DNA of 64,000 nucleotides from Nocardioides humi. Its GTDB lineage: Bacteria; Actinomycetota; Actinomycetes; Propionibacteriales; Nocardioidaceae. The stretch covers positions 1,736,001 to 1,800,000 of the forward strand of contig NZ_CP041146.1 of the NCBI RefSeq assembly GCF_006494775.1. The letters are read 5' to 3'. Made by a program: the position numbers and the translations under genes. Position 1 is the stretch's first letter. Every line of letters begins with the position of its first letter. The notes beneath the pieces were generated by a model. That model ran no database searches. It was not told the DNA's origin and saw only the letters and a program-made list of their open reading frames with translations. Positions 1-64,000 of this stretch are shown here, piece by piece.

Positions 1-2
1 TC

Positions 3-128
3 GGGAATTTCCCCAAATCGATGGATCAGAAAGACCGACCGCCCGCACCAGTGGGGTGTCAGGAGGTCCGGCGACAGCGATGCGGACCTCCCTCAGCACC
101 ACCAGCACAACCCGGACCGGGCCGGGTT
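3..128. promoter_or_regulatory. Leader with three dyads upstream of the first kinase
   Basis: This leader holds three inverted repeats. They are a short GGGAA/TTCCC dyad at 3-13, a perfect 9-bp stem GGAGGTCCG (62-70) with CGGACCTCC (83-91) around a 12-nt loop, and a 7-bp stem AACCCGG (109-115) with CCGGGTT (122-128). The 62-91 stem buries an AGGAGG-like sequence. They could be an operator or leader RNA for the kinase gene at 153, or the end of an upstream transcript. Position and symmetry are seen; function is guesswork. Confidence 0.3.
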
Positions 129-152
129 CGGACCAGGGCGGGAACAGGGAAG

Positions 153-842
153 ATGCAGTTCGAGCGGAGCACCGAGCACGACGCAGGTGTGCACGACGTG
201 CGTGTCCACGACTACGAGGCGCGCCTGCACGAGGCCACCTCCATGGTGGCCGGGATCGCGTCGGCGGCGGAGCTGCTGCCGACGCTCGACGAGGGCGACC
301 GCTCCGGACTGGAGTCGATGATGCTCGCCGAGCTGCGTCGGCTGCAACGCGTGCTCTCCGGCGCCGGGGGCGATCAGATCCAGTCCGTCGACGTCGACGA
401 CGTCGTGGCACCGCTGGTGGCCACGCACCGCGCGCGGAGCCGGAAGGTCTCCTGGCGTCCCAGCGGCGCGCGGGCGCTCGGCAGTGCCGACGTGCTCGCG
501 GAGGCGCTCAACGTCCTGCTGGACAATGCCGCCGCCCACGGCACGCCCGACGACATCCGCATCGAGGTCCGCACCGTCGACCATCGGCTCCAGGTGGCCG
601 TCGTCGACGGCGGACCCGGGGTGGGCGATCGGATGCGCAGGCAGCTCTTCGCCCGGGGCGCGCGACGGCCGGGATCGACGGGCCGGGGCATCGGGCTCCA
701 CGTCGCCCGGGCCCGGCTGCGCGACGGCGGCGGCGACCTCCGGCTGGACCGGGCGGCGCCGACGCGCTTCGTGATCGAGCTGCCCGCCGCCGGCCACCCG
801 AGCCCGACCGGCCGGCGCCGTCACGAGGCATCGGTGGCGTGA
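153..842 (+). CDS. Sensor histidine kinase without a transmembrane sensor (HATPase)
   Basis: A 229-residue cytosolic two-component kinase. Residues about 20-45 look like a dimerisation/phospho-acceptor helix with His in ARLHEATSM. The C-terminal half is an ATP-binding domain with an N-box (LLDNAAAHG), a G1 box (DGGPGVG) and a G2 box (GRGIGLHVA). There is no signal peptide or membrane segment, so the input must be cytoplasmic or come through a partner. ATG 153 was chosen because a purine-rich GGAACAGGGAAG precedes it. The frame stays open upstream to ATG 21 and the window edge, so a longer N-terminus is possible. The response regulator starts 38 bp downstream, and both sit at the head of the polysaccharide operon. 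Confidence 0.7.
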   Translation: MQFERSTEHDAGVHDVRVHDYEARLHEATSMVAGIASAAELLPTLDEGDRSGLESMMLAELRRLQRVLSGAGGDQIQSVDVDDVVAPLVATHRARSRKVSWRPSGARALGSADVLAEALNVLLDNAAAHGTPDDIRIEVRTVDHRLQVAVVDGGPGVGDRMRRQLFARGARRPGSTGRGIGLHVARARLRDGGGDLRLDRAAPTRFVIELPAAGHPSPTGRRRHEASVA

Positions 843-879
843 CCTCCATGGCCAGCATCGACCCCGCGCCCCCACCGAG

Positions 880-1568
880 GTGAACGGCCTGATCGACAGG
901 CGGGTCGTCGTCGTCGACGACCACCAGCTGCTCTCCGAGTCCCTCGCTCTCGCCCTGTCCGTCCAGGGGTACGACGTGCGCCGCGTCCCGGTCCCCGCCC
1001 ACAGCGGCGCCCCGGCGGCACTGGTGACCGCGATCCTGCGGGTGCGCCCGCGCGTGGTGCTGCTGGACCTCGAGCTGGGCGCCTTCGGGACGGGAACCGG
1101 CTGATCGAGCCCCTGGCGCGGGCCGACGTACGGGTCGTCGTGATGACCGGCTCACCCGACCGCGCCCGCTGGGGCCGGGCGGTCCTCGCCGGGGCCCGCA
1201 AGGTCGTCTCGAAGGCACGACCGCTGTCCGAGCTGACCTCCGTGGTCCGGCGCGCCAACCAGGGGCTCGGTCTCATGGACGCCGCGGAGCGCGAGGAGCT
1301 GCTGGGCGCCTGGCACACCCGCCTGGTGGAGAACGACGACATCGATCGCCGCCTGGCCCAGCTGAGCCGCCGCGAGTCGGCGGTCCTGGGGCAGCTGATG
1401 GCGGGACTCAGCGTGCGCGACATCGCCGCGCGCGGCGTCGTCTCCGAGGCCACCGTGCGCACCCAGGTCAAGGCCGTGCTCACCAAGCTCGGGGTCTCCA
1501 CGCAGCTGGCCGCGGTCAGCGTGGCCAACCGCGCGTCGTGGCATCCACCCACCGAGCAGGCCAGCTGA
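880..1568 (+). CDS. LuxR-type response regulator, frame broken by one missing G
   Basis: DNA-binding partner of the preceding kinase. The receiver domain starts at a GTG (an upstream ATG at 849 runs into the TGA at 882) and shows the acidic pocket VVVVDDHQ and the phospho-acceptor segment VVLLDLEL. The C-terminal part has the LuxR/GerE helix-turn-helix (LSRRESAVLGQLMAGLSVRD). The frame changes at the GGG run 1087-1089. One added G restores a continuous receiver (ELGAFGDGN), so the protein is probably intact and about 229 residues long. The polymerase gene follows after 7 bp, which suggests it controls polysaccharide genes. Family assignment is firm; the target genes are inferred from position. 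Confidence 0.75.
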
Positions 1569-1575
1569 CGAGACC

Positions 1576-2912
1576 ATGCCGAACGGAGAGCGGCACGCCA
1601 CAGACGTGCTCACCAACGACACCGGACGCGCCCGACCCGCGGAGATCCCTGCCGCCGGGCCTCGATCCGCGCCGGCGCTGCCGGCGTGGCCGGTCGCGGT
1701 CCTCTTCGGGGGTCTTCCGCTGTGGTGGGCGGCCGGCGTCCTCGACGTCATCACGATCCCCTTCGGGGTCCTGGCGTTCTGGCTCCTCGGCCGCGCCGAC
1801 CAGGTGCGGCTGCCCCGCGGCTTCGGGTGGTGGCTGTTCTTCTGCGCGTGGGTGGCCGCCTCGGTCGTGATGCTGGTCCAGCCCTCCGGCCTGCTCACCT
1901 TCGGCTATCGCTGGCTGCTGTACGCCGCCGCGGGCGTGCTCTTCGTCTACGTCTTCAACGCCGGCGCCACCCTCACCGCGCGCCGCCTGTCGGGGTGGCT
2001 GACCCTGTGGTTCGCCTACATGACCGTCGGCGGCTATCTCGGGCTGCTGATCCCGACGGCGGTCGTCCGCACGCCGCTGAGCCACCTGCTGCCGGGCGGG
2101 CTGACGTCGAACGCGCTGGTCGACCAGATGGTCGTGCGCCGGTTCGCGCAGTACAACCCCGACGGGTTCCTCGAGGTCTCGCCGCGCCCCACCGCGCCGT
2201 TCCTCTACACGAACAACTGGGGCAGCGTCTACGCCCTGCTGGTGCCGTTCGTCGTCGTCTACATCCTCCACACCCGGTCCGAGCTCCGCGGCCGGCTGGC
2301 GGCCGGCGTCCTGCTCCTGTCCGTGATCCCGGCGTTCCTGACCCTCAACCGCGGCATGTTCGTCAGCCTCGGCGTCGCGGGGCCTATCTCGGCCTCCGCG
2401 CCCTCCTGGCGCGCCGCTGGCGGGCCCTGGCGCTCGTGGCCGCGGTCGGGGTGGCCGGCGTCGTGCTCTTCAACGTGCTCCCCGTCAGCGAACGGCTCGG
2501 GATGCGCCTCGACGAGACCGCCGCGGCGACCAGCAACGACTCCCGGCTCGCGCTCTACGCGCAGTCGCTGACCGCGGTGAGGGAGTCGCCGCTGCTGGGC
2601 CACGGCGTGCCGATCGAGGCCAGCAATCCCATCGACCCGCGCGTCGGCACCCAGGGCCAGATCTGGATGCTCCTCGTCTCCCACGGCCCCGTGGCCGCTG
2701 TCGCATGGGTGGCGTTCTTCGCCGCGATGCACCGGCGCGGGCGCCGACGCGGGGACCCGATCGGCGTCGCGAGCAGCACCGTGCTGATCGTCGGCACCGT
2801 CCAGCTGTTGTTCTACGGCATGCTCTCCTACGGGCTGCCGCTGTTGATGGTGGCCGCCGCGGTGAGCGCGCGCGGCCCTGAGCCCGAGCCCACAGGAGTG
2901 GTCGTCCCATGA
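1576..2912 (+). CDS. Wzy/O-antigen-ligase-like polysaccharide polymerase (one-base frameshift)
   Basis: A polytopic membrane protein of about 445 residues with roughly ten hydrophobic segments. A long extracytoplasmic loop around residues 150-215 is followed by a segment carrying LTLNRGMF, and a later stretch carries LLGHGV; this is the layout of Wzy/WaaL-type enzymes that join lipid-linked repeat units. The frame breaks in GGGG 2379-2382; adding one G links SLGVAG to AYLGLRALL and restores the last third. Its stop overlaps the next start in an ATGA, so translation with the glycosyltransferase is probably coupled. Polymerase is preferred over ligase because flippase and chain-length genes are in the same operon. 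Confidence 0.7.
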
Positions 2913-3852
2913 ACGCCCCGCCGTCCCGGCCCTCGTCCCCCAGCGTCGGCGTCGTGATCCCGACGCACAGCCGCCCCGAGCTGCTGCGCCGCGCGGTGGC
3001 CGCCGTCGTCGCGCAGGACTACGCCGGCGTCATCGAGACCGTCGTCGTGTACGACGGCACCGAGCCCGACCCCCACCTCGCGGCGGTCGTCGGCGCCGCA
3101 CCGGAACGACCGGTCCGCATCCTGCGCAACACCCGCACCCCGGGCTTGGCGGGCACCCGCAACACCGGGATCCTCGATCTCGACACCGACTACATCGCGT
3201 TCTGCGACGACGACGACCACTGGCTCCCGGAGAAGATCACCCGGCAGGTCGAGCGCGCCACCCGGCCCGACCGGCCGGAGATGGTGACCTGCTCCATCAC
3301 CGTCGACTACGACGGCCGGCGCAGCGACCGGCTGGCCGGCACCGAGACCGTCACCCATGCCGACCTCACCCGCTCCATCCTCGCCATGCTGCCCCGTCGT
3401 CCTTCTTCTTCGACCGGGCAGCGCTGGTCGAGCGGATCGGCCTGGTCAACGAGGAGCTCCCGGAGAGCCAGCTGGAGGACTGGGACATCAAGCTGCGCGC
3501 CTCGAGCCGCCGCCCGATCGCCCACATCGACCGTCCGCTCACGATCGTGCAGTGGGGTCGGTCATCGCTGTTCGCGCGTCGGTGGAAGTCCAAGAACGAG
3601 GGGCTGAAGTGGATGCTGAAGCACCACCCGGCCATCGTGGCCGACCGCCGCGCCGCGGCCCGGGTCTACGGCCAGATCGCCTTCGGCGCCGCCGCCGACG
3701 GCGACCGCGCCGAGTCGTGGCGCTGGGTGCGCCGCTGCGTGCGCGCCGATCCGCGCCAGTGGCGTGCCGTCGTCACGCTGGCGGTGCTGGCCCATCCGCC
3801 CAACGCCGAGCGGGTGCTCAACGCCCTCCACCAGTTCGGGAGGGGCGTATGA
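2909..3852 (+). CDS. Family 2 glycosyltransferase (one-base frameshift)
   Basis: A GT-A fold glycosyltransferase, about 314 residues. The N-terminus has the nucleotide-sugar strand VGVVIPTHSRPELL, then AGTRNTG, and the metal-binding acidic motif CDDDDHW at about residue 95. The frame breaks in CCCC 3392-3395. One added C joins LAMLPP to SSFFFDRAALVERIG, followed by the acceptor-region segment LEDWDIKLR typical of GT2. No membrane anchor is seen, so it should act on lipid-linked sugar at the inner face of the membrane. It overlaps its neighbours on both sides by four bases. Sugar donor and linkage cannot be told from sequence. Confidence 0.75.
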
Positions 3853-5171
3853 GCGACCTGCACCCCACCGTCGAGGTGGGCCGGTTCGTCACCGTGCTCC
3901 TGCGCCGGTGGCGCACGATCGTGGTCTGCCTGGTCGTCGCGATGATCGCCGCGGCGGCCTACCTGGCGCTGGCGCCGACCTCGGTCACGGCCACCGCCCA
4001 GGTGAACATCGAGGTGATCACCGACCAGCCGTTCTCCGGCCAGCGACAGCCCTCGGCCCTGATCGACGCGGCGACGGAGCGGGAGCTGGCGCGCTCCACC
4101 GAGGTCGTCGAGCGCGCGGCGGAGGCGCTCGGCGGCGGCATCACCGCGCGCCAGGTCCGCCGCGGTCTGAGCGTCGAGGTGCTCGCCGGGGCGACCGTGA
4201 TGCGGATCGGCTACACCGCCGACAACGCCACGACCGCGGTGAAGGTCGCCGACGAGGTGGCCTCCCAGTACCTCCGCTACCGGGGCGAGCTCGCCACCGA
4301 GCGGCAGCAGGCGGCGCTGGCGCCCCTCATCGAGCGCCGGGACGCGCTCCAGGCCCAGCTGCAGCAGGCCGCGACCGGCCGGACCGCCCTGCTGAACGAG
4401 CTGAGCCAGCTGGTGAGCCAGATCAGCGGCATCACCACCCTCGGCACCTCGGGCGGCACCTTCCTGGTCCACGCATCGGACGTCGCGCCCACGGTGTCCC
4501 CACGCAGTACGACGGTCCTGGCGGCCGCCGGCCTGCTCGGCCTGCTCGGCGGTGCGGTCCTCGCAGTGGTCGCCGACGCCGTACGACGGCGGGTGCACGA
4601 TGCCACCGACGTCGTCGCCGGCGGGGGTGGTCCGCTGCTCGCCAGCCTGCGGGCGCGGCAGCCCGCCGAGCTCGCGTCCGAGCACGACGCCGATGCGCTG
4701 CTCACCGCGTGGCACCGCCTGCGTCCCCAGATCGACGTCGACGTCCCCGTGATGCTGGTCGTCGGAGCCTCCGACGGAGCGCCCGCCGCGGAGGTGGCCC
4801 AGGCCCTGGAGCAGGCCGCGGGCGCCGTGGAGGCGATGGAGGCGATGGAGTCCGGGAGCCCGACGATGACGCGACGTCCCCGCGCGGTGCCGGTGCCGGC
4901 CGAGGAGGGCCACGCCGTCGCGCTCAGGCTCGCGCCACGGGCGGGCCTGGTGGTGATCGCCGCCGAGAAGGGGCGCACCACGGTGCGCGAGATCGACGCG
5001 CTGGTCGACCACCTGGCGGCGGTCAGCGTGCGCCCCGCGGGCACCGTCGTCGCCCACCGGTTCCGCGAGGCCGGCACGGCGCCGCACCGGCGCGGCGTGG
5101 GCGGCGGTCCGACGCCCCTCGCGCTCGAGGCCGGCGCCGCGGAAGCCACCGGCCGGGGAGGGAGGCAGTGA
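3849..5171 (+). CDS. Wzz/Wzc-like chain-length protein with degenerate kinase domain
   Basis: A 440-residue membrane protein with Wzz topology: one membrane helix at about 23-42 and a second at about 221-243. Between them is an extracytoplasmic region with a coiled-coil-like, Gln/Ala/Leu-rich stretch at about 150-190. The cytoplasmic tail looks like the remains of a Wzc-type tyrosine kinase. A strand VPVMLVVGASDG lies where a Walker A would be, but it has no GxxxxGK[ST], and no terminal tyrosine cluster is present. It therefore probably sets polymer length without phosphorylating itself. The start was chosen at the ATG overlapping the previous stop. Role inferred from topology and operon. Confidence 0.65.
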   Translation: MSDLHPTVEVGRFVTVLLRRWRTIVVCLVVAMIAAAAYLALAPTSVTATAQVNIEVITDQPFSGQRQPSALIDAATERELARSTEVVERAAEALGGGITARQVRRGLSVEVLAGATVMRIGYTADNATTAVKVADEVASQYLRYRGELATERQQAALAPLIERRDALQAQLQQAATGRTALLNELSQLVSQISGITTLGTSGGTFLVHASDVAPTVSPRSTTVLAAAGLLGLLGGAVLAVVADAVRRRVHDATDVVAGGGGPLLASLRARQPAELASEHDADALLTAWHRLRPQIDVDVPVMLVVGASDGAPAAEVAQALEQAAGAVEAMEAMESGSPTMTRRPRAVPVPAEEGHAVALRLAPRAGLVVIAAEKGRTTVREIDALVDHLAAVSVRPAGTVVAHRFREAGTAPHRRGVGGGPTPLALEAGAAEATGRGGRQ

Positions 5172-6070
5172 GTCGGCTCGCCGAGGCGAAGGAGGAGGCG
5201 CCGCGCTGGCTCAAGGACGTCGCGAACCTGACCACGCGAGGCTATGGACTGGCCACCTCGTCGCTGCGGCCCGGGCCCGACTTCCTCGTGATCGGCACCA
5301 AGCGCGGCGGGACGACGTCGCTCTTCGGCTACCTCACCCAGCATCCCTCCCTGCTCGGCCTCTTCCCGGAGCCGCGCGGCCGGAAGAGCACCGACTTCTT
5401 CTTCAAGCACGACGGCCGGAGCGAGCGGTGGTACCGCTCGCACTTCCACACCCGCCAGCACCGCCGGCGCGTCGAGCGGCGCACGGGCGACCGCCCGCTC
5501 GGCGGCGAGGCGTCGCCCTACTACCTGTGGGATCCCCGCGTCGCGCGACGCGTCCACGACCTCGCTCCCGGCGTCAAGGCGATCGCCCTCCTCCGGGACC
5601 CGGTCGAGCGTGCCTGGTCGCACTACCAGGAGCGGACCGAGAACGGCGTGGAGCCGCTCGGGTTCGCCGCGGCGCTCGCCGCGGAGGAGCGTCGTACCGA
5701 CGGGGAGCTGGACCGGATGCTCGCCGATCCTGCCTACTACAGCAGCGCCCACGACTGGTACAGCTACCGGGCGCGCGGCGTCTACCTGCCGCAGCTGGAG
5801 AACTGGCTGCGGGTGTTCCCGCGCGAGCAGCTGCTGGTCCTGCGCAGCGAGGACATGTACGACGACGTGCAGGGCACCTTCGACCGGGTCTGCGCCTTCC
5901 TGGGCGTCTCGCGCCATCTCCTGCCGAACCGGCGGCCGCTCAACGCGAGCCGGACCAGGTCCTCGGTGCCGGAGCCCCAGCGCGCGGAGCTCGCGGAGTT
6001 CTATGCCCCCCACATCCGCCGGCTGGAGGCGTTCCTCGGCCGCGACCTGCACTGGACCGGAGCGTCGTGA
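5168..6070 (+). CDS. Sulfotransferase, PAPS-dependent
   Basis: A 300-residue sulfotransferase-fold protein. The 5'-phosphosulfate loop is GTKRGGTTSLF at about residues 42-52. The 3'-phosphate-binding segment is LLRDPVERAWSHY at about 140-152, with the expected Arg, Asp-Pro and Ser. This family moves sulfate from PAPS to hydroxyl or amino groups of sugars or small molecules. The gene starts at a GTG overlapping the previous stop and ends overlapping the kinase gene, inside a Wzx/Wzy operon, so a sulfated polysaccharide or glycolipid intermediate is the likely acceptor. The enzyme family is clear; the acceptor is inferred from context. Confidence 0.8.
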   Translation: MSRLAEAKEEAPRWLKDVANLTTRGYGLATSSLRPGPDFLVIGTKRGGTTSLFGYLTQHPSLLGLFPEPRGRKSTDFFFKHDGRSERWYRSHFHTRQHRRRVERRTGDRPLGGEASPYYLWDPRVARRVHDLAPGVKAIALLRDPVERAWSHYQERTENGVEPLGFAAALAAEERRTDGELDRMLADPAYYSSAHDWYSYRARGVYLPQLENWLRVFPREQLLVLRSEDMYDDVQGTFDRVCAFLGVSRHLLPNRRPLNASRTRSSVPEPQRAELAEFYAPHIRRLEAFLGRDLHWTGAS

Positions 6071-7377
6071 GATCCGAGGAGAGGGCGCCGACGGCCCCGG
6101 CGGCACGCCCCGCGCTCGCGCCGGGATCGGGACACCCCGCCGGCGCGCTGCGACACGTCGTCGAGCAGCTGTGGGCGCCCGTGCTGGCCTCGGGCGAGAT
6201 CCGCGTCGCCACCGGCCCCGACGCCGAGGGCGACGGCTGGACGGACGTCGAGCGCTACCTCGCGCTGCCGTCGGTGGAGACCGCGACGATGCTGCTGCCG
6301 GCGGCGAGTCGCGAGGTGCTCGCCGGCTCGCTGCTGAGCTTCCGGCGGCTGCGCATGCCGGCGCCCCGGCTCCAGCGGTCGCTGCTGGGCCGGATGGCGG
6401 GCGCGGGCCTTCCCCTGCCCTTCCCCGCCGTCCGGGTGCAGGCGCGGTCCGGGCCCGGCGAACGAGCGCTGCTGCCGACCGAGCGGATCGCGCGCGACCT
6501 CGGCGTCGCGCGACTGCACGCGGCGATCGGCGTACGGACCGGTGGGAACCGGAAGGCGACCCTGTCGCTCGTCGACGACGACGGCGCTCCTGCCGGCTTC
6601 GCGAAGTTCTCCTGGGAGGCCCTGAGCGCGGCGGGGGTGACCCGGGAGGCCGACGCCCTCACCGCCCTCATGACCGCCGCCGGCGGCTCGGGAGCGGTCG
6701 GCGCCCCACGCCTGCTCGCCCGCGGCTCCTGGCACGGGTGGCCCTACCTGGTGACCGAGCCGCTCCCGGCCGACAGCACGCGGCTGCGGGGGGACGACCT
6801 GCCGAGCGCGCAGGAGATCTTCGCGCTCGCCCCCGTCGTGCGCACCGATCGCCTCGCGGCGACCCGCCAGTTCTCCGGGCTGCGGGAGCGGGTGGCGACG
6901 CTGGCCGCCGAGGGCCGGGAGCGGGAGCTGGTGGGCCGGGTCGCCGAGCTCCTGGACCGGATCGCCGGGAGCACGCTGCCCGTGGCGGCGCGCTGGCACG
7001 GCGACCTGACCCCGTGGAACTGCGCCCGCGACGGCCGGGGCCGGCTGTGGTGCTGGGACTGGGAGTCCAGCGAGCCCGACGTGGCCGCGGGCCTGGACGC
7101 GATCCACTGGGCCGCGACCACCCGCACGCTGCGCGGGGAGCGGTACGGCGGGCGGCTGCTCGCCGCGGCCGCCGAGGAGGCCCTGCCGATCCTGGTCGCC
7201 GCGGGCCACTCCCGCGCCACGCGGACGGTCGTGCCGGCCCTGTACGCCGCCACCCTGGTCGAGCGCGCCGTCGACCTCGCCGCCTGCATGGGCCGCTGGT
7301 ACCAGGACTGGCTGCTCCCCGACGAGGCCCGTGACCTGCTGGAGGCGGGCCACGTCCTCGCGGGGACGGCGCCATGA
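6067..7377 (+). CDS. APH/choline-kinase-like phosphotransferase
   Basis: A 436-residue protein whose C-terminal half has the aminoglycoside-phosphotransferase kinase fold. Brenner's motif is seen as WHGDLTPWNC at about residue 310 and the metal-binding segment as CWDWES at about 330. The first 150 residues are unlike standard APH proteins and I do not recognise them. The family also includes kinases that phosphorylate sugars and lipid head groups. Its place between the sulfotransferase and flippase genes, with four-base overlaps to both, points to modification of the polymer or its lipid-linked unit rather than drug resistance. GTG start chosen by overlap. Confidence 0.65.
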   Translation: MRSEERAPTAPAARPALAPGSGHPAGALRHVVEQLWAPVLASGEIRVATGPDAEGDGWTDVERYLALPSVETATMLLPAASREVLAGSLLSFRRLRMPAPRLQRSLLGRMAGAGLPLPFPAVRVQARSGPGERALLPTERIARDLGVARLHAAIGVRTGGNRKATLSLVDDDGAPAGFAKFSWEALSAAGVTREADALTALMTAAGGSGAVGAPRLLARGSWHGWPYLVTEPLPADSTRLRGDDLPSAQEIFALAPVVRTDRLAATRQFSGLRERVATLAAEGRERELVGRVAELLDRIAGSTLPVAARWHGDLTPWNCARDGRGRLWCWDWESSEPDVAAGLDAIHWAATTRTLRGERYGGRLLAAAAEEALPILVAAGHSRATRTVVPALYAATLVERAVDLAACMGRWYQDWLLPDEARDLLEAGHVLAGTAP

Positions 7378-8944
7378 GCCAGGCGACGGCCAAGTCGCCG
7401 ACGCCTGCCAGTCCGTCCTCGCCGGACCCGTCGCCGACCGTCGCCGCGGACCTCCGAGGCGCCGCTCGGGCGGGCTGGTCACCCTGCTCGGCGCCGCGGT
7501 CAGCACCGGGATGGGCTTCGTGCTCACGATGGTGCTCGCCCGGCAGTTCGGGGCGCTCGGTGCGGGGATCGTGCAGCAGGCGATCGCGGCCGCCACCATC
7601 GGCCTCGCCCTGGGCCGGCTGGGGATGGACACCACCGCCGTGTGGCTCCTGCCCCGGCTGCGGCGACAGGATCCCGCCGCCGCCCGCGGCGCCTGCGTGG
7701 CGCTGATCGGCTGGGCGGCGCTCGGCGGGACCGCGGTCGCCGGCGCCTGGCTGCTGCTCGACGCCCTCGTCGGCCCCGCCCTCCTCGGCGATCCCCGGGT
7801 CGACCGGGCCGTGTCCGCGGTCGCCTGGGCGCTGCCGTTCGGCTCGGTGATGATGGTCGCCCTCGCGGCCACCCGCGGCTTCGGCGGGGTGGTGCCGTTC
7901 AACGCGGTCGGCAATATCGCCGTCCCCACCGCCCGTCCGGTCGTGGTGCTCGCGGTCGCCGCACTCGGCGGATCGGCGGCGGCGGCGGCCGCCGGGTGGG
8001 CCGGCGTGCTCCTGCCGGGCGCGCTCGTCGCCGTCGCCGTGATGGGGCGGCGGCTGCGCCGCCAGGAGCGTTCCGCACAGGGCCGCCGCGGCCCCTGGCT
8101 CCCCACCCGCGCGGTCCGGCGCGACGTGCTGGGCTTCGGCCTGCCGCGCACCGTGTCGACGCTGCTGGAGCAGTCCCTGCTCTGGCTGGACGTGATCCTC
8201 GTGGGCATCCTGGTGGGCCCGGCGGCCGCAGGCGTCTACGGCGTCGCGTCCCGCTTCGTGGCGGGCGGCCAGGTGGTGATGACCGCGCTGCGGATCGTGG
8301 TCGCTCCCCAGTTCAGCGCGCGCCTGGCCGCCGACGAGAATGCCGAGGCCGAGGAGCTCTACGCCGTCACGGCGACCTGGATCGTCCTGTTCGGAGCGCC
8401 CGTCTACGTCCTCCTGGCGTGCTTCTCGCCCACGCTCCTCGGACTGCCGGGCGAGGACTTCACCGACGGCGTCACGGCGATGATCGTGCTGTGCGCCGGC
8501 GGCCTCGCGCTGCTCGCCGGCGGCAACATCCAGTCGCTGCTGCTGATGACCGGCCGCAGCGGCTGGGCGGCGACCAACAAGGTCGTCGTCTTCGCCGTCA
8601 GCCTGGTCCTCGACCTGGCCCTGATCCCCGGGTGGGGGATCCTCGGCGCCGCCGTCGCCTGGACGGTGTGCATGGCGCTCGACGGCGTCCTCGCCGCGGC
8701 CCAGGTACGGCGCTTCACGGGCATCCGCCCGGCCGCCCGCCGGATCGCGCTCGCCCTGGCGGCGGCCACCGCCGCCGCCGGCCTGCCCTCGCTGCTGCTC
8801 CTCGCCACCGTCGGCCAGAGCGTCGCGGGGATGGTCGCGGCGACGGCGCTCACCGGGCTGGTCGTGCTCGCCCTCGCAGCGCTGGGCCGCCGACAGCTGC
8901 GCCTGGACCTGCTGTCGGGCCTGATGCGGCGGCGGGCGCGGTAG
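7374..8944 (+). CDS. Wzx-like polysaccharide flippase, MOP superfamily (one-base frameshift)
   Basis: A polytopic protein of about 523 residues with some 12-14 hydrophobic helices, matching lipid-linked oligosaccharide flippases of the MATE/MOP superfamily. The N-terminal segment, after a Ser/Pro-rich tail of about 30 residues, carries GMGFVLTMVLARQFG, typical of the family's first helices. The frame breaks in GGG 7468-7470; one added G gives ARGGLVTLLGAAV. It is the last gene of the + strand operon, and a palindromic element follows 11 bp after its stop. It should move the lipid-linked repeat unit to the outer face for the Wzy-like enzyme. Confidence 0.75.
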
Positions 8945-8955
8945 CCCACGTTCTC

Positions 8956-9115
8956 AGCTTGGATCCGTGGATGGGCGCCGTAGCGAGCGGCACTCCAGGG
9001 GTGTGATCGCAAGGCGCGGGCGCGACAGCAGTCTGGTTGACTGTTGAGCGTCCGCAACGCCGCGAGCGCGCCGCTGGCGTGTCGCGTAGTAGGTGGCCAT
9101 CCACGGATCCAAGCT
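8956..9115. repeat. 160-bp palindromic element with 19-bp perfect terminal inverted repeats
   Basis: Arms at 8956-8974 (AGCTTGGATCCGTGGATGG) and 9097-9115 are exact inverted copies separated by 122 bp. The middle contains a weaker stem (CAGCAGTC with GACTGTTG) and other partial complementarity, so the whole could fold as one long imperfect hairpin. It has no reading frame of interest and no clear target duplication. It fills the space between two convergent genes and touches the stop codon of the GH16 gene. It could be a non-autonomous mobile element (MITE-like) or a bidirectional transcription terminator. Confidence 0.6.
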
Positions 9116-10194
9116 CAGGGCAGCTGGTAGACCCGGACGTACTCGATCTCCATCGTGCCCTCACGCTCGCCCACGACATTGCCGTCGTCGTACCCCGTCG
9201 CCGTCTCGCCGCCGGTGTAGCCGCTGCTCCGCGGCAGCGCGCCGCCGTAGGCGAGGTTGAGGTCGATGGCATGGCTGGTGTCGAGGACCGCCGGCCACGA
9301 CGGCCGCACCGGCGTCCGCGCCTGGCCGGTGTGGGCCACGGTGACCCGGCCCTCGGCATCGGTCGCATAGCGGCGGACGCGCTCCCCGTCGAAGCCGCGG
9401 ACCGGCTCGCCGTCGACGTACCAGGCGATCTGCTCCTCGTCCCACAGCAGGCCGTAGCGGACGAAGCGGGACGTCGTCGCGCCCGGGTAGGTCCCGGCGT
9501 CGACGCCCGTCAGCGGAGGCCCGGGATCGGTGCTGCCGGTGCGCACGTTGTGCCGATGGTCCGAGCCGGTGTCGCAGGACGCGGCGGTCGAGCAGCGGTA
9601 GTGGACCGTCTGGAGCGCCAGGTCGGGATGGCCGCCGTCCTGCTCCATGACGTCGAGCTCGCCGTACTCGGGCCACGGCGGCGCGCCGTCGCCACCGGTG
9701 TGCCAGAACGCCCCCCAGTACGCATTGCCCTGCGGCAGCCGGATCGCGGCCTCGACGTAGCCCCTGGTGAAGGCGAAGCGCTGGGGCGCGTCCCGGTCGG
9801 CGCGGGTGGTCACGGCACCGGAGGTGAAGTAGTACGTGGGCTCGCCCGTGTCGGGGTTGATGCCGCCGCAGGTCACCGTCTTCCTCGCCAGCCGCAGGTG
9901 CAGCCGGCCGCCGTGGACCGCGACGTTCTCCGCCCGGTAGCACTGGTCGACGCCGAGGGTCGCGCCGTAGTTCTGGTCGTCGCGGACGTTCCACTTCGCG
10001 GGGTCGAGCGCGTCGCCGGTGAACTCGTCGGACCAGACGAGGCGGTAGCCGGACGGCGCGGGCTCCTCGACGAGGGACGGCGGCGGCACCGGACCCGCCG
10101 GAGGGTCGGCGGCGCCGGCGAGCAGCCCGGCCGCCGCCAGCCCGGCCAGCACGACCACAGCGGCCGCGACGACCACCGCGCGCCGACGGCTCAT
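9115..10194 (-). CDS. Secreted family 16 glycoside hydrolase
   Basis: A 359-residue exported enzyme. A signal peptide covers about residues 1-30 (MSRRR then a long Ala/Val core) and is followed by a Pro-rich linker. The GH16 beta-jelly-roll begins near YRLVWSDEFTGDALDPAKWNV. The catalytic signature ELDVMEQ at about 178-184 supplies nucleophile and acid/base Glu. GH16 enzymes cut beta-1,3/1,4-glucans, galactans and similar polymers, so it may trim or release the polysaccharide made by the facing operon. Its start overlaps the stop of the upstream GH16 gene by four bases. Substrate is not deducible from sequence. Confidence 0.8.
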   Translation of the reverse strand: MSRRRAVVVAAAVVVLAGLAAAGLLAGAADPPAGPVPPPSLVEEPAPSGYRLVWSDEFTGDALDPAKWNVRDDQNYGATLGVDQCYRAENVAVHGGRLHLRLARKTVTCGGINPDTGEPTYYFTSGAVTTRADRDAPQRFAFTRGYVEAAIRLPQGNAYWGAFWHTGGDGAPPWPEYGELDVMEQDGGHPDLALQTVHYRCSTAASCDTGSDHRHNVRTGSTDPGPPLTGVDAGTYPGATTSRFVRYGLLWDEEQIAWYVDGEPVRGFDGERVRRYATDAEGRVTVAHTGQARTPVRPSWPAVLDTSHAIDLNLAYGGALPRSSGYTGGETATGYDDGNVVGEREGTMEIEYVRVYQLP

Positions 10195-11264
10195 CGGTCG
10201 TCGCCGGCGGATCCGTCGCCGGCGGATCGGTCCCGGGGCACCCAGGTCTTGACGTAGTCGACGAGCAGGGTGGTCCGGTCGCCGGACCAGTCGGTCGTGG
10301 CGTCGGGCTCACCGCCCCAGCCGCCCACTTGGAGGTTGATCCGCAGGCTCCAGGTCTTGCCGGCGTCGTAGAAGTCGTCGTACCAGCCCGGCGAGCCCGG
10401 GCAGAAGGCCGCGGTCGGCTGCCCGTCGATCCACATCACCATCAGTCCGGGCGTCTTCTGGATGGTGTAGGTGTGCCAGCGGGTTCCGCGCCGGTCGCCG
10501 AGCTCGGCGGAGCTGAACCGTCGCGCGACGCTCTGGTGTCCCCGCCCGTAGTCCGTGTGGATCGTGTGGTGGAAGCGAGGGCGAGTGCCCTTCTGATGCG
10601 TGGTCTCGACCAGGTCGATCTCGCCGCCGGAGCGATCGGCCGGCCGGAGCCAGACCGCGGCCCACATGCCGCGCTCCATCGGCACCTTCACCCGCACCTC
10701 CATCCGGAACGTGTCGGGCAGCGCGTAGCGGCCGTTGGTGTCGATGAAGCCCGACGTGAAGGAGCGCCCGCCGACGGCCTCCCGCGCCGCGCGGATGGCG
10801 AGCTTGCCGTTGCGCGTGCTGACGTTGCGCGCGAGCAGGTAGCTCGACTCGTGGTCGAGCCTGGTCCGGTCGCGGACGTTCCAGCGCGATCGGTCGAGGG
10901 TGTCGAACCGCTCGTCGAGGTCGCGTCGCCACACGATGCCGTCGGTCCCGTCGGACCCGTCCGGCTCGACGCCGGGCTCGCGGCCCGCCAGGCAGAAGCG
11001 GTCGACGGGCCGGATGGTCGGCTCGGCGGACGGCGAGCCCGGGGCGCCGGTCGGGTCGGCTGCCGTGGGGTCGGTGCTGGTGGGGGCCGGTGCGGTGCCG
11101 GGCCCGGGCGTCGAGCGACCGGCGCCGTCGTGGTGGCGGGCGTCGTCGTCGCGCTGGGCGCGCTCGGTCACCGCCCACACCACCACCGCCAGGGCAACGA
11201 CGACCGCGACCGCCATCACCAGCCACCCCCGGTGAGCGGAGAGGCGCTGTGCCGGCCTGGGCAT
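10191..11264 (-). CDS. Membrane-anchored family 16 glycoside hydrolase
   Basis: A 357-residue protein with an N-terminal signal-anchor (about residues 14-33, WLVMAVAVVVALAVVVWAV). A Thr/Pro/Asp-rich linker of about 60 residues follows, then a GH16 domain with the catalytic motif GGEIDLVETT at about 212-221. It differs clearly from the downstream GH16 protein in linker and loops, so the two are not a recent duplication. The ATGA overlap means both are probably made together. The hydrophobic segment has no obvious cleavage site, so it may stay attached to the cell surface while its partner is released. Confidence 0.75.
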   Translation of the reverse strand: MPRPAQRLSAHRGWLVMAVAVVVALAVVVWAVTERAQRDDDARHHDGAGRSTPGPGTAPAPTSTDPTAADPTGAPGSPSAEPTIRPVDRFCLAGREPGVEPDGSDGTDGIVWRRDLDERFDTLDRSRWNVRDRTRLDHESSYLLARNVSTRNGKLAIRAAREAVGGRSFTSGFIDTNGRYALPDTFRMEVRVKVPMERGMWAAVWLRPADRSGGEIDLVETTHQKGTRPRFHHTIHTDYGRGHQSVARRFSSAELGDRRGTRWHTYTIQKTPGLMVMWIDGQPTAAFCPGSPGWYDDFYDAGKTWSLRINLQVGGWGGEPDATTDWSGDRTTLLVDYVKTWVPRDRSAGDGSAGDDR

Positions 11265-11295
11265 CGACGCCCCACCTCCCGTCGGGCCCCGGCGT

Positions 11296-11314
11296 CCCGG
11301 GCGACTCGCCCGGG
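11296..11314 (-). terminator. GC-rich hairpin between secreted-protein genes
   Basis: CCCGGGCG and CGCCCGGG form a perfect 8-bp stem around an ACT loop, with a further GGCCCC/GGGGCC pairing outside. It lies 64-82 bp after the stop of the 946-residue secreted protein and 32 bp before the GH16 operon start. There is no clear U-tract, so it may act as a weak terminator or simply insulate the two units. Confidence 0.35.
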
Positions 11315-11377
11315 GCCACCGGCGGCGAGCGGGGATCGGGCCAGCATAGCGACGGGAGGCGGACGGGACCGCCTGGT

Positions 11378-14218
11378 CTAGTCAAGCGTGGCGACGGCCC
11401 CCGCCTCGAACGTCAGGTCCGGCGTCCCCCGGTAGTTGAGGTGGGTCTCCGCGGCGATCACGTTCCGGCCCTGCCGGAGCAGGCCGAGCGGCACCTCGAC
11501 CACGACCGGGCTCGACTTGGCGGCCGCCTCGCGAGGCGCGACGACTGCGTAGGTCTGGTGCGTGACCGGGCCGTCGGGCAGGCCCCGCCGGGCCACCTCG
11601 ACGCCGTTGACGTAGAAGACCGCGCCGTCGTTGGCGACGCCCGTGAGCACCAGCGACCGCACGGCGTCGGGGTCGTCGATGGTGAACGCGTGCCGGAAGT
11701 ACGCCGTGAGCGGGCGGCTCGAGGTGGGATCGAAGAGGTCGAGGCTGGTCTGCACGGAGGTGGACCCCCACCCCAGCACCGCCGTGCCCTGCTGCCACCC
11801 GGTGTCGTCGTACTCGGGCTGCGCCCAGGTCGCGGGCGGCGCCTGGGCCTCGTAGCGCCACCGCCAGCTGGCGTCGTTCGGGACGACCTGCTGGGGAGCC
11901 GCGCCCCCGACGGCCAGGACGCCGGTGCTCGCCGAGACGTTGCCGGCGCCGTCGGCGGCGCGGACGAAGTACCGGGCGTCGTCCGCGTGCGGGACGGTGA
12001 TGCTGGTCGCGGTGGTCACCGCGATGGGACGGTCGTTGCGCAGCACCTGGTAGCGCACGCCGCTGGGGTCGCTGCTGGCGTTCCACGCCAGCCGCACGCT
12101 GTCGGAGCCGTGCTCGACGAGGCGGAGCCCCCCGGGCGTGGCCGGAGCGGTGGCGTCCCGCGGCGCGAACCGGGCGAAGCCGCCCGACCAGTCCGTGGCG
12201 CTCTGCCGCGAGGAGACGGTGACGATGTCGCCGCCGACCCAGAGCCGGTCGTTCGAGTCCTTGGTGATCGCCCAGACGCCGTACCCGACCCGGGTCTTGA
12301 ACGTCGGCACGAAGCCGGGCACCCGGGCACCGGTCGCCGCATCCCACATCCCGACCGCATGCACGGTGTCGGCCTGGCTCCACGGCGTGCTGTCCAGCGG
12401 CCACTTGACGGCGTCGGCGTAGGAGTTGTCCCAGCAGTGGCAGCCGGCGAAGACCTGGTCGCCGTCGGCGGTGACCGCCTGCACGTCGCCCTTCGGGTCG
12501 AAGATGTTGGTGCTCAGCCGTTGGAACGTGCTGGTCGAGAAGGAGAAGAGGCTGTGCTCCGAGCCGCCGACCCAGACCCGGTCGCCGGCCTCGGCGATGG
12601 CCTGCTGGTAGTCGTTGCTGCTGCTCCAGGTGGGGTTCCACGCCGGTGTCGCGAGGCTCGCGGTGGCTCCGGTCCGGAAGGCGGCGGCCTTCGGCGCCGC
12701 GAGGCCGTCGGCCTGGGTGAAGTAGCCGGCCGAGTAGACGCGGGTGCGGTCGGCCGCGCCGTCGACGTCGACCACGGAGCCGTTGAGGTTGGGGTTCCAG
12801 CCGTTCGTGGCGCTGGCATCGGCGACGTTGACCCGGCCGAGGTTCCGCATGAAGGAGGGGTTCGCCTGCGTCCTGCCCTTGAGGTGGGTGAAGGCGCCGC
12901 CGAGGTAGAGGTAGTCGCCGTCGAGCTCGAGGGCCCGGACGTTGACGACGCCGCCGGTGAGCCGGTTCTCCACCGTCAGCGACCAGGTCGGGTCCACGGC
13001 CCCGGTGACCGGGTCGAGGGCCACGATGCCGGTGGCGGCGGTCCCGTTCGCGTGGGTGAAGGAGCCGCCGGCCACGATCCGGCCGTCGGGCAGCGTCGCC
13101 AGGGCACGGACCTGCTCGTTGAGAACCGGCCGGAAGGAGGAGACCCAGGCGCCGGTGTCGACGTCGAACGCCGCCAGGAAGGACTGCTCGACGCGTCCGG
13201 TACCGGAGGCGTCCTGCTGGACGTAGCGGAAGTTGCCGCCGACGTACATCCGGTTGCCGGACTGGGTGAACGCCTGCACCTCGACGCTGCCCTCGCGGCT
13301 GGTGTCGCCGGCGATGCCCGTCACTCCCCACGGCAGGGGGTCGGCCAGGGAGTTGGGCTGCGCGGTCTGCTCGACCGCGGTCGTGCCGCCGTCGGGGATG
13401 GCGGTGAAGCCCTCGGTGGACCTGATCTTCGGACGCAGATAGACCTGCGTCACGGGGAGCGCCTCCCCGCCGCCGGACGGCGAGTACAGGTAGGAGTCGG
13501 CGTTGGCGGATCCGCCGACGCCGGTGCCGTAGCCGAAGCCGAAGTTCCAGGCGGTCGAGGAGCGCGAGGTCGTGATCACCCGTCGGTAGCTGCTGTCGGC
13601 CCCGAACGAGCTGGTGTTCCCGCCCGACCAGCTCGAGCCGTCGAACGAGTACGACGTGAGCGGGTGGGGCGCGTTGAACGACCACACCCACCGGTCCCGC
13701 CGGCTCGGCTTGAACCGCGCCTCCTGCCACTGGCTGCCGGCGGCGTTGCGGGCCCGGCGGAGGCGGATGCCGTCGGTCAGGTCGGCGACCCGGCCGCCGT
13801 CCAGGAGCTGGTCGACGGCCTGGCTCGGGAGCTGGTGCACGTCGGCACCGCCGGCGAAGGACGGGCTCAGCAGCGCGGCGCGCGTGCCCTTGCCGTCGTA
13901 GTCGGGGGTCCAGCCGTTGCGGCCCTTGGCGATCAGCACCCAGCCACCGCCGTCGGTGGTCATGTCGCAGTAGAACTGCTGCGGCTCGGGCATCGACGGG
14001 GTGAGCAGCCAGTAGGCGCCGTCCGGCGCGCTCGGTCGCAGCTGCTTGATCTCCCAGCACGAGCCGGCCGCGGTCTGCTGGGTCGTGCCCAGGGTGACGG
14101 GGTCGGGGGCACCGGGCTCGGCCGAGACCGCGGGGGTCGTCGCGACCGTCAGGCCGGTGACCGCCGTACCGACGGCCAGGACGCCCGCAGCCAGCCGGCG
14201 GATGTTGCTGCTACGCAC
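11378..14218 (-). CDS. Large secreted protein: fibrinogen-like domain, propeller repeats, FN3, C-terminal beta domain
   Basis: A 946-residue exported protein. A signal peptide spans about residues 1-35, ending near TPAVSA. Residues about 45-250 form a fibrinogen C-terminal-like module (CWEIKQLRP, QQFYCDMTTDGGGW). Residues about 275-640 carry repeated blades with motifs such as MYVGGNF, IVAGGSFTH and LYLGGAF, as in delta-60/DUF5122 propellers. A fibronectin type III domain lies at about 690-770 and a jelly-roll-like end domain at about 790-946. The start is the GTG at 14218, preceded by GAGGTG and opening directly into the signal peptide; the frame is open far upstream but that part has no signal character. 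Such proteins usually bind glycans or surfaces. It probably acts with the adjacent polysaccharide. Confidence 0.75.
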   Translation of the reverse strand: MRSSNIRRLAAGVLAVGTAVTGLTVATTPAVSAEPGAPDPVTLGTTQQTAAGSCWEIKQLRPSAPDGAYWLLTPSMPEPQQFYCDMTTDGGGWVLIAKGRNGWTPDYDGKGTRAALLSPSFAGGADVHQLPSQAVDQLLDGGRVADLTDGIRLRRARNAAGSQWQEARFKPSRRDRWVWSFNAPHPLTSYSFDGSSWSGGNTSSFGADSSYRRVITTSRSSTAWNFGFGYGTGVGGSANADSYLYSPSGGGEALPVTQVYLRPKIRSTEGFTAIPDGGTTAVEQTAQPNSLADPLPWGVTGIAGDTSREGSVEVQAFTQSGNRMYVGGNFRYVQQDASGTGRVEQSFLAAFDVDTGAWVSSFRPVLNEQVRALATLPDGRIVAGGSFTHANGTAATGIVALDPVTGAVDPTWSLTVENRLTGGVVNVRALELDGDYLYLGGAFTHLKGRTQANPSFMRNLGRVNVADASATNGWNPNLNGSVVDVDGAADRTRVYSAGYFTQADGLAAPKAAAFRTGATASLATPAWNPTWSSSNDYQQAIAEAGDRVWVGGSEHSLFSFSTSTFQRLSTNIFDPKGDVQAVTADGDQVFAGCHCWDNSYADAVKWPLDSTPWSQADTVHAVGMWDAATGARVPGFVPTFKTRVGYGVWAITKDSNDRLWVGGDIVTVSSRQSATDWSGGFARFAPRDATAPATPGGLRLVEHGSDSVRLAWNASSDPSGVRYQVLRNDRPIAVTTATSITVPHADDARYFVRAADGAGNVSASTGVLAVGGAAPQQVVPNDASWRWRYEAQAPPATWAQPEYDDTGWQQGTAVLGWGSTSVQTSLDLFDPTSSRPLTAYFRHAFTIDDPDAVRSLVLTGVANDGAVFYVNGVEVARRGLPDGPVTHQTYAVVAPREAAAKSSPVVVEVPLGLLRQGRNVIAAETHLNYRGTPDLTFEAGAVATLD

Positions 14219-14438
14219 TCTCGAGCACCTCGTGTGGTCAGGGACGTCGCTTGCAGACGTCGGCCAGGACGTGGCCCGGCCCACGCCGTCGTCAGCCTGC
14301 TGGCAGGGCACCGTCAGTGTCTTCATCAGGGTGGATGAATAAGTCGTCTCGGCTGCGGTGCGCCGGCCCCGCGGGGACGATGCTCGGCACGGATCCGGAC
14401 TCCGACGGGTCCGGCTCAGCCGTGGAGAGGTGGACGAG

Positions 14439-15062
14439 GTGTCGGTGCGCAGGACCCTGGCGTGGACGCTGCTCGCCGCGCTCACGACCTCGGGTGGGCT
14501 CACCGCCTGTTCGGGCGACGGCGAGGCCGGCCGGACCGGCGCCGCGCCGTCCCCCTCCGCGTCCCCGTCCGCGTCCCCCTCCGACTCCCCCTCCCCGACG
14601 ACCGATGCGTCGACGCCAACGGCCTCCGCGAGCGGCAAGGCCCGCGGCAAGGGCGTGCCGCCGCCGATCGTGGCCGAGGCCGAGCAGGTCACCGAGGACC
14701 TGCTCTCCGCGGTGGAGCGAGCCCTCGCCACCCCTGCCGCGGCGGACCAGATCGACGAGGACCTGATCGCCGGCGCCGCACGGGAGGCGCTGCTCGCCCA
14801 GGCCGCCGAGTACGCCGACAACGACTGGCGGGTGACCGGGACCCCGCGCGTCGTCAGCATGGTGGTGCGCAGGCTCGGCAGCGACCGGCTCCGGGTGCGG
14901 GCCTGCCTCGACCAGTCCGACGTGACGGTGACCGGCGCCAGCGGCGACGAGCTCCCCCGCGGCTCCGCGAGCACGCGCACCCGGACGATCTACACGCTGC
15001 AGAGGGCCGGCGACCGCTGGCAGGTCGTCGACCAGACCTTCCCCCGCAACCCGGACTGCTAG
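14439..15062 (+). CDS. Secreted lipoprotein with Ser/Pro-rich linker
   Basis: A 207-residue predicted lipoprotein. The signal peptide VSVRRTLAWTLLAALTTSG ends in the lipobox LTAC at about residues 25-28. A low-complexity linker of Pro, Ser, Ala and Thr follows (about 38-68), then a compact domain of about 140 residues that I do not recognise. The gene diverges from the large secreted protein gene; the 220 bp between them must hold both promoters. I chose the GTG at 14439, six bases after GGAGAGG. A second GTG six bases on is equally compatible. Confidence 0.6.
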   Translation: MSVRRTLAWTLLAALTTSGGLTACSGDGEAGRTGAAPSPSASPSASPSDSPSPTTDASTPTASASGKARGKGVPPPIVAEAEQVTEDLLSAVERALATPAAADQIDEDLIAGAAREALLAQAAEYADNDWRVTGTPRVVSMVVRRLGSDRLRVRACLDQSDVTVTGASGDELPRGSASTRTRTIYTLQRAGDRWQVVDQTFPRNPDC

Positions 15063-15078
15063 GACGGACTGCTAGGAC
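15053..15078. repeat. 13-bp tandem duplication over the lipoprotein stop codon
   Basis: GGACTGCTAGGAC occurs twice back to back (15053-15065 and 15066-15078). The first copy contains the TAG that ends the lipoprotein. The second contains the reverse-strand TAG that ends the decayed Fic frame. It looks like a small slippage duplication at the junction of two converging frames. Confidence 0.6.
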
Positions 15079-15500
15079 GGCGGTCCTGCCCGGAGCCACC
15101 GGCGTGACGGTCTCGCACGGACCCCGATGCGCTCCTCCAGGTCGCGCAGCTCCGTCATCACGTCGCTCGCCACCCAGATCCGGTTCCGGGCGGCTCCTGT
15201 GATCTCGTGGAGGATCCCTGCGTCCTCGAGGCGGTCGACGGCCTCATCGGTGCGGATCCTCGTCGAGGCCGTGACCCCCTGGGCGCGCGCGATGTCGAGG
15301 ATCGGCGCCCGCAGGGGCTGAGGTCGCTCCCTCCGATCCAGTTCTGCCGCTGGCGTATCGGCCCGCCCACGCGCCCTCCACGCGGTCGTCGGACAGGAGC
15401 ATGTGGTGGGCGGCGCTGAGAACGGCGTCCTCGGTGAGGGGAGAGCCACCGTCGGTGGACGCGGTCAGCGAGGCGAGAGCGCGCGATCGGCGATGCGCGC
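15072..15500 (-). pseudogene. Decayed Fic-family gene with catalytic core missing
   Basis: Fragments of a Fic/DOC protein lie in two frames. The upstream part (about 15390-15490) reads LTASTDGG, then AAHHMLLSDDRVEGAWAGRY, as in the helix before the Fic core. The next frame gives RQRQNWIGGSDLSP, a Fic N-terminal-domain signature. This joins almost directly to the C-terminal winged-helix tail (ILDIARAQGVTAST, then AGILHEITGAARNRI). The HPFxxGNGR catalytic segment and most of the core are absent. A frameshift plus an internal deletion is the simplest history. Unlike other broken genes here, this one cannot be repaired by one base. Confidence 0.6.
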
Positions 15501-15528
15501 CACGGGAGTATCGGTTCCTGCGAGCTCC

Positions 15529-16344
15529 TCAGGCCGAGATCCGGGCCTTGACGGAGGCGAGCCTGCGCATGACGGAGGAGTCGACGATCGTGAGGAGCTG
15601 GTCGAGCGGCGCGGACGGCGCGGACCGGCGACCGCCGATCATCTGCCGGGCATTGACGCCCCACGGGGTGAACAGGCCGGCCTCGGCGAGCTCGTCGACG
15701 GCGCGAGCCACGTCGTCGGCGTAGTAGCCGTAGTCGTCGAAGACCACGATCCCGTCGGCCGACAGGTGCGGCAGCCAGTGCTCGCCGTCCTCCCGGACCG
15801 CGTCGTAGGAGTGCCAGCCGTCGATGTAGAGGAGATCGATCTCGCGCCCGTCCCACTCCCTCGCCGCCTCGATCGAGGTCGCCCGGACCATGTCGACGAG
15901 ACCGTCGGGGTCGAGGCCCCGGACGAAGTAGCAGAACATGTCCCAGGTGGGCAGCTCCTCGATCCCGAGCATCTCGAGATGCTGGCGGTCACCGGTGTGC
16001 GGGTCGATGGCGGTGATGCCGCCGCCGCGACCGAGCGCCGCGAGGATCTGGGCCTGGAACACCGCGCTGCGGCCGAGGTACGACCCGATCTCGACGACCG
16101 TGGGCTCGGCGGGCAGCGACTGGAGGGCCAGGGTGAAGGCGGCGGCGTGGCGCTGGTCGAACCAGCCCGGTACGCCGTCCGCGGCCTGCCAGGCCGCGTC
16201 GAACTCGGCGGGCAGCAGGGCCTGGATCCGCTCCCACTGGTAGCGGCGGACGGCGGCGGCGCCGCCGTCGGTCACGCTCCGGCACAGGGCTGAGAGCACG
16301 TCGATCTTCCTTCCGGACGGCGGCGCCGTCATCGTCGATGTCAT
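15529..16344 (-). CDS. Class I SAM-dependent methyltransferase
   Basis: A 271-residue Rossmann-fold methyltransferase of the Methyltransf_24 type. Motif I is VVEIGSYLGRSAVFQ at about residues 85-99, an acidic strand ITAIDPHTG follows, and LLYIDGWHSYDAV forms the post-motif. This set resembles O-methyltransferases found in polysaccharide and antibiotic sugar pathways. It starts 8 bp after the glycosyltransferase stop, so the two form a pair. ATG 16344 was chosen; ATG 16332 is also possible. A cell-surface glycan acceptor is inferred from the neighbour only. Confidence 0.65.
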   Translation of the reverse strand: MTSTMTAPPSGRKIDVLSALCRSVTDGGAAAVRRYQWERIQALLPAEFDAAWQAADGVPGWFDQRHAAAFTLALQSLPAEPTVVEIGSYLGRSAVFQAQILAALGRGGGITAIDPHTGDRQHLEMLGIEELPTWDMFCYFVRGLDPDGLVDMVRATSIEAAREWDGREIDLLYIDGWHSYDAVREDGEHWLPHLSADGIVVFDDYGYYADDVARAVDELAEAGLFTPWGVNARQMIGGRRSAPSAPLDQLLTIVDSSVMRRLASVKARISA

Positions 16345-16352
16345 CGGGACTG

Positions 16353-17326
16353 TCAGGCGACGAGCTCGGGAGCCAGCTCGGTGGGGTCGGCGAGCCGGGC
16401 GAGACGACTCACCTGCAGTGACGCGGCGCGTCGTACGTGCTCGAGGTCGAGCTGCTCGTCGCCGTGCACCATGACGGCGAGGCCGCGCTGCTCCAGGCTC
16501 TCGGTCATGCGTACCTGATGGTCGTCGCACGCCTCGCCGTGCTCGGCCGTGCGCGGCAGCACCACCGGGACCCGGCCGGCGGCCAGCGAGGTGAGGATCG
16601 AGCCGGCGCCGCCGTGGGTGATCACGACCGACGAGGCCGCCATGGCGTCCTCCAGGTCGCTCGGCGAGAGCCACTGATTGCGGACGACGCCGTCGGCGAG
16701 GTCGGTGCTGCCGACCTGCCAGGTGATGGCGACCCCGCGCAGGGCGCTCTCCACCTGCCGCACGGCTCGGGGGAACGGGAAGTTCTCACCGCCCAGGGCC
16801 ACGACGGCGCTGGAGACCGCCGGGGCGGGCTCCAGGGGCGCGGCGACGAAGGCGCTGAAGGCGTCGGCGGCCTCGGTCCAGCGGCCTCCCCATCCGGCAC
16901 GGGGAGCCAGCAGCTGGGCCCGGGGCAGCCGCGCTGCCAGCCGACCGGTCAGCGACGGCCCGTCGAGGCGGGCGACCGACTCGACGTAGGTGATCGGCGT
17001 GCGGTGACAGGCCGCCGCGAGCAGGTGCGGGACGGCCTGGGCGGCGCCGGTGGTGACCACGCGGCTCGGCCGCAGGCGCCGGTGCAGCGCGAACGCCTGT
17101 CGCAGGTTGCGCCAGGCGCCGGCGAGGTCGCGCGAATAGATCCTGGGCATCCAGGTGACGTCGTCGTGGCCCTCCAGCCGATGGACCGTCTGGGGGTGGC
17201 GGGGAACCGCCCAGTGCCGGTCGGCGAGGTCGATGCCGTGACTCTCGACGAGGAGCTCCAACTCGGTGAAGTGCCCCCGCACGAACAGGCCAACAGCACC
17301 GGACCGGTGGCGGGGCGAGTGCGCAT
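16353..17326 (-). CDS. GT28/Alg13-14-like glycosyltransferase (one-base frameshift)
   Basis: A GT-B glycosyltransferase of about 324 residues. The N-terminal strand VLLACSCGG is in one frame and HFTELELL in the next. Adding one base to the CCCCC run 17274-17278 joins them into the CSCGGHFTELELL seen in Alg14-type proteins. The C-terminal half carries the UDP-sugar-binding segment VVITHGGAGSILTSLAAG with GGAGS at its core. It combines the Alg14-like acceptor and Alg13-like donor halves in one chain, as in bacterial EpsF/GumK-like enzymes. Start ATG 17326. It is likely part of surface-glycan synthesis with the downstream methyltransferase. Confidence 0.65.
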
Positions 17327-17408
17327 GGTCCCAGGGGAACCGTGAGCGGCAGCTCCGATGGTCGTTGAGTGAGGTCTTTACCCCACCTGGGTGAACAGTG
17401 GCGTCTCG

Positions 17409-18062
17409 TCAGCGCCCGTCGAGCCAGGCCAGCACGGCCAGCACCCGCCGGTTGTCGTCGGGCGCCTGCGGCAGGTCGAGCTTGGTGAAGATGTTGTTGA
17501 TGTGCTTCCCGACGGCCTTCTCGGTGACGACCATCCGGGCCGCGACGGCGGCGTTGGAGCGGCCCTCGGCCATCAGGGTGAGCACCTCCCGCTCGCGGTC
17601 GGTGAGCCGGTCCAGCGGCCGGCTGCGGGCGCTGACGAGCGCCGCCACCACCTCGGGGTCGAGCACCGTGCCGCCGTCCGCGACCTGCCGGACGGCGGCG
17701 AGGAAGCCGTCGACGTCGGCGACCCGGTCCTTGAGCAGGTACCCGATCGCCCCCTCCCCGCCGGCGAGCAGGTCCCGGGCGTACAGCGGCTCCACCCACT
17801 GGCTGAGCACGAGCACCGGGAAGGCCGGCCGCGACGCGCGGGCCGCGGTGGCGGCCTCCAGGCCCTCGGTGGTGTGCGTCGGCGGGAGGCGTACGTCGAC
17901 CACGGCCAGGTCGATGTCGTCGCGGGCGAGCGCCCGGGTGAGGGAGGGCGCGTTGTCCACCGCCTCGACCACCTCGATCCCGCCGGACTCGAGGATCCGG
18001 GTGAGGCCTACGCGCAGCAGCGCCTGGTCCTCGGCGAGCACGGCCCTCAGCCGATCCGGCAC
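17409..18062 (-). CDS. NarL/LuxR-family response regulator
   Basis: A 217-residue regulator. The receiver shows AVLAEDQALLR, the phospho-acceptor strand LAVVDVRLPP and the switch segment IGYLLKDRVADVD. The C-terminal LuxR helix-turn-helix is LTDREREVLTLMAEGRSNAA. GTG 18062 is chosen because GGAGG lies five bases before it; it overlaps the end of the kinase gene by 16 bp. The kinase is the partner, and the ABC exporter genes immediately upstream in the same run are the likely target, a common actinobacterial arrangement for sensing membrane stress or antimicrobials. Confidence 0.8.
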   Translation of the reverse strand: MPDRLRAVLAEDQALLRVGLTRILESGGIEVVEAVDNAPSLTRALARDDIDLAVVDVRLPPTHTTEGLEAATAARASRPAFPVLVLSQWVEPLYARDLLAGGEGAIGYLLKDRVADVDGFLAAVRQVADGGTVLDPEVVAALVSARSRPLDRLTDREREVLTLMAEGRSNAAVAARMVVTEKAVGKHINNIFTKLDLPQAPDDNRRVLAVLAWLDGR

Positions 18063-19291
18063 GGCACCTCCATCCGGACCGTGGTCGGCCCGCCCGCGGG
18101 GCTGTCGACGGCCAGGGTGCCGTCGAAGGCGGCCAGCCGGCGCTCCACCCCGGTGAGCCCGGACCCGGCGGCGTCGGCGCCGCCCCGGCCGTCGTCGCCG
18201 ACGACGAGGCGCAGCCGGTCGCCGTCGTACGTCCCGGTCGCCCAGGCCCGGCTCGCCGCGGCGTGCTTCGTGGTGTTGGCGAGGCACTCGGCGACGGCGA
18301 AGTAGGCGGCGGACTCGACCGGCGCCGGGAGGCGGGGTACGTCGACGGCGACCGCCACGGGGACGGGCAGCGCCACGGCCAGCGCCTCGATCGCGCCCGC
18401 GAGGCCGCGGTCGGCGAGGACCGGCGGGTGGATGCCGCGGACCACCGAGCGCAGGTCGTCGAGGGCGTCCATCGTGGTCTCCCGCGCCTCCCGCAGCAGG
18501 GCGGCGGCGCCCTGGGGGTCGGTCTGGAGCAGCTTCTCGGCGAGCCCGACGCTCATCCCGACCGACGCGATCCGGGCCTGGGCCCCGTCGTGGAGGTCGC
18601 GCTCGATGCGGCGCACCTCCGCCGCGGAGTGGTCGAGGGTCTCGGCCCGGGACTCCTCCACCCGCTCGACCCGCTCGGCGAGCGCGGCGACCCGGTCGTG
18701 GCCGAGGATGCCGCGCTCCGCACGGGCGCGGGCCCGCACCAGCGGCTCGGTCACGAACCACCAGACGAGCAGCAGCGGGCCGCTGAACAGGAGCAGCAGG
18801 AGCCACACCCACTCCCCCGCGGTGAGCGCGAGGATCAGCCAGGTCAGCGGCGTGGTCAGCAGCGCCACCGGCAGCAGCGACATCACGAAGCCGCCGGTCG
18901 CGGAGAAGCAGAGGAACCCGAAGTCCCGCCAGCGCGCCGGGTCGCGCAGCCAGCGGACCGGCCGGACGACGACGGCGGTGCCCGCGGTCGGGGCGTACGC
19001 CGCGACGATCGGCTCCTCGAGCAGCCGGCCGCTCACCCGGCGGTGGGTCGCGGTGAGCGCCGCGGTCGCGGGCACGACGCCGAGGGCCAGGGCGAAGCCG
19101 GCCCCGACCAGGCCCAGCGGGATGCAGAGCAGGGTGAGGATCACCAGCGCCAGGGACGGGAGGAAGGAGGCGGCGTACCCGGCCGAGAGCAGGGTCAGCC
19201 GGGCCCGCTCGCCGATCCCGGCGGCGGTCACCGGGCTCGGCCGGAGCGGCCGCAGCGGCGCCAGTACGTCCATCGTGGCCAAGTCTGTCAT
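18047..19291 (-). CDS. Sensor histidine kinase (HisKA_3) with polytopic sensor
   Basis: A 414-residue kinase. The N-terminal 190 residues hold four to five hydrophobic helices of the actinobacterial putative-sensor type, and two more helices precede the kinase. The phospho-acceptor motif is RRIERDLHDGAQARI, typical of HisKA_3. The ATPase domain has AECLANTTKHA and VGDDGRGGAD. The start overlaps the permease stop by four bases, so kinase, regulator and exporter are one transcription unit read from 21361 to 17409. It probably senses a membrane-active compound that the exporter removes. Confidence 0.8.
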   Translation of the reverse strand: MTDLATMDVLAPLRPLRPSPVTAAGIGERARLTLLSAGYAASFLPSLALVILTLLCIPLGLVGAGFALALGVVPATAALTATHRRVSGRLLEEPIVAAYAPTAGTAVVVRPVRWLRDPARWRDFGFLCFSATGGFVMSLLPVALLTTPLTWLILALTAGEWVWLLLLLFSGPLLLVWWFVTEPLVRARARAERGILGHDRVAALAERVERVEESRAETLDHSAAEVRRIERDLHDGAQARIASVGMSVGLAEKLLQTDPQGAAALLREARETTMDALDDLRSVVRGIHPPVLADRGLAGAIEALAVALPVPVAVAVDVPRLPAPVESAAYFAVAECLANTTKHAAASRAWATGTYDGDRLRLVVGDDGRGGADAAGSGLTGVERRLAAFDGTLAVDSPAGGPTTVRMEVPCRIG

Positions 19292-20624
19292 CGCCCGGCC
19301 CCGACCAGGGTGTCCCGCACCGTGCCCCGGGTCGCGGCCCGCGCCGATGCCAGGGTCACCGCGACCACGGCCGCGATCACCGCCGGCACCAGCCACAGGC
19401 CGCCGTCCGGGACCGCGCCCTCGTCGCGGGCGATCGCGAAGGGGACGACCGTGGTGAGCGCGGCCAGGGTCCCCAGGAGCACGCCGATCGCGGCGACGAC
19501 CGCGGCCTCCGCGACCACCGAGCCGCGGACCTGGCGGGGGTGGCGCCCAGCAGCCAGAGCCGGCGCAGCTCCTCGCGGCGGTGGGCGACCGTGGCGACGA
19601 ACGCGTTGACGACCATGATCGCCGCGAACAGCGCGATCATCCCGACCACCACGTTGTTGAGCAGGTTGATGGTGGCGCTGTCCTCCGTGCCGGCGGGCAG
19701 CGTGCGCCGGTCGATGTTCACCAGCAGCAGGGTGCCGACCGCGGCGGAGGTCAGCACGATGACCGGGGCGAGGACGCCGGCGAGCAGGTGCGCGCGCCGG
19801 GCCGTGTTGTACGACGCCAGGTGCGCCGCCGCGGACGTTCCCGCGAAGAGCCGGACCGGGCCTGCGCACCAGCGCAGCAGCACGGGCGCGAGCACCGCCA
19901 GGCCGACGCCGACCAGGATCGAGCTGGAGCCGCTGGTGGCCATCGCGGCGTAGGGGTCCTCGTCGTGGGCACTCACGGTGATCGTGACGACCGCCATGGC
20001 GACGCCGTAGCCGATGAGCAGCAGCGCGATCGCCACCCGCCACCAGCGCATCCGGCCCTGCTCGCCGCCGCTCTCGCGGACCAGCACCCCGGCCGGGCCG
20101 CGGGTGGCGCGCCGGGCGGCCACCGCGGCGGCGAGGGCGGAGACGAGCAGCACGAGGAGGGCGGCGCCGGCGACCGAGGCCGGCCCGGCGTCGTACTGCG
20201 TGCGCTCGGAGACCAGCCCGCCGGACCGGATCAGCGCGAAGAGCGCGCGGCCGGCGACGGAGGCGAGCAGGGCGCCGAGGACGGCGGCGGTGACGGCGAT
20301 CGCGCCGGTCTCCCGGGCGATCAGCCGCCGGGCCTGGCGCGGGGTCGCGCCGATGGTGCGCAGGAGGCCGATCTCGCCGGCCCGCTGGGTCGTGGTGATG
20401 CCGACGGTGGAGGCGACGGAGAAGAGCACGATGACCGCGCCCCAGCCGCCGACGACGGCGCCGAGGATGACCAGGGTGTCGCTGTCGGCGCCGGAGGCGG
20501 CGGAGGAGGACTCGGCGAGGGTCGCGAAGGAGCCGATCAGCAGGGTGCCGAGCAGGACCGCGAGGAAGGTGGCGACCGCGGCGCGGGGGCGGTGGCGCAG
20601 GCTGCGCAGGGCCAGGGCGTTCAT
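19288..20624 (-). CDS. FtsX-like ABC transporter permease (one-base frameshift)
   Basis: A permease of about 445 residues with two FtsX-type units. Each has a membrane region and an ERTQ/RREELRR-type coupling segment: TTQRAGEIGLLRTIGATPRQ, then HRREELRRLWLLGATP. The frame breaks in GGGGG 19536-19540. One added base restores GATPRQVRGSVVAEAA, which mirrors the first GATPRQ unit and supports the repair. It overlaps the ATPase gene by four bases upstream and the kinase gene downstream. The family exports lipids, lipoproteins or antimicrobial peptides. Confidence 0.8.
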
Positions 20625-21361
20625 GCCGACACCAGCTCGTCGAGGTGGGCCAGCTGGCCGGCGACGGCGTCGGCGGTCGGGTGGGCCATCCGGCCCGCGA
20701 CCCGGCCGTCGACGAGGAAGACCACCTCGTCGGCGTACGACGCGGCGACGGGGTCGTGGGTCACCATCACCACCGTCTGCCCGAGCTCGGCGACGCTGCT
20801 GCGCAGCACGCCGAGCACCTGGCGGGCGGTGGCGGAGTCGAGGGCGCCGGTGGGCTCGTCGGCGAGCAGCACGTCCGGGGCGCTGAGCAGCGCCCGGGCG
20901 ATCGCCACCCGCTGCTGCTGGCCGCCGGAGAGGCTGCCGGGCAGGTGGTGGGCGCGATCGGCGAGGCCGACGCGGTCGAGCAGCATGCGGACCCGGGCGC
21001 GGTCCGGCCGCCTCCCGGCGAGCCGGCTGGGGAGGGCGACGTTCTGTGCGGCGGAGAGGTACGGCAGCAGGTGGAAGCCCTGGAAGACGAACCCGATCCG
21101 CTCGCGGCGCAGCCGGGTCCGGCGCTCCTCGTCCCAGTCGGTGACGTCCTCACCGCCGACGAGGACCCGGCCGCCGGTCGGGCGGTCCAGGCCGGCGGCG
21201 CAGGACAGGAAGGTGGACTTGCCGGAGCCGGACGGCCCCATCACGGCGGTGAAGGTACCCCGCCGGAAGGCGAGGTCGATGCCGGCGAGGGCGACGACGG
21301 TGTTGTCGCCGCTGCCGTAGGTGCGGGTGAGGTCCCGGACCTCGAGCGCGGTGGCGGACAT
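20621..21361 (-). CDS. ABC transporter ATP-binding protein (MacB/LolD type)
   Basis: A 246-residue ATPase with Walker A GPSGSGKST at about residues 41-49, Q-loop FVFQGFHLLPYLSA, ABC signature LSGGQQQR, Walker B VLLADEPTG and H-loop VMVTHD. It is the first gene of the exporter/two-component unit. The sequence between it and the divergent DUF5999 gene has two strong hairpins. Pairing with the adjacent FtsX-like permease is certain by overlap. The transported substrate is unknown. Confidence 0.88.
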   Translation of the reverse strand: MSATALEVRDLTRTYGSGDNTVVALAGIDLAFRRGTFTAVMGPSGSGKSTFLSCAAGLDRPTGGRVLVGGEDVTDWDEERRTRLRRERIGFVFQGFHLLPYLSAAQNVALPSRLAGRRPDRARVRMLLDRVGLADRAHHLPGSLSGGQQQRVAIARALLSAPDVLLADEPTGALDSATARQVLGVLRSSVAELGQTVVMVTHDPVAASYADEVVFLVDGRVAGRMAHPTADAVAGQLAHLDELVSA

Positions 21362-21465
21362 GGCTGCTCCTGGGCTGTTCGCCGGGCTGTCTTCCCGGCG
21401 GCGGATCGGTCGTCTCCGACGCTAGGGACGGCCGGCGCCGTCCTCGATGGGCCTGGGCCGCCGGT

Positions 21466-21524
21466 GCGGGGTGGGGTTTTCCCCACCCCGCCTTTCGGGA
21501 CACGGCTTCCTTTTTCGCCGAAAG
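21466..21524. other. Two consecutive strong hairpins in a divergent intergenic region
   Basis: GCGGGGTGGGG (21466-21476) pairs perfectly with CCCCACCCCGC (21481-21491) across a TTTT loop. A second dyad, CTTTCGG (21492-21498) with CCGAAAG (21518-21524), follows and encloses a TTTTT run. The pair lies about 100 bp before each of two divergent starts (21361 and 21593). A terminator is unexpected here. It could be an attenuator, a small RNA or a cruciform-forming operator. Confidence 0.5.
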
Positions 21525-21592
21525 CGCGTGCATCCGCGGCCGATGGGGCGTATCACGAGAGATGACAGAACGAGCCGAAAGGGAGCACGACG

Positions 21593-21772
21593 ATGTGTGA
21601 CCACTCACCCGAGTGCCCGTCCGCCGGGGACGCGAACTGCTGCACCGCCCACGTGACCGCCGACCACAGCGAGCAGGGCTGGTGCCGGCTCTGCAACGGC
21701 GTCATCCTGTTCGACGACGGCGCGTACCTCACGCCCGAGGGGCGGGCGATGGCGCTGCCGCACCCGGCCTGA
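21593..21772 (+). CDS. DUF5999 family small cysteine-containing protein
   Basis: A 59-residue protein starting MCDHSPECPSA and containing EQGWCRLCNGVILFDDGAYL, which matches the layout of actinobacterial DUF5999 proteins (MCxHxPxCPSA, a gap, then EQGWxxLCNGVxxFDD). It has six cysteines, more than I expect for the family; CxxC (WCRLC) and CC pairs suggest metal or redox chemistry. The start is supported by AAAGGGAG eight bases upstream. Function of the family is unknown to me. It stands alone, divergent from the ABC exporter. Confidence 0.75.
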   Translation: MCDHSPECPSAGDANCCTAHVTADHSEQGWCRLCNGVILFDDGAYLTPEGRAMALPHPA

Positions 21773-21799
21773 GCCTGGAGCGTCCCCGTACGCTCGGGG

Positions 21800-22711
21800 A
21801 TGGCGGACACGTCCACGGTGCTGGTCACCGGCGCGACCGGGTTCATCGGCAGCCGGCTCGCCCGCGCCCTCGTCGACGACGGCGCGACGGTGCGGGCGCT
21901 CACCCGTCGCCCGGACGCGTACGACGGGCCGGGCACGCCGTACGGCGGCGACGTCGCCGACGAGGGATCGCTGGCCGACGCGCTGGCGGGCGCCGACGTC
22001 GCCGTGTACCTCGTGCACGCGCTGGACCGGGAGGACTTCGCCGAGCGCGACGCCGCCGCGGCCCGCTCCTTCGGGCGCGCGGCCGCCCGGGCGGGGGTCC
22101 GCCAGATCGTCTACCTGGGCGGCCTCGGCGACGAGGGCGACGACCTCTCGCCCCACCTGCGGTCGCGCCGCGAGGTCGAGGGCCTGCTCGGCGCGGCCGG
22201 CGTGCCGGTGACGGTGCTGCGGGCCGCGATCGTCGTCGGCCACGGCGGCATCTCGTGGGAGCTCACCCGCCAGCTGGTGAAGAACCTGCCCGCGATGGTC
22301 GTGCCGCGGTGGACGGCCACGCGGACGCAGCCGATCGCCGTCGACGACGTGATCCGCTACCTGGTGGGCGTGATCGGCGACGAGCGCGCCCTCGGCGAGG
22401 TGTTCGAGATCGGCGGCCCGGAGGCGATGACGTACGTCGACATGCTGACCGTCGCCGCGGAGGTGGCCTCGGGCCGGCCGGTCCCGATCGTGCGGGTACC
22501 CGTGCTGACGCCCCGCCTGTCGTCGTACTGGCTGGCGCTGGTGACCGACGTGGACGTCACGACGGGACGCAACCTGATCGACTCGATGAGCACCGAGGTC
22601 GTGGTGACCGACCACCGGATCCGCGCGCTGGTGCCCGGTGATCCCCTCCCCTACCGCGAGGCGGTACGACGCGCGCTCGCCGAGCGGCTCGCCGGGGGCG
22701 ACGCGATCTGA
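21800..22711 (+). CDS. Atypical NAD(P)-binding SDR / NmrA-like protein
   Basis: A 303-residue Rossmann protein with the extended-SDR nucleotide motif TGATGFIGSRLARAL at residues 10-24. Later strands YLGGLGDEGDDLSPHLRSR and PVTVLRAAIVVG match atypical SDRs in which the catalytic Tyr-Lys pair is lost, so it may bind rather than turn over NAD(P), or act on flavin or quinone partners. It begins 27 bp after the DUF5999 stop and may share its transcript. No partner enzyme is adjacent that would fix its role. Confidence 0.7.
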   Translation: MADTSTVLVTGATGFIGSRLARALVDDGATVRALTRRPDAYDGPGTPYGGDVADEGSLADALAGADVAVYLVHALDREDFAERDAAAARSFGRAAARAGVRQIVYLGGLGDEGDDLSPHLRSRREVEGLLGAAGVPVTVLRAAIVVGHGGISWELTRQLVKNLPAMVVPRWTATRTQPIAVDDVIRYLVGVIGDERALGEVFEIGGPEAMTYVDMLTVAAEVASGRPVPIVRVPVLTPRLSSYWLALVTDVDVTTGRNLIDSMSTEVVVTDHRIRALVPGDPLPYREAVRRALAERLAGGDAI

Positions 22712-22733
22712 GCGACCCGAGCGATCCCGGGCG

Positions 22734-23426
22734 TCAGGCGAAGAGGAGGGGCAGCGCGAAGAGCATCGCCAGCGACCAGGTGCAGTGGGTCAGGGCCGGC
22801 CCGAGCACGCCGCCCGAGGCACGGCGCTGCAGACCGACGAGGACGCCGAGCAGCACGGCGGCGAAGGCGAGCATCACGTTGCCGGTGGCGAGCGTCGCGA
22901 GGACGTACCCCACCGTCGTCCAGGCCACCGGGTGGCGCGGCACCGCCGCGTAGGCGGCACCGCGGAAGAAGAGCTCCTCGGCCACGCCGTTGACCACCGT
23001 CACGACGACGAGCAGGCCGAGCGAGCCCCGGTCCGCGATGTCCACGACCGAGCGGACCTGCTGGTCGAGCCACGGGACCTCCCGGACCACCAGGGCGCCG
23101 GCCACGAACAGCGCCGCCAGGGCGAGCCCGAGGACCACCGGCGTCACCACCGGGCGCACCGGCGAGCCGCCCCGACCGCCCGCGATCCGGCCGAGGTGGA
23201 GCGGTCCCGACGCGAACGCCCCGACCGTCCACACCGCCGCGAGCGCGAAGGTCGCCGGGTAGAACCAGGCGCTGCCCGGCTCGATCCGCAGCGAGACGCC
23301 GAGAAGCAGCGCCCCGGCGACCACCCCCGCCGCCGTCACCCGCCGCCGGCGGCGCAGCGCCGCCGGGCTCTCCCGGTCCTCGCGCGGCACGACGTCCCAC
23401 AGCGCCCGACGCAGCCAGCGGTGCAC
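22734..23426 (-). CDS. CPBP family intramembrane metalloprotease
   Basis: A 230-residue polytopic protein with about six hydrophobic segments. The CPBP/Abi signature is present as EELFFRG (motif 1, the Glu pair and Arg) and HCTWS (motif 2, metal-binding His); the second of three family motifs is weak. The GTG at 23426 was chosen because GGAGG precedes it by about seven bases; the frame is open further upstream. Members process prenylated or membrane proteins, or give bacteriocin immunity. It is convergent with the SDR gene and followed upstream by 140 bp with no gene. Confidence 0.7.
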   Translation of the reverse strand: MHRWLRRALWDVVPREDRESPAALRRRRRVTAAGVVAGALLLGVSLRIEPGSAWFYPATFALAAVWTVGAFASGPLHLGRIAGGRGGSPVRPVVTPVVLGLALAALFVAGALVVREVPWLDQQVRSVVDIADRGSLGLLVVVTVVNGVAEELFFRGAAYAAVPRHPVAWTTVGYVLATLATGNVMLAFAAVLLGVLVGLQRRASGGVLGPALTHCTWSLAMLFALPLLFA

Positions 23427-23568
23427 GGCCCACCTCCTCGCCCCGAAACTACGGCCCCGGCGGTCGTGCACAGCACCGGCGTACGGTCGAGTCTGTCCCC
23501 ACCTGGACCCCCGCCCCGCCGCCGTCGCGCCGGACAGGGGCGACCGACGGGCGACCGAGCGGCGACGG

Positions 23569-25172
23569 CTACGTGCGTCGCCGGCCGATGTGCTCCTTGC
23601 GGATCCTGATCCCCAGGTCCTCGCGATCGATCGTGTCCGGCGTGATCCCCGCCGCCCGCAGGGTGTGCTTCTGGACCTTGCTCGTCGGGGTCTTGGGCAG
23701 CTCGTCGAGAACGCGGAAGTAGCGCGGGACCATGAAGTGCGCCAGACGCGGGCGGATGAACTCGATCAGCTCCTGGACGTCGATGGTCCGCCCCGGGGCG
23801 GGCGCCACGATCGCCAGCACCTCGTCCTCGCCGTCCGGGCTCGGGGTGGCCACGATGGCCACCTCCGACACGCTGGGGTGCGCGATGATCTCGCTCTCCA
23901 CCTCGAACGACGAGATGTTCTCGCCACGGCGGCGGATGGTGTCGCCCATCCGGTCCACGAAGAAGTACTCGCCGTCCACCTGCCGGAAGGCGTCGCCCGT
24001 GTGGAACCAGCCGTTGCGCCAGGCCGCGGCCGTCGCCTCCGGCCGCCCCAGGTACTCGGTGGCGATGGTCCACGGCTCGGCGCCGCGCACGACCAGCTCG
24101 CCGACCTCCCCGTCCGGGACCTCGAGGTCGTGCTCGTCGACGAGCCGGACCTCCATCCCCGCACGCACCCGTCCGGAGGTGCCGTCCCGGGCCGGGTTCG
24201 GCCCCGAGATGATCGGGATCGAGATCTCGGTCATGTTGTACATCGCCACGACCTCGACCCCGAACCGCCCGGCGAACGTCGCCGCGTCCGACAACGGGAT
24301 CATGAAAACCCGCCGCAGCGAGTGGTCCCTGTCGGCGGCGGACGGCTCCTGCTTGCTGAGATAGGTCGCCATCACCCCCAGCAGGGTCACGTGCGTCGGC
24401 CGGGTCGCCCGGACGAGGTCCCAGAAGTCCCCGGTCCGGAAGCCGGAGGTCAGCACGATGCTGCCGCCCAGCACCACCGCCGCGTTGACCCCGATCGTCC
24501 CGCCGGCATGGAACAGCGGCAGGGTCACCAGGTACCTGTCCTCGGCGCCGAAGTCGCCGGCGAAGGCCGCCTGCGCGCACGCCGACAGCTGTGCGTAGGA
24601 GCACACGACGCCCTTCGAGGCCCCGTGGTGCCGGAGGTCAGTACGACGGCGTAGGGGTCCCACGGCATGACGTCCGGCCACGCGGCCGGCTCCGGCGGAG
24701 GGTCGCGGTCCAGCACGGAGGCGTCGTGCACCCGCAGCCCGCCGACCGTCCCCGTCCCGCCGACGACGATCACGTCGGTCAGTCCCGCGTGGTCGACCGT
24801 CTCCAGCCGGTCGAGGAGATCCGCGTGCACGACGGCCACCGACGCGTCCGAGAGTGCGACGGAGTGCTCCAGGAGACCACCGCGATAGGCGGTGTTGAGC
24901 GGCACGAGCGCGGCTCCCAGGAGGTTGACGCCGAGCCACACCCGCAGCGCGTCGGAGCCCGTGGGCAGCCACGAGACGACCCGGTCCCCCCGGCCGACCC
25001 CGACGCGACGCAGGGCATGGGCCACCCTCTCGGCCTCGTGCAGGGTCTCCCGGTAGGTCCATCGCCGGCCGTCCTCGAACACGACGAGGGTGCGGTCCGG
25101 GTGCTCGGCCGCGCGACTCCGAAGGGCCTGCGGCAGCACAGCCGCGTCGCTGGTCAGCCAACTCGCGTTCAT
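23569..25172 (-). CDS. Acyl-CoA ligase, AMP-forming, CaiC-like (one-base frameshift)
   Basis: An adenylate-forming enzyme of about 534 residues that would join an acid to CoA through an acyl-AMP. The phosphate-binding loop spans the break. LTSGTTG is in one frame and ASKGVVCSY in the next, and adding one base to CCCC 24621-24624 joins them. Later motifs are MYNMTE, WFHTGD, DRMGDTIRRRGENIS and the C-terminal lysine segment LPKTPTSKVQK. The overall form resembles carnitine/crotonobetaine ligase (CaiC). Start ATG 25172 follows AGGAGAC. It is the last gene of the catabolic operon and should activate the imported substrate or its product. Confidence 0.8.
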
Positions 25173-25229
25173 GGGTCTCCTGTCGTCGTTGTCGATGATG
25201 CAGGTGGGATGGGCGCTGCGCACGCCGGG

Positions 25230-26075
25230 TCACCGCCGGCGCGGGTCCAGGAGCCGCTGCGCCTCCTCGCCCACGATGTTGAGCGCGAAGACGGTGAGGG
25301 CGATCGCCGCGCCGGGCACGAAGATGCTCATCGGCGCCCGCTCGAGGAAGGTGTAGGAGCGCGCCAGGATGGTGCCCCAGGAGGCCGTGGGCGGCTGGAC
25401 GCCGAGCTGCAGGAAGCTCAGGCTGGCCTCGGCGATCAGCGCGAAGCCCATCAGCACGGCCAGCTGGGCGATGATCGGCTGGACGACATTGGGCACGACG
25501 TGGGGAAGGATCATCCGCCGCACGCCGCGGGCCCCGAACGACGATGCCGCCTCGATGTAGGTCTGCCCCGCCACGGCCATGGTCTGCGCCCGCGTCAGAC
25601 GCACCACGACCGGGGTCAGCACGATGCCGACGGCGGCCATGGCGGTGGTGATGTCGGGCCCCAGCATCGCGGTGATGCCGATGGCGAGAACGAGGGCGGG
25701 GAAGGCCATGACGGTGTCCAGCAGGCGCATGAGGACCGCGTCCGGCCACCCCCCGACGTACCCCGCCAGGATGCCCAACGGGAATCCCACGACCACCGCG
25801 ATCCCGACGGCCAGCAGCGCCGCGAGGATCGAGACCCGCGTGCCGTGCAGCAGCCGGCTGAGGACGTCCCGTCCCAGGTCGTCGGTGCCCAGCGGGTGCT
25901 CCCCGCTGGGCCCGAGGAGGACGGAGGTGAGGTCCTGCTGGTTCGGCGCGTGCGGCGCGAGGACGTCGGCCAGGAGCACCACGGCGACGACGACGGCGAG
26001 GATCCCGTAGCTGAGCCAGATCACGGCCGACGGGCGTGGGGCGGTGCGGACGGGCCGGCTGAGCGTCGTCGCCAT
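25230..26075 (-). CDS. Dpp/Opp-type ABC permease (DppC-like)
   Basis: A 281-residue membrane protein with six hydrophobic segments. It has the OppC N-terminal signature PLGTDDLGRDVLSRLLHGTR and the EAA coupling segment EAASSFGARGVRRMILPHV. It forms the importer channel with the DppB-like protein encoded just upstream. Start ATG overlaps the stop of that gene. The 57 bp between its stop and the ligase start show no clear terminator, so the ligase is probably co-transcribed. Confidence 0.85.
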   Translation of the reverse strand: MATTLSRPVRTAPRPSAVIWLSYGILAVVVAVVLLADVLAPHAPNQQDLTSVLLGPSGEHPLGTDDLGRDVLSRLLHGTRVSILAALLAVGIAVVVGFPLGILAGYVGGWPDAVLMRLLDTVMAFPALVLAIGITAMLGPDITTAMAAVGIVLTPVVVRLTRAQTMAVAGQTYIEAASSFGARGVRRMILPHVVPNVVQPIIAQLAVLMGFALIAEASLSFLQLGVQPPTASWGTILARSYTFLERAPMSIFVPGAAIALTVFALNIVGEEAQRLLDPRRR

Positions 26076-27019
26076 CACGAGATCCTCGGGTCCAGGAGGC
26101 GGTAGGAGATGTCGACGACCAGGTTCGTGACCAGCACGATGACCGCCGCCAGCAGCACCACGGCCTGGATGACGACGTAGTCGCGCTGGTTCGTCGCCTC
26201 CACGACGAGCGAGCCGATGCCGGACAGGCCGAAGACCGACTCGACCACCACCGCGCCGCCGACGAGGTGCGACACCTGGATCCCCAGGATCGTCGCCAGC
26301 GGCAGGCTCGAGTTCTTCAGGGCGTGCTGCCACACGATGGAGCGGCGGGACAGGCCCTTCGCACGCAGGGTCCGGACGTAGTCGGAGCCCAGATTCTCGA
26401 TCATCGCCGACCGCACCTGCCGGCATATCTCGGCGGAGCCGACCATGCCCAGCGCGATCGACGGGAGGACGAGCGCGCGGACGGCGTTCGCCGGGTCGTC
26501 GCGGAAGTCCACGCCACCCGGCCCGGGGAGCCAGCCGAGCTGCACGGCGAACACGGCGATCAGCATCATGCCCAGCCAGAAGTTCGGGATGGCGATCCCC
26601 GCCGTCGCCGCGGTCGTGAGCAGACGGTCCGCCCAGCTCCCGGGACGCTGCGCCGCGGCGATCCCGCTGGGGACGCCGATCACGACCGCCACGAGCAGCG
26701 CGAAGAGCGTCAGCAGCAGGGTCACCGGAAGGCGGTCGAGCACGATCTCGGCGACGGGCTGCCCCGTGCGATAGGACGTCCCGAGGTCGCCGGTGACCAC
26801 GCCACCGACCCACTCCAGGTAGCGGGCGAGCACCGGCTGGTCGAGACCCAGGTCGCCGCGGATGGCGGCCAGCCTCTCCTCGCTGGCGTACTCGCCGGCG
26901 AGCGCGACCGCCTGGTCGCCCGGGATCAGCTGCTGCAGCAGGAAGGCGACCAGGGTCGCGAGCAGCAGGGTGGGCGCCGTCCACATCAGCCGGGACGCCA
27001 CGGCGGAGGCGATCCTCAC
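26075..27019 (-). CDS. Dpp/Opp-type ABC permease (DppB-like)
   Basis: A 314-residue polytopic permease. The first helix is followed by IPGDQAVALAG and, near residue 75, a DLGTSYRTGQPV segment characteristic of DppB/OppB. The EAA loop is SDYVRTLRAKGLSRRSIV. It starts at a GTG overlapping the ATPase stop and ends overlapping the DppC-like start, so subunits are made in step. Substrate specificity lies with the binding protein, not here. Confidence 0.85.
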   Translation of the reverse strand: MRIASAVASRLMWTAPTLLLATLVAFLLQQLIPGDQAVALAGEYASEERLAAIRGDLGLDQPVLARYLEWVGGVVTGDLGTSYRTGQPVAEIVLDRLPVTLLLTLFALLVAVVIGVPSGIAAAQRPGSWADRLLTTAATAGIAIPNFWLGMMLIAVFAVQLGWLPGPGGVDFRDDPANAVRALVLPSIALGMVGSAEICRQVRSAMIENLGSDYVRTLRAKGLSRRSIVWQHALKNSSLPLATILGIQVSHLVGGAVVVESVFGLSGIGSLVVEATNQRDYVVIQAVVLLAAVIVLVTNLVVDISYRLLDPRIS

Positions 27020-28014
27020 CGGGCACCTCGCATCGCTCGCGGGTCGGCCGGGACCGGGCCGTAGAGGTCCGCGACGCGCAGGCACGCCGAGGCGCCGCCG
27101 CTCTCGACGGGGACGAGGACCGGCAGGTCGCGCGCGCAGGCGGCGCTCGCGTGCAGGCACCGGGGATGGAAGCGGCACCCGCTGGGCGGCGCCAGCGGGC
27201 TGGGGACGTCGCCGCGCAGCACGATCCGATCGCCCCCGCCGGGCTGGTGCACGTCGGGCCGCGCCGAGAGCAGGGCCTCCGTGTACGGATGGCGCGGCGC
27301 CTCCAGCAGGTCGTCGGCCGCGGCGGTCTCGACCAGCTTGCCGAGGTACATCACCGCGACACGGTCGGCGATGTGGCCGACCACCCCGAGGTCGTGGCTG
27401 ATGAACACGACCGTCAGGTCGTGCTCGTCCTTCAGGTCGCCGAGGAGGTTCAGGATCTCCGCCTGCAGCGCCACGTCCAGCGCGGCGACGGACTCGTCGC
27501 AGACGATCAGCCGCGGCCGGGTCACGAGGGCCCGGGCGATGTTGACCCGCTGCTTCTGACCGCCGCTGAGCTGGTGGGGATAGCGATCGTGCAGGTGGGC
27601 GGGGAGCCCGACGTCCGCCAGCGCCCGCCGGGTCAGCTCGTCGCGATCGCGCCGTTCGCCACGGCGCAGGACGTCGAGCGGCTCACGGACGCTCTGGTGC
27701 ACCCGCCGGCGCGGGTCGAGCGCGCTGTGCGGATCCTGGAACACCATCTGGACCTCGCCGGTGAAGTCGTGGCGGCGCTGCCGCGGCATCCGCGCCACGT
27801 CCTCGCCCAGCCACGAGACCGACCCAGCGCTCGTCGGGACCAGACCCAGCATCGCGCGCGCCAGCGTCGACTTCCCCGAGCCGCTCTCCCCGATCAGGCC
27901 GAGCGTCTGCCCCTGGACGATGTCCAGGCTCACCCCGTCGACGGCCGACACGCTCCGCCGCCGCCCGAGGGGGAAGCGCACCGCGACGTCGTCGAGCCGC
28001 ATCAGGACGGTCAT
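27016..28014 (-). CDS. Dpp/Opp-type ABC ATPase (DppF-like)
   Basis: A 332-residue ATPase. Walker A is GESGSGKSTLARAML, the signature motif LSGGQKQR, the Walker B region LIVCDESVAALD and the H-loop VFISHDLG. The C-terminal oligopeptide-transporter extension is present with its cysteine cluster (GCRFHPRCLHA, CAR, CLRV), which in relatives binds an iron-sulfur cluster or zinc. It pairs with the DppD-like ATPase just upstream to power the importer. Confidence 0.87.
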   Translation of the reverse strand: MTVLMRLDDVAVRFPLGRRRSVSAVDGVSLDIVQGQTLGLIGESGSGKSTLARAMLGLVPTSAGSVSWLGEDVARMPRQRRHDFTGEVQMVFQDPHSALDPRRRVHQSVREPLDVLRRGERRDRDELTRRALADVGLPAHLHDRYPHQLSGGQKQRVNIARALVTRPRLIVCDESVAALDVALQAEILNLLGDLKDEHDLTVVFISHDLGVVGHIADRVAVMYLGKLVETAAADDLLEAPRHPYTEALLSARPDVHQPGGGDRIVLRGDVPSPLAPPSGCRFHPRCLHASAACARDLPVLVPVESGGASACLRVADLYGPVPADPRAMRGAR

Positions 28015-28997
28015 GTCCCGCTCCCCGCGAGATGCAGCTCCTCGGCACGTACGCACCGGACCTGCCGACCGTCGGCCATCGGGCGCAGGTGGGGCGTCGC
28101 GCCGCACGCGGACCGCGCGTGCGCGCAGCGGTCGGCGAAGACGCAGCCCTCGACGACCCGCCCGGGCGGCGGCACCACACCGGGAATGGTCGGCAGGCGG
28201 CCGCCGCGGTGCTGCGGAGCGGGCAGCGCGGCGAGCAGACCGGACGTGTAGGGGTGGAGCGGACGGGCGAGCACCTCCGCGACCGCGCCGGACTCGATGA
28301 CACGGCCGGCGTACATCGTGATCATCCGGTGACACATCTGTGCCACCACACCGAGGTCGTGGGTCACGAACACCACGCCCATCCCCTCGTCGCGGGCCAG
28401 GCCCGAGATCAGCTCCAGCAGCTGGGCCTGGATCGTGGCGTCGACAGCAGTGGTCGGCTCGTCGGCGATCAGCAGGCGCGGCGAGCACGCGAGCGCCAGC
28501 GCGATCACCACGCGCTGCCGCATCCCGCCCGAGAGCTCGTGCGGGTAGGCCCGCAGCCGGGCCCGCGGATCGGGGATGCCGACCTGGTCGAGCAGCTCGA
28601 CGGCCCGCGCGGTCGCCTGCCGCCGGCTCGTCCCCTGACGCCGCCGGAGCGTCTCGACGAGCTGGTGGCCGATCCGGAACACGGGGTCCAGGGCCGTCAT
28701 CGGCTCTTGGAAGACCATCGCCATCGGTACGTCGGCGTGCGGACGCCGACGACCCGCCTCGTCCCACAGGGGCTCCCCGCGCAGCCGTGCCTCCCCCTGG
28801 ACCCGCGAGGTGCGCGGGTCCAGGAGGCCCATGAGCGCCAGCGAGGTGACGGTCTTCCCGCTCCCACTCTCGCCGACCAGACCGACGACCTCCCCCGGCG
28901 CGACGTCGAAGGAGACGCCGTGCAGCGCCTGCACCTCCGTCCCGTGCGCGCTGAAGAAGACGTCGAGGCGGTCGACGCCGAGCAGTGCCTCACTCAT
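28011..28997 (-). CDS. Dpp/Opp-type ABC ATPase (DppD-like)
   Basis: A 328-residue ATPase with Walker A GESGSGKTVTSLALMG, Q-loop MVFQEPMTALDP, ABC signature LSGGMRQR and Walker B LLIADEPTTAVD. The C-terminal extension carries the cysteine cluster (GCVFADRCAHARSAC). Together with the DppF-like protein it completes a heterodimeric motor. It starts 15 bp after the binding-protein stop. Confidence 0.87.
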   Translation of the reverse strand: MSEALLGVDRLDVFFSAHGTEVQALHGVSFDVAPGEVVGLVGESGSGKTVTSLALMGLLDPRTSRVQGEARLRGEPLWDEAGRRRPHADVPMAMVFQEPMTALDPVFRIGHQLVETLRRRQGTSRRQATARAVELLDQVGIPDPRARLRAYPHELSGGMRQRVVIALALACSPRLLIADEPTTAVDATIQAQLLELISGLARDEGMGVVFVTHDLGVVAQMCHRMITMYAGRVIESGAVAEVLARPLHPYTSGLLAALPAPQHRGGRLPTIPGVVPPPGRVVEGCVFADRCAHARSACGATPHLRPMADGRQVRCVRAEELHLAGSGT

Positions 28998-29012
28998 GGC
29001 AGCACCTGCTCC

Positions 29013-30539
29013 TCAGCCCAGGGAGACGCCGAGGAGCCTCGGCTTGCCGAGGAGGTTGTCCTCGAAGCCGGAGACGTCCTCGCCGAGGGCGATCAGGTTG
29101 TCCGGGAAGGAGATCGGCAGGAAGGACGCGTTCTCGAAGACCGCCCGGGCGGCCTCCTGGAAGCCGGGCGCCCGCTCCGCGTTCTCCAGCGACGCGTCGG
29201 TGCTCGCCAGCGCCTCCGCGAGGCCCGGGGTCGCCAGGCCGGAGACGTTGTAGAAGCTGCTCTCCGAGAAGAGCACGTCGAACGCCATCTTGGGGTCGGG
29301 ACGTCCCGTGAACGCCGACAGCAGGGCGGGCTCGGCGTGATCGACGAAGTACGCGTTGACCGCCTGGACGCCCTCCAGGGGCTTCAGGTCGACAGTGACG
29401 CCGACAGCTGCCCACTGCTGCTGCAGGATCTCACCCATCCGGACGGTGCCGGCGTCGGCGCTGAGCAGCATGTCGAAGGTCAGGTCCGATGCGCCGGCCT
29501 CCGCGAGCAGCGTGCGGGCGAGGTCCGGGTCGAAGTCGTAGGCCAGATCGCCGTTCGCGGCCCAGTAGCCGTCCGGGAACGGCCCCGACGCCGGGCTGCC
29601 CAGGCCGAAGTAGGCGCTCTGCACGATCGTCTTGCGGTCGATCGCGAGGTTCAGCGCCCGGCGGACGCGCACGTCCTTCAGCTCCGGCGAGCCGATGTCG
29701 AAGTACACCTGGTCTACCCACAGGCGCGGCGTCCTGACCAGCTGGATGCCCGACTCGTCGTCCAGCTCGGCGGCGTCGGCCGGCGCATAGCCCAGCGCGA
29801 CGTCCTGCTTGCCGGACCGCAGCGAGGTGGCTCGGGTGGTCGGGTCGGCGATCACGTTGAACTGGATCTCCGGCACGCGCACCGCGTCGGCGTCCCAGTA
29901 GTCGTCGAACCGCTCGACGCGGAGGAACTGGCCACGGTTCCACTTCACGATCTCCCACGGGCCGGCGCCCACCGGGTGGTCGCTGACGTCGCCGTCGCTC
30001 TCCTCCACCGCGGCCGGCGAGACCATCATGCCGGCGCGATCGGAGAGGACCATGAGCAGCGAGGCGTCCGGCTCGGACAGCTCGAGCGTCACGGTGAGCG
30101 GGTCGTCGACCCGGATCGAGGTGACCGAGGCGAGGTCGACCGCGACGTTCGAGCCCTCGCCCTTGGCGCGCTCGAGGTTGAACCGGACCGCCTCGGCGTC
30201 CAGCGCGGTCCCGTCGTGGAAGGTCAGTCCCTCCCGCAGGGTGAGGGTGAGCTCCTCCGGGCTCGTCTGCGACCAGGACTCGACCAGGCCGGGCCGCGCC
30301 ACCATGTCGGCGTCGAAGCTGATCAGCGTCTCGTAGAGGGGGTAGAGCATCACGTGGTCCCCTCCGGCGCTGCCGAGGATGGGGTCGAGAGAGGACGCGT
30401 CGGCCGGCACCGCGACGTCCAGCCGCTGGTCCCCTCCCCCGCTGCCGCCGTCGCCACCGCAGGCGGTGACGGTCAGGGTGAGGGCGGCGACCATCGCCAC
30501 GCCCGCCCGCTTGAGCGTCATGAGCTTGCTTGACCTCAT
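29013..30539 (-). CDS. Extracellular substrate-binding lipoprotein, SBP_bac_5 family
   Basis: A 508-residue solute-binding protein. The signal peptide ends in the lipobox TVTAC at about residues 23-27, after which a Gly/Asp-rich linker leads into the DppA/OppA fold (SSLDPILGS, LYETLISFD, REGLTFHDGTALDAEAVRF). The Cys would be lipidated, holding it on the outer face. It is the specificity subunit of the adjoining importer. Family members bind peptides, nickel, sugars or other small acids, and nothing in the sequence fixes the ligand here. A peptide ligand is not especially likely given the surrounding acyl-CoA enzymes. Confidence 0.85.
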   Translation of the reverse strand: MRSSKLMTLKRAGVAMVAALTLTVTACGGDGGSGGGDQRLDVAVPADASSLDPILGSAGGDHVMLYPLYETLISFDADMVARPGLVESWSQTSPEELTLTLREGLTFHDGTALDAEAVRFNLERAKGEGSNVAVDLASVTSIRVDDPLTVTLELSEPDASLLMVLSDRAGMMVSPAAVEESDGDVSDHPVGAGPWEIVKWNRGQFLRVERFDDYWDADAVRVPEIQFNVIADPTTRATSLRSGKQDVALGYAPADAAELDDESGIQLVRTPRLWVDQVYFDIGSPELKDVRVRRALNLAIDRKTIVQSAYFGLGSPASGPFPDGYWAANGDLAYDFDPDLARTLLAEAGASDLTFDMLLSADAGTVRMGEILQQQWAAVGVTVDLKPLEGVQAVNAYFVDHAEPALLSAFTGRPDPKMAFDVLFSESSFYNVSGLATPGLAEALASTDASLENAERAPGFQEAARAVFENASFLPISFPDNLIALGEDVSGFEDNLLGKPRLLGVSLG

Positions 30540-30609
30540 GGTTTTCTTCCTTCCTTGACAGCGCTCGGCGCGCTGGGGTCTGTCAGGTGCGGCCCGAGCC
30601 GTCGTGCCG

Positions 30610-31365
30610 CTAGCGCAGCGAGTTGCCTCCGTCGGCGATCAGCGACTGGCCGGTCACCCAGTCCGCGGACACGCTGCACAGGAAGCTCACGACCGCGGCG
30701 ATGTCCGCGGCGCGCCCGACCCGGCCGAGCGGCGTCGCGCGCCGGACGGCCTCCTTGAGGCGTTCGGGATCCGCGGTGATCTCGGCCAGGGCGTCGGTGT
30801 CGACGACGCCGCCGACAGCCGTGTTGGCGGTGACGCCCCGGTGCCCGAGCTCGGCGGCCAGGTAGCGCACGACGCTCTCGACCGCGGCCATGGACGCCGC
30901 GATCGGCGCGTAGCCGGGAACGTGCCGGTGCGTGCCGGTGCTCGTCACCGCCACCACCCGGCCGCCGCCGTCCAGGTCGGCGCCGGCGGCCTCGACCAGG
31001 CTGAGCAGCGCCCCGAGCCGGGCCGCGAACATCTCCTGGTACGCCGCCAGGGGCACGTCCAGGGACGGCCCCAGGCCCGGGTGGTCCGCACCGAAGCCGG
31101 TGGCGTTCGAGACGATCGCACGCACCGGTCCCAGCGCCGCCCGGGCGTCGATCACGAGCCGGCGGCACGACTCGGGTGAGCGCACGTCGACCTGGTAGGC
31201 CGCCGCTCTCCCGCCCTGACGCTCGATCGTCGCGACGAGGTCCCTCGCGGCGTCGGCCCGTGCGAAGTAGCCGACGGCGACGTCGTACCCGTCCCTGGCC
31301 AGGCGCTCGGCGACCGCGCGGCCGATGCCCCGGCTCGCACCGGTGACGACGGCGAGCCCGCTCAT
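30610..31365 (-). CDS. FabL-like short-chain dehydrogenase lacking the catalytic lysine
   Basis: A 251-residue SDR with the cofactor motif TGASRGIG. Its C-terminal half follows enoyl-ACP reductase FabL: GYAPIAAS, VVRYLAAELG, VDTDAL and TPLGRVG, ending IADGGNSLR. FabL uses Tyr-x6-Lys. Here the Tyr is present (GYAPIAASM) but Met replaces the Lys, which should cripple hydride transfer. It may be a scaffold, bind cofactor only, or use another residue. It overlaps the crotonase start by four bases. A gap of 70 bp separates it from the binding-protein gene. Confidence 0.7.
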   Translation of the reverse strand: MSGLAVVTGASRGIGRAVAERLARDGYDVAVGYFARADAARDLVATIERQGGRAAAYQVDVRSPESCRRLVIDARAALGPVRAIVSNATGFGADHPGLGPSLDVPLAAYQEMFAARLGALLSLVEAAGADLDGGGRVVAVTSTGTHRHVPGYAPIAASMAAVESVVRYLAAELGHRGVTANTAVGGVVDTDALAEITADPERLKEAVRRATPLGRVGRAADIAAVVSFLCSVSADWVTGQSLIADGGNSLR

Positions 31366-32162
31366 GCCGGCTCCCCGAGTCCCCCGAAGCCGACCTGATC
31401 ACCGGCGGCCGCCCGCGCGTAGCGCTCGCGCGCCGCCTGCTGCAGGCGCAGCGACTCCGGCGTCGCGAGGAGCTCCCCGAACGCGCCGCCCTCGAGGCGG
31501 AGGGCGTCGGAGAGCCCGAGCTCCGCACCCTCGCGCAGCACCCGCTTGGCGGCCGCCACCGCGGCGCGCGGCAGGTCCGCCAGCGCGGCCGCGGAGGCAC
31601 GGACCTCGGCACGGAAGTCGCCGGTGAGGACCCGGCTGACGATCCCGAGCCGGGCCGCGTGGTCCGCGTCGACCCGCAGGCCGGTGATCACGAGGTCGGT
31701 GGCGGGTCCCCGGCCGATCAAGCGGATCAGGCGCTGGGAGCCGCCCGCTCCCGGGATGATGCCCAGCGCGGTCTCGATCGCGGAGAAGTGGGCGCGCGGA
31801 CCGGCCCAGCGCAGGGTGCAGGCCAGCGCCAGCTCCAGCCCTCCGCCCCACGCCTGGCCGTCGATCGCGGCGACGACCGGCTGCGGCATCGTCTCGATCA
31901 GGCGCATCGTCGTGTACCACGCCCGCGCCTCCGGCACGGGGCCGTCGGCGAGGCGGCCGAGCTCGTCGAGGTCGGCGTGCGCGATGAAGCGGTCCTCGTC
32001 GGCGCTCGCCAGCACGATGACGGCCGCGTCCGGGTCGTCCGCGAGGTCGGACAGGTGCGCGCCGAGCTCCTCGAGGGCGGCGAAGGTGAGGAAGTTGCGA
32101 GGCGGGTTGTCGTAGACGAGCTCGACCACGCCTCCGGCGCGCTCGAGGTTCCAGAGCGGCAT
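31362..32162 (-). CDS. Enoyl-CoA hydratase/isomerase family protein (crotonase)
   Basis: A 266-residue crotonase. The oxyanion-hole strand (IDGQAWGGGLELALACTL) has the first catalytic Glu in GLEL. The second active-site Glu is retained in IETALGIIPGAGGSQRL. This enzyme should therefore be able to hydrate a 2-enoyl-CoA, unlike the other crotonase of the operon. It starts one base after the CocE-type hydrolase stop. In the proposed pathway it would act after the ligase makes an acyl-CoA. Confidence 0.8.
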   Translation of the reverse strand: MPLWNLERAGGVVELVYDNPPRNFLTFAALEELGAHLSDLADDPDAAVIVLASADEDRFIAHADLDELGRLADGPVPEARAWYTTMRLIETMPQPVVAAIDGQAWGGGLELALACTLRWAGPRAHFSAIETALGIIPGAGGSQRLIRLIGRGPATDLVITGLRVDADHAARLGIVSRVLTGDFRAEVRASAAALADLPRAAVAAAKRVLREGAELGLSDALRLEGGAFGELLATPESLRLQQAARERYARAAAGDQVGFGGLGEPA

Positions 32163-32163
32163 G

Positions 32164-33800
32164 TCAGGGCCGGCCTTCCTGTGGCAGGACGTCGAGGGAG
32201 AGCGCCGACTCCGCGAGGTGGAGGTCGACGACGACGGTGCGGGCCTCGGCGGAGGTGCTCGAGGGCGCGCCGGTGCTGAGGTTGCGGTCGAGGTGCGGGA
32301 AGGCGCTGCCCGCGACGAGCAGGCCCAGCCGGTGCCCGCGCCCGAAGCGCTGCGCGGCGTACCCGAGGTCGACGCGGACCCGTGTGGGCGTGTCGTCGGC
32401 GGGGCGGCCGAGCACGTGGCTCAGCCGCGCCACGCCCTCGGCGACCGGGTAGACCCGGCCGTCAGGACGGACGTCGACCAGGCGGACGACGAGGTCGGCG
32501 TCCGGCCGGCTCACCGACACCGTCAGGTCCGCGCGGACGCCGCCGACGACGTCGAGCGGCTCGTCGAGCTCCGCGGTCAGGTAGCTGAGCACGTCGGGCC
32601 GGTCGAGCTGCCGGCCCAGGTCGATCGGCCCGGGCGTGGATCGCCCGAGATGGATGACCCGGCCGCCGCGGCTCGGCACCGGGTCGAGCGGGTCGTGGGC
32701 GTAGCCGTCGACGGTGCCGGCCGGCGCCGGCTCGTGGCCGAGCCCGCCGGCCGGTGTCGGATGCAGCACCCGGGCCCGGGCGGCACGGGGCGGCCAGGCG
32801 TCGGCCGTGCGCCACTGGTCGGCGCCCATGAGGAAGTACCCGACCTCGTGCCGCGGCGCGGCCGCCGCGGGATCCGCGAAGAAGGCCAGCTGCTGGGCCG
32901 GCACCGCCGCCGCCCCCGCGGAGGCGGTGATGCCGAAGTTCAGCTCGCCGGTGTGGTGCGGCAGCGGTCCGGTGTGCGCCCACGGGCCCACGACGAGGCG
33001 GTGCGGCAGGTCGGGATGCGCACGCACGGCGTCGCGGAAGGCGTCGATCGTGGCGGAGGCGAAGACGTCGAACCAGCCCGTCGTGACGAACACCGGCACC
33101 TCGATCGCGGCCGGCTCCCACTCGGGGGTGGTCGGCACCCGGCCGGCCAGCAGCGCCGGGATGTCGATCGGGAAGCCGCGCAGCCGCGCCAGCGGACCAT
33201 CGGCCAGGGGCAGCGCCGTCAGGGCCGGCTCCGGGTCGAGGAGCAGGGCGTGCAGGGTGGCGACCGTCTCGGCGTCGGCGTCCTCCGGGCGGCGCCGCAG
33301 CCAGTCCGCGGCCATGTAGAGCAGCCAGCTGACGACCTGCTCGAGGCGCATCGCGCCCCCGAGCTCGCGCAGGTCGCGGCTGCCCGAGGTCACCATCGCG
33401 GCGGCCACGCCGGCCAGGCTCGGCGGGCGCTCGGCGGCGCCGAGGAAGGAGACGATGCCGCCGTACGACGTCCCCGCGAGGATCACCCGGCCGTCGCACC
33501 ACTCCTGGCGGGCGACCCACTCGACGGTGTCGTAGGCGTCGTGCGCCTCCTGGTCCCACATGATCGGCTCCCAGTCGCCTTCGGAGCCGAACCGTCCCGG
33601 GTGTCCTGGCAGACGGCGGCGAAGCCGCCGTGGACGCAGTCGGCCGGTCGCAGCACGTCCGAGGAGATCAGCCGGCGCCCGTACGGCGTCCGGAAGAGCA
33701 CCGCGGGCCGGGGCTCGCCGTGGTGCCACACGTCGGCCCTCAGGGTCACGTCGTCGCGCATCGGCGTCTCGACGTCGCCGAGCCAGAACGCCGCGGTCAT
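32164..33800 (-). CDS. CocE/NonD-type serine hydrolase (one-base frameshift)
   Basis: An alpha/beta hydrolase of about 545 residues with a C-terminal jelly-roll (X-Pro dipeptidyl-peptidase type). The nucleophile elbow is LAGTSYGGIVSF, the acid segment TTGWFDVFAS and the histidine segment VVGPWAHTG. The frame breaks at CCC 33596-33598. One added base joins CQDTRG to RFGSEGDWEP, the usual family sequence there. CocE members cleave esters such as cocaine and acylated drugs or amino-acid esters. In this operon it may release an acid from an imported ester. No signal peptide, so it acts in the cytoplasm. Confidence 0.8.
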
Positions 33801-34564
33801 GCCGGGCCCGCCGTCTGGAGCATGCCCAGCCCCATCTCGTTCCAGCCGGCCGTCGCGCCTCCGTCGACCGTGATGACGCCGCCGTTCATGTACGACGAGC
33901 CGGGCAACGCGGCGAAGACGGCGGCGCGGGCCTGCTCCTCGGGACGGCTGAGGCGCCCGGCCGGCGTCGCCCGGAGGAATCCGTTGCGGGCCGGGCCGTC
34001 CTCGGGCCACAGGTCGTCGGCCATCGCGGTGCGGGTCGGCCCGGTGACCATCGCCACGGCGCGGATCCCCTGGGCCCCGTAGTCGACGGCGACCGAGCGG
34101 GTCAGGCCGATCACCGCGTGCTTGGCCATGTTGTAGACCGAGGACCTCGGCGTCGCCCCGACGCCGCACATCGACGCCGTGAAGACGAACACCCCGCCCC
34201 GTTCACGCATGTGCGGCACGCCGGAGCGCACGAGGTAGAAGTTGGCGTCGCAGCACACGCCCATCACGCGGCGGTAGTCGTCGTCCGAGATCGAGTGCGG
34301 ACGCCCGGGGATGCTGATCCCCGCGTTCCCGTGCACGACGTCCAGGCGGCCGTGGTCGGCCACGACGTCGCGGACCGCCGCCTCCACCGCGGCCGGGTCC
34401 GACACGTCGCAGCGCCGGATCCCGGGGCCCTCGTGCAGGTCCAGGCCCACCACGGTGGCGCCGGCCCGCTCGAAGAGCGCCATCGAGGCGGCGCCGATGC
34501 CCGACGCCGCGCCGGTGACGACCACGACGTGGCCGTCGAAGAGACCGAAGATGCTCTCGTCCAT
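33797..34564 (-). CDS. Short-chain dehydrogenase/reductase
   Basis: A 255-residue classical SDR. Cofactor motif VTGAASGIGAAS is at about residues 16-27, with a following Asp (GLDLHEG) that favours NAD over NADP. The catalytic set is complete: Ser in FTASMCGVG, then Tyr and Lys in YNMAKHAV. In the operon it could oxidise a hydroxyacyl-CoA or an alcohol on the substrate. It overlaps the CocE gene start by four bases and begins 12 bp after the upstream crotonase stop. Confidence 0.78.
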   Translation of the reverse strand: MDESIFGLFDGHVVVVTGAASGIGAASMALFERAGATVVGLDLHEGPGIRRCDVSDPAAVEAAVRDVVADHGRLDVVHGNAGISIPGRPHSISDDDYRRVMGVCCDANFYLVRSGVPHMRERGGVFVFTASMCGVGATPRSSVYNMAKHAVIGLTRSVAVDYGAQGIRAVAMVTGPTRTAMADDLWPEDGPARNGFLRATPAGRLSRPEEQARAAVFAALPGSSYMNGGVITVDGGATAGWNEMGLGMLQTAGPA

Positions 34565-34576
34565 GGCGGTGTCTCC

Positions 34577-35395
34577 CTACTTCCCGACGAAGCGCGGGCG
34601 GCGCTTCTCGATGAACGCCGTGGCGCCCTCGAGCGCGTCCACGACCTCGGCGTTGTTGCGGATGTGGACGGCGTTCTGGAGGCGCAGCGCCTGTTGGACC
34701 GGCTGTCCGATCGCCTGCTCGCGCAGCTCCTTGAAGAGGCCGATCGCCGCGGTCGGCGCGCTCGCCAGCCGCTGTGCCTCGGCGAGCGTGGTGCTGACGA
34801 GGTCCTCGGGGGCGACGACCTTCGTGAAGATGCCGAGACGCTCGGCCTCGTCCGCGTCGAGCAGTGCGCCGGAGAGGTAGATCTCGGTCGCGCGTGCGGC
34901 ACCGACGAGCCGCGACATCATCACGAGGCCGCCGGCCTGCGCGACGTTCAGCAGGGCGCTGCCCAGGCGGGCCCGCGAGCTCGCGATCCGGACGTCCCCG
35001 GCGCAGGCCAGCTCGGCGCCGGCACCGGCCGCGTCCCCGTTGATCGCCATGATGACCGGGACCCGGCTGGTCACCAGCATCTCGATGATGCGCAGGTACA
35101 TCGGGTCCGGCGTGGTGCCGATCACCGGCGATCGCGTGTACTCGCCGCGCAGGTGCTCCTCGACGGCGCCGAGGTCGTCGCCCGCGCAGAAGGAGCGGCC
35201 CTCGCCGGTGATCACCAGGACGCGCGTCTCGCGGTCGGCCAGCGCTCGCTCGAGGACGGCGTACAGGTCCTCGCCGAGCTCGCGATCGATCGCGTTCAGC
35301 CGCTCCGGGCGGTTCAGCGCGATCCAGCAGACGCCGGGGTGGGGCTCGTGCGTGCGCAGCGTCGAGCAGGCGAAGTCCTCGTGCAGGGTGGTCAT
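34577..35395 (-). CDS. Crotonase-fold protein missing the second catalytic Glu
   Basis: A 272-residue crotonase superfamily member. The oxyanion hole (FCAGDDLGAV and INGDAAGAGAELACAGDV) and the first Glu position (GAEL) are there. The second Glu, normally in a PExxLGxxPGxGG segment, is replaced by LGSALLNVAQAGG. It may be an isomerase, thioesterase or decarboxylase rather than a hydratase. Start ATG overlaps the SDR stop upstream. Confidence 0.72.
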   Translation of the reverse strand: MTTLHEDFACSTLRTHEPHPGVCWIALNRPERLNAIDRELGEDLYAVLERALADRETRVLVITGEGRSFCAGDDLGAVEEHLRGEYTRSPVIGTTPDPMYLRIIEMLVTSRVPVIMAINGDAAGAGAELACAGDVRIASSRARLGSALLNVAQAGGLVMMSRLVGAARATEIYLSGALLDADEAERLGIFTKVVAPEDLVSTTLAEAQRLASAPTAAIGLFKELREQAIGQPVQQALRLQNAVHIRNNAEVVDALEGATAFIEKRRPRFVGK

Positions 35396-36129
35396 TGGCG
35401 GTTCATTCCTCCATCGATGAAAAGTGACTGGCCCGTGACGTAGCCGGAGTCCTCGCCGAGGAGCCAGCTGATGGCGCCGGCCACGTCGTCGGGGCGTCCC
35501 AGGCGGCGCAACGGCAGGGTTCGGGCGACGCGCTCGGCGATCGAGCGCAGCTCGCCCTCGTCGAGCATCGGCGTGTCGATGAATCCCGGGCAGACGGCGT
35601 TGGCCCGGACTCCCCGGGGACCGAGCTCGACCGCCAGGGACCGGGTCAGCGTGAGCAGGCCGCCCTTGCTGGCGTCGTACGCGACCTGTCCGGCGAAGCC
35701 GGTCACCGCGATCGAGCACACGTTGACGACCGCCGGCGACCTCCCCGCCGCCAGCAGGTCGGCCAGGTCGCGCGCCAGGCGGAACGGCGCCCGCAGGTTG
35801 ACGTCGAGAACGGCGTCCCATCGCTCGTCGTCGTGGTCGGGCAGCGACGCCCTCAGCTCGATCCCGGCGTTGTTGACGAGCGCATCGAGCCCGCCGAGCC
35901 GCTCGAGCGCCTGCCCGGCGATCTCCGTCGGCGCCCGCGGGTCCCTCAGGTCGACCCCGGCCACGTGCAGCCCCGGCGGTCCCGGCTCCCGGTGCTGCCG
36001 GACGACGTCCGGCCGGTCGACCGCGAGGACCTGGGCCCCGTCGGCGAGCAGGCGGGCGGTCACCGCGGTGCCGATCCCTCCCAGCGCACCGGTGACGACG
36101 ACGCGTCGCCGGTCGAGCGGGCCACTCAT
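35392..36129 (-). CDS. Short-chain dehydrogenase/reductase, FabG-like
   Basis: A 245-residue classical SDR. The cofactor loop is TGALGGIGTAV, NNAG follows at about residue 90, and the catalytic Ser (VNVCSIAVTG) and Tyr/Lys (YDASKGG) are intact. The C-terminus GYVTGQSLFIDGG is standard for FabG-like enzymes. It could act as a 3-hydroxyacyl-CoA dehydrogenase in the breakdown route. Overlaps of four bases with both neighbours place it firmly in the operon. Confidence 0.8.
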   Translation of the reverse strand: MSGPLDRRRVVVTGALGGIGTAVTARLLADGAQVLAVDRPDVVRQHREPGPPGLHVAGVDLRDPRAPTEIAGQALERLGGLDALVNNAGIELRASLPDHDDERWDAVLDVNLRAPFRLARDLADLLAAGRSPAVVNVCSIAVTGFAGQVAYDASKGGLLTLTRSLAVELGPRGVRANAVCPGFIDTPMLDEGELRSIAERVARTLPLRRLGRPDDVAGAISWLLGEDSGYVTGQSLFIDGGMNRQ

Positions 36130-37106
36130 GCGACGGCGTCCTCGCGGCGGACCAGCAGTCGCACGGCGTTGTCGCGCAGCCACGCCGTGCGGACGTCGGG
36201 GGCGATCGGGAGGACGGACACCGCCTCGGCGACCGACGCGAGTCCCTGCGCGTGCGTCCAGCTCGTCGAGCCGAAGAGCACGCGGTCCCGCACCGATCGG
36301 GAGCCGTGGAGGAACAGCGGCTCCCAGCCCGAGCCCGCGGCGGCCATCGTCCGCGGATGGTGCGAGGAGAACTCCAGGTACACGTTCGGGTGCCGCTGCA
36401 GGAGCGCGACCGCCTCCAGGACCCAGGGCCACCCGCCGTGGCCCAGGACGATGCGCAGGCGCGGGTGACGGGTGGCCAGCGCGTCGATGACCTGCGGGCC
36501 GCTGATCGCCATGGGGGACGGCGAGAAGTTCTGTCCGCTGTGGATCCAGACCGGCAGCTCCCGGTCGGTGGCGAGCGCCCACAGCCCGTCCAGGGCCGGG
36601 TCTCGCGGATCCACGCCGTCGAGGAACGGGATCACCGACAGCCCCGGCATCCCGAGCTCGTCGACCGCTCGCACCGCCTCGACGACCGCGGCATCCGGGT
36701 CCGCCAGCGAGACGCCGCCCCAGGGCACGAAGCGGTCGCTGAGCCGCGCGATCTCGGCGACGTGGTCGTTCACGGTGCCGCCCGCACAGGGCCACGGGCC
36801 GCCGTGGATCACCTGCACGATGTCGTGCCTCTCGAGCTCGGCGACCCGCTCCCGCGGATCGAAGGCCGCCGCGGCCACGTCGGCCAGATCCTCGATCGCG
36901 GCGTCGAGGTCCTCCGCCAGCGCGGCCAGCACCTGCCGGGTGGAGCGACCGGACATCGCGGCGAAGCGGGCCGCGAACACCACGCCGTAGCGCGGGGCGG
37001 CGGTGAGCAGCGCCCCCAGGTAGGCACGCCAGCCCTCGCGGCGCAGGACGACGTCGCACATGTCGACGACCGCGGCCCGCGAGGTGAACGGCATCACAGA
37101 GTGCAT
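36126..37106 (-). CDS. Amidohydrolase_2-like protein lacking metal ligands
   Basis: A 326-residue TIM-barrel protein of the ACMSD/amidohydrolase_2 group and first gene of the 13-gene operon. Family enzymes start with a metal-binding HxH. Here that strand reads AVVDMCDVVLRR. The later His positions survive (VWIHSGQNFSPSP, VLGHGGWPW), but the catalytic Asp normally in FGSD is Thr (VLFGSTSWTHAQGLA). Metal binding is thus doubtful and it may bind rather than cut its ligand. ATG 37106 lies about seven bases after a TAAACA -10-like box, as in a leaderless mRNA. ATG 37094 is the alternative. Confidence 0.65.
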   Translation of the reverse strand: MHSVMPFTSRAAVVDMCDVVLRREGWRAYLGALLTAAPRYGVVFAARFAAMSGRSTRQVLAALAEDLDAAIEDLADVAAAAFDPRERVAELERHDIVQVIHGGPWPCAGGTVNDHVAEIARLSDRFVPWGGVSLADPDAAVVEAVRAVDELGMPGLSVIPFLDGVDPRDPALDGLWALATDRELPVWIHSGQNFSPSPMAISGPQVIDALATRHPRLRIVLGHGGWPWVLEAVALLQRHPNVYLEFSSHHPRTMAAAGSGWEPLFLHGSRSVRDRVLFGSTSWTHAQGLASVAEAVSVLPIAPDVRTAWLRDNAVRLLVRREDAVA

Positions 37107-37154
37107 GAACGTTTGTTTACCAGTGCTCGCACGTCCGCGTCAACAAACGTTCAT
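37105..37154. promoter_or_regulatory. TetR operator and divergent promoters for the catabolic operon
   Basis: Two 16-bp arms, 37105-37120 (ATGAACGTTTGTTTAC) and 37139-37154, are inverted copies with one mismatch and an 18-bp spacer. Each arm is itself an imperfect palindrome around AACGTT, so each can bind a TetR dimer. The left arm covers the likely -10 (TAAACA on the minus strand) and start of the amidohydrolase-like gene. The right arm touches a TATATT -10-like box (37154-37159) for the divergent TetR gene. Binding would repress both directions, and ligand (perhaps an acyl-CoA) would release it. Confidence 0.75.
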
Positions 37155-37175
37155 ATATTCGTGTACGGTCGGGTC

Positions 37176-37801
37176 GTGACCACCGCGAAGACCGACGCGC
37201 GCCAGACCGACACGGCCCGGCGCATTCTCGACGTGGCCACCGAGCTGTTCTTCACCAACGGCTACCCCGCGACCTCGGTCCGCCAGATCATGCAGGCGTG
37301 CAACGTCACGGCGGGCTCGCTGTACAACCACTTCGGGTCCAAGGAGGACGTGCTGTACGCGATCCTCATGCGATCCCTCGACGACTCGGTCGCGTCCCTC
37401 CTGCACGCGCACCGCACCGCGGACGACAACGCGACCGCCCAGCTCCGCGCCCTGGTGGGGGCGATCTCGATCTTCCACTCGGAGCGGCAGCTCGAGGGAC
37501 TGGTCAGCCAGACCGAGTGGCGACACCTGCCCCCGAGCGGGCCGCCGACGTCCTCGAGCAGCAGAAGAGGATCCGGCGGCTCTTCGAGGGCTGCCTGCGA
37601 CGCGGGATCGCCGACGGCGAGTTCACCCTCGCCGCGGTCGGCGCCGACACCGACATCACCGCCAAGTCGATCCTCGACCTGTGCATCAACGCCGGCAAGT
37701 GGTTCCGGACCCACGGCCGGCTCAGCGCGCCGGAGCTGGCGCGGCAGCACGTGGAGCTGGTCACGCAGATGGTCGGAGCGACACCATCTCGCGCGACCTA
37801 G
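37176..37801 (+). CDS. TetR-family repressor (one-base frameshift)
   Basis: A regulator of about 208 residues. The N-terminal helix-turn-helix is typical (RRILDVATELFFTNGYPATS, then VTAGSLYNHFGSKEDVLYAIL). The ligand domain crosses a frame break in CCCCC 37530-37534; one added C gives HLPPERAADVLEQQKRI. GTG 37176 was chosen as it lies about 16 bases after the TATATT box; GTG 37161 is in frame but too near it. The divergent position and shared operator make it the likely repressor of the catabolic operon and of itself. The C-terminal fold resembles KstR2/FadR-type regulators of lipid breakdown, which is an inference. Confidence 0.75.
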
Positions 37802-37809
37802 GAGACGGG

Positions 37810-37888
37810 CTCCCCAGGTAGGAGTCGAACCTACGTCGCTAGTCCTGATTCAAAGTCAGGCGGGCCCTGCCGGCAGACCAACTGGGGA
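37810..37888 (-). tRNA. tRNA-Gln (anticodon TTG)
   Basis: Read on the minus strand, the acceptor strands TCCCCAG (37888-37882) and CTGGGGA (37817-37811) pair over seven bases, with a G discriminator at 37810. The anticodon arm is CCTGA-CTTTGAA-TCAGG, giving anticodon TTG. The T arm is GTAGG-TTCGACT-CCTAC. A D arm GGTC/GGCC carries the conserved GG in its loop. The region between anticodon and T stems is nine bases, so the gene is 79 nt, long for Gln. CCA is not encoded. Its 5' end is the first unit of the 64-bp tandem repeat. Confidence 0.88.
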
Positions 37889-38100
37889 TGGCGAGAACAG
37901 CCTAGGGCCCGCCTGGCGGGGCAGCACCTCGGCCCGGCAGACCAACGGGGGATGGCGAGAACAGCCTAGGGCCCGCCTGGCGGGGCAGCACCTCGGCCCG
38001 GCAGACCAACGGGGGATGGCGTGAACAGCCTAGGGCCCGCCTGGCGGGGCAGCACCTCGGCCCGGCAGACCAACGGGGGATGGCGTGAACAGCCTAAGGC
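37870..38100. repeat. 64-bp tandem repeat, 3.6 copies, containing the 5' end of tRNA-Gln
   Basis: Units start at 37870, 37934, 37998 and 38062 (CCGGCAGACCAAC), exactly 64 bp apart, and the last breaks off near 38100. Copy one includes the first 19 nt of the real tRNA gene (acceptor strand and part of the D arm). Later copies carry that fragment with ACGGGGGA instead of ACTGGGGA, so they cannot make tRNA. Copies differ from each other at only one or two positions (for example GCGAGAA or GCGTGAA). Each unit also repeats the leader TAGGCT, which may be a -10 box; the array could supply several tandem promoters. Confidence 0.85.
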
Positions 38101-38112
38101 CGCAGCACCCCC

Positions 38113-38634
38113 TCAGGCCGCGGGCCCGAGGCAGAGCACCGTCTTGCGGGTCTTGTTCTCGAGCGGCTGCGCGCCGTCGGCACACTCGTCGCCGGCCTTG
38201 CCGACCGAGACGACCTTGACGATCGAGGTGGTGCCCGCGCCCTCCGTGCAGGCGACCTTCGTCGACGGCGTGGACATGCCGCCGAGGTCGAAGCAGTCGC
38301 CCTCCGCGGCGTTCAGCGCCAGGCAGAGGTCGGCGACGTTGCCGCTGCTGCGGTCGTTGCCGAGCGAGATCGTGTAGTTGAGCTCCGCGTCGTCGCAGCC
38401 GCCGTCCTTGCCGACCACCTTGTAGACGGCCTTCGCGTCGTCGCACTCGACCTCCTCGTGGTCGGCGTCGAAGCTGGAGCCGGTCATGACGAGGCACTCG
38501 CCGACCTTGGGCGCCTTGGCCTGCTCGACCTTCTCCTGGCCCTTGAAGAAGATGAAGTACGCCGCCGCCGCGACGGCGAGGCTGACGACGAGACCGATGA
38601 TGCGGCCGAGGAGGCCTCCACCGAGGTTGGCCAT
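38113..38634 (-). CDS. LppU/SCO3897-like membrane-anchored protein
   Basis: A 173-residue protein. A Gly-rich N-terminus is followed by one membrane helix at about residues 12-33 (IIGLVVSLAVAAAAYFIFF). The exported domain has evenly spaced cysteines (VGECLVM, VECDD, GGCDDAE, DLCLAL, GDCFDL, VACTEG, DECADG, VLCLG), giving four likely disulfides. The layout matches LppU-type actinobacterial proteins of unknown function. ATG 38634 is supported by GGAAGGGAAA just upstream. Downstream lies the tRNA repeat array. Confidence 0.6.
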   Translation of the reverse strand: MANLGGGLLGRIIGLVVSLAVAAAAYFIFFKGQEKVEQAKAPKVGECLVMTGSSFDADHEEVECDDAKAVYKVVGKDGGCDDAELNYTISLGNDRSSGNVADLCLALNAAEGDCFDLGGMSTPSTKVACTEGAGTTSIVKVVSVGKAGDECADGAQPLENKTRKTVLCLGPAA

Positions 38635-38728
38635 TGATTTCCCTTCCGAGAGGGGCGGTCCCGAGTCACCCACAGTGAAAATGTCGGGCCTCACCCTAGG
38701 GGGAGCCCTCACCAACCATGCGGAAGGG

Positions 38729-40249
38729 TCAGTACGTGAGCTCGACCCACGGGTCGACGTCGTAGCGGCCGTTGGTCTGCAGGGTGATCGACTGGATGCC
38801 GACGGGGCGCCCGTCGCGGTAGGTGATCAGGCCGATGCTGGCGGGACGGCGCAGCTTGCTGCCGATGGCGATGGCGTACGCCGCGCCGCCCGTCGTGCCC
38901 AGCGTGTAGGTGTAGCCGACCCGGCCGTCCTCCGCGGTGACCGCGGTCGGCCCGGTCTGGACATGGACGTGGCCGCCGAGGACCAGGTCGACGCAGCCCC
39001 GCTCGAGCGCCGGCCTGCCGAGGTTGGCGTCGTGGACGAGCAGGGTGTTGACCCGGTCGCCGTCCTCGTCGGCGGCACAGGCGGCGTCGGCCAGCCGGTC
39101 GGCGACCTCCTTGAAGCTCAGGCCCTTCTCGTCGCGCCAGTTGCCGAGCCCGCTGGAGCGGGGATCGTCGACGCCGAGGATCCGCGAGTCGCCCGGGCCG
39201 TCGATCACCTCGTCGTCGAAGTAGGTCCAGCCGAGGTCCTCGAGGTGGCTGCGGACGAAGGTGCCGTTGTCGTGGTTGCCGGCGACCGCCCAGCGGCCGT
39301 CGAAGTCCTGGAAGACGGCGGCCAGGGAGTCGAGCGAGAACGCCTCCCAGCGGCTGCCGGTCGAGGTGTCGTCGCCGGCGTCGATCACGGCGGTGGCGCC
39401 GCCGGCGTCGGCGATCGCGCGGGCGACCTTGTCCATGCCGATGTTGTCGTGGCGGTCGGACACCATGAGGACCACCGTCTCGCCCTCCTCCGGCTCGCGG
39501 AGGTCGAGGAAGGCGGCGTCCTCGGCCGCCTCGGAGTAGAACGCCAGGCTCTGCTGGTAGCCGCTGACCGCGCTCTCCACGAGCCGCCGGGACTGCGCGG
39601 TCGTCGCGTCGGTCATCACCTCGACGTCGGCCACCTCGTCGGGCAGCGTCACGTCGGGACCGACGAAGTCGCGCAGCGAGGTCCAGCGCTCGGCGGGCCG
39701 GTCCGTGCGCCCCCAGCCGAAGGGTACGACGAGCGCGACGACCAGCACGATCGCGAGCCCGGACACGGCGATCCCACCGCGGGTGCGGAGGCCGGCGTAC
39801 AGCTCGCGCCGCCGGGCCTGGCCGATCGCCGCCCACACCAGGAGCGGGACCGCGCCGAGGACGGCGCCCTGGACGAGCGCGGCCAGCGCCATCGCGGTGA
39901 CCGCGCGCTCGGCGACGGCGATCTGGCCCTCGGGCTGGGAGGCGATGGCGGCGTACCGGGCGGTGAGCTCCTCGAGCGTCGCCGCGTCGGTCTTCCCGAG
40001 CTCGACCTCGATCCCGATCCGCGAGCCGGACGGCATCCGCAGGTCGGGCAGCACCGGGCCCATCCGGGCCACGACCTCACCGGAGAAGTCCGGGCTGAGC
40101 GTCGCCTCGTGGCTGGCGATCTCGACGGTCCGCTCGCTGTTGACGAAGATCGCGGCCGCGACCGCCACGGACACGACCAGCCAGGCCCCGACGTACGCGA
40201 GTACCTCGAGGAGACGGCGGGTCGGCATCGTGCGGACCAGGGCGATCAC
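38729..40249 (-). CDS. Membrane-bound metallophosphoesterase
   Basis: A 506-residue protein with three to four membrane helices in the first 190 residues, then a calcineurin-like phosphoesterase domain. Motifs are [10 protein letters not shown] (usually SDxH), [11 protein letters not shown] (GD motif), [10 protein letters not shown] (GNHD) and [10 protein letters not shown] (GHxH). The first motif is slightly changed but keeps Asp and His. It starts at a GTG that overlaps the rlmB stop, so it belongs to the cysS-rlmB unit. Substrate unknown; relatives act on nucleotides, phospholipids or cell-wall precursors outside the cell. Confidence 0.75.
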
Positions 40250-41216
40250 CGCTCGGCGCGGGCCTCCGCGACGGCGTACAGCGCGACCGACGCGGCGACG
40301 CCGGCGTTGAGCGACTCCAGCACACCGGCCATCGGGATGGACATCAGCCGGTCGCAGGTCTCCGCGACCAGCCGGGACAGGCCCTCGCCCTCGGAGCCGA
40401 CGACCAGGACCAGCGGCCCGCGGGCGAGGTCGTCGTCGGCGACCAGCTCGGGCAGGGTGAGATCGCCGTCGGCGGCGAGGCCGACGACGAAGCAGCCGGC
40501 GTCCTGGTAGGCCTTGAGCTGCCGGGTCAGGTTGACCGTCTGCGCCACCGGGCAGCGCGCGGCCGCGCCCGCCGACGTCTTCCAGGCGGCGGCGGTCATC
40601 GACGCGGCGCGGCGCTCGGGGATGACGACGCCGTGGGCGCCGAAGCCCGCGGCGCTGCGGACGATCGCGCCGAGGTTGCGCGGGTCCGTGATCGAGTCGA
40701 GGACGACGACCAGCGGCGCCCGGCCCCCTCCTCCGCGGCGGCGAGCAGGTCGTCGGGGTGGGCGTACTCGTAGGCCGGGATCCGTGCGGCCAGGCCCTGG
40801 TGGACGGCGCCGTCGGTGAGCCGGTCCAGCTCGCCCCGGCTGACCTCGAGCAGCCCGACGCCGTGCTCGGCCGCGAGCCGGAACACCTCGCGCAGCCGGC
40901 CGTCGCGCTCGGCCCCCTCGGCGACGTACACCGAGGTCACGGGCACCCGCTCGCGCAGCGCCTCGACCACCGGGTTGCGCCCGGCGATCCACTCGTCGCC
41001 GCCCGGCTTGCGGCGCGGGCCGCGGCTACCGCCGCCGCGCTTCTCGGCGCGCTTCTTCGCCTCGGCGGCCTTGTGGGCCTTGTGGTACTCGCGGTCGACC
41101 GCCTTCGGGGTCGGCCCCTTGCCCTCCAGGCCGCGGCGGACCCGGCCGCCGGAACCGGCGGTGGGCTTCTTGCTCGTCTTGCGGATCGCGCCCTTGCGGG
41201 AGGAGTTGCCTGCCAT
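40246..41216 (-). CDS. rlmB: 23S rRNA (guanosine-2'-O-)-methyltransferase RlmB (one-base frameshift)
   Basis: About 323 residues: a basic actinobacterial N-terminal tail (about residues 1-70), a small substrate-binding domain ([18 protein letters not shown]) and a SPOUT knot domain. The three knot motifs are [28 protein letters not shown] and [18 protein letters not shown]. The frame breaks in CCCCC 40724-40728; one added base gives [14 protein letters not shown]. RlmB methylates the ribose of G2251 (E. coli numbering) in the peptidyl-transferase region. The cysS stop lies three bases upstream, the usual actinobacterial order. Confidence 0.87.
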
Positions 41217-41219
41217 TGC

Positions 41220-42614
41220 TCAGCTCACCGTCCAGGTGGGTCCGTCGGGGGTGTCGGTGACCTCGATGCCGGCCGCCTTGATCCGGTCGCGGAGGGCGTC
41301 GGCGCGGGCCCAGTCCTTGTCGGCGCGGGCCTGCGCGCGCTCCTCGAGCAGCCCGGCGACGAGCGCGTCGACGGCGGCGCTGAGCCGCTCCTCGGCGTCC
41401 GAGCCGCCGCTGCCGGCCCAGGCCGGGTCGGCCGGGTGGACGCCGAGGACGTCGAGCATCGCGGCGACCGCGCCGGCGGTGACGGTGACGTCCTCGCCCG
41501 CGGCGAGCTGGCGGTTGCCCTCGCGCACGGTGTCGTAGAGGACGGCGACCGCGGCCGGCGTACCGAGGTCGTCGTCCATGGCGGCGGCGAAGGCCTCGGG
41601 CAGCTCGCCGGCGGCGGGAGCGCCGGCGCGGTCGAGGAAGGACACGATCCGGCGGTAGCCCGCGGCCGCCTCGTCGAGGGCCTCGAAGCTGAACTCCACG
41701 TGGGAGCGGTAGTGCGCCGCGACGATGTAGAACCGCAGCTCGGCGCCGCGGTAGCGCTCCAGGATGGCCGGGATCGACAGGGTGTTGCCGAGCGACTTGC
41801 TCATCTTCTCGCCGGCGGTGGTGATCCACGCGTTGTGCATCCAGTACGACGCGAAGGCGCCGCCGGCCGCGCGCGACTGGGCCTGCTCGTTCTCGTGGTG
41901 GGGGAAGCGCAGGTCGACGCCGCCGCCGTGGATGTCGAAGGCGTCGCCGAGGTACTTGCCCGCCATCGCCGAGCACTCGATGTGCCAGCCGGGGCGCCCC
42001 GGCCCCCACGGGCTCGGCCAGGACGCGGTCTCCGGCTCGGACTCCTTGCGGCCCTTCCAGAGCGCGAAGTCGCGCGGGTCGCGCTTGCCGCGCGGGTCGG
42101 CGTCGGCCGCCGGCTCCATGTCGTCGACGCCCTGGTGGGTCAGCTCGCCGTACTGCGGCCAGGAGCGGACGTCGAAGTAGACGTCCCCGGAGCCGTCGTC
42201 GGCCGGGTACGCGTGGCCGCGCTCGATCAGCTTCTCGATGAGGACGATCATCTCCGGCACGTGCCCGGTCGCCGCCGGCTCATACGTCGGCGGCGCGACG
42301 TTGAGCGCGGCGTACGCCTTGTCCAGCTCGATCCTCATGGCGTAGGCGAGGTTGTACCAGGGGCGTCCCTGCTCGGCCGACTTCGCCAGGATCTTGTCGT
42401 CGATGTCGGTGATATTGCGGATGAACGTGACGTCGTACCCGCGGAAGCGCAGCCAGCGCTGGAGGACGTCGAAGTTGACCCCCGACCGGACGTGGCCGAC
42501 GTGGGGCTCGCTCTGGACGGTCAGCCCGCAGACGTAGAGACCCGCCCTGCCCTCGTGGAGGGGCACGAAGTCGCGGACTTCGCGGGTCGCGGTGTCGTAG
42601 AGCCGGATGGTCAC
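41220..42614 (-). CDS. cysS: Cysteinyl-tRNA synthetase
   Basis: A 464-residue class I synthetase that charges tRNA-Cys. The HIGH-like motif is [10 protein letters not shown] at about residues 36-45 and the KMSKS loop is [11 protein letters not shown] at about 267-277. Zinc ligands match the family: Cys in YVCGLTV, Cys in HIECSAM and the HHENE segment. The C-terminal DALR-like helical domain is present ([13 protein letters not shown]). Length is standard for CysS rather than the shorter mycothiol ligase MshC. The start ATG lies at 42614, 9 bp after the upstream membrane protein gene. Confidence 0.95.
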
Positions 42615-42623
42615 CGGGCCAGT

Positions 42624-43373
42624 CTAGGGAGCGGGGGCGCTGTCGCCCTCTTCCTGACCGCCGTTCGCCGTGGCGTTCTCCGTGGCGTTCTCCGTGCCGT
42701 TCGCCGCCTGCCGCCGCAGTTGCTCCTGCCGGCGGCGGCGCCGGACCTCGGCGCGGGCGACGGCGAACGCGACGATCACGGGGACGACGTACTTCGCGTT
42801 GTCCAGCAGCCAGCGCAGCCACGCCGGGAGGGCGAGGTCCGGCCACGGGATGGTGGGCAGGTCGATGTCGGGCCAGGGGATGCGTGGCAGGCGGATGTCC
42901 GGCCACGGGATGCTCGGCCAGGGGATGTCGGGCCACGGGATCGCGATGACGACCCGGGCGAGCAGCCAGGCGACGAGGAGCGAGAGGAGGACGCCGAGCA
43001 CGGCGCCCCCGGTCTCGAGGAAGGTGTGGAGCCGCGGGTGGTGGAGCATCCGCCGCTCGCGGCGGTCGGCCCGGGAGCCCGGCTCGGGACGGAAGTCGAC
43101 GCCGCCGGGGACCACGCCGGCGCCCGCGAGCTCGGCCGGCTCCTCCAGCCAGGTCACCCGCCGGGCGGGCCCGAGGAAGCGGGGCAGCCTGACGAACACC
43201 GCCCCGCCGCCGTCCTCCTCGGGGGTGAGCTGGACCCGCTCGTCGTGGGTCCTCCGCTCGGCGATCTGCTCGCCGTCGACCCGCCACACCAGGCGCTTGC
43301 CCAGGCCGGCGTCGCTGATCTCGATCTCGTGACGCCGGCCCGCGCGATCCAGGTGCCACAGCTCGCCGGCCAC
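42624..43373 (-). CDS. Membrane protein with IPWPD repeats
   Basis: A 249-residue protein. The first 110 residues form a soluble domain (LWHLDRAGRRHEIEISDAG, LVWRVDGEQ). Next come a membrane helix (about 118-140, VLGVLLSLLVAWLLARVVIA) and a run of seven or so short repeats built on IPWPD/LPxIPWPD (about 142-180). A second helix (YVVPVIVAFAVARA) and a charged tail with NGTENATENATANG end the chain. Trp-Pro repeats between helices suggest a rigid interfacial belt. No known enzyme motif is visible. It diverges from a TetR gene with a dyad operator between, so the two may be linked. Confidence 0.6.
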   Translation of the reverse strand: MAGELWHLDRAGRRHEIEISDAGLGKRLVWRVDGEQIAERRTHDERVQLTPEEDGGGAVFVRLPRFLGPARRVTWLEEPAELAGAGVVPGGVDFRPEPGSRADRRERRMLHHPRLHTFLETGGAVLGVLLSLLVAWLLARVVIAIPWPDIPWPSIPWPDIRLPRIPWPDIDLPTIPWPDLALPAWLRWLLDNAKYVVPVIVAFAVARAEVRRRRRQEQLRRQAANGTENATENATANGGQEEGDSAPAP

Positions 43374-43383
43374 GCGGGCTATA

Positions 43384-43407
43384 TTAACAGAGTGATCGCT
43401 CTAGTAA
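43384..43407. promoter_or_regulatory. Dyad operator between divergent membrane protein and TetR genes
   Basis: A 24-bp dyad reads TTA-nn-AGAG-n-GATC-n-CTCT-nn-TAA with its centre in GATC; 18 of 24 positions are symmetric. It lies just upstream of both starts (43373 and 43435) and inside the only A+T-rich stretch nearby (CTATATTAACAG). The TetR protein encoded at 43435 is the natural candidate to bind it and repress both genes. Confidence 0.6.
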
Positions 43408-43434
43408 TTCTCCCGGTCCCGTCGGCCGACTGAC

Positions 43435-44028
43435 GTGGCGCGCACCGTCGACCCCGTCCGGCACGAGCAGCGCCGGCTGCAGATCATCGACGCCGCGCTG
43501 ACCCGCTTCGCCGAGGACGGGTACGCCGGCGCCACCACCGCCGCGATCTGCCGGACCGCCGGCATCGGCTCGGGCACCTTCTTCCACTACTTCCCCACCA
43601 AGTCCGCGCTGCTGGTCGCGATCCTCGAGTACGGCACCGCGGAGACGACCGCCTGGTTCGCCGCCCGGCGAGACCGCGACGACGCCCGCCGGGTGCTCCT
43701 GGACTACGTCGCGCACACGGCCGACGAGCTGACCGACCCGCGCCTGCCCGGCTTCGTCCGGGCGGTCGCCTCGGTGATGGGCGAGCCGGACGTGGCCGTC
43801 GCGCTGGCCGCCGACGAACGCGCGCAACGGAGGGGGATCGCGACCTGGGTACGTCGCGCCCAGCGCGGCGGGGAGGTCCGCACCGACCTCTCCGCGTCCC
43901 GGCTCGCGGACTGGGTCTTCCTGCTGGTGGACGGCTTCACCGGGCGCCTCGCGTCCGATCCGGCGTTCTCGGTACGCCGCGAGCGGGGCGTGCTGCTCGA
44001 CGCCGTGGACCGCCTCCTCGCCCCCTGA
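43435..44028 (+). CDS. TetR-family regulator
   Basis: A 197-residue regulator. The helix-turn-helix is RLQIIDAALTRFAEDGYAGA followed by AGIGSGTFFHYFPTKSALLV. The ligand-binding part has no assigned subgroup. GTG 43435 is the first start that gives the full DNA-binding domain. The dyad at 43384-43407 and divergence from the IPWPD membrane protein suggest that this is its target. The C39-like peptidase gene downstream is 78 bp away and may be independent. Confidence 0.78.
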   Translation: MARTVDPVRHEQRRLQIIDAALTRFAEDGYAGATTAAICRTAGIGSGTFFHYFPTKSALLVAILEYGTAETTAWFAARRDRDDARRVLLDYVAHTADELTDPRLPGFVRAVASVMGEPDVAVALAADERAQRRGIATWVRRAQRGGEVRTDLSASRLADWVFLLVDGFTGRLASDPAFSVRRERGVLLDAVDRLLAP

Positions 44029-44106
44029 GCCCCGGATCGGCCCGGAGGAGCCTGGACCTTCGCCGAGCGTGTGACGCATGGGACTGGTGTGACGTACCGT
44101 GGGACG

Positions 44107-45348
44107 GTGCGCCGGTCCTTCCCCCACCCCGCCGTGTCCCTCGCCGCCCTGGCCGCAGCCGCCTGCCTGGTGGCCGGCGTCCTCGTCGCCGTCGGCCGTC
44201 CGGGCGCTCCCGCGGACGCCCGCCCCGAGGCCGCCGCCGCGGCCGCCGTCTCCGACCGGCAGGTCGACCTCGAGCGGTTCACCGCGCCGGGGCCGTGGAA
44301 GGCCGGCGGGACGCGGACCAAGTTCGGGCGGAAGTACGACGTCGTGCGCTGGAAGAGCCGCTGGGTCACCCCCGGCTTCGACTTCACCGAGCTGATCGCG
44401 TCCTGGTCGGCCCGCACCCCCGGCACCAGCTGGATCGAGGTGCAGGTCCGCGGCCGGTCCGCGGCGGGAGCCAGGACGAGCTGGGACACCCTGGCCCGCT
44501 GGGCGGCCAAGGACAAGAAGATCGAGCGGCGGTCCGGCGGCGCGCAGGCGGACGACGGCACCCGGGTCGCCACCGACACGTGGCGGACGGCCGGGCTGGC
44601 GTCGTACAAGATCCGGATCAGGGCGCACCACCAGCGCGGGAGGAAGGTGCCGAAGGTCGCCTTCGCCACGGCCATGACGTCCCGGCTGCCGGCGGGCGTG
44701 GGCGCGGTGTCCGCGCCCGGCGTGGCGAGCGCCGCGGGCGGCCTGGAGCTGGCGGTGCCGCGGTACTCCCAGATGGTCCACGCGGGGCACTACCCGCAGT
44801 GGGGCGGCGGCGGTGAGGCCTGGTGCTCGCCGACGTCGACCGCGATGGTGCTCGGCTACTACGGCCGCCTGCCCGGCCCCGGCAGCTACTCCTGGGTGCC
44901 GGCCGGGCACCCGGACCCGTGGGTGGACGCCACCGCGCGGGCGACGTACGACCATGCGTACAAGGGGACCGGGAACTGGCCGTTCAACACGGCGTTCGCG
45001 GCCAAGCGGGTCGGCGAGGCGTTCGTGACCCGGCTGCGCGACCTCACCGACGCCGAGCTGCTCGTCCGGGCGGGCATCCCGCCGGTCGTCTCCATCGCGT
45101 TCGCGCGCGGCGAGCTCACCGGCGCCCCGATCTCGTCCTCCAACGGGCACCTGCTGGTGATCGTCGGCTTCACCGCCACCGGCGACGTGATCGTCAACGA
45201 TCCCGCCGCCGCGGGCGCCGCCGGCGTACGGCGGGTCTACCCCCGCGCCCAGCTGGAGAAGATCTGGCTCCGGGCCTCGGGCGGCATGGCGTACGTCATC
45301 CACGACGCCGCGCACCCGCTGCCGCCCTCCCCCGGCGGCAACTGGTAG
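44107..45348 (+). CDS. Secreted C39-like cysteine peptidase
   Basis: A 413-residue exported protein. The N-terminal hydrophobic stretch (about residues 12-32) is a signal peptide. Residues about 45-200 form a beta-rich domain of unknown role, with Trp and Arg-rich strands. The C-terminal third is a Peptidase_C39_2 domain with the nucleophile in GEAWCSPTSTAMVLGYYG, His in SSNGHLLVIVGF and Asp in VIVNDPAA. GTG 44107 was chosen because it opens directly into the signal peptide; GTG 44089 and 44071 are also in frame. It should act outside the cell on peptides or peptide-linked wall material. Confidence 0.72.
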   Translation: MRRSFPHPAVSLAALAAAACLVAGVLVAVGRPGAPADARPEAAAAAAVSDRQVDLERFTAPGPWKAGGTRTKFGRKYDVVRWKSRWVTPGFDFTELIASWSARTPGTSWIEVQVRGRSAAGARTSWDTLARWAAKDKKIERRSGGAQADDGTRVATDTWRTAGLASYKIRIRAHHQRGRKVPKVAFATAMTSRLPAGVGAVSAPGVASAAGGLELAVPRYSQMVHAGHYPQWGGGGEAWCSPTSTAMVLGYYGRLPGPGSYSWVPAGHPDPWVDATARATYDHAYKGTGNWPFNTAFAAKRVGEAFVTRLRDLTDAELLVRAGIPPVVSIAFARGELTGAPISSSNGHLLVIVGFTATGDVIVNDPAAAGAAGVRRVYPRAQLEKIWLRASGGMAYVIHDAAHPLPPSPGGNW

Positions 45349-45376
45349 GTCCGGCTCGGGCCCGCCGCCAGCGTCT

Positions 45377-45391
45377 GGCCGCCAGGCGGCC
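45377..45391. terminator. Short GC hairpin between convergent genes
   Basis: GGCCG, CCA, GGCGGCC can form a compact hairpin in the 80 bp between the peptidase stop (45348) and the molybdoenzyme stop (45429). It lacks a U-run. It may serve as a bidirectional terminator for the two convergent genes. Confidence 0.3.
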
Positions 45392-45428
45392 TCAGCCAGG
45401 TCTCACCTCGACTGCGACACGCTCGCGC

Positions 45429-46964
45429 CTATCCAGCACTGAACTCGACGGTGTGCCAGCCGGTGGCGCCGTCGGGGAGGACGTCCGCGACGGCGCCGGT
45501 CTGGGTCCGGCCGTCCGTGTCGACCGCCCGGACCCGGAGCTGGTGGTCGCCCGGCTCGACGTCGAGGACGACGCGCCACTGCACCCAGGTGTCGATGTTG
45601 GGGGTGGCGGCGAGGCGGGCCCGCTGCCAGCGGCCGCCGTCGACCTGGACCTCGACGGCGGAGATGCCGGTGTGCTGGAACCAGGCCACGCCCGCGCACA
45701 CCATCTCGCCGGCGGGGACGTCGGCACCGTTCCTGGGGACCTCGATCTTGGACGCGATCTTGACCGGGCCGTGCTCGGCCCACCCCTTCTCGGTCCAGTA
45801 CGCCGTGATCTCGTCGAAGCGGGTGACCTCCATGTCGACCACCCACTTGCAGGCCGACACATACCCGTAGAGCCCCGGCACGATGGTGCGCACCGGGAAG
45901 CCGTGCTCGATCGGCAGCGGCTCGCCGTTCATCGCCACGGCGAGCATCGCGTTGCGCTCGTCCATCAGCGCCGCGAGCGGCGTACCGCAGGTCCAGCCGT
46001 CCTCCGAGGTCTGCAGCACCGCGTCGGCACCGTCCTTCGGCCCGGCCTCGGCGAGGATCGCGGCCAGCCGGACGCCGCTCCACCACGCGTTGCCGATGAG
46101 GTCGCCGCCGACCTCGTTGGACACGCAGTTGAGGGTGATCCAGTCCTCGGCGATCTCCCGGCGCACCAGGTCGGCGTACGACAGCCGCAGCTCGCGGTCG
46201 ACCATCCCGTGGATCCGCAGCTCCCAGTCGGCGGGCGCGATGGTCGGTTTGATGAACGCCGTGTCGATCCGGTAGAAGTCGTCGTTCGGCGTCTGCCAGG
46301 GCGAGACGCCCTCGACGCCGACGCTCACTCCGTCCGGTACGACGGGCGCGGTCACGCCCTCGATCCGCAGCAGTCGCCGGCTCTGCTCGGCGCGGCGGCG
46401 GGCGTTGCTCGCGACCCGGCCGATCAGCCCGCCGGCCGCGGCGACGGCGGCCGTCGCGCCGGCGGCGACGAAGAAGTGGCGGCGGGTGTGCATCGGCTCG
46501 GCGGCCGGGTCCTCGCTCTCCTCGACCAGCTCCCAGCGGCGCAGCCACTCCGCCAGGACCGCGAGCACGACCACCCAGCCGAGCAGCCCGACGACGACCG
46601 GGGCGAGGTCGACCAGGCTCGGCGTCGGCTTGGTGACCACCGCGAGCACGCCGATGCCGGCGAGCACGACGTACCCCGTCATCGCCGCCCACCACCGGCG
46701 GTGCGCCAGCCGACCGAGCCAGGCGAACACGATCGCGAGGACCACCAGGATGCCGAGGACCAGCACCTTCTTGTCGGTGGTGTCGAAGGTGTCGATCGCC
46801 CATTTCGCCACCTTGCCGGGCGTCAGCGCGGTGATGCCCTCGGCGACCGCGACGACCGGCGAGTCCCGCACATGCAGCAGCGCCGCCGCGGCGTAGCTGA
46901 GCGCCAGGCCGACGGCCCCGGCGAGCAGCCCGGCCAGCGGCCACCAGGCACGGGAGTTCCTCAC
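45429..46964 (-). CDS. Membrane-anchored molybdopterin oxidoreductase, sulfite-oxidase type
   Basis: A 511-residue protein. The first 185 residues carry about five membrane helices. After a twin-Arg-like stretch ([10 protein letters not shown]) with another hydrophobic helix comes a sulfite-oxidase-family molybdenum domain. The Mo-coordinating Cys is in [13 protein letters not shown], and the cofactor region continues with [11 protein letters not shown] and [12 protein letters not shown]. The C-terminal dimerisation domain ends near [17 protein letters not shown] 46964 starts just before the first helix. Substrate could be sulfite, methionine sulfoxide or another oxyanion; sequence alone does not tell. 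It diverges from ispF. Confidence 0.82.
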
Positions 46965-47010
46965 CCGTCCGATTCTCCCCCACGGCCCCGGGCTCAGGCA
47001 TGATCGGGCC

Positions 47011-47502
47011 GTGATCTCCGCAGGCCTCCGCATCGGCATCGGCTCCGACGTCCACCGCCTCGTCCCGCGTGGGCCGCAGGATTCGCCGCTCGCGCTCGGC
47101 GGCCTCACCTGGCCCGACGAGGACGTCCGCCTCGAGGGTCACTCGGACGCCGACGTGGCCGCGCACGCGGCTTGCGACGCGCTGCTCTCGGCCGCCGGGC
47201 TGGGCGATCTGGGCTCCAACTTCGGTACGGCGGAGCCCGCGTGGGCCGGGGCGAGCGGCGCGGCCCTGCTCGGGGAGACCCGGCGCCGGGTCGAGGCCGC
47301 GGGCTTCGCGGTCGTCAACGTCGCGGTGCAGGTGATCGGGAACCGGCCGAAGGTGGGCCCGCGGCGCGCCGAGGCGGAGGCGGCGCTCGGCGACGTCCTC
47401 GGGGCGCCGGTGTCGCTCTCGGCGACGACCACCGACGGGCTCGGCCTGACCGGGCGCGGCGAGGGCGTCGCGGCGATCGCGACGGCGCTGCTCACCTCCT
47501 GA
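47011..47502 (+). CDS. ispF: 2-C-methyl-D-erythritol 2,4-cyclodiphosphate synthase
   Basis: A 163-residue IspF of the MEP isoprenoid pathway, which cyclises CDP-methylerythritol phosphate with release of CMP. Metal-binding motif [10 protein letters not shown] at residues 8-17 supplies Asp and His; a second His is in [13 protein letters not shown], and [10 protein letters not shown] and [14 protein letters not shown] follow. GTG start. IspD lies 2.3 kb downstream, separated by an unrelated reductase, regulator and hydrolase, whereas in mycobacteria ispD and ispF are adjacent. The last 11 bp overlap the convergent reductase gene. Confidence 0.93.
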
Positions 47503-48121
47503 CCTCCGAAGCGCCAGGAGAGCGCCGCCTCGCGCCGGGTTCCGCCGGGTCGCGTTCCGCCAGGTCGATGGGCCGGTAGCGCACCCGGACCGTGGACGTC
47601 GCGTCGCCCTCGTCGGCGAGTGGGCTGAGACGGATCGGGACACCGCCGGGCCTGCTGTAGAGCCGAATGCCCTCACCGAGCAGGACCGGCGCGATGTGCA
47701 GGTCGATCTCGTCGATCAGCCCCCGTTCGAGAAGCTGGGCGCCGATGTTCGGGGAGAACACCATGATGTCCCTGCCTCCCGCGGCCGCCAGCGCGAGCTG
47801 CACGACCTCGGCCGGGTCGCGACGCAGGAACGTCACGTCCTCAGCGGGCTCTGCGTCCTCGGGATGGTGGGTGAGGACGAAGATCGGGCCACGCCATGCA
47901 CCACCCCACGGGCGGTGCCCCCCGGGCGAGTCCCAGCCGTCACGCCCCGTGACGATCGCGCCGGTTCGCTCGATGTACCCCTCGATCACGCCCGGCTCCG
48001 CGCGATATCCGCCGGTCCGCATCCAGTCCATGTCGTGGTTGCGCGCTGCGACGAATCCGTCCAGCGACATCATGAAGCTCCACAGCACCCTTCCGCGCCG
48101 GTCGTCCTGCTCGGTGGCCAT
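47492..48121 (-). CDS. Dihydrofolate-reductase-like (RibD C-terminal family) protein
   Basis: A 209-residue member of the DHFR/RibD_C superfamily. It starts with [20 protein letters not shown], as in this family (the MSLDGF strand). [11 protein letters not shown] and [20 protein letters not shown] complete the pyridine-nucleotide site, and [19 protein letters not shown] is the C-terminal signature. These proteins are NADPH-dependent reductases of unknown natural substrate. ATG 48121 follows AGGGGCGG. It is divergent from an HxlR gene, a common regulator partner. Confidence 0.75.
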
Positions 48122-48144
48122 GATCCGCCCCTCACCACTAGTGA

Positions 48145-48194
48145 TCTGCAACTGGTTGTCATCGTAGGAAATCCAGTTGTAGTCTGCAAGTGGT
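48145..48194. promoter_or_regulatory. Probable HxlR operator with inverted and direct repeats
   Basis: CAACTGG (48149-48155) and CCAGTTG (48173-48179) are inverted copies. TCTGCAACTGGT (48145-48156) recurs directly with one mismatch at 48183-48194 (TCTGCAAGTGGT). All lie in the 100 bp between the divergent reductase and HxlR genes. The HxlR protein is the likely binder. Promoter boxes are not clear enough to mark. Confidence 0.5.
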
Positions 48195-48221
48195 CTGTCC
48201 TGGCGGGAGGAGGTGGCGTCG

Positions 48222-48710
48222 ATGGAACGGCGCTCCGGGTGCCCGATCAACCTCTCCCTCGAGGTGTTCGGCGACAAGTGGTCGTTGATCGTGGTCCGGG
48301 ACATGATGTTCGGCAACCGGCGGCACTTCAACGTGCTCCTCGCGAACTCCGACGAGGGCATCGCCTCCAACATCCTGGCCGACCGGCTGCAGCGCCTCGT
48401 CGAGCTGGGCATGATCACTCGCGCACCCGATCCCAGCCACAAGCAGAAGGTGCTGTACAGCCTCGCCGAGCCGGCGATCCAGCTGGTGCCGGTGCTCGCG
48501 CACCTCGGCGCATGGGGCCGTCGCCACCTCCCGGTGAGCCGCGAGCTGTCGGTCCGTGCCGAGCTCCTCGAGCGCGGCGGGCCCGAGTTCTGGGATCGCT
48601 TCATGGATGAGCTGCGCCACCAGCATCTCGGCATCCCCCGACCGGAGGGAACCCGGTCGGCCTTCGACGAGCTGCGCGAAGCGTACGAAGCCGAGCTCGC
48701 GCGGACCTGA
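48222..48710 (+). CDS. HxlR-family transcriptional regulator
   Basis: A 162-residue winged-helix regulator with the HxlR pattern: CPINLSLEVFGDKWSLIVVR, then FNVLLANSDEGIASNILADR and LVELGMITR. ATG 48222 lies eight bases after GGGAGGAGG; a GTG at 48213 sits inside that ribosome site. HxlR proteins sense aldehydes, quinones or oxidants and often control the divergent enzyme gene, here a DHFR-like reductase. The C-terminal 50 residues form a charged extension. Confidence 0.82.
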   Translation: MERRSGCPINLSLEVFGDKWSLIVVRDMMFGNRRHFNVLLANSDEGIASNILADRLQRLVELGMITRAPDPSHKQKVLYSLAEPAIQLVPVLAHLGAWGRRHLPVSRELSVRAELLERGGPEFWDRFMDELRHQHLGIPRPEGTRSAFDELREAYEAELART

Positions 48711-48813
48711 GCCTGAACGGGCCGCGCCTGTGTAGCGTGACACCCCGTCGCACAGAACCTGCCACGTCGGCGGATCACGGGGCAGGGTGGGGCGACTCAG
48801 CGAGGGGGTACCG

Positions 48814-49764
48814 ATGTCCGACCACACCGTGATCACCGAGGACGGCCTGCGGATCCACGTGACCGTGCGGGGCCGGGACGACGCACCGCTGACGGTGCTG
48901 CTCTCGCATTGCTGGACCGCCGAGGAGTCGGACTGGCACTACCAGGTGACCGACCTGCTGGCGCGGTACGGCCGCGACATCCGCGTCGTGACCTGGGACC
49001 ACCGCGGGCACGGGCAGTCCGACCGCGCGCCCGAGGCCGCCTGCACCATCCCCCACCTGGCCCGCGACCTCGGCCTCGTGGTCGACACCTACGCCCCGGA
49101 CGGGCCGCTGGTCGTCGCCGGCCACTCGGTCGGCGGCATGACGATCACGGCGATCCCGGAGGAGCGGCCCGACCTGATGCCGCGGATCGTCGGCGCCCTG
49201 TTCGTCAGCACGACGAGCGGCGAGCTCTCCCAGGTGACGCTCGGCCTGCCCGCGATGGCCGGGGCGGTGCTGCGCGACCGGCTGCCGTTCATCCTCGCCA
49301 ACCGGTCGCGGATGCTCAGCCTCAGCCGCCGGGAGAAGTTCCCCACCATCGAGCGCCAGATCGCCCGCCGGTTCCTGTTCGGCCGCCCGGCCCGCTCCCG
49401 CGACGTCGCGCATGTCGTCGACCAGCTCGTGCACGCCTGGCCCGAGACCATGTCCGGCTTCTTCAAGGACATGATGAGCCACGACCGGATCGGGAACCTC
49501 GCCGCGTTCGACGACATCCCGACCACCGTCCTCGTCGGCACCCGCGACCTGCTCACCCCGCCCGAGCACGCCGGCAAGATCGCCCGCGGCATCCGCGGCG
49601 CCCGGCTCCTCGTCGCCCCGGACGCCGGCCACTACCTGCCGTTCGAGCGCCGCGAGCTGGTCAGCGGCGAGCTGTTCGTGCTGGTCGACCGGGCCCTGTC
49701 CCGGCTCGCGGACCAGCCGCGGGAGGACGTCGTACGCCGGGGGCGGCACCGCGCCCGCGCCTGA
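48814..49764 (+). CDS. Alpha/beta hydrolase
   Basis: A 316-residue hydrolase. The oxyanion strand is [13 protein letters not shown], the DHRGHGQSD segment is conserved, the nucleophile elbow is [12 protein letters not shown], the acid lies in [12 protein letters not shown] and the His in [12 protein letters not shown] 48814 is preceded by GCGAGGGGG. Esterase, lipase or perhydrolase activity all fit the fold. It stands alone between the HxlR gene and ispD and might share a transcript with ispD, which starts 25 bp on. Confidence 0.78.
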
Positions 49765-49789
49765 CCCCGGCGCTGGCTACCCTCGCGGG

Positions 49790-50523
49790 GTGACGACTCC
49801 CCCGACCGCCGCCGTCGTCGTCCTCGCCGCCGGGAGCGGCAGCCGCGTCGGCGCCGAGGTCAACAAGATCCTGCTGCCGCTGCGCGGACGGCCCGTGCTG
49901 GCGTGGTCGGTCCGGACCGCGCTGGAGGTGCCGGACGTCGACCCGGTCGTGGTCGTCCACCGGCCCGGCGAGCGCGCCGACGCCGGGGCGGCGCTGCTCC
50001 CGGTGATCGGCGAGCGGGAGGTGCTGCTCGTCGAGGGCGGCGCGACCCGCCAGGACTCCGAGCAGGCGGCGCTCACCGCCCTGGCCCCGCGGGTGGCCGA
50101 CGGGAGCGTCGACGTGGTCGCGATCCACGACGGCGCGCGGCCGCTGGCAGGGGCGGAGCTGTTCGAGCAGGCGATCGCCACGGCGCGGCGGTACGGCGGC
50201 GCCGTACCCACGCACGAGCTGGCCGGCCTGGCCCCCGCGACCCGGCGGCGGCACCGGCGCCCGGCGGCCGCGGCGCCCGGCTGGTGGGCGTCGCGACGCC
50301 GCAGGCGTTCCGGGCCGCTCCCCTGCTGGCGGCCTACGCGGCCGCGGCCGAGGCGGGCTTCGACGGCACCGACACCGCGGCGACGTTCACGGAGTTCGCG
50401 CCCGCGGGGCACGAGGTGCGGGCGGTGCCGTCCGGGCCCGGCAACCTCAAGGTGACCTTCGCCGAGGACCTGCAGGTGGCGGACCGCCTGCTGGGACGGG
50501 CGGGTTCTAGCGCGGCTCGGTGA
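49790..50523 (+). CDS. ispD: 2-C-methyl-D-erythritol 4-phosphate cytidylyltransferase (one-base frameshift)
   Basis: About 244 residues. The CTP-binding N-terminus is complete ([21 protein letters not shown]), with [13 protein letters not shown] and IHDGARPL in the middle. The frame then breaks in the C-runs between 50232 and 50243. One added C restores [24 protein letters not shown] and the substrate-binding end [11 protein letters not shown]. IspD makes CDP-methylerythritol for the MEP pathway and is normally essential where that is the only isoprenoid route, so a true loss is unlikely. The end overlaps a convergent IspD-like gene by 17 bp. Confidence 0.87.
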
Positions 50524-51115
50524 GGGCGGCGAGCACCGCGAGGTCGTCGTCGGAGGCGACCCGGCGGGCCTGGGGCGGGGCCTCGACGAGCTGGACCCGC
50601 TCGGCGCCGTACCGTCGGCGCAGCTCGGCCACCAGCTCGACGAAGTCGATCGAGGGCAGCGAGCCGCCCTCGCCCAGCAGGTCCGCGACCAGGGACGCCG
50701 GCAGCACGACCGGGGAGCAGACGGCGACGAGGGCGTCGCGGTCCACCGTGGCGCCGACCGCCTCCCCGCCCTCGGCGGGGCGGACCTCCTTGACGGTGTC
50801 GGTCACCGGGCGCACGCCGACCACGACCCGGTCCTCGACGGCGGCCCGCTCGGCGCACCGGCGCAGGAAGTCCGGCGGCGTCATCGGGCACAGCGGGTCG
50901 TGCAGGACCAGCGGCTCGCCGCGCTCGACGACGACCTCCCAGGGCACGGTCTGGTCGAGCAGGTCGATCCCGGCCTCGCCGGCGGCCCAGGCCGCGGAGG
51001 CGACGAGCGACTCGCCGTGGATCAGGTGGAACGGCAGGGCGCCACGGCCCTCCTCCACCACGATCCCGGAGACGGGGGCGGAGATGTCGACGGCGTCATA
51101 CGGATGTGGGTTCAT
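50507..51115 (-). CDS. Degenerate IspD/cytidylyltransferase-like protein
   Basis: A 202-residue protein resembling the IspD fold from its middle onward: LVLHDPLCPMTPPDFL in place of IHDGARP, VVGVRPVTDTVKEV, GATVDRDALVAVCSPVVLP, and LAVLAAL at the end. The nucleotide-binding N-terminal motif AAGxGxR is missing; that region reads PVSGIVVEEGRGALPFHLI. It therefore probably cannot use CTP and may have a structural or regulatory role. It lies 40 bp after carD and converges on the true ispD. Its start codon sits inside the strong hairpin at 51088-51140. Confidence 0.65.
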   Translation of the reverse strand: MNPHPYDAVDISAPVSGIVVEEGRGALPFHLIHGESLVASAAWAAGEAGIDLLDQTVPWEVVVERGEPLVLHDPLCPMTPPDFLRRCAERAAVEDRVVVGVRPVTDTVKEVRPAEGGEAVGATVDRDALVAVCSPVVLPASLVADLLGEGGSLPSIDFVELVAELRRRYGAERVQLVEAPPQARRVASDDDLAVLAALTEPR

Positions 51116-51140
51116 CGGAACCCACCGTATGACGCCGTCG
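51088..51140 (-). promoter_or_regulatory. Long hairpin enclosing the start of the IspD-like gene
   Basis: A 16-bp perfect stem (51088-51103 with 51125-51140) continues, after a 3-nt bulge, into a 7-bp stem TGGGTTC (51107-51113) with GAACCCA (51118-51124) and a 4-nt loop. In minus-strand mRNA the AUG (51115-51113) is at the loop edge and the only SD-like sequence, GGUGGG, is buried in the stem. It lies 16 bp after the carD stop. Translation of the IspD-like protein would be blocked unless the stem is opened. It may equally attenuate read-through from carD. Confidence 0.7.
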
Positions 51141-51155
51141 TTGGTGTCAAGCTGC

Positions 51156-51641
51156 CTACGAGGCGAGTACCTCGTCGAGGATGGTCTCGGCCTTGTCCTC
51201 GTTGGTGTTCTCGCACAGGGCGAGCTCGGAGACCAGGATCTGGCGGGCCTTGGCCAGCATCCGCTTCTCGCCCGCGGACAGGCCGCGGTCGCGCTCGCGG
51301 CGCCACAGGTCGCGGACGACCTCGGCCACCTTCATGACGTCGCCACTGTGGAGCTTCTCGAGGTTCGCCTTGTAGCGCCTCGACCAGTTGGTCGGCTCCT
51401 CGACGTGCTCGGCACGGAGCACCCCGAAAACCCGGTCCAGCCCGTCCTTGTCCACGACATCCCGAACACCCACGAGATCGAGGTTGTCGGCCGGCACACG
51501 GACCACGAGGTCCTGCTGGGCGACAATCCGAAGCACGAGGTACTGCCGTTCCTGGCCCTTGATCGTCCGCATCTCGATGTTCTCGATGACCGCGGCCCCG
51601 TGATTGGGGTAGACGACCGTTTCGCCGACGGTGAAAGTCAT
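51156..51641 (-). CDS. carD: CarD-family RNA polymerase-binding regulator
   Basis: A 161-residue CarD, which binds the RNA polymerase beta subunit and stabilises open promoter complexes, especially at rRNA and housekeeping promoters. The N-terminal Tudor-like domain starts [20 protein letters not shown]. The C-terminal basic helical domain has the wedge Trp ([20 protein letters not shown]). Length and motifs are standard. The ribosome site GGAAGGGG lies ten bases before ATG 51641. In mycobacteria carD is followed by ispD; here that place is taken by the IspD-like gene. Confidence 0.93.
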
Positions 51642-51670
51642 ATGAGCAAAACCCCTTCCTAGGGTGACCT

Positions 51671-51699
51671 ATCTTACCACGGGATCGACGACTCTCCGA
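51671..51699 (-). promoter_or_regulatory. Probable carD promoter
   Basis: On the minus strand a -10 box TAAGAT (51676-51671) is preceded by a TTCGGA -35-like box (51699-51694) at a 17-bp spacing. Transcription would begin about 20-25 bp before ATG 51641. Housekeeping sigma recognition is inferred from these matches only. Confidence 0.5.
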
Positions 51700-51848
51700 A
51701 TGCGTTTGCGCAGGTCAGGGGCACAATCACCGGCTTGACAAGTGACCGAACCTGTGGTGGCGACGGGCCGCGACCGGTCCCCGGCGAGTGGGCGCCCGAT
51801 CGGCGGGCCCGCCCCCACACGGCTCGGCGGTGGTCAATACTGCTCGCC

Positions 51849-52892
51849 ATGGCGAAGATGCAGCGCTGGCGGCGCGGCCGCTCTGCCGGGGAGGACACCC
51901 TCTCCGCGGAGGCTCCCGAGGACGTCCTCGACGAGAGCGCCGCGGAGACCCTCGAGGTGGAGCTCGACGAGGTCGACGAGGTGGCCGCCGAGGAGGAGCC
52001 CACGCTCGACGAGGAGCCCGAGCTCGACGCGCTCGAGGAGACCGAGGAGACCGAGGAACCGGAGGCGGAGACCCCCGAGCCCGACGACGCGGAGCCCGAG
52101 GACCCGGACCTGGACGACGAGCGCCCCCCGCTGCCGCACGTCCCGGAGCGGTCCGGCCTGAGCGGCTGGCTGCTCGGCGGCCGGGAGCCGGCGGACGTCG
52201 TACCCCTCCAGCTGCTGCAGGCCGCGCACGCCAAGCAGGCGATCACCACCGCGCTCGCGATGGGCCTGGTCGCCGCGGTGGCCGGGCGCCCGGCGCGGGA
52301 GGCCGGCGTGGTCCTGGTGACGGTGCTCGTCGGCCAGACCATCCTCGGCTGGCACAACGACATCGTCGATCGCCAGCGCGACCAGGCGCACGGCCTGACC
52401 GGCAAGCCGATCGCGGCGGGCCGCCTCGAGGTCGGCACCGCGTGGTACGCCATCGTGGTCGCCTTCCTGCTGCTCATCCCGCTCGCGACGACGACCGGCG
52501 TGCGGGCGGGCGCCTTCTACGTCGGCTCGGTGGCGGTGGCCATGCTCGGCAATGTCGTGCTGCGGACCGGGTTCTGGTCCTGGTGGTCGTGGGCGGCGTC
52601 GTACGCCCTGCTGCCGGCGTACCTCTCCTGGGGCGGCTGGGGCGGCAAGGCGGTCGGCAGCGCCCCGGAGACCTCGATCGTGGTGCTCGCCGCGCTGCTG
52701 GGCGTCGGGATCCACTTCATGCGGGCCGTGTGGGGGCTGGTGGCGGACCACGAGGACGGCTGGACCTACCTGCCGCTCAAGCTCGGCCTCAAGCTCGGCG
52801 CGACCCGGCTGCTGGCGCTCTCGACGCTCTACACCGTCGTCATCGTGGTCCTGCTCGTGGTGGCCGGTGCCCGGGTCGGCCTCAGCCGCTGA
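51849..52892 (+). CDS. UbiA-family prenyltransferase with acidic N-terminal extension
   Basis: A 347-residue protein. Residues about 15-100 are extremely acidic, with runs such as EVELDEVDEVAAEEEP and EETEETEEPEAE, and no hydrophobic segment. From about 125 the UbiA membrane domain begins, with about eight helices. The first Asp-rich motif is GWHNDIVDRQRDQAHGLTGK and the second VADHEDGWTYLP. UbiA enzymes attach prenyl chains to quinone, heme or lipid acceptors. The acidic tail is not part of the normal family. ATG 51849 has a weak ribosome site; ATG 51858 is possible. Confidence 0.75.
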   Translation: MAKMQRWRRGRSAGEDTLSAEAPEDVLDESAAETLEVELDEVDEVAAEEEPTLDEEPELDALEETEETEEPEAETPEPDDAEPEDPDLDDERPPLPHVPERSGLSGWLLGGREPADVVPLQLLQAAHAKQAITTALAMGLVAAVAGRPAREAGVVLVTVLVGQTILGWHNDIVDRQRDQAHGLTGKPIAAGRLEVGTAWYAIVVAFLLLIPLATTTGVRAGAFYVGSVAVAMLGNVVLRTGFWSWWSWAASYALLPAYLSWGGWGGKAVGSAPETSIVVLAALLGVGIHFMRAVWGLVADHEDGWTYLPLKLGLKLGATRLLALSTLYTVVIVVLLVVAGARVGLSR

Positions 52893-52951
52893 CCGACGCT
52901 AGAGTGAGCCCGCTCGCGCACTGAACCGATCCGACCCGGAGGCCCGCCGAC

Positions 52952-53575
52952 ATGCCCCACCTGCGCCGATCCGCGCTCGCCGGACTGCTGCTGGCGGTCG
53001 TTCCCGCCACGGCCCTCGGCGGCTGCGGGTTCGACTACCCCACCGACCGGGTCAACACCATCGCCGGGGGCGTCAACGACCGCAGCGGCGACGTCGACGC
53101 GCTCGGCATCCGGGTGCTCGCGACGGCGCAGGGCGAGGGCCGGCTGATCGGCTCGCTGTCCAACAACCTGCGCGAGACCGCGTCGCTCGACGCCGTGTCG
53201 TCGTCCGCGGGCATCACCGCCGGCGCGTTCGAGCCGGTCGAGGTCGCGGGCCGCGGCACGGTCAACCTGGCCACCGCCGCCGTGGTCCCGCTCACCGGCG
53301 ACTTCACGGCCGGCGACGTCGTGCCGCTCGAGCTGACGTTCAGCGACGGTACGACGCTCAGCCTCGACGTACCGGTCGTCAAGCCCTGCTTCCAGTACAC
53401 CCAGGTCCCCACCGACCTCCCCAGCGAGGACCGGTCGGCCTCCGCGAAGGCGACCGACGGCGAGGCCGCCGACGTCGCCGCCGAGGAGGAGGGCGACGAG
53501 GCGCACGCCGAGGAGACCGGCGACGCCACCTTCAACTGCGCCGACCAGGCGCCCGAGCCCGAGAGCGCGCACTGA
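52952..53575 (+). CDS. LpqE-like lipoprotein
   Basis: A 207-residue lipoprotein. The signal peptide ends in the lipobox LGGC at about residues 22-25. The exported domain is beta-rich ([40 protein letters not shown]), resembling LpqE/PCu(A)C-like folds. A Glu/Ala-rich C-terminal tail follows ([17 protein letters not shown]). lpqE lies beside carD in mycobacteria, which supports the call; here the UbiA gene lies between. Copper binding, seen in some relatives, is not supported: the usual His/Met ligands are not evident. Its stop overlaps the gpmA start in TGATG. Confidence 0.62.
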
Positions 53576-54321
53576 TGACGTTCACGCTGGTCCTGCTCCG
53601 CCACGGCGAGAGCGAGTGGAACGCGAAGAACCTCTTCACCGGATGGGTCGACGTCGCCCTGACCGAGCAGGGCCGCGGCGAGGCGGTCCGCGGCGGCGAG
53701 CTCCTCCGGGAGGCCGGCATCCTGCCGGACGTCGTCCACACCTCGCTGCAGCGCCGGGCGATCAACACCGCCGCGCTGGCGCTCGACGCCGCCGACCGGC
53801 ACTGGATCCCCGTCCGCCGCTCCTGGCGCCTCAACGAGCGCCACTACGGCGCACTGCAGGGCAAGGACAAGAAGGCGGTCAAGGACGAGTACGGCGAGGA
53901 GCAGTTCATGCTCTGGCGCCGCTCCTTCGACGTCCCCCCGCCCCCGCTGGCCGACGACGACGAGTACTCCCCCGCCGGCGACCCCCGCTACGCCGACCTC
54001 GGCGACGAGCTCCCCCGCACGGAGGCGCTCAAGCAGGTCATCGAGCGGCTGCTCCCCTACTGGGACGCCGGGATCGTGCCGGACCTCCGCGCCGGCCACA
54101 CCGTCCTCATCGCCGCCCACGGCAACAGCCTGCGCGCGATCGTGAAGCACCTCGACCAGATCAGCGACGCCGACATCGCCGGCCTCAACATCCCCACCGG
54201 GATGCCGCTGGTCTACGAGCTCGACGAGAGCACCCTCGCCCCCACCGTCCCCGGTGGCCGGTACCTCGACCCCGAGGCGGCCGCCGAGGCCGCCGCCGCC
54301 GTCGCCAACCAGGGGCGCTGA
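53575..54321 (+). CDS. gpmA: 2,3-bisphosphoglycerate-dependent phosphoglycerate mutase
   Basis: A 248-residue glycolytic mutase that interconverts 3- and 2-phosphoglycerate. The phospho-histidine motif is [19 protein letters not shown] at residues 6-24. [14 protein letters not shown] provides the substrate pocket and [15 protein letters not shown] holds the second His. Length is standard. In mycobacteria gpm1 is next to senX3-regX3; here a DUF559 gene, two 63-bp repeats and phoU intervene. The stop is followed at once by a strong hairpin terminator. Confidence 0.95.
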
Positions 54322-54339
54322 CCCCCGCTCTGCGGGGGT
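54321..54339 (+). terminator. gpmA terminator hairpin
   Basis: ACCCCCGC and GCGGGGGT pair over eight bases around a TCT loop, starting at the last base of the gpmA stop codon. No T-run follows. It is also the outer part of the left 63-bp inverted repeat. Confidence 0.6.
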
Positions 54340-54384
54340 CGTGTGCCTGAGAGCGCGGATATCCGGGGTCTCAGGCACACGACC
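54322..54384. repeat. Left 63-bp inverted repeat (nested hairpins)
   Basis: This copy has two structures. The first is the 17-nt CCCCCGC-TCT-GCGGGGG hairpin. The second is a palindrome with arms TCGTGTGCCTGAGA (54339-54352) and TCTCAGGCACACGA (54369-54382) around the core CGGATATCCG. It matches the reverse complement of 55375-55437 at 59 of 63 positions. The two copies bracket the DUF559 gene. Confidence 0.85.
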
Positions 54385-54460
54385 CAGCGCGAGCGGGCGT
54401 ACCTGTGGAGAACCGGAAGCCGAGGTTCGGCCCGACCCCGCCCGAGGGCAGGCCTCGGGG

Positions 54461-55388
54461 ATGCGCCCGGACGTCCAGGATCTCGCCGCCCGCCAATCTG
54501 ACATGCTCGCCCGCCGCCAGCTGACCGCGCTCGGCGTCGACTGGGACCAGGTCGAGCGCCAGGTCCGAGCCGGCCGGTGGGCCGCGCGGTCGCCCCGGGT
54601 CCTCAGTACCACGACAGGTGAGCTCACTGTCGAGCAACGACGCTGGCTCGGCGTGCTCCACGCCGGTCCACGCAGCCTGCTGGGCGGCCTGACCGCCGCC
54701 GCGCGTCACGGCCTGCAGGGATGGGACCGCCACGACGTGACCGTGCTGGTCGACGACGAGCTGTCGTTCGAGCCGGTCGACGGCATCCGCTTCTTCCGCT
54801 CACGACGCCCCGTTCGACCTGCTCCGCGACCCCCGCCCGGGCATCCCCTCCAGCCGGCTCGAGCCGGCGCTGCTCCTGTGGTCCGGGTACGACGCCTCGC
54901 TCCGCGCCGCCCACGGCGCACTCGCGGCGGCGGTCCAGCAGCGCCTGACCACTGCCTCGCGGCTGATCACCTGGACCGAGCAGCTCCGGCCGCTGCGGCG
55001 CGCGGCGGGATTCCGCCGGATGCTGCGCGACGTGGAGGGCGGCGTCCACTCGGGCGCCGAGCGCGACATCGCGCGGCTCTGCCGCAATTACGGCATCCCT
55101 CAGCCGACTCGCCAGCGCAGTCGGCTCGACTCCGCCGGCCGCCGGCGCTGGACCGACTGCGAGTGGCCGCTGCCGGGTGGCCGCGCGCTGGTGCTCGAGG
55201 TCGATGGATCGTTCCACATGGAGGTGGCGCAGTGGACGGCCGACCTGCGTCGGGCACGCCGGCTCACGACGCCCGACCGGGTCGTCGTACGGGCGTCCGC
55301 GTTCGAGGTGCGCCACGAGCCGGGCGAGGTGGCCCGCGACCTCATCGCCCTCGGCGTGCGCCCCCTCGTCGTGCGGTCGTGTGCCTGA
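54461..55388 (+). CDS. DUF559/AbiEi-like endonuclease-fold protein, frame broken
   Basis: About 309 residues when repaired. The N-terminal part (ARRQLTALGVDWDQVERQVR, AGRWAARSPRVL) resembles AbiEi-type winged-helix antitoxin domains. The C-terminal part has the DUF559/Vsr-like nuclease layout: HSGAERDIARLCRNYGIP, then EVDGSFHMEVAQWTADLRR and RVVVRASAFEVRHEPGEVA. The frames do not meet near 54800-54815 (SRRP, then FDLLRDPRPG). The shift is +1 or -2, unlike the single-base losses elsewhere, so this may be a real mutation. Its last three codons and stop lie inside the right 63-bp repeat. No methylase or toxin partner is adjacent. Confidence 0.6.
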
Positions 55389-55437
55389 GGACCCGGATAT
55401 CCGCGTTCTCAGGCACACGACCCCCGCGGAGCGGGGG
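55375..55437. repeat. Right 63-bp inverted repeat (nested hairpins)
   Basis: Reverse-complement counterpart of 54322-54384 with 59 of 63 matches. The palindrome arms GGTCGTGTGCCTGAG (55375-55389) and CTCAGGCACACGACC (55408-55422) enclose the same CGGATATCCG core. The outer hairpin CCCCCGC-GGA-GCGGGGG (55421-55437) ends two bases from the phoU stop and may terminate phoU. The DUF559 stop codon is at 55386-55388. Confidence 0.85.
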
Positions 55438-55438
55438 C

Positions 55439-56092
55439 TCAGGCGGCGGGAGCCGGGTTGTGGCCGGTGACGACGAAGATGACCCGGTTGGCGACCGAGA
55501 CGGCGTGGTCGGCGATCCGCTCGTAGTAGCGGCCGAGCAGGGCGAGGTCGACGGCGGCCTCGACGCCGTGGGCCCACTCGCCGGAGAGCAGCTCGGTGAA
55601 GCTGCGGCGGCGGAGCTGGTCCATCTCCTCGTCGTCGCGGCCGAGGGCGATCGCGGCCTCGACGTCGCGGCCGGCGATGACCTCGGTGACCCGGGCGACC
55701 ATGTCCTCGGCGACGGCGGCCATCCGCTCGAAGGTGGGGCGGACCTCGTCGGGGACGGCGACGTCGGGGACCCGCAGGCGGGCGATCTTGGCGACGTGGA
55801 CGGACAGGTCGCCCATCCGCTCGAGCTCGGCGACCATGCGCAGCGCGGCGACGATGGTCCGCAGGTCGCCGGCGACCGGCTGCTGGAGGGAGAGCAGGGC
55901 GAAGGCGGAGTCCTCGACCTGCTCCCGCGCGCGGTCGATCTCGGCGTCGTTGCTGATGACCCGCTCCGCGATCGAGGAGTCGCCGGTCATCAGGGCCTCG
56001 GTGGCCTCCCCGACCGCGACCTGGACCCGGCGGGAGATGCCGGCGAGGTCGTCGAAGATCGCGTCGAGCTGGTCGGTGTAGGCATCACGCAT
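55439..56092 (-). CDS. phoU: Phosphate-signalling protein PhoU
   Basis: A 217-residue helical protein of two three-helix bundles, each with a metal-binding E/DxxxD-type segment (AEIDRAREQVEDSAFALLS and LLGRYYERIADHAVSVAN). It links the Pst transporter to the SenX3/RegX3 system and keeps the regulon off when phosphate is plentiful. It diverges from senX3 with a PHO box between, so it is probably itself under RegX3 control. Pst genes are not in the window. Confidence 0.92.
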   Translation of the reverse strand: MRDAYTDQLDAIFDDLAGISRRVQVAVGEATEALMTGDSSIAERVISNDAEIDRAREQVEDSAFALLSLQQPVAGDLRTIVAALRMVAELERMGDLSVHVAKIARLRVPDVAVPDEVRPTFERMAAVAEDMVARVTEVIAGRDVEAAIALGRDDEEMDQLRRRSFTELLSGEWAHGVEAAVDLALLGRYYERIADHAVSVANRVIFVVTGHNPAPAA

Positions 56093-56131
56093 GACGCCGA
56101 GCCTACGGAGGCGAGGTGTCCATCAAGCGAG

Positions 56132-56153
56132 TTGCGGTGAACGGGGGGTGAAC
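56132..56153. promoter_or_regulatory. PHO box between phoU and senX3
   Basis: GGTGAAC occurs twice with an 11-bp period (56136-56142 and 56147-56153). On the other strand this reads GTTCACC-CCCC-GTTCACC, the direct-repeat form bound by Streptomyces PhoP and mycobacterial RegX3. It is placed 40 bp before phoU and 62 bp before senX3. Autoregulation of both genes under low phosphate is the natural reading. Confidence 0.78.
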
Positions 56154-56214
56154 ATCGCGAAGCACGGCCGCCGGGATTCTGAGCGGGACCCCGCGCGCGC
56201 CGTACGATCGAGAT

Positions 56215-57423
56215 GTGGATCCGACGACGCAGGCCTTCGTGGCCGCGCTCCTCGGCGCCCTCGTGGCGGGTGGCGCCATGCTCGCATGGCACCTCAGCGA
56301 CCGCCAGCAGCGTGTCTACCAGATGCCCGAGGAGCCGCTCGTGCCCGACGGTGTCGCGGCGGTGCTGTCGGTGCTGCGCAGCAGCGCGGTCGTCGTCGAC
56401 GAGTCGGACGCGGTCGTCAAGGCCTCCGCGCCGGCGTACGCCATGGGCTTCGTCCGCGGGACCACGCTGCTCTCCGACGAGCTCGGCGTGCTGATCCGGC
56501 AGGTACGCCGCGACGGGCAGATCCGCGAGACCGAGCTGATCGTGCCGCGCGCGGCCGGGGCGCCGCGCCATGTGACCGCCCGCGTCGCGCCGCTGGGCTC
56601 GCGGCTGGTCCTGGCGCTGGTGGAGGACCGGACCCGCGAGCGCCAGGTCGACGCGGTACGACGCGACTTCGTCGCCAACGTCAGCCACGAGCTCAAGACG
56701 CCGATCGGCGCGATCCGGCTGCTCGCCGAGGCGGTCCAGGACGCCGCGGACGACCCCGACGCCGTCTACCGCTTCGCCTCCCGCATGCTCACCGAGAGCG
56801 ACCGGCTCTCGCGGCTGATCCAACAGATCATCGAGCTCTCGAGGCTGCAGGGCGACGAGCCCCTCGACTCGCCGGTGCCGGTGTCGATCGACGACGTGGT
56901 CGCCTCGGCGGTCGACTTCGTCGACATGAACGCCGGCGCCAAGGACATCCAGGTCATCGCCGAGGGCGAGGAGGGCCTGAAGGTGCTCGGCAGCGAGAAG
57001 CAGGTCGGCGCCGCGGTCTCCAACCTGGTGGCCAACGCCGTGGCCTACTCCGAGCCGAACTCCCGCGTCGTCGTCACCCGCAAGCGGGTCGGCCACAACG
57101 TGGAGATCTCCGTCATCGACCAGGGCATCGGCATCCCCGAGCGCGAGGTCGAGCGCATCTTCGAGCGGTTCTACCGGGTCGACCCGGCCCGGCACCGCTC
57201 GACCGGCGGCACCGGTCTGGGGCTGTCGATCGTCAAGCACGTGGCCGCCACCCACGGCGGCGAGGTGCGGGTCTGGTCGGTGGAGGGGCAGGGCTCGACC
57301 TTCACCCTCGTCCTGCCGCAGCACCCGCACCACGAGGCGGACGGGCCGTACCTGCGGCTCGCGCCGCTCGCGCCCACCCCGGAAGCGCCGGGCGGACGCA
57401 CGAAGGATCAGGAGGACGCATGA
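56215..57423 (+). CDS. senX3: Phosphate-sensing histidine kinase SenX3
   Basis: A 402-residue kinase. One membrane helix at about 8-27 is followed by a PAS-like domain (LSVLRSSAVVVDESDAVV). The HisKA motif FVANVSHELKTPIGAIRLL has the phospho-His at about 159. The ATPase has NLVANAVAYSEPN, VIDQGIGIPEREVERIFERF and GGTGLGLSIVKHVA. GTG start. The stop overlaps regX3 in an ATGA. Pairing with phoU and RegX3 and the PHO box upstream support the name. Confidence 0.92.
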   Translation: MDPTTQAFVAALLGALVAGGAMLAWHLSDRQQRVYQMPEEPLVPDGVAAVLSVLRSSAVVVDESDAVVKASAPAYAMGFVRGTTLLSDELGVLIRQVRRDGQIRETELIVPRAAGAPRHVTARVAPLGSRLVLALVEDRTRERQVDAVRRDFVANVSHELKTPIGAIRLLAEAVQDAADDPDAVYRFASRMLTESDRLSRLIQQIIELSRLQGDEPLDSPVPVSIDDVVASAVDFVDMNAGAKDIQVIAEGEEGLKVLGSEKQVGAAVSNLVANAVAYSEPNSRVVVTRKRVGHNVEISVIDQGIGIPEREVERIFERFYRVDPARHRSTGGTGLGLSIVKHVAATHGGEVRVWSVEGQGSTFTLVLPQHPHHEADGPYLRLAPLAPTPEAPGGRTKDQEDA

Positions 57424-58097
57424 CCCGGGTACTTGTCGTCGAGGACGAGGAGAGCTACAGCGACGCGCTCGCGTACCTGCTCCGCAAGGAGGGGTTCGAG
57501 GTCGCCATCGCCGCCGACGGCAACGAGGCGCTCAAGGAGTTCGACCGCAACGGCGCCGACATCGTGCTGCTCGACCTCATGCTGCCGGGCATCCCCGGCA
57601 CCGAGGTGTGCCGCACCATCCGCCAGACCTCCAACGTCCCGGTGATCATGGTGAGCGCCAAGGACGACGAGGTCGACAAGGTCGTCGGGCTCGAGCTCGG
57701 CGCGGACGACTACGTCACCAAGCCCTACTCCCCGCGCGAGCTGGTCGCCCGGATCCGCGCGGTGCTCCGCCGCGGCATCGGCGACGAGCTGCTGCCGGAC
57801 ACCCTCGAGGCCGGTCCGGTGCGGATGGACGTCGAGCGGCACGTCGTCACCGTGGACGGCACCGAGCAGCGGCTGCCGCTCAAGGAGTTCGAGCTGCTCG
57901 AGATGTTCCTGCGCAACCCGGGCCGGGTGCTGACCCGCGGGCAGCTCATCGACCGGGTGTGGGGGTCGGACTACGTCGGCGACACCAAGACGCTCGACGT
58001 CCACGTCAAGCGGCTGCGGGCCAAGCTGGAGCCGGAGCCGAGCGAGCCGAAGTTCCTCGTCACCGTCCGCGGCCTGGGCTACAAGTTCGACGTCTGA
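57420..58097 (+). CDS. regX3: Phosphate-regulon response regulator RegX3
   Basis: A 225-residue OmpR-type regulator. The receiver shows VLVVEDEESYSDAL, the phospho-acceptor Asp in DIVLLDLMLPGIPG at about residue 52, and the Lys switch ADDYVTKPYSPREL. The winged helix has FELLEMFLRNPGRVLTR and DVHVKRLRAKLE. It should bind PHO boxes such as the one 80 bp upstream of senX3. Confidence 0.95.
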   Translation: MTRVLVVEDEESYSDALAYLLRKEGFEVAIAADGNEALKEFDRNGADIVLLDLMLPGIPGTEVCRTIRQTSNVPVIMVSAKDDEVDKVVGLELGADDYVTKPYSPRELVARIRAVLRRGIGDELLPDTLEAGPVRMDVERHVVTVDGTEQRLPLKEFELLEMFLRNPGRVLTRGQLIDRVWGSDYVGDTKTLDVHVKRLRAKLEPEPSEPKFLVTVRGLGYKFDV

Positions 58098-58152
58098 TTC
58101 GACGTCGGAAAATCGCGCGACCGTCGCGGCACCCGACCCCTACGGTGGGCGG

Positions 58153-59106
58153 GTGCCCGACATCCCGACCGAGACCGATGGGACCGATCGGACCGGCACC
58201 GCCGGGCTGCTCCCGCTCGCCGCGGTCGGCGTGACGCTCGTGCTGTGGGCCAGCGCGTTCGTCGGCATCCGGCACCTCGCCCACGACTTCTCGGCCGGCG
58301 CCCTGTCCCTGGGCCGGCTGGCGGCGGGCGCCGTCGCGCTCGCCCCGGTCGCCCTCGCCCAGGGGCTGCCGCGCCCGAGCCGCGGGCAGTGGCTCTCGAT
58401 CGTCACGATCGGCGTGCTGTGGTTCGGGATCTACAACCTCTCGCTCAACGCCGGCGAGCAACGCGTCGACGCCGGGACGGCGTCGATGCTGATCCAGGTC
58501 TCCCCGGTCCTGATCGCGGTGCTGGCCGCCCTGTTCCTCGGCGAGCGCTTCACCGCGCAGCTCGCCGCCGGCCTGGCCCTGGCGTTCTCGGGGGTCGTCG
58601 TGATCGGCCTGTCGACCTCCGGTGGCGAGAGCACCGGCGACCTCCTCGGTGTGGTGCTGTGCCTGGTCCCGGCGGCGGCGTACTCGATCAGCGTGATCCT
58701 GCAGAAGCCGCTCGTCGCCGACCTCTCCGCCGTCCACGTCACCTGGCTGGCGTGCACGGTCGGCGTCGTCACCTGCCTGCCGTGGGCGGGGCGGCTCGTC
58801 GCCGAGGCCCGGGACGCACCGGTGTCGTCCTCGCTGTGGCTGGTCTACCTCGGCGTGTTCCCGACGGCGATCGCCTTCACGACCTACGCCTACGCCCTGC
58901 GGCACATGACGGCCTCCGCCCTGGGCGTGACGACCTACCTGGTGCCGCCGCTCACGATCGTGATGGGCCTGCTGCTCCTCGACGAGGTCCCGCCCCTCGT
59001 CGCGTACGCCGGCGGCGTGCTCGCGCTGCTCGGCGTCGGCGTGGCGCGGCGCTCCCCCACCCGGCGGCCCGTCGCGGCCCCGGTCGTGCCGGGTCAGGAG
59101 CCCTGA
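58153..59106 (+). CDS. EamA/DMT-family transporter
   Basis: A 317-residue permease with ten hydrophobic helices in two EamA repeats. The first repeat has LWASAFVGIRHLAHDFSAGA and INAGE-type NAGEQRVDAGTASML; the second has YAYALRHMTASALGVTTYLV. The DMT superfamily exports amino acids, nucleotide sugars or small metabolites. GTG start. The last 13 bp overlap a convergent gene of the same superfamily, but the two sequences are distinct. Confidence 0.8.
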   Translation: MPDIPTETDGTDRTGTAGLLPLAAVGVTLVLWASAFVGIRHLAHDFSAGALSLGRLAAGAVALAPVALAQGLPRPSRGQWLSIVTIGVLWFGIYNLSLNAGEQRVDAGTASMLIQVSPVLIAVLAALFLGERFTAQLAAGLALAFSGVVVIGLSTSGGESTGDLLGVVLCLVPAAAYSISVILQKPLVADLSAVHVTWLACTVGVVTCLPWAGRLVAEARDAPVSSSLWLVYLGVFPTAIAFTTYAYALRHMTASALGVTTYLVPPLTIVMGLLLLDEVPPLVAYAGGVLALLGVGVARRSPTRRPVAAPVVPGQEP

Positions 59107-60023
59107 GCGTCGACCTCGATCACCACGTCGGCCGCGGGCTCCGTGCTCGCGACGGTCGTCGCGTCGGCCTCCGCGGCCCGGCCGCCGGCGGCGACCACGC
59201 AGCCGACCAGGATCAGCGGGAAGCCCACGAGCATGCCGGTCGTGAGCCGCTCGTCGAGGAGCAGGACGCCCAGCAGGATCGCCACCGCGGGGTTGACGTA
59301 GGTGATGATCGTCGACCGGGTCGGGCCGGCGACCTTGATCAGGTCGAGGAAGATCACGAACGCCAGCGCGGTGCACACCAGGCCGAGGACGACGATGCTC
59401 AGCCAGACCTTCGCGGGCAGGTCGGTCGGCGGGTCGAGCACCCCGAACGGGGAGTAGACGACCGCGGTCAGGGTGAGCGCGCACGCCATCACCCCGAGGC
59501 CGGACAGGTCGGCGAACCACCGGGCCAGGATCAGCGGGCCGGTCGCGTAGCAGACCGCCACGCCCAGCATCTCGGCGACGGCGAGCACGTCGATGTGGCC
59601 GATGTCGAGGCCGACCAGGCACGCCACACCCGCGAACCCGAGCACCAGGCCGACGCTCTGGGCGGCGGTGAACCGCTCCGCGTGGCTGGTCACCAGGAAC
59701 GCCAGCGCCCCGAACAGCGGGACGGCCGCGACCAGGAGGCCGGCCAACGAGGAGGAGATCCGCTGCTCGGCATGCCCCAGCAGCACCCACGGGACCATGA
59801 TCTCGATGACGGCGAACAGCGCCAGCGGCCGCCAGCGGGCGAGCACGGCGCCGACCTCGCGGCGTACGAGCGCCACCGGGAGGAGCACCAGCGCCGCGAG
59901 CGCCGTGCGCAGGAAGACCAGCCCGGCCGGGGAGACGTGCTCCACCGCGATCCGGATGAACAGGTAGGGCAGCCCCCAGATCAGGCACATCGCCAGGAAC
60001 AGCGACCATCCGCGCTTCGTCAC
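59094..60023 (-). CDS. EamA/DMT-family transporter
   Basis: A 309-residue permease with ten hydrophobic helices. The first repeat has MCLIWGLPYLFIRIAVEHVS and LGHAEQRISSSLAGLLVA; the second has KVAGPTRSTIITYVNPAVAI. This matches RhaT/EamA-type exporters. A Glu/Asp-rich C-terminal tail is cytoplasmic. It converges on the neighbouring EamA gene with a 13-bp overlap. Substrate unknown. Confidence 0.8.
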   Translation of the reverse strand: MTKRGWSLFLAMCLIWGLPYLFIRIAVEHVSPAGLVFLRTALAALVLLPVALVRREVGAVLARWRPLALFAVIEIMVPWVLLGHAEQRISSSLAGLLVAAVPLFGALAFLVTSHAERFTAAQSVGLVLGFAGVACLVGLDIGHIDVLAVAEMLGVAVCYATGPLILARWFADLSGLGVMACALTLTAVVYSPFGVLDPPTDLPAKVWLSIVVLGLVCTALAFVIFLDLIKVAGPTRSTIITYVNPAVAILLGVLLLDERLTTGMLVGFPLILVGCVVAAGGRAAEADATTVASTEPAADVVIEVDAQGS

Positions 60024-60155
60024 GGGAGGACTCTAGGGACCGCCTCCGACATCGTCGCCGACTTTTCCACCGGACCATGTCGAGAAGCCGTCGGCGGCTC
60101 CGTCCCAGGGGTGGAAGGCGGCAAGATGGCCGTCTCGGACCCAAGGAGATGCACG

Positions 60156-60569
60156 ATGGCGAAGTACCTGTTGCTCAAGCACTACCGCGGCGACCACGCG
60201 ATCGCGAAGGACGACCTCGTCCCGATGGACCAGTGGACGCCGGAGGAGGTCACCGCTCACATCGAGTTCATGCGGCTGGTCGCCGACGAGCTGCGCGAGC
60301 GGGGTGAGTTCGTCGACGAGCAGGCGCTCTCCCCCGAGGGCACGTTCGTGCGGTACGACGGCGAGGGCCGGCCCCCGGTCACCGACGGGCCGTTCGCGGA
60401 GACCAAGGACCTGATCGCCGGCTGGATGGTCATCGACGTCGACAGCCAGGAGCGGGCCTACGAGGCCGCTGCGCGGCTGTCGTCGGCGCCGGGTCCCGGC
60501 GGCCGGCCGATCCACGAGTGGATCGAGGTGCGCCCGTTCTACGGCGAGCCGCCGGTCGTCACCGAATGA
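60156..60569 (+). CDS. YciI/DGPF-domain protein
   Basis: A 137-residue protein of the YCII superfamily, with MAKYLLLKHYRGD at the start, the DGPF signature (VTDGPFAETKDLIAGWMVID) and the C-terminal IEVRPFYGEP. DGPF proteins are the standard partners of ECF42-type sigma factors, and here the sigma gene overlaps it by four bases. ATG 60156 follows AAGGAGA. Its own activity is unknown; a ferredoxin-like fold with a possible His/Asp active site is typical. Confidence 0.88.
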   Translation: MAKYLLLKHYRGDHAIAKDDLVPMDQWTPEEVTAHIEFMRLVADELRERGEFVDEQALSPEGTFVRYDGEGRPPVTDGPFAETKDLIAGWMVIDVDSQERAYEAAARLSSAPGPGGRPIHEWIEVRPFYGEPPVVTE

Positions 60570-61738
60570 CCGAGGACGAGTCGGACCTGGGCGCGCTGCT
60601 GCGCGATCTCACCCCGCAGGTCCTCGGGGTCCTCGTCCGCCGCGGAGCCGACTTCGCGGCGGCCGAGGACGCCGTCCAGGAGGCGCTGATCGAGGCGCTG
60701 CGGCACTGGCCGGAGGACCGCCCGGACCATCCGCGGGCCTGGCTGGTGAAGGTCGCCGGCCGCAAGCTGCTCGACGCCCAGCGCTCGGCGTACGCCCGCG
60801 AGCGGCGCGAGCTGCGGGTCCATCTCGAGCCCGAGCCGGGCCCCTCCGAGCAGGCCGACGACACGCTGCTCCTGCTCAGCCGCTGCTGCCACCCCGCGCT
60901 CACCCCGGCCTCGGCGATCGCCTTGACCCTGCGCGCCGTCGGCGGGCTCACCACCGCCCAGATCGCGGAGGCGTTCCTGGTGCCGGAGGCGACGATGGCG
61001 CAGCGGATCACCCGCGCCAAGCGCACCGTCGGCGGACAGCGCTTCGACCGGCCGGGCGAGGTGGGCGCGGTGCTGCGGGTGCTCTACCTGATCTTCAACG
61101 AGGGCTTCACCGGAACCGTCGACCTCGCCGAGGAGGCGATCCGGCTCACCCGGCAGCTCGCGGCCGCGACCGACGACCCCGAGGTCGACGGCCTGCTGGC
61201 GCTGATGCTGCTGCACCACGCGCGCCGGCGCGCGCGGCGTACTCCCTCGGGCGCGGTGGTGCCGCTCGCCGAGCAGGACCGCTCGCTGTGGGACACCGCG
61301 CTGGTCGCGGAGGGGGTCCGCGTGCTGCAGGACGCGCTGGCCCGCGACGCGCTCGGCGAGTACCAGGCCCAGGCCGCGATCGCCGCGCTCCACGACGACG
61401 CGGCCAGCGCGGAGGAGACCGACTGGCCGCAGATCCTGGAGTGGTACGACGAGCTGCTCCGGCTGGCCCCGAGCCCGGTGGTGGCGCTCAACCGCGCGGT
61501 CGCGGTGGGCGAGGTCGACGGCCCGCTGGCCGGCCTGCGCCAGGTCGAGGGGCTGCCCGCGGACCTGCCGCGGCGCGACGCCGTCGCGGCCTGGCTGCAC
61601 GAGCGGGCCGGCGACCGTGCGGAGGCCGCCCGCCGCTATGCACTGGCCGCGGAGCGGGCGACGAACGCCGCGGAGCTGGAGCACCTCACCCGGCAGGCGG
61701 CCCGCCTCCGCCATGCCGGGGACGCGGGACCGGGCTGA
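60566..61738 (+). CDS. ECF42-type RNA polymerase sigma factor with C-terminal TPR-like domain
   Basis: A 390-residue extracytoplasmic-function sigma factor. Region 2 is ADFAAAEDAVQEALIEALRH, and region 4 is LTTAQIAEAFLVPEATMAQR. A long helical C-terminal extension of about 200 residues (LLALMLLHHARRRAR, WYDELLRLAPSPVVALNRAV) has the TPR-like character of ECF42 proteins. There is no anti-sigma gene; control is thought to run through the extension and the DGPF partner encoded just upstream. Confidence 0.87.
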   Translation: MTEDESDLGALLRDLTPQVLGVLVRRGADFAAAEDAVQEALIEALRHWPEDRPDHPRAWLVKVAGRKLLDAQRSAYARERRELRVHLEPEPGPSEQADDTLLLLSRCCHPALTPASAIALTLRAVGGLTTAQIAEAFLVPEATMAQRITRAKRTVGGQRFDRPGEVGAVLRVLYLIFNEGFTGTVDLAEEAIRLTRQLAAATDDPEVDGLLALMLLHHARRRARRTPSGAVVPLAEQDRSLWDTALVAEGVRVLQDALARDALGEYQAQAAIAALHDDAASAEETDWPQILEWYDELLRLAPSPVVALNRAVAVGEVDGPLAGLRQVEGLPADLPRRDAVAAWLHERAGDRAEAARRYALAAERATNAAELEHLTRQAARLRHAGDAGPG

Positions 61739-61811
61739 TCGAAGAGCCGGTATCACCGGGGTGCGCTGGCGGGTCCGTCCCCTGTCAGTACCTCTCCCGG
61801 AAGGACCAGCC

Positions 61812-62642
61812 ATGCGCCGTCTCATCCTGACGACCGCGGGCGTCATCGCCCTCGGAGGCCTCACCGGCCTCAGCACCGCAAGCCCCGCCCAGGCGGGCGT
61901 TCGGACCGTCACCCACCCGCCGGCGATCCCCGTCGCCAGCCTCAGCACGAGCGTGGCGACGGTCAACGTCGCCAACCTGCCCGGCACGATCACCGACGTC
62001 GACGTCGTCCTCAACAACGTGTTCCACACGTTCCCCGCCGATCTGGACATCTTCCTCCAGGCGCCGGGGTCCACCGAGGTCGTCCGGCTGATGTCGGACA
62101 CCTGCGGAGGCGGCGGCACGCCCCTGGCCGGGGCCTTCCTGACGATCGACGACCAGGCGGGGACCAGCATGCCGCCGGCCGGGCCGTGCCCGACGGGCTC
62201 CTACCGGCCGACCAATGTCGGCACGGGCGACACCGCCCCGGTCGGGACGACCATCGTCGACACGCTGTCGACGTTCAACGGGCGCGACGCCAACGGCACC
62301 TGGACGCTCTTCGTGACCGACGACGCCGCCGGCGACGTCGGCCAGCTGGCGGGCGGGTTCACGCTGACGATCACCACGGACGACACCCCCGGCGACACCA
62401 CCATCACCAGCAAGCCCAAGAAGGTCAGCAAGAAGAAGAAGGCCACGATCGCCTTCACCGCCGACAAGGCCAACGTGACCTTCGAGTGCAAGGTGGACAA
62501 GAAGGTGTGGAAGGCCTGCGTCTCACCGCTCACCGTGAAGAAGCTCAAGCCCGGCAAGCACCGGGTCCGGGTCCGTACCGTCGGCGCCTCCGGCGTCGTC
62601 GAGAGCACGCCCGCGGTGGCGAAGTGGAAGGTCCGTCGCTGA
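61812..62642 (+). CDS. Secreted P-domain-like protein with Ig-like C-terminal domain
   Basis: A 276-residue exported protein. The signal peptide (about residues 1-28) ends near SPAQAG. Residues about 45-195 resemble the proprotein-convertase P domain: ITDVDVVLNNVFHTFPADLD, then FNGRDANGTWTLFVTD and GGFTLTITT. The last 75 residues are a Lys-rich beta domain (KKVSKKKKATIAF, FECKVDKKVWKACVSPLTVK) of the kind seen in bacterial surface proteins. No protease domain is attached, so it is probably a binding or structural protein. ATG 61812 follows GGAAGGACC. Confidence 0.7.
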   Translation: MRRLILTTAGVIALGGLTGLSTASPAQAGVRTVTHPPAIPVASLSTSVATVNVANLPGTITDVDVVLNNVFHTFPADLDIFLQAPGSTEVVRLMSDTCGGGGTPLAGAFLTIDDQAGTSMPPAGPCPTGSYRPTNVGTGDTAPVGTTIVDTLSTFNGRDANGTWTLFVTDDAAGDVGQLAGGFTLTITTDDTPGDTTITSKPKKVSKKKKATIAFTADKANVTFECKVDKKVWKACVSPLTVKKLKPGKHRVRVRTVGASGVVESTPAVAKWKVRR

Positions 62643-62715
62643 CGAAGCGAGAAGCGGGGACACGTGGGGACAAGGAGGCGGATCGGCCCGGCCGGTCCGC
62701 CTCCGGTCGCGCCCG

Positions 62716-63528
62716 CTACCGCAGCGTGCCGAAGAGCGCGTCGAGATCCGGACCGGGGACCGCGCCGTCGAAGCCGTCGAACCGGCCCTCCACGAGGCCA
62801 GCGGCAGCGCGCCCGAGCCCGCCCCAGGCCGCCCGCGCCAGCGCACCGCCGACGCTGACCCGGCGCACGCCGAGCCCGGCGATCTCCGCGAGGGTCCGCG
62901 GGCTCGGGCCGCCGACGAGCAGGTTGACCGGCTTGGGGGCGACCGCCGCCACCACCGCGGCGACGTCCGCCGGGGCGCTGACGCCGGGTGCATAGAGGCA
63001 GTCGGCGCCGGCGGCGGCGTACGCCCGCAGCCGGTCGAGCACGTCGGCCAGATCGGGGCGGCCCGCGATGAAGCCCTCGGCGCGCCCGACGAGGAGTACG
63101 TCGTGGCCGCTGGCGTCGATCGCCTCCCGGGCCGCGGCCAGCCGCTCCACCGCCACGTCGAGGTCGTAGAGCTCGCCGCCGGCCGCGTCCTCCACGGACA
63201 GGCCCGCGACGCCGGTCTCCACGGCGAGGGCCACGCTGGTGGCGACGTCGTCGGCGGTCTCGGCGTACCCGTTCTCGAAGTCGGCGTTCACCGGCAGGCC
63301 GGTGGCGGCGACGATGTCCGCGAGGTGGTCGAGCGCCTCGTCGCGCGTCGCCGAGCCGTCGGGCCGACCACGGCTCCAGGCCGCTCCGGAGCTCGTGGTC
63401 GCCAGCGCGGCGAAGCCGAGGCTCTCGAGGTAGCGCGCGGAGCCGCGGTCCCACGGGTTCGGCAGCAGGAAGCAGCCCTGCTCGTGGAGGGCGCGGAAGG
63501 CGGCGCGGCGCTCGGCGATGCTCGTCAT
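62716..63528 (-). CDS. Isocitrate lyase/PEP mutase family protein
   Basis: A 270-residue alpha/beta barrel of the PEP mutase/isocitrate lyase superfamily. It has FLLPNPWDRGSARYL at the start, the metal-binding stretch LPVNADFENGYAET, SVEDAAGG and LLVGRAEGFI. The nucleophilic KKCGH/KxCG loop of true isocitrate lyases is absent, as in oxaloacetate decarboxylase or carboxyphosphonoenolpyruvate mutase relatives. ATG 63528 has no strong ribosome site; ATG 63558 is the alternative. It is convergent with the P-domain gene. Confidence 0.75.
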   Translation of the reverse strand: MTSIAERRAAFRALHEQGCFLLPNPWDRGSARYLESLGFAALATTSSGAAWSRGRPDGSATRDEALDHLADIVAATGLPVNADFENGYAETADDVATSVALAVETGVAGLSVEDAAGGELYDLDVAVERLAAAREAIDASGHDVLLVGRAEGFIAGRPDLADVLDRLRAYAAAGADCLYAPGVSAPADVAAVVAAVAPKPVNLLVGGPSPRTLAEIAGLGVRRVSVGGALARAAWGGLGRAAAGLVEGRFDGFDGAVPGPDLDALFGTLR

Positions 63529-63557
63529 GACCACGACGGTAGGCCGGGCCACCGACA

Positions 63558-64000
63558 TCAGTCCTGCCGGTCGGCCTCCAGCCACCCCCGGAACGCCTCC
63601 AGGTTGGCGGTGGACTCGCCCCGCTCGATCCGCCACGCCCACTCCTTGCGGATGGACGACTCGAAGCCGAGCTCGAGGATGGTGTTGAACGCGGAGTCGG
63701 CGTACTCCAGCACCGAGCCGAGCAGCCGGTCCAGGTCGTCGGGGTGACCGACGAGAGCGGGAGGCGGGCGTCGAGGTAGATGTCGCCGTGGCGGTCGAGG
63801 CCGAACGCGACGGCGTACATCCGCATGTTCCGCTCGAGCAGCCACCGGTAGACGCGCTCGAACTCCTCGTCGGGACGGCGGCAGACGAAGGCGTGCACGC
63901 CGAGCGCGTGGGGGCCGAGGTCGAGGCGGACCGGCGTCTGCAGCTTGCGCTCGCCGGGGAGCGAGAAGCCGAACGTGCGCTCCTCGGTCTCCTCGAAGGC
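63558..64000 (-). CDS. YbjN-domain protein, cut by window edge (one-base frameshift)
   Basis: The C-terminal 147 or so residues of a YbjN (type III secretion chaperone-like) protein, whose start lies beyond 64000. The visible part has GVHAFVCRRPDEEFERVYRW, NMRMYAVAFGLDRHGDIYLD and a tail LEAFRGWLEADRQD. The frame breaks at GGG 63759-63761; one added base gives DARLPALVGHPDDLDRLL. In mycobacteria a YbjN gene lies between mshA and gpm1, so mshA may be found just outside the window. That is a prediction from synteny. Confidence 0.75.
   Translation of the reverse strand, partial: LRGDRGAHVRLLAPRRAQAADAGPPRPRPPRARRARLRLPPSRRGVRARLPVAARAEHADVRRRVRPRPPRRHLPRRPPPALVGHPDDLDRLLGSVLEYADSAFNTILELGFESSIRKEWAWRIERGESTANLEAFRGWLEADRQD

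Follow-up and report, generated by a model that had tools for sequence, protein, structure and literature searches.

Structure of the Palindrome-Flanked Unit

The window analyzed here is a 64,000-nucleotide stretch from Nocardioides humi, whose whole genome is assembled as one 6.22-Mb contig; on that contig the window covers positions 1736001–1800000. Between gpmA (53575–54321, forward strand) and the convergent phoU (55439–56092, reverse strand), both outside the unit described here, a gene is bracketed by two 63-nt arms at 54322–54384 and 55375–55437. The arms lie in opposite orientation, are complementary at 59 of 63 positions (94%), and have a spacing of 990 nt. Each combines a 46-bp palindrome with the layout GTCGTGTGCCTGAG-N18-CTCAGGCACACGAC and, on its outer side, a small CCCCCGC/GCGGGGG hairpin. 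The left palindrome (54338–54383) is preceded by such a hairpin at 54322–54338, immediately past the gpmA stop codon, and the right palindrome (55376–55421) is followed by one at 55421–55437, just ahead of the phoU stop codon. Folding as single-stranded DNA gives z-scores of -8.8 and -6.8 for the 63-mers and of -10.1 and -7.8 for the 46-mers; for none of the four did any of 200 shuffled sequences fold as well. An Rfam search with the palindromes returned nothing but sub-threshold microRNA look-alikes.

The bracketed gene, on the forward strand, is interrupted by a frame break in this assembly. Its N-part (54461–54811) corresponds to a predicted AbiEi-like DNA-binding half, and its C-part (54810–55385, or to 55388 with the stop codon), which is in another frame, to a predicted DUF559/EDxHD-like nuclease half. 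The break region is 54804–54811; homologs such as L039 and L041 are intact, with the reading frame open from end to end. The last three codons and the stop codon fall inside the right palindrome. An initial annotation, made from the sequence alone, had described the arms, their hairpins, the overlap of gene and right copy, the frame break, and the position between gpmA and phoU, and all of these were borne out. On the combined evidence presented in this study, the element is probably a broken copy of a palindrome-gene-palindrome unit of ~1.0–1.1 kb encoding a protein of ~305 aa; since its gene is broken, this copy is itself probably a relic.

The initial annotation had also proposed comparing the gpmA-phoU junction of relatives for an empty site. 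We surveyed 30 loci (including that of N. humi), nearest by phoU among 208 genomes with a match, and found gpmA beside phoU in 20. The gap between the two genes is 1,087 bp in N. humi, and 1,055 bp (G033) and 966 bp (G098) in two genomes that also have the gene there. In G194 it measures 1,362 bp and is filled with other content, and in the remaining 16 genomes, some of which contain other palindromes in it, it is 0–225 bp.

Palindrome Copies in the N. humi Genome

The 46-bp palindrome occurs 10 times in the genome, twice at the unit and eight times as a solo copy, so the sequence is not confined to the window locus. The outer arms, GTCGTGTGCC...GGCACACGAC, are identical in all 10 copies, while the inner 18 bases are variable, yet largely self-complementary. 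The sequence previously proposed as a conserved core, CGGATATCCG, is present in only four of the 10. Within the window it matches exactly at just the two copies of the unit, and as a search key it had to be discarded, with 3 matches in the window when one mismatch was allowed vs. 2.67 expected by chance. The gene itself was found a single time in this genome, and because that copy is frame-broken, the eight solo palindromes are probably relics as well.

Seven of the eight solo copies are intergenic and lie just past the stop codon of a gene (six at 5–20 nt, one at ~38 nt), five of them between convergent genes; these flanks were read by eye. GC-rich stretches resembling the outer hairpin also precede some of the solo copies. 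The eighth copy (L009:3019–3064) lies in frame inside a thiD-like open reading frame (ORF), which has almost no added length at the palindrome compared to solved ThiD proteins. Further on, the same ORF is short by ~40 residues and may be decaying. Rickettsia palindromic elements are likewise read in frame within protein genes, but here there is a single such case among otherwise intergenic solo copies. These elements are mentioned in a 2013 survey of CGTC-tagged REPs (PMC3733652).

G098 has a solo copy at the same site as one of those in N. humi (L012), in a 1,705-bp alignment of 86% identity that extends across the palindrome. Between the two species, two inner pairs have changed on both sides (A-T to G-C and C-G to A-T), and one pair is broken. 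In G098, two solo palindromes surround a glyoxalase-like ORF (L260:972–1770), the left one being the positional equivalent of the L012 copy. We considered such gene-less pairs (L258–L260) as possible units and rejected them, as they enclose ordinary ORFs and one case is likely a gene duplication.

The positions past gene ends, the convergent gaps, and the strong folding of the copies all speak for a simpler reading, already raised for a terminator in the initial annotation, in which the palindromes are ordinary bidirectional terminators or mRNA stabilizers between convergent genes and the DUF559-like gene merely happens to sit between two of them. Comparisons of solo sites among relatives are also consistent with it. 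We searched for four of the sites in 16 relatives and compared 20 stretches, none of which contains the cognate palindrome; in several, the same slot is taken up by a different palindrome or a hairpin. At the purK-purE site, judged by eye, seven of 10 relatives' stretches are empty and three have other palindromes. At the L010 site, the palindrome in G187 belongs to another family of the same kind and two other stretches have a third type; the L015 site has a terminator-like hairpin in both relatives' stretches, and the L013 site is variable across five. Which palindrome occupies a slot past a gene end thus differs from lineage to lineage. The palindromes of other kinds in the purK-purE gap of G148, G227, and G098 (L245–L247) suggest that this gap is a palindrome hot spot.

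Gene and Palindromes Are Often Paired Across Actinomycete Genera

In a search with the 192-aa C-part at E 0.001, 186 of 215 genus genomes had homologs, often with 2–7 matches per genome when distant ones are included. We examined 90 loci, comprising the 30 best matches (the window's own among them), the next 40 listed, and 20 distant ones; ~20 further matches at 42–57% identity were left out of this set. Palindromes flank the gene on both sides in 50 of the 90 loci and on one side in 20, with none in 20; thus 70 have at least one, in line with the link to DUF559 genes that the initial annotation had proposed to test. The 70 close loci divide into 40 with both, nine with the left only, four with the right only, and 17 with none; the corresponding numbers for the 20 distant loci are 10, five, two, and three. 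The distant homologs therefore proved unusable as a negative control, as 17 of the 20 have palindromes of their own (GACGTCAT and other types).

A scan of GTDB genomes found at least 80 loci, all in Actinomycetota as far as their titles tell. Among the 80 loci listed, 39 have palindromes on both sides, 12 on the left only, 12 on the right only, and 17 on neither, so that 63 have at least one; some of these genes are also counted in the genus set, and one locus (L158, Nocardioides sp. Root190) is a 100% match to the L041 protein. The background in these loci is 113 other palindromes of equal score per 659 kb, or 0.10 per 580 nt. Two-palindrome units outside Nocardioides were identified, for example, in Knoellia flava (L165), Marmoricola endophyticus (L167 and L184), a Microbacterium metagenome-assembled genome (L177), Flexivirga (L202 and L225), Aeromicrobium endophyticum (L203), and Pimelobacter simplex (L217). 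The gene and its palindromes are thus often paired across several actinomycete genera.

The family comprises at least 1,031 proteins at E 1e-10 in a database search in which the 8,000 best candidates were scored, and among the 120 matches listed, those with a name are annotated as hypothetical or DUF559 proteins. At E 1e-5, a set of 72,556 plasmid records contains nothing that matches the L041 protein, and a set of 50,697 phage records contains a single match (34% identity, MT837139.1, 3670–4491). That record, 7.6 kb from human faeces and labelled Bacteriophage sp., is possibly a bacterial fragment.

Left and Right Palindromes Are Alike Within a Unit and Diverge Along With the Protein

In the 50 two-palindrome units of the genus, left and right palindromes share 0.83 of positions on average, compared to 0.51 between units, and the best-matching palindrome is the unit's own partner in 33 of the 50. 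Across these units, protein distance and palindrome similarity have a correlation of -0.73, with 0 of 999 permutations as extreme, although kinship inflates this test. As a control for kinship, we used 22 loci in 22 genomes that share neighbors on both sides (single linkage). In all 18 two-palindrome units of this orthologous set, the left palindrome is more like its own right partner than like the orthologous left palindromes on average, so the pair changes in concert in place. Among 90 distinct TCGTGTGCC 44-mers, complementary inner pairs exceed the level expected from independence at most positions, with hardly any excess at positions 11 and 12 and none at 13.

The inverted orientation of the N. 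humi arms does not extend to the family as a rule: in 46 units with alike partners, a direct orientation fits better in 26 and an inverted one in 14, with six ties (sign test, p 0.08). In one unit (L072, G106), the left and right palindromes are direct repeats that agree at 46 of 46 positions.

These patterns bear on the terminator reading. Selection on an RNA stem should favor G.U pairs on the transcribed strand, but the stem mismatches have no strand bias: relative to the gene strand, G.T and A.C mismatches number 55 vs. 51 in 96 left palindromes and 38 vs. 38 in 75 right palindromes (drawn from all 90 loci of the genus set and 35 of the 80 from GTDB), so this sample gives no sign of selection on an RNA stem. 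Nor does termination alone explain why the palindromes match within a unit, differ between clades, and track the protein.

Dispersed Copies Follow the Gene

Solo palindromes of the same type are dispersed mostly in genomes that have a close homolog of the gene. The arms TCGTGTGCC...GGCACACGA are present in 61 of 215 genus genomes, with top counts of 96 (G020), 32, and 28. A second arm pair, GACGTCAT...ATGACGTC, is present in 139 of 215, with up to 86 copies, and is absent from the genome of the window; the reversed arm pattern was found in none of the genomes listed. Five or more TCGTGTGCC copies occur in 21 of 31 genomes whose homolog counts as close (E 1e-60 or better, a threshold chosen after the lists were seen) vs. 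10 of 184 others, an odds ratio of 36.5 (p 1.7e-14, uncorrected for relatedness). Seven of the 31 genomes with a close homolog have no TCGTGTGCC copy, and some of the ten copy-rich genomes outside the close set (G009, G229, G186, and G026) have a partial or more distant homolog. The 24 solo copies listed from other genomes comprise 11 in convergent, eight in tandem, and two in divergent positions, two inside genes, and one unclear, a breakdown too noisy for interpretation given the crude gene caller used.

Since a role in termination also leaves unexplained why copy number follows gene presence, we consider terminators or stabilizers unlikely as a full account of the palindromes, which may still serve this function on the side.

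The genome with the most copies, G020 (4.5 Mb, 7% contamination, contigs C15 and C35 apparently duplicated), is a candidate for recent expansion.

Predicted Protein Architecture

Fold prediction for the family gives an AbiEi-like DNA-binding half and a nuclease half whose nearest solved structure is the homing endonuclease I-Bth0305I. We describe the protein, with the same reasonable confidence as the unit as a whole, as a putative AbiEi-like winged-helix DNA-binding half joined to a putative EDxHD/Vsr-like nuclease half. Acidic and histidine residues in the motifs SGAE, TDCEW, LEVDG, FH, and TAD are invariant in 30 diverse homologs and present in the C-part of the window gene. Against the DUF559 model (PF04480), two C-terminal pieces of the window gene score 17.0 and 15.9 bits and four homologs 12.7–18.4 bits, all below the curated cut-off of 20.6, and just one of the 120 database homologs listed bears this domain. 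A Pfam search for DUF559 in the N. humi genome itself gave no match at E 0.001.

The binding sites of AbiEi antitoxins are inverted repeats located in the antitoxins' own promoters. A domesticated AbiEi-type autoregulator, with the flanking palindromes as operators, the solo copies as its regulon, and the nuclease half as a relic, would suit the predicted AbiEi-like fold and model matches, as well as the left palindromes of the GTDB loci, which lie ahead of the matched protein and mostly start 90–260 nt before it. However, 37 of the 56 genus loci with a right palindrome have the stop codon of the gene within the overlap of the two, the N. humi solo copies are found past the 3' ends of genes rather than in promoters, and the nuclease residues are invariant in 30 diverse members. 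Such a regulator seems to us somewhat less probable than terminators. The window protein also differs from AbiEi antitoxins and from Rv2827c in being fused to a nuclease half and in having no gene for the AbiEii nucleotidyltransferase, the toxin partner, next to it at the window locus.

The palindromes might instead be REPs moved by an unrelated transposase, with the nuclease gene as a passenger. There are precedents in part: REP palindromes with a known candidate mobilizer are described in one report (PMC8266576), and the 2013 survey describes CGTC-tagged REPs that apparently have no dedicated transposase (PMC3733652). Against this, Y1_Tnp, the RAYT domain and the sole transposase class scanned, was found in 0 of 22 palindrome-bearing genomes (N. 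humi included) vs. 5 of 14 control genomes, and the palindrome sequence follows the divergence of the nuclease-family protein, which makes the passenger reading quite improbable. Equally improbable is a defense or addiction module, in which a nuclease attacks foreign DNA while its own palindromes keep it inactive or away from the chromosome: the distant member L121 matches AbiEi models (best E 1e-9) and one for a methyl-directed restriction enzyme (E 4e-4), but the close homolog L041 has no PADLOC match and the window unit has no partner gene directly beside it, only gpmA and phoU.

A Proposed REP-Like System With a Predicted Nuclease in Place of RAYT

We consider it fairly probable, by analogy, that the units form a REPtron-like system, i.e., a dispersed palindrome family with a cognate gene, in which a nuclease replaces the RAYT. 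The initial comparison with REP/RAYT pairs was a useful guide to the gene-palindrome pairing across genera, the solo copies, and the short gpmA-phoU gaps; the RAYT domain was not found in the 22 genomes scanned, and the overall interpretation given there is partly supported. By anatomy the system is a REPtron, because one mostly chromosomal gene is flanked by palindromes that also lie dispersed over the genome; it departs from REPtrons in its enzyme, because a predicted homing-type nuclease with an AbiEi-like half takes the place of the Y1 transposase.

Cutting and spreading of the palindromes by the protein, and transposition or homing of the unit, are what we infer from these patterns. The protein would bind its own palindrome, probably as a dimer, and nick or cut it, or a hairpin or cruciform extruded from it; repair of the break, or copying of the hairpin, would then seed solo palindromes, of which those just past the 3' ends of genes would mostly survive. 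The gene would largely be inherited in place and rarely move, as with RAYT genes. Where the palindromes of a unit are direct repeats, recombination could collapse it to a solo palindrome, a possible source of some solo copies. The more specific proposition, that this is a REP-like system of Actinomycetota with an origin independent of RAYTs, in which the AbiEi-like domain and homing-type nuclease recognize a clade-specific palindrome that spreads by cut-and-repair under lock-and-key co-evolution and comes to make up a sizeable share of the intergenic repeats in these genomes, is one on which we are evenly divided.

Known systems share parts of this arrangement. REPtrons (TnpAREP/RAYT with REP/BIME) resemble it at the level of genome anatomy in having a gene, mostly single and chromosomal, between cognate palindromes, and many dispersed palindromes, mostly past gene ends. 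Unlike REPtrons, the predicted enzyme is AbiEi-like and EDxHD-like rather than a Y1/HUH tyrosine transposase, the palindromes are ~46–50 bp, and the GTAG tag is absent from the palindrome edge in all 10 N. humi copies. CGTC-tagged REPs, dispersed at gene ends in the same way, have 8–9 bp stems and an unpaired CGTC tag and are listed in the survey from five phyla, Actinobacteria not among them (PMC3733652), whereas the family of the window has stems of ~20 bp and an attached gene. EDxHD homing endonucleases and Vsr-like nucleases offer the nearest solved fold for the predicted C-terminal half, and I-Bth0305I is described as acting as a dimer on a target of nearly 60 bp (PMC3943268). However, the gene studied here was not found in a phage or intron setting and lies between two whole palindromes that have more copies in the genome.

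Among the papers listed in searches of the open-licence literature, we found no published account of such a pairing of nuclease gene and palindromes. REP palindromes are common bacterial repeats, and the enzymes tied to them in the portions of the literature covered are RAYTs. If confirmed, another enzyme type, unrelated to RAYTs and with palindromes of its own, would point to more than one evolutionary origin of such repeat systems. The clade-specific palindromes also provide ready pairs of protein and DNA site for direct tests of recognition and cutting.

Other repeats were observed in the course of these comparisons. One genome has four consecutive GACGTCAT palindromes within 300 bp (G101:C1:326763–327046), an arrangement like that of BIME clusters. 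Downstream of phoU in close relatives (L129, L136, L137, L139, and L141), a palindrome around GCCGGTCGACCGGC and repeats of CCGACCCGGCAGAAAGT recur, and these look like further intergenic repeat families.
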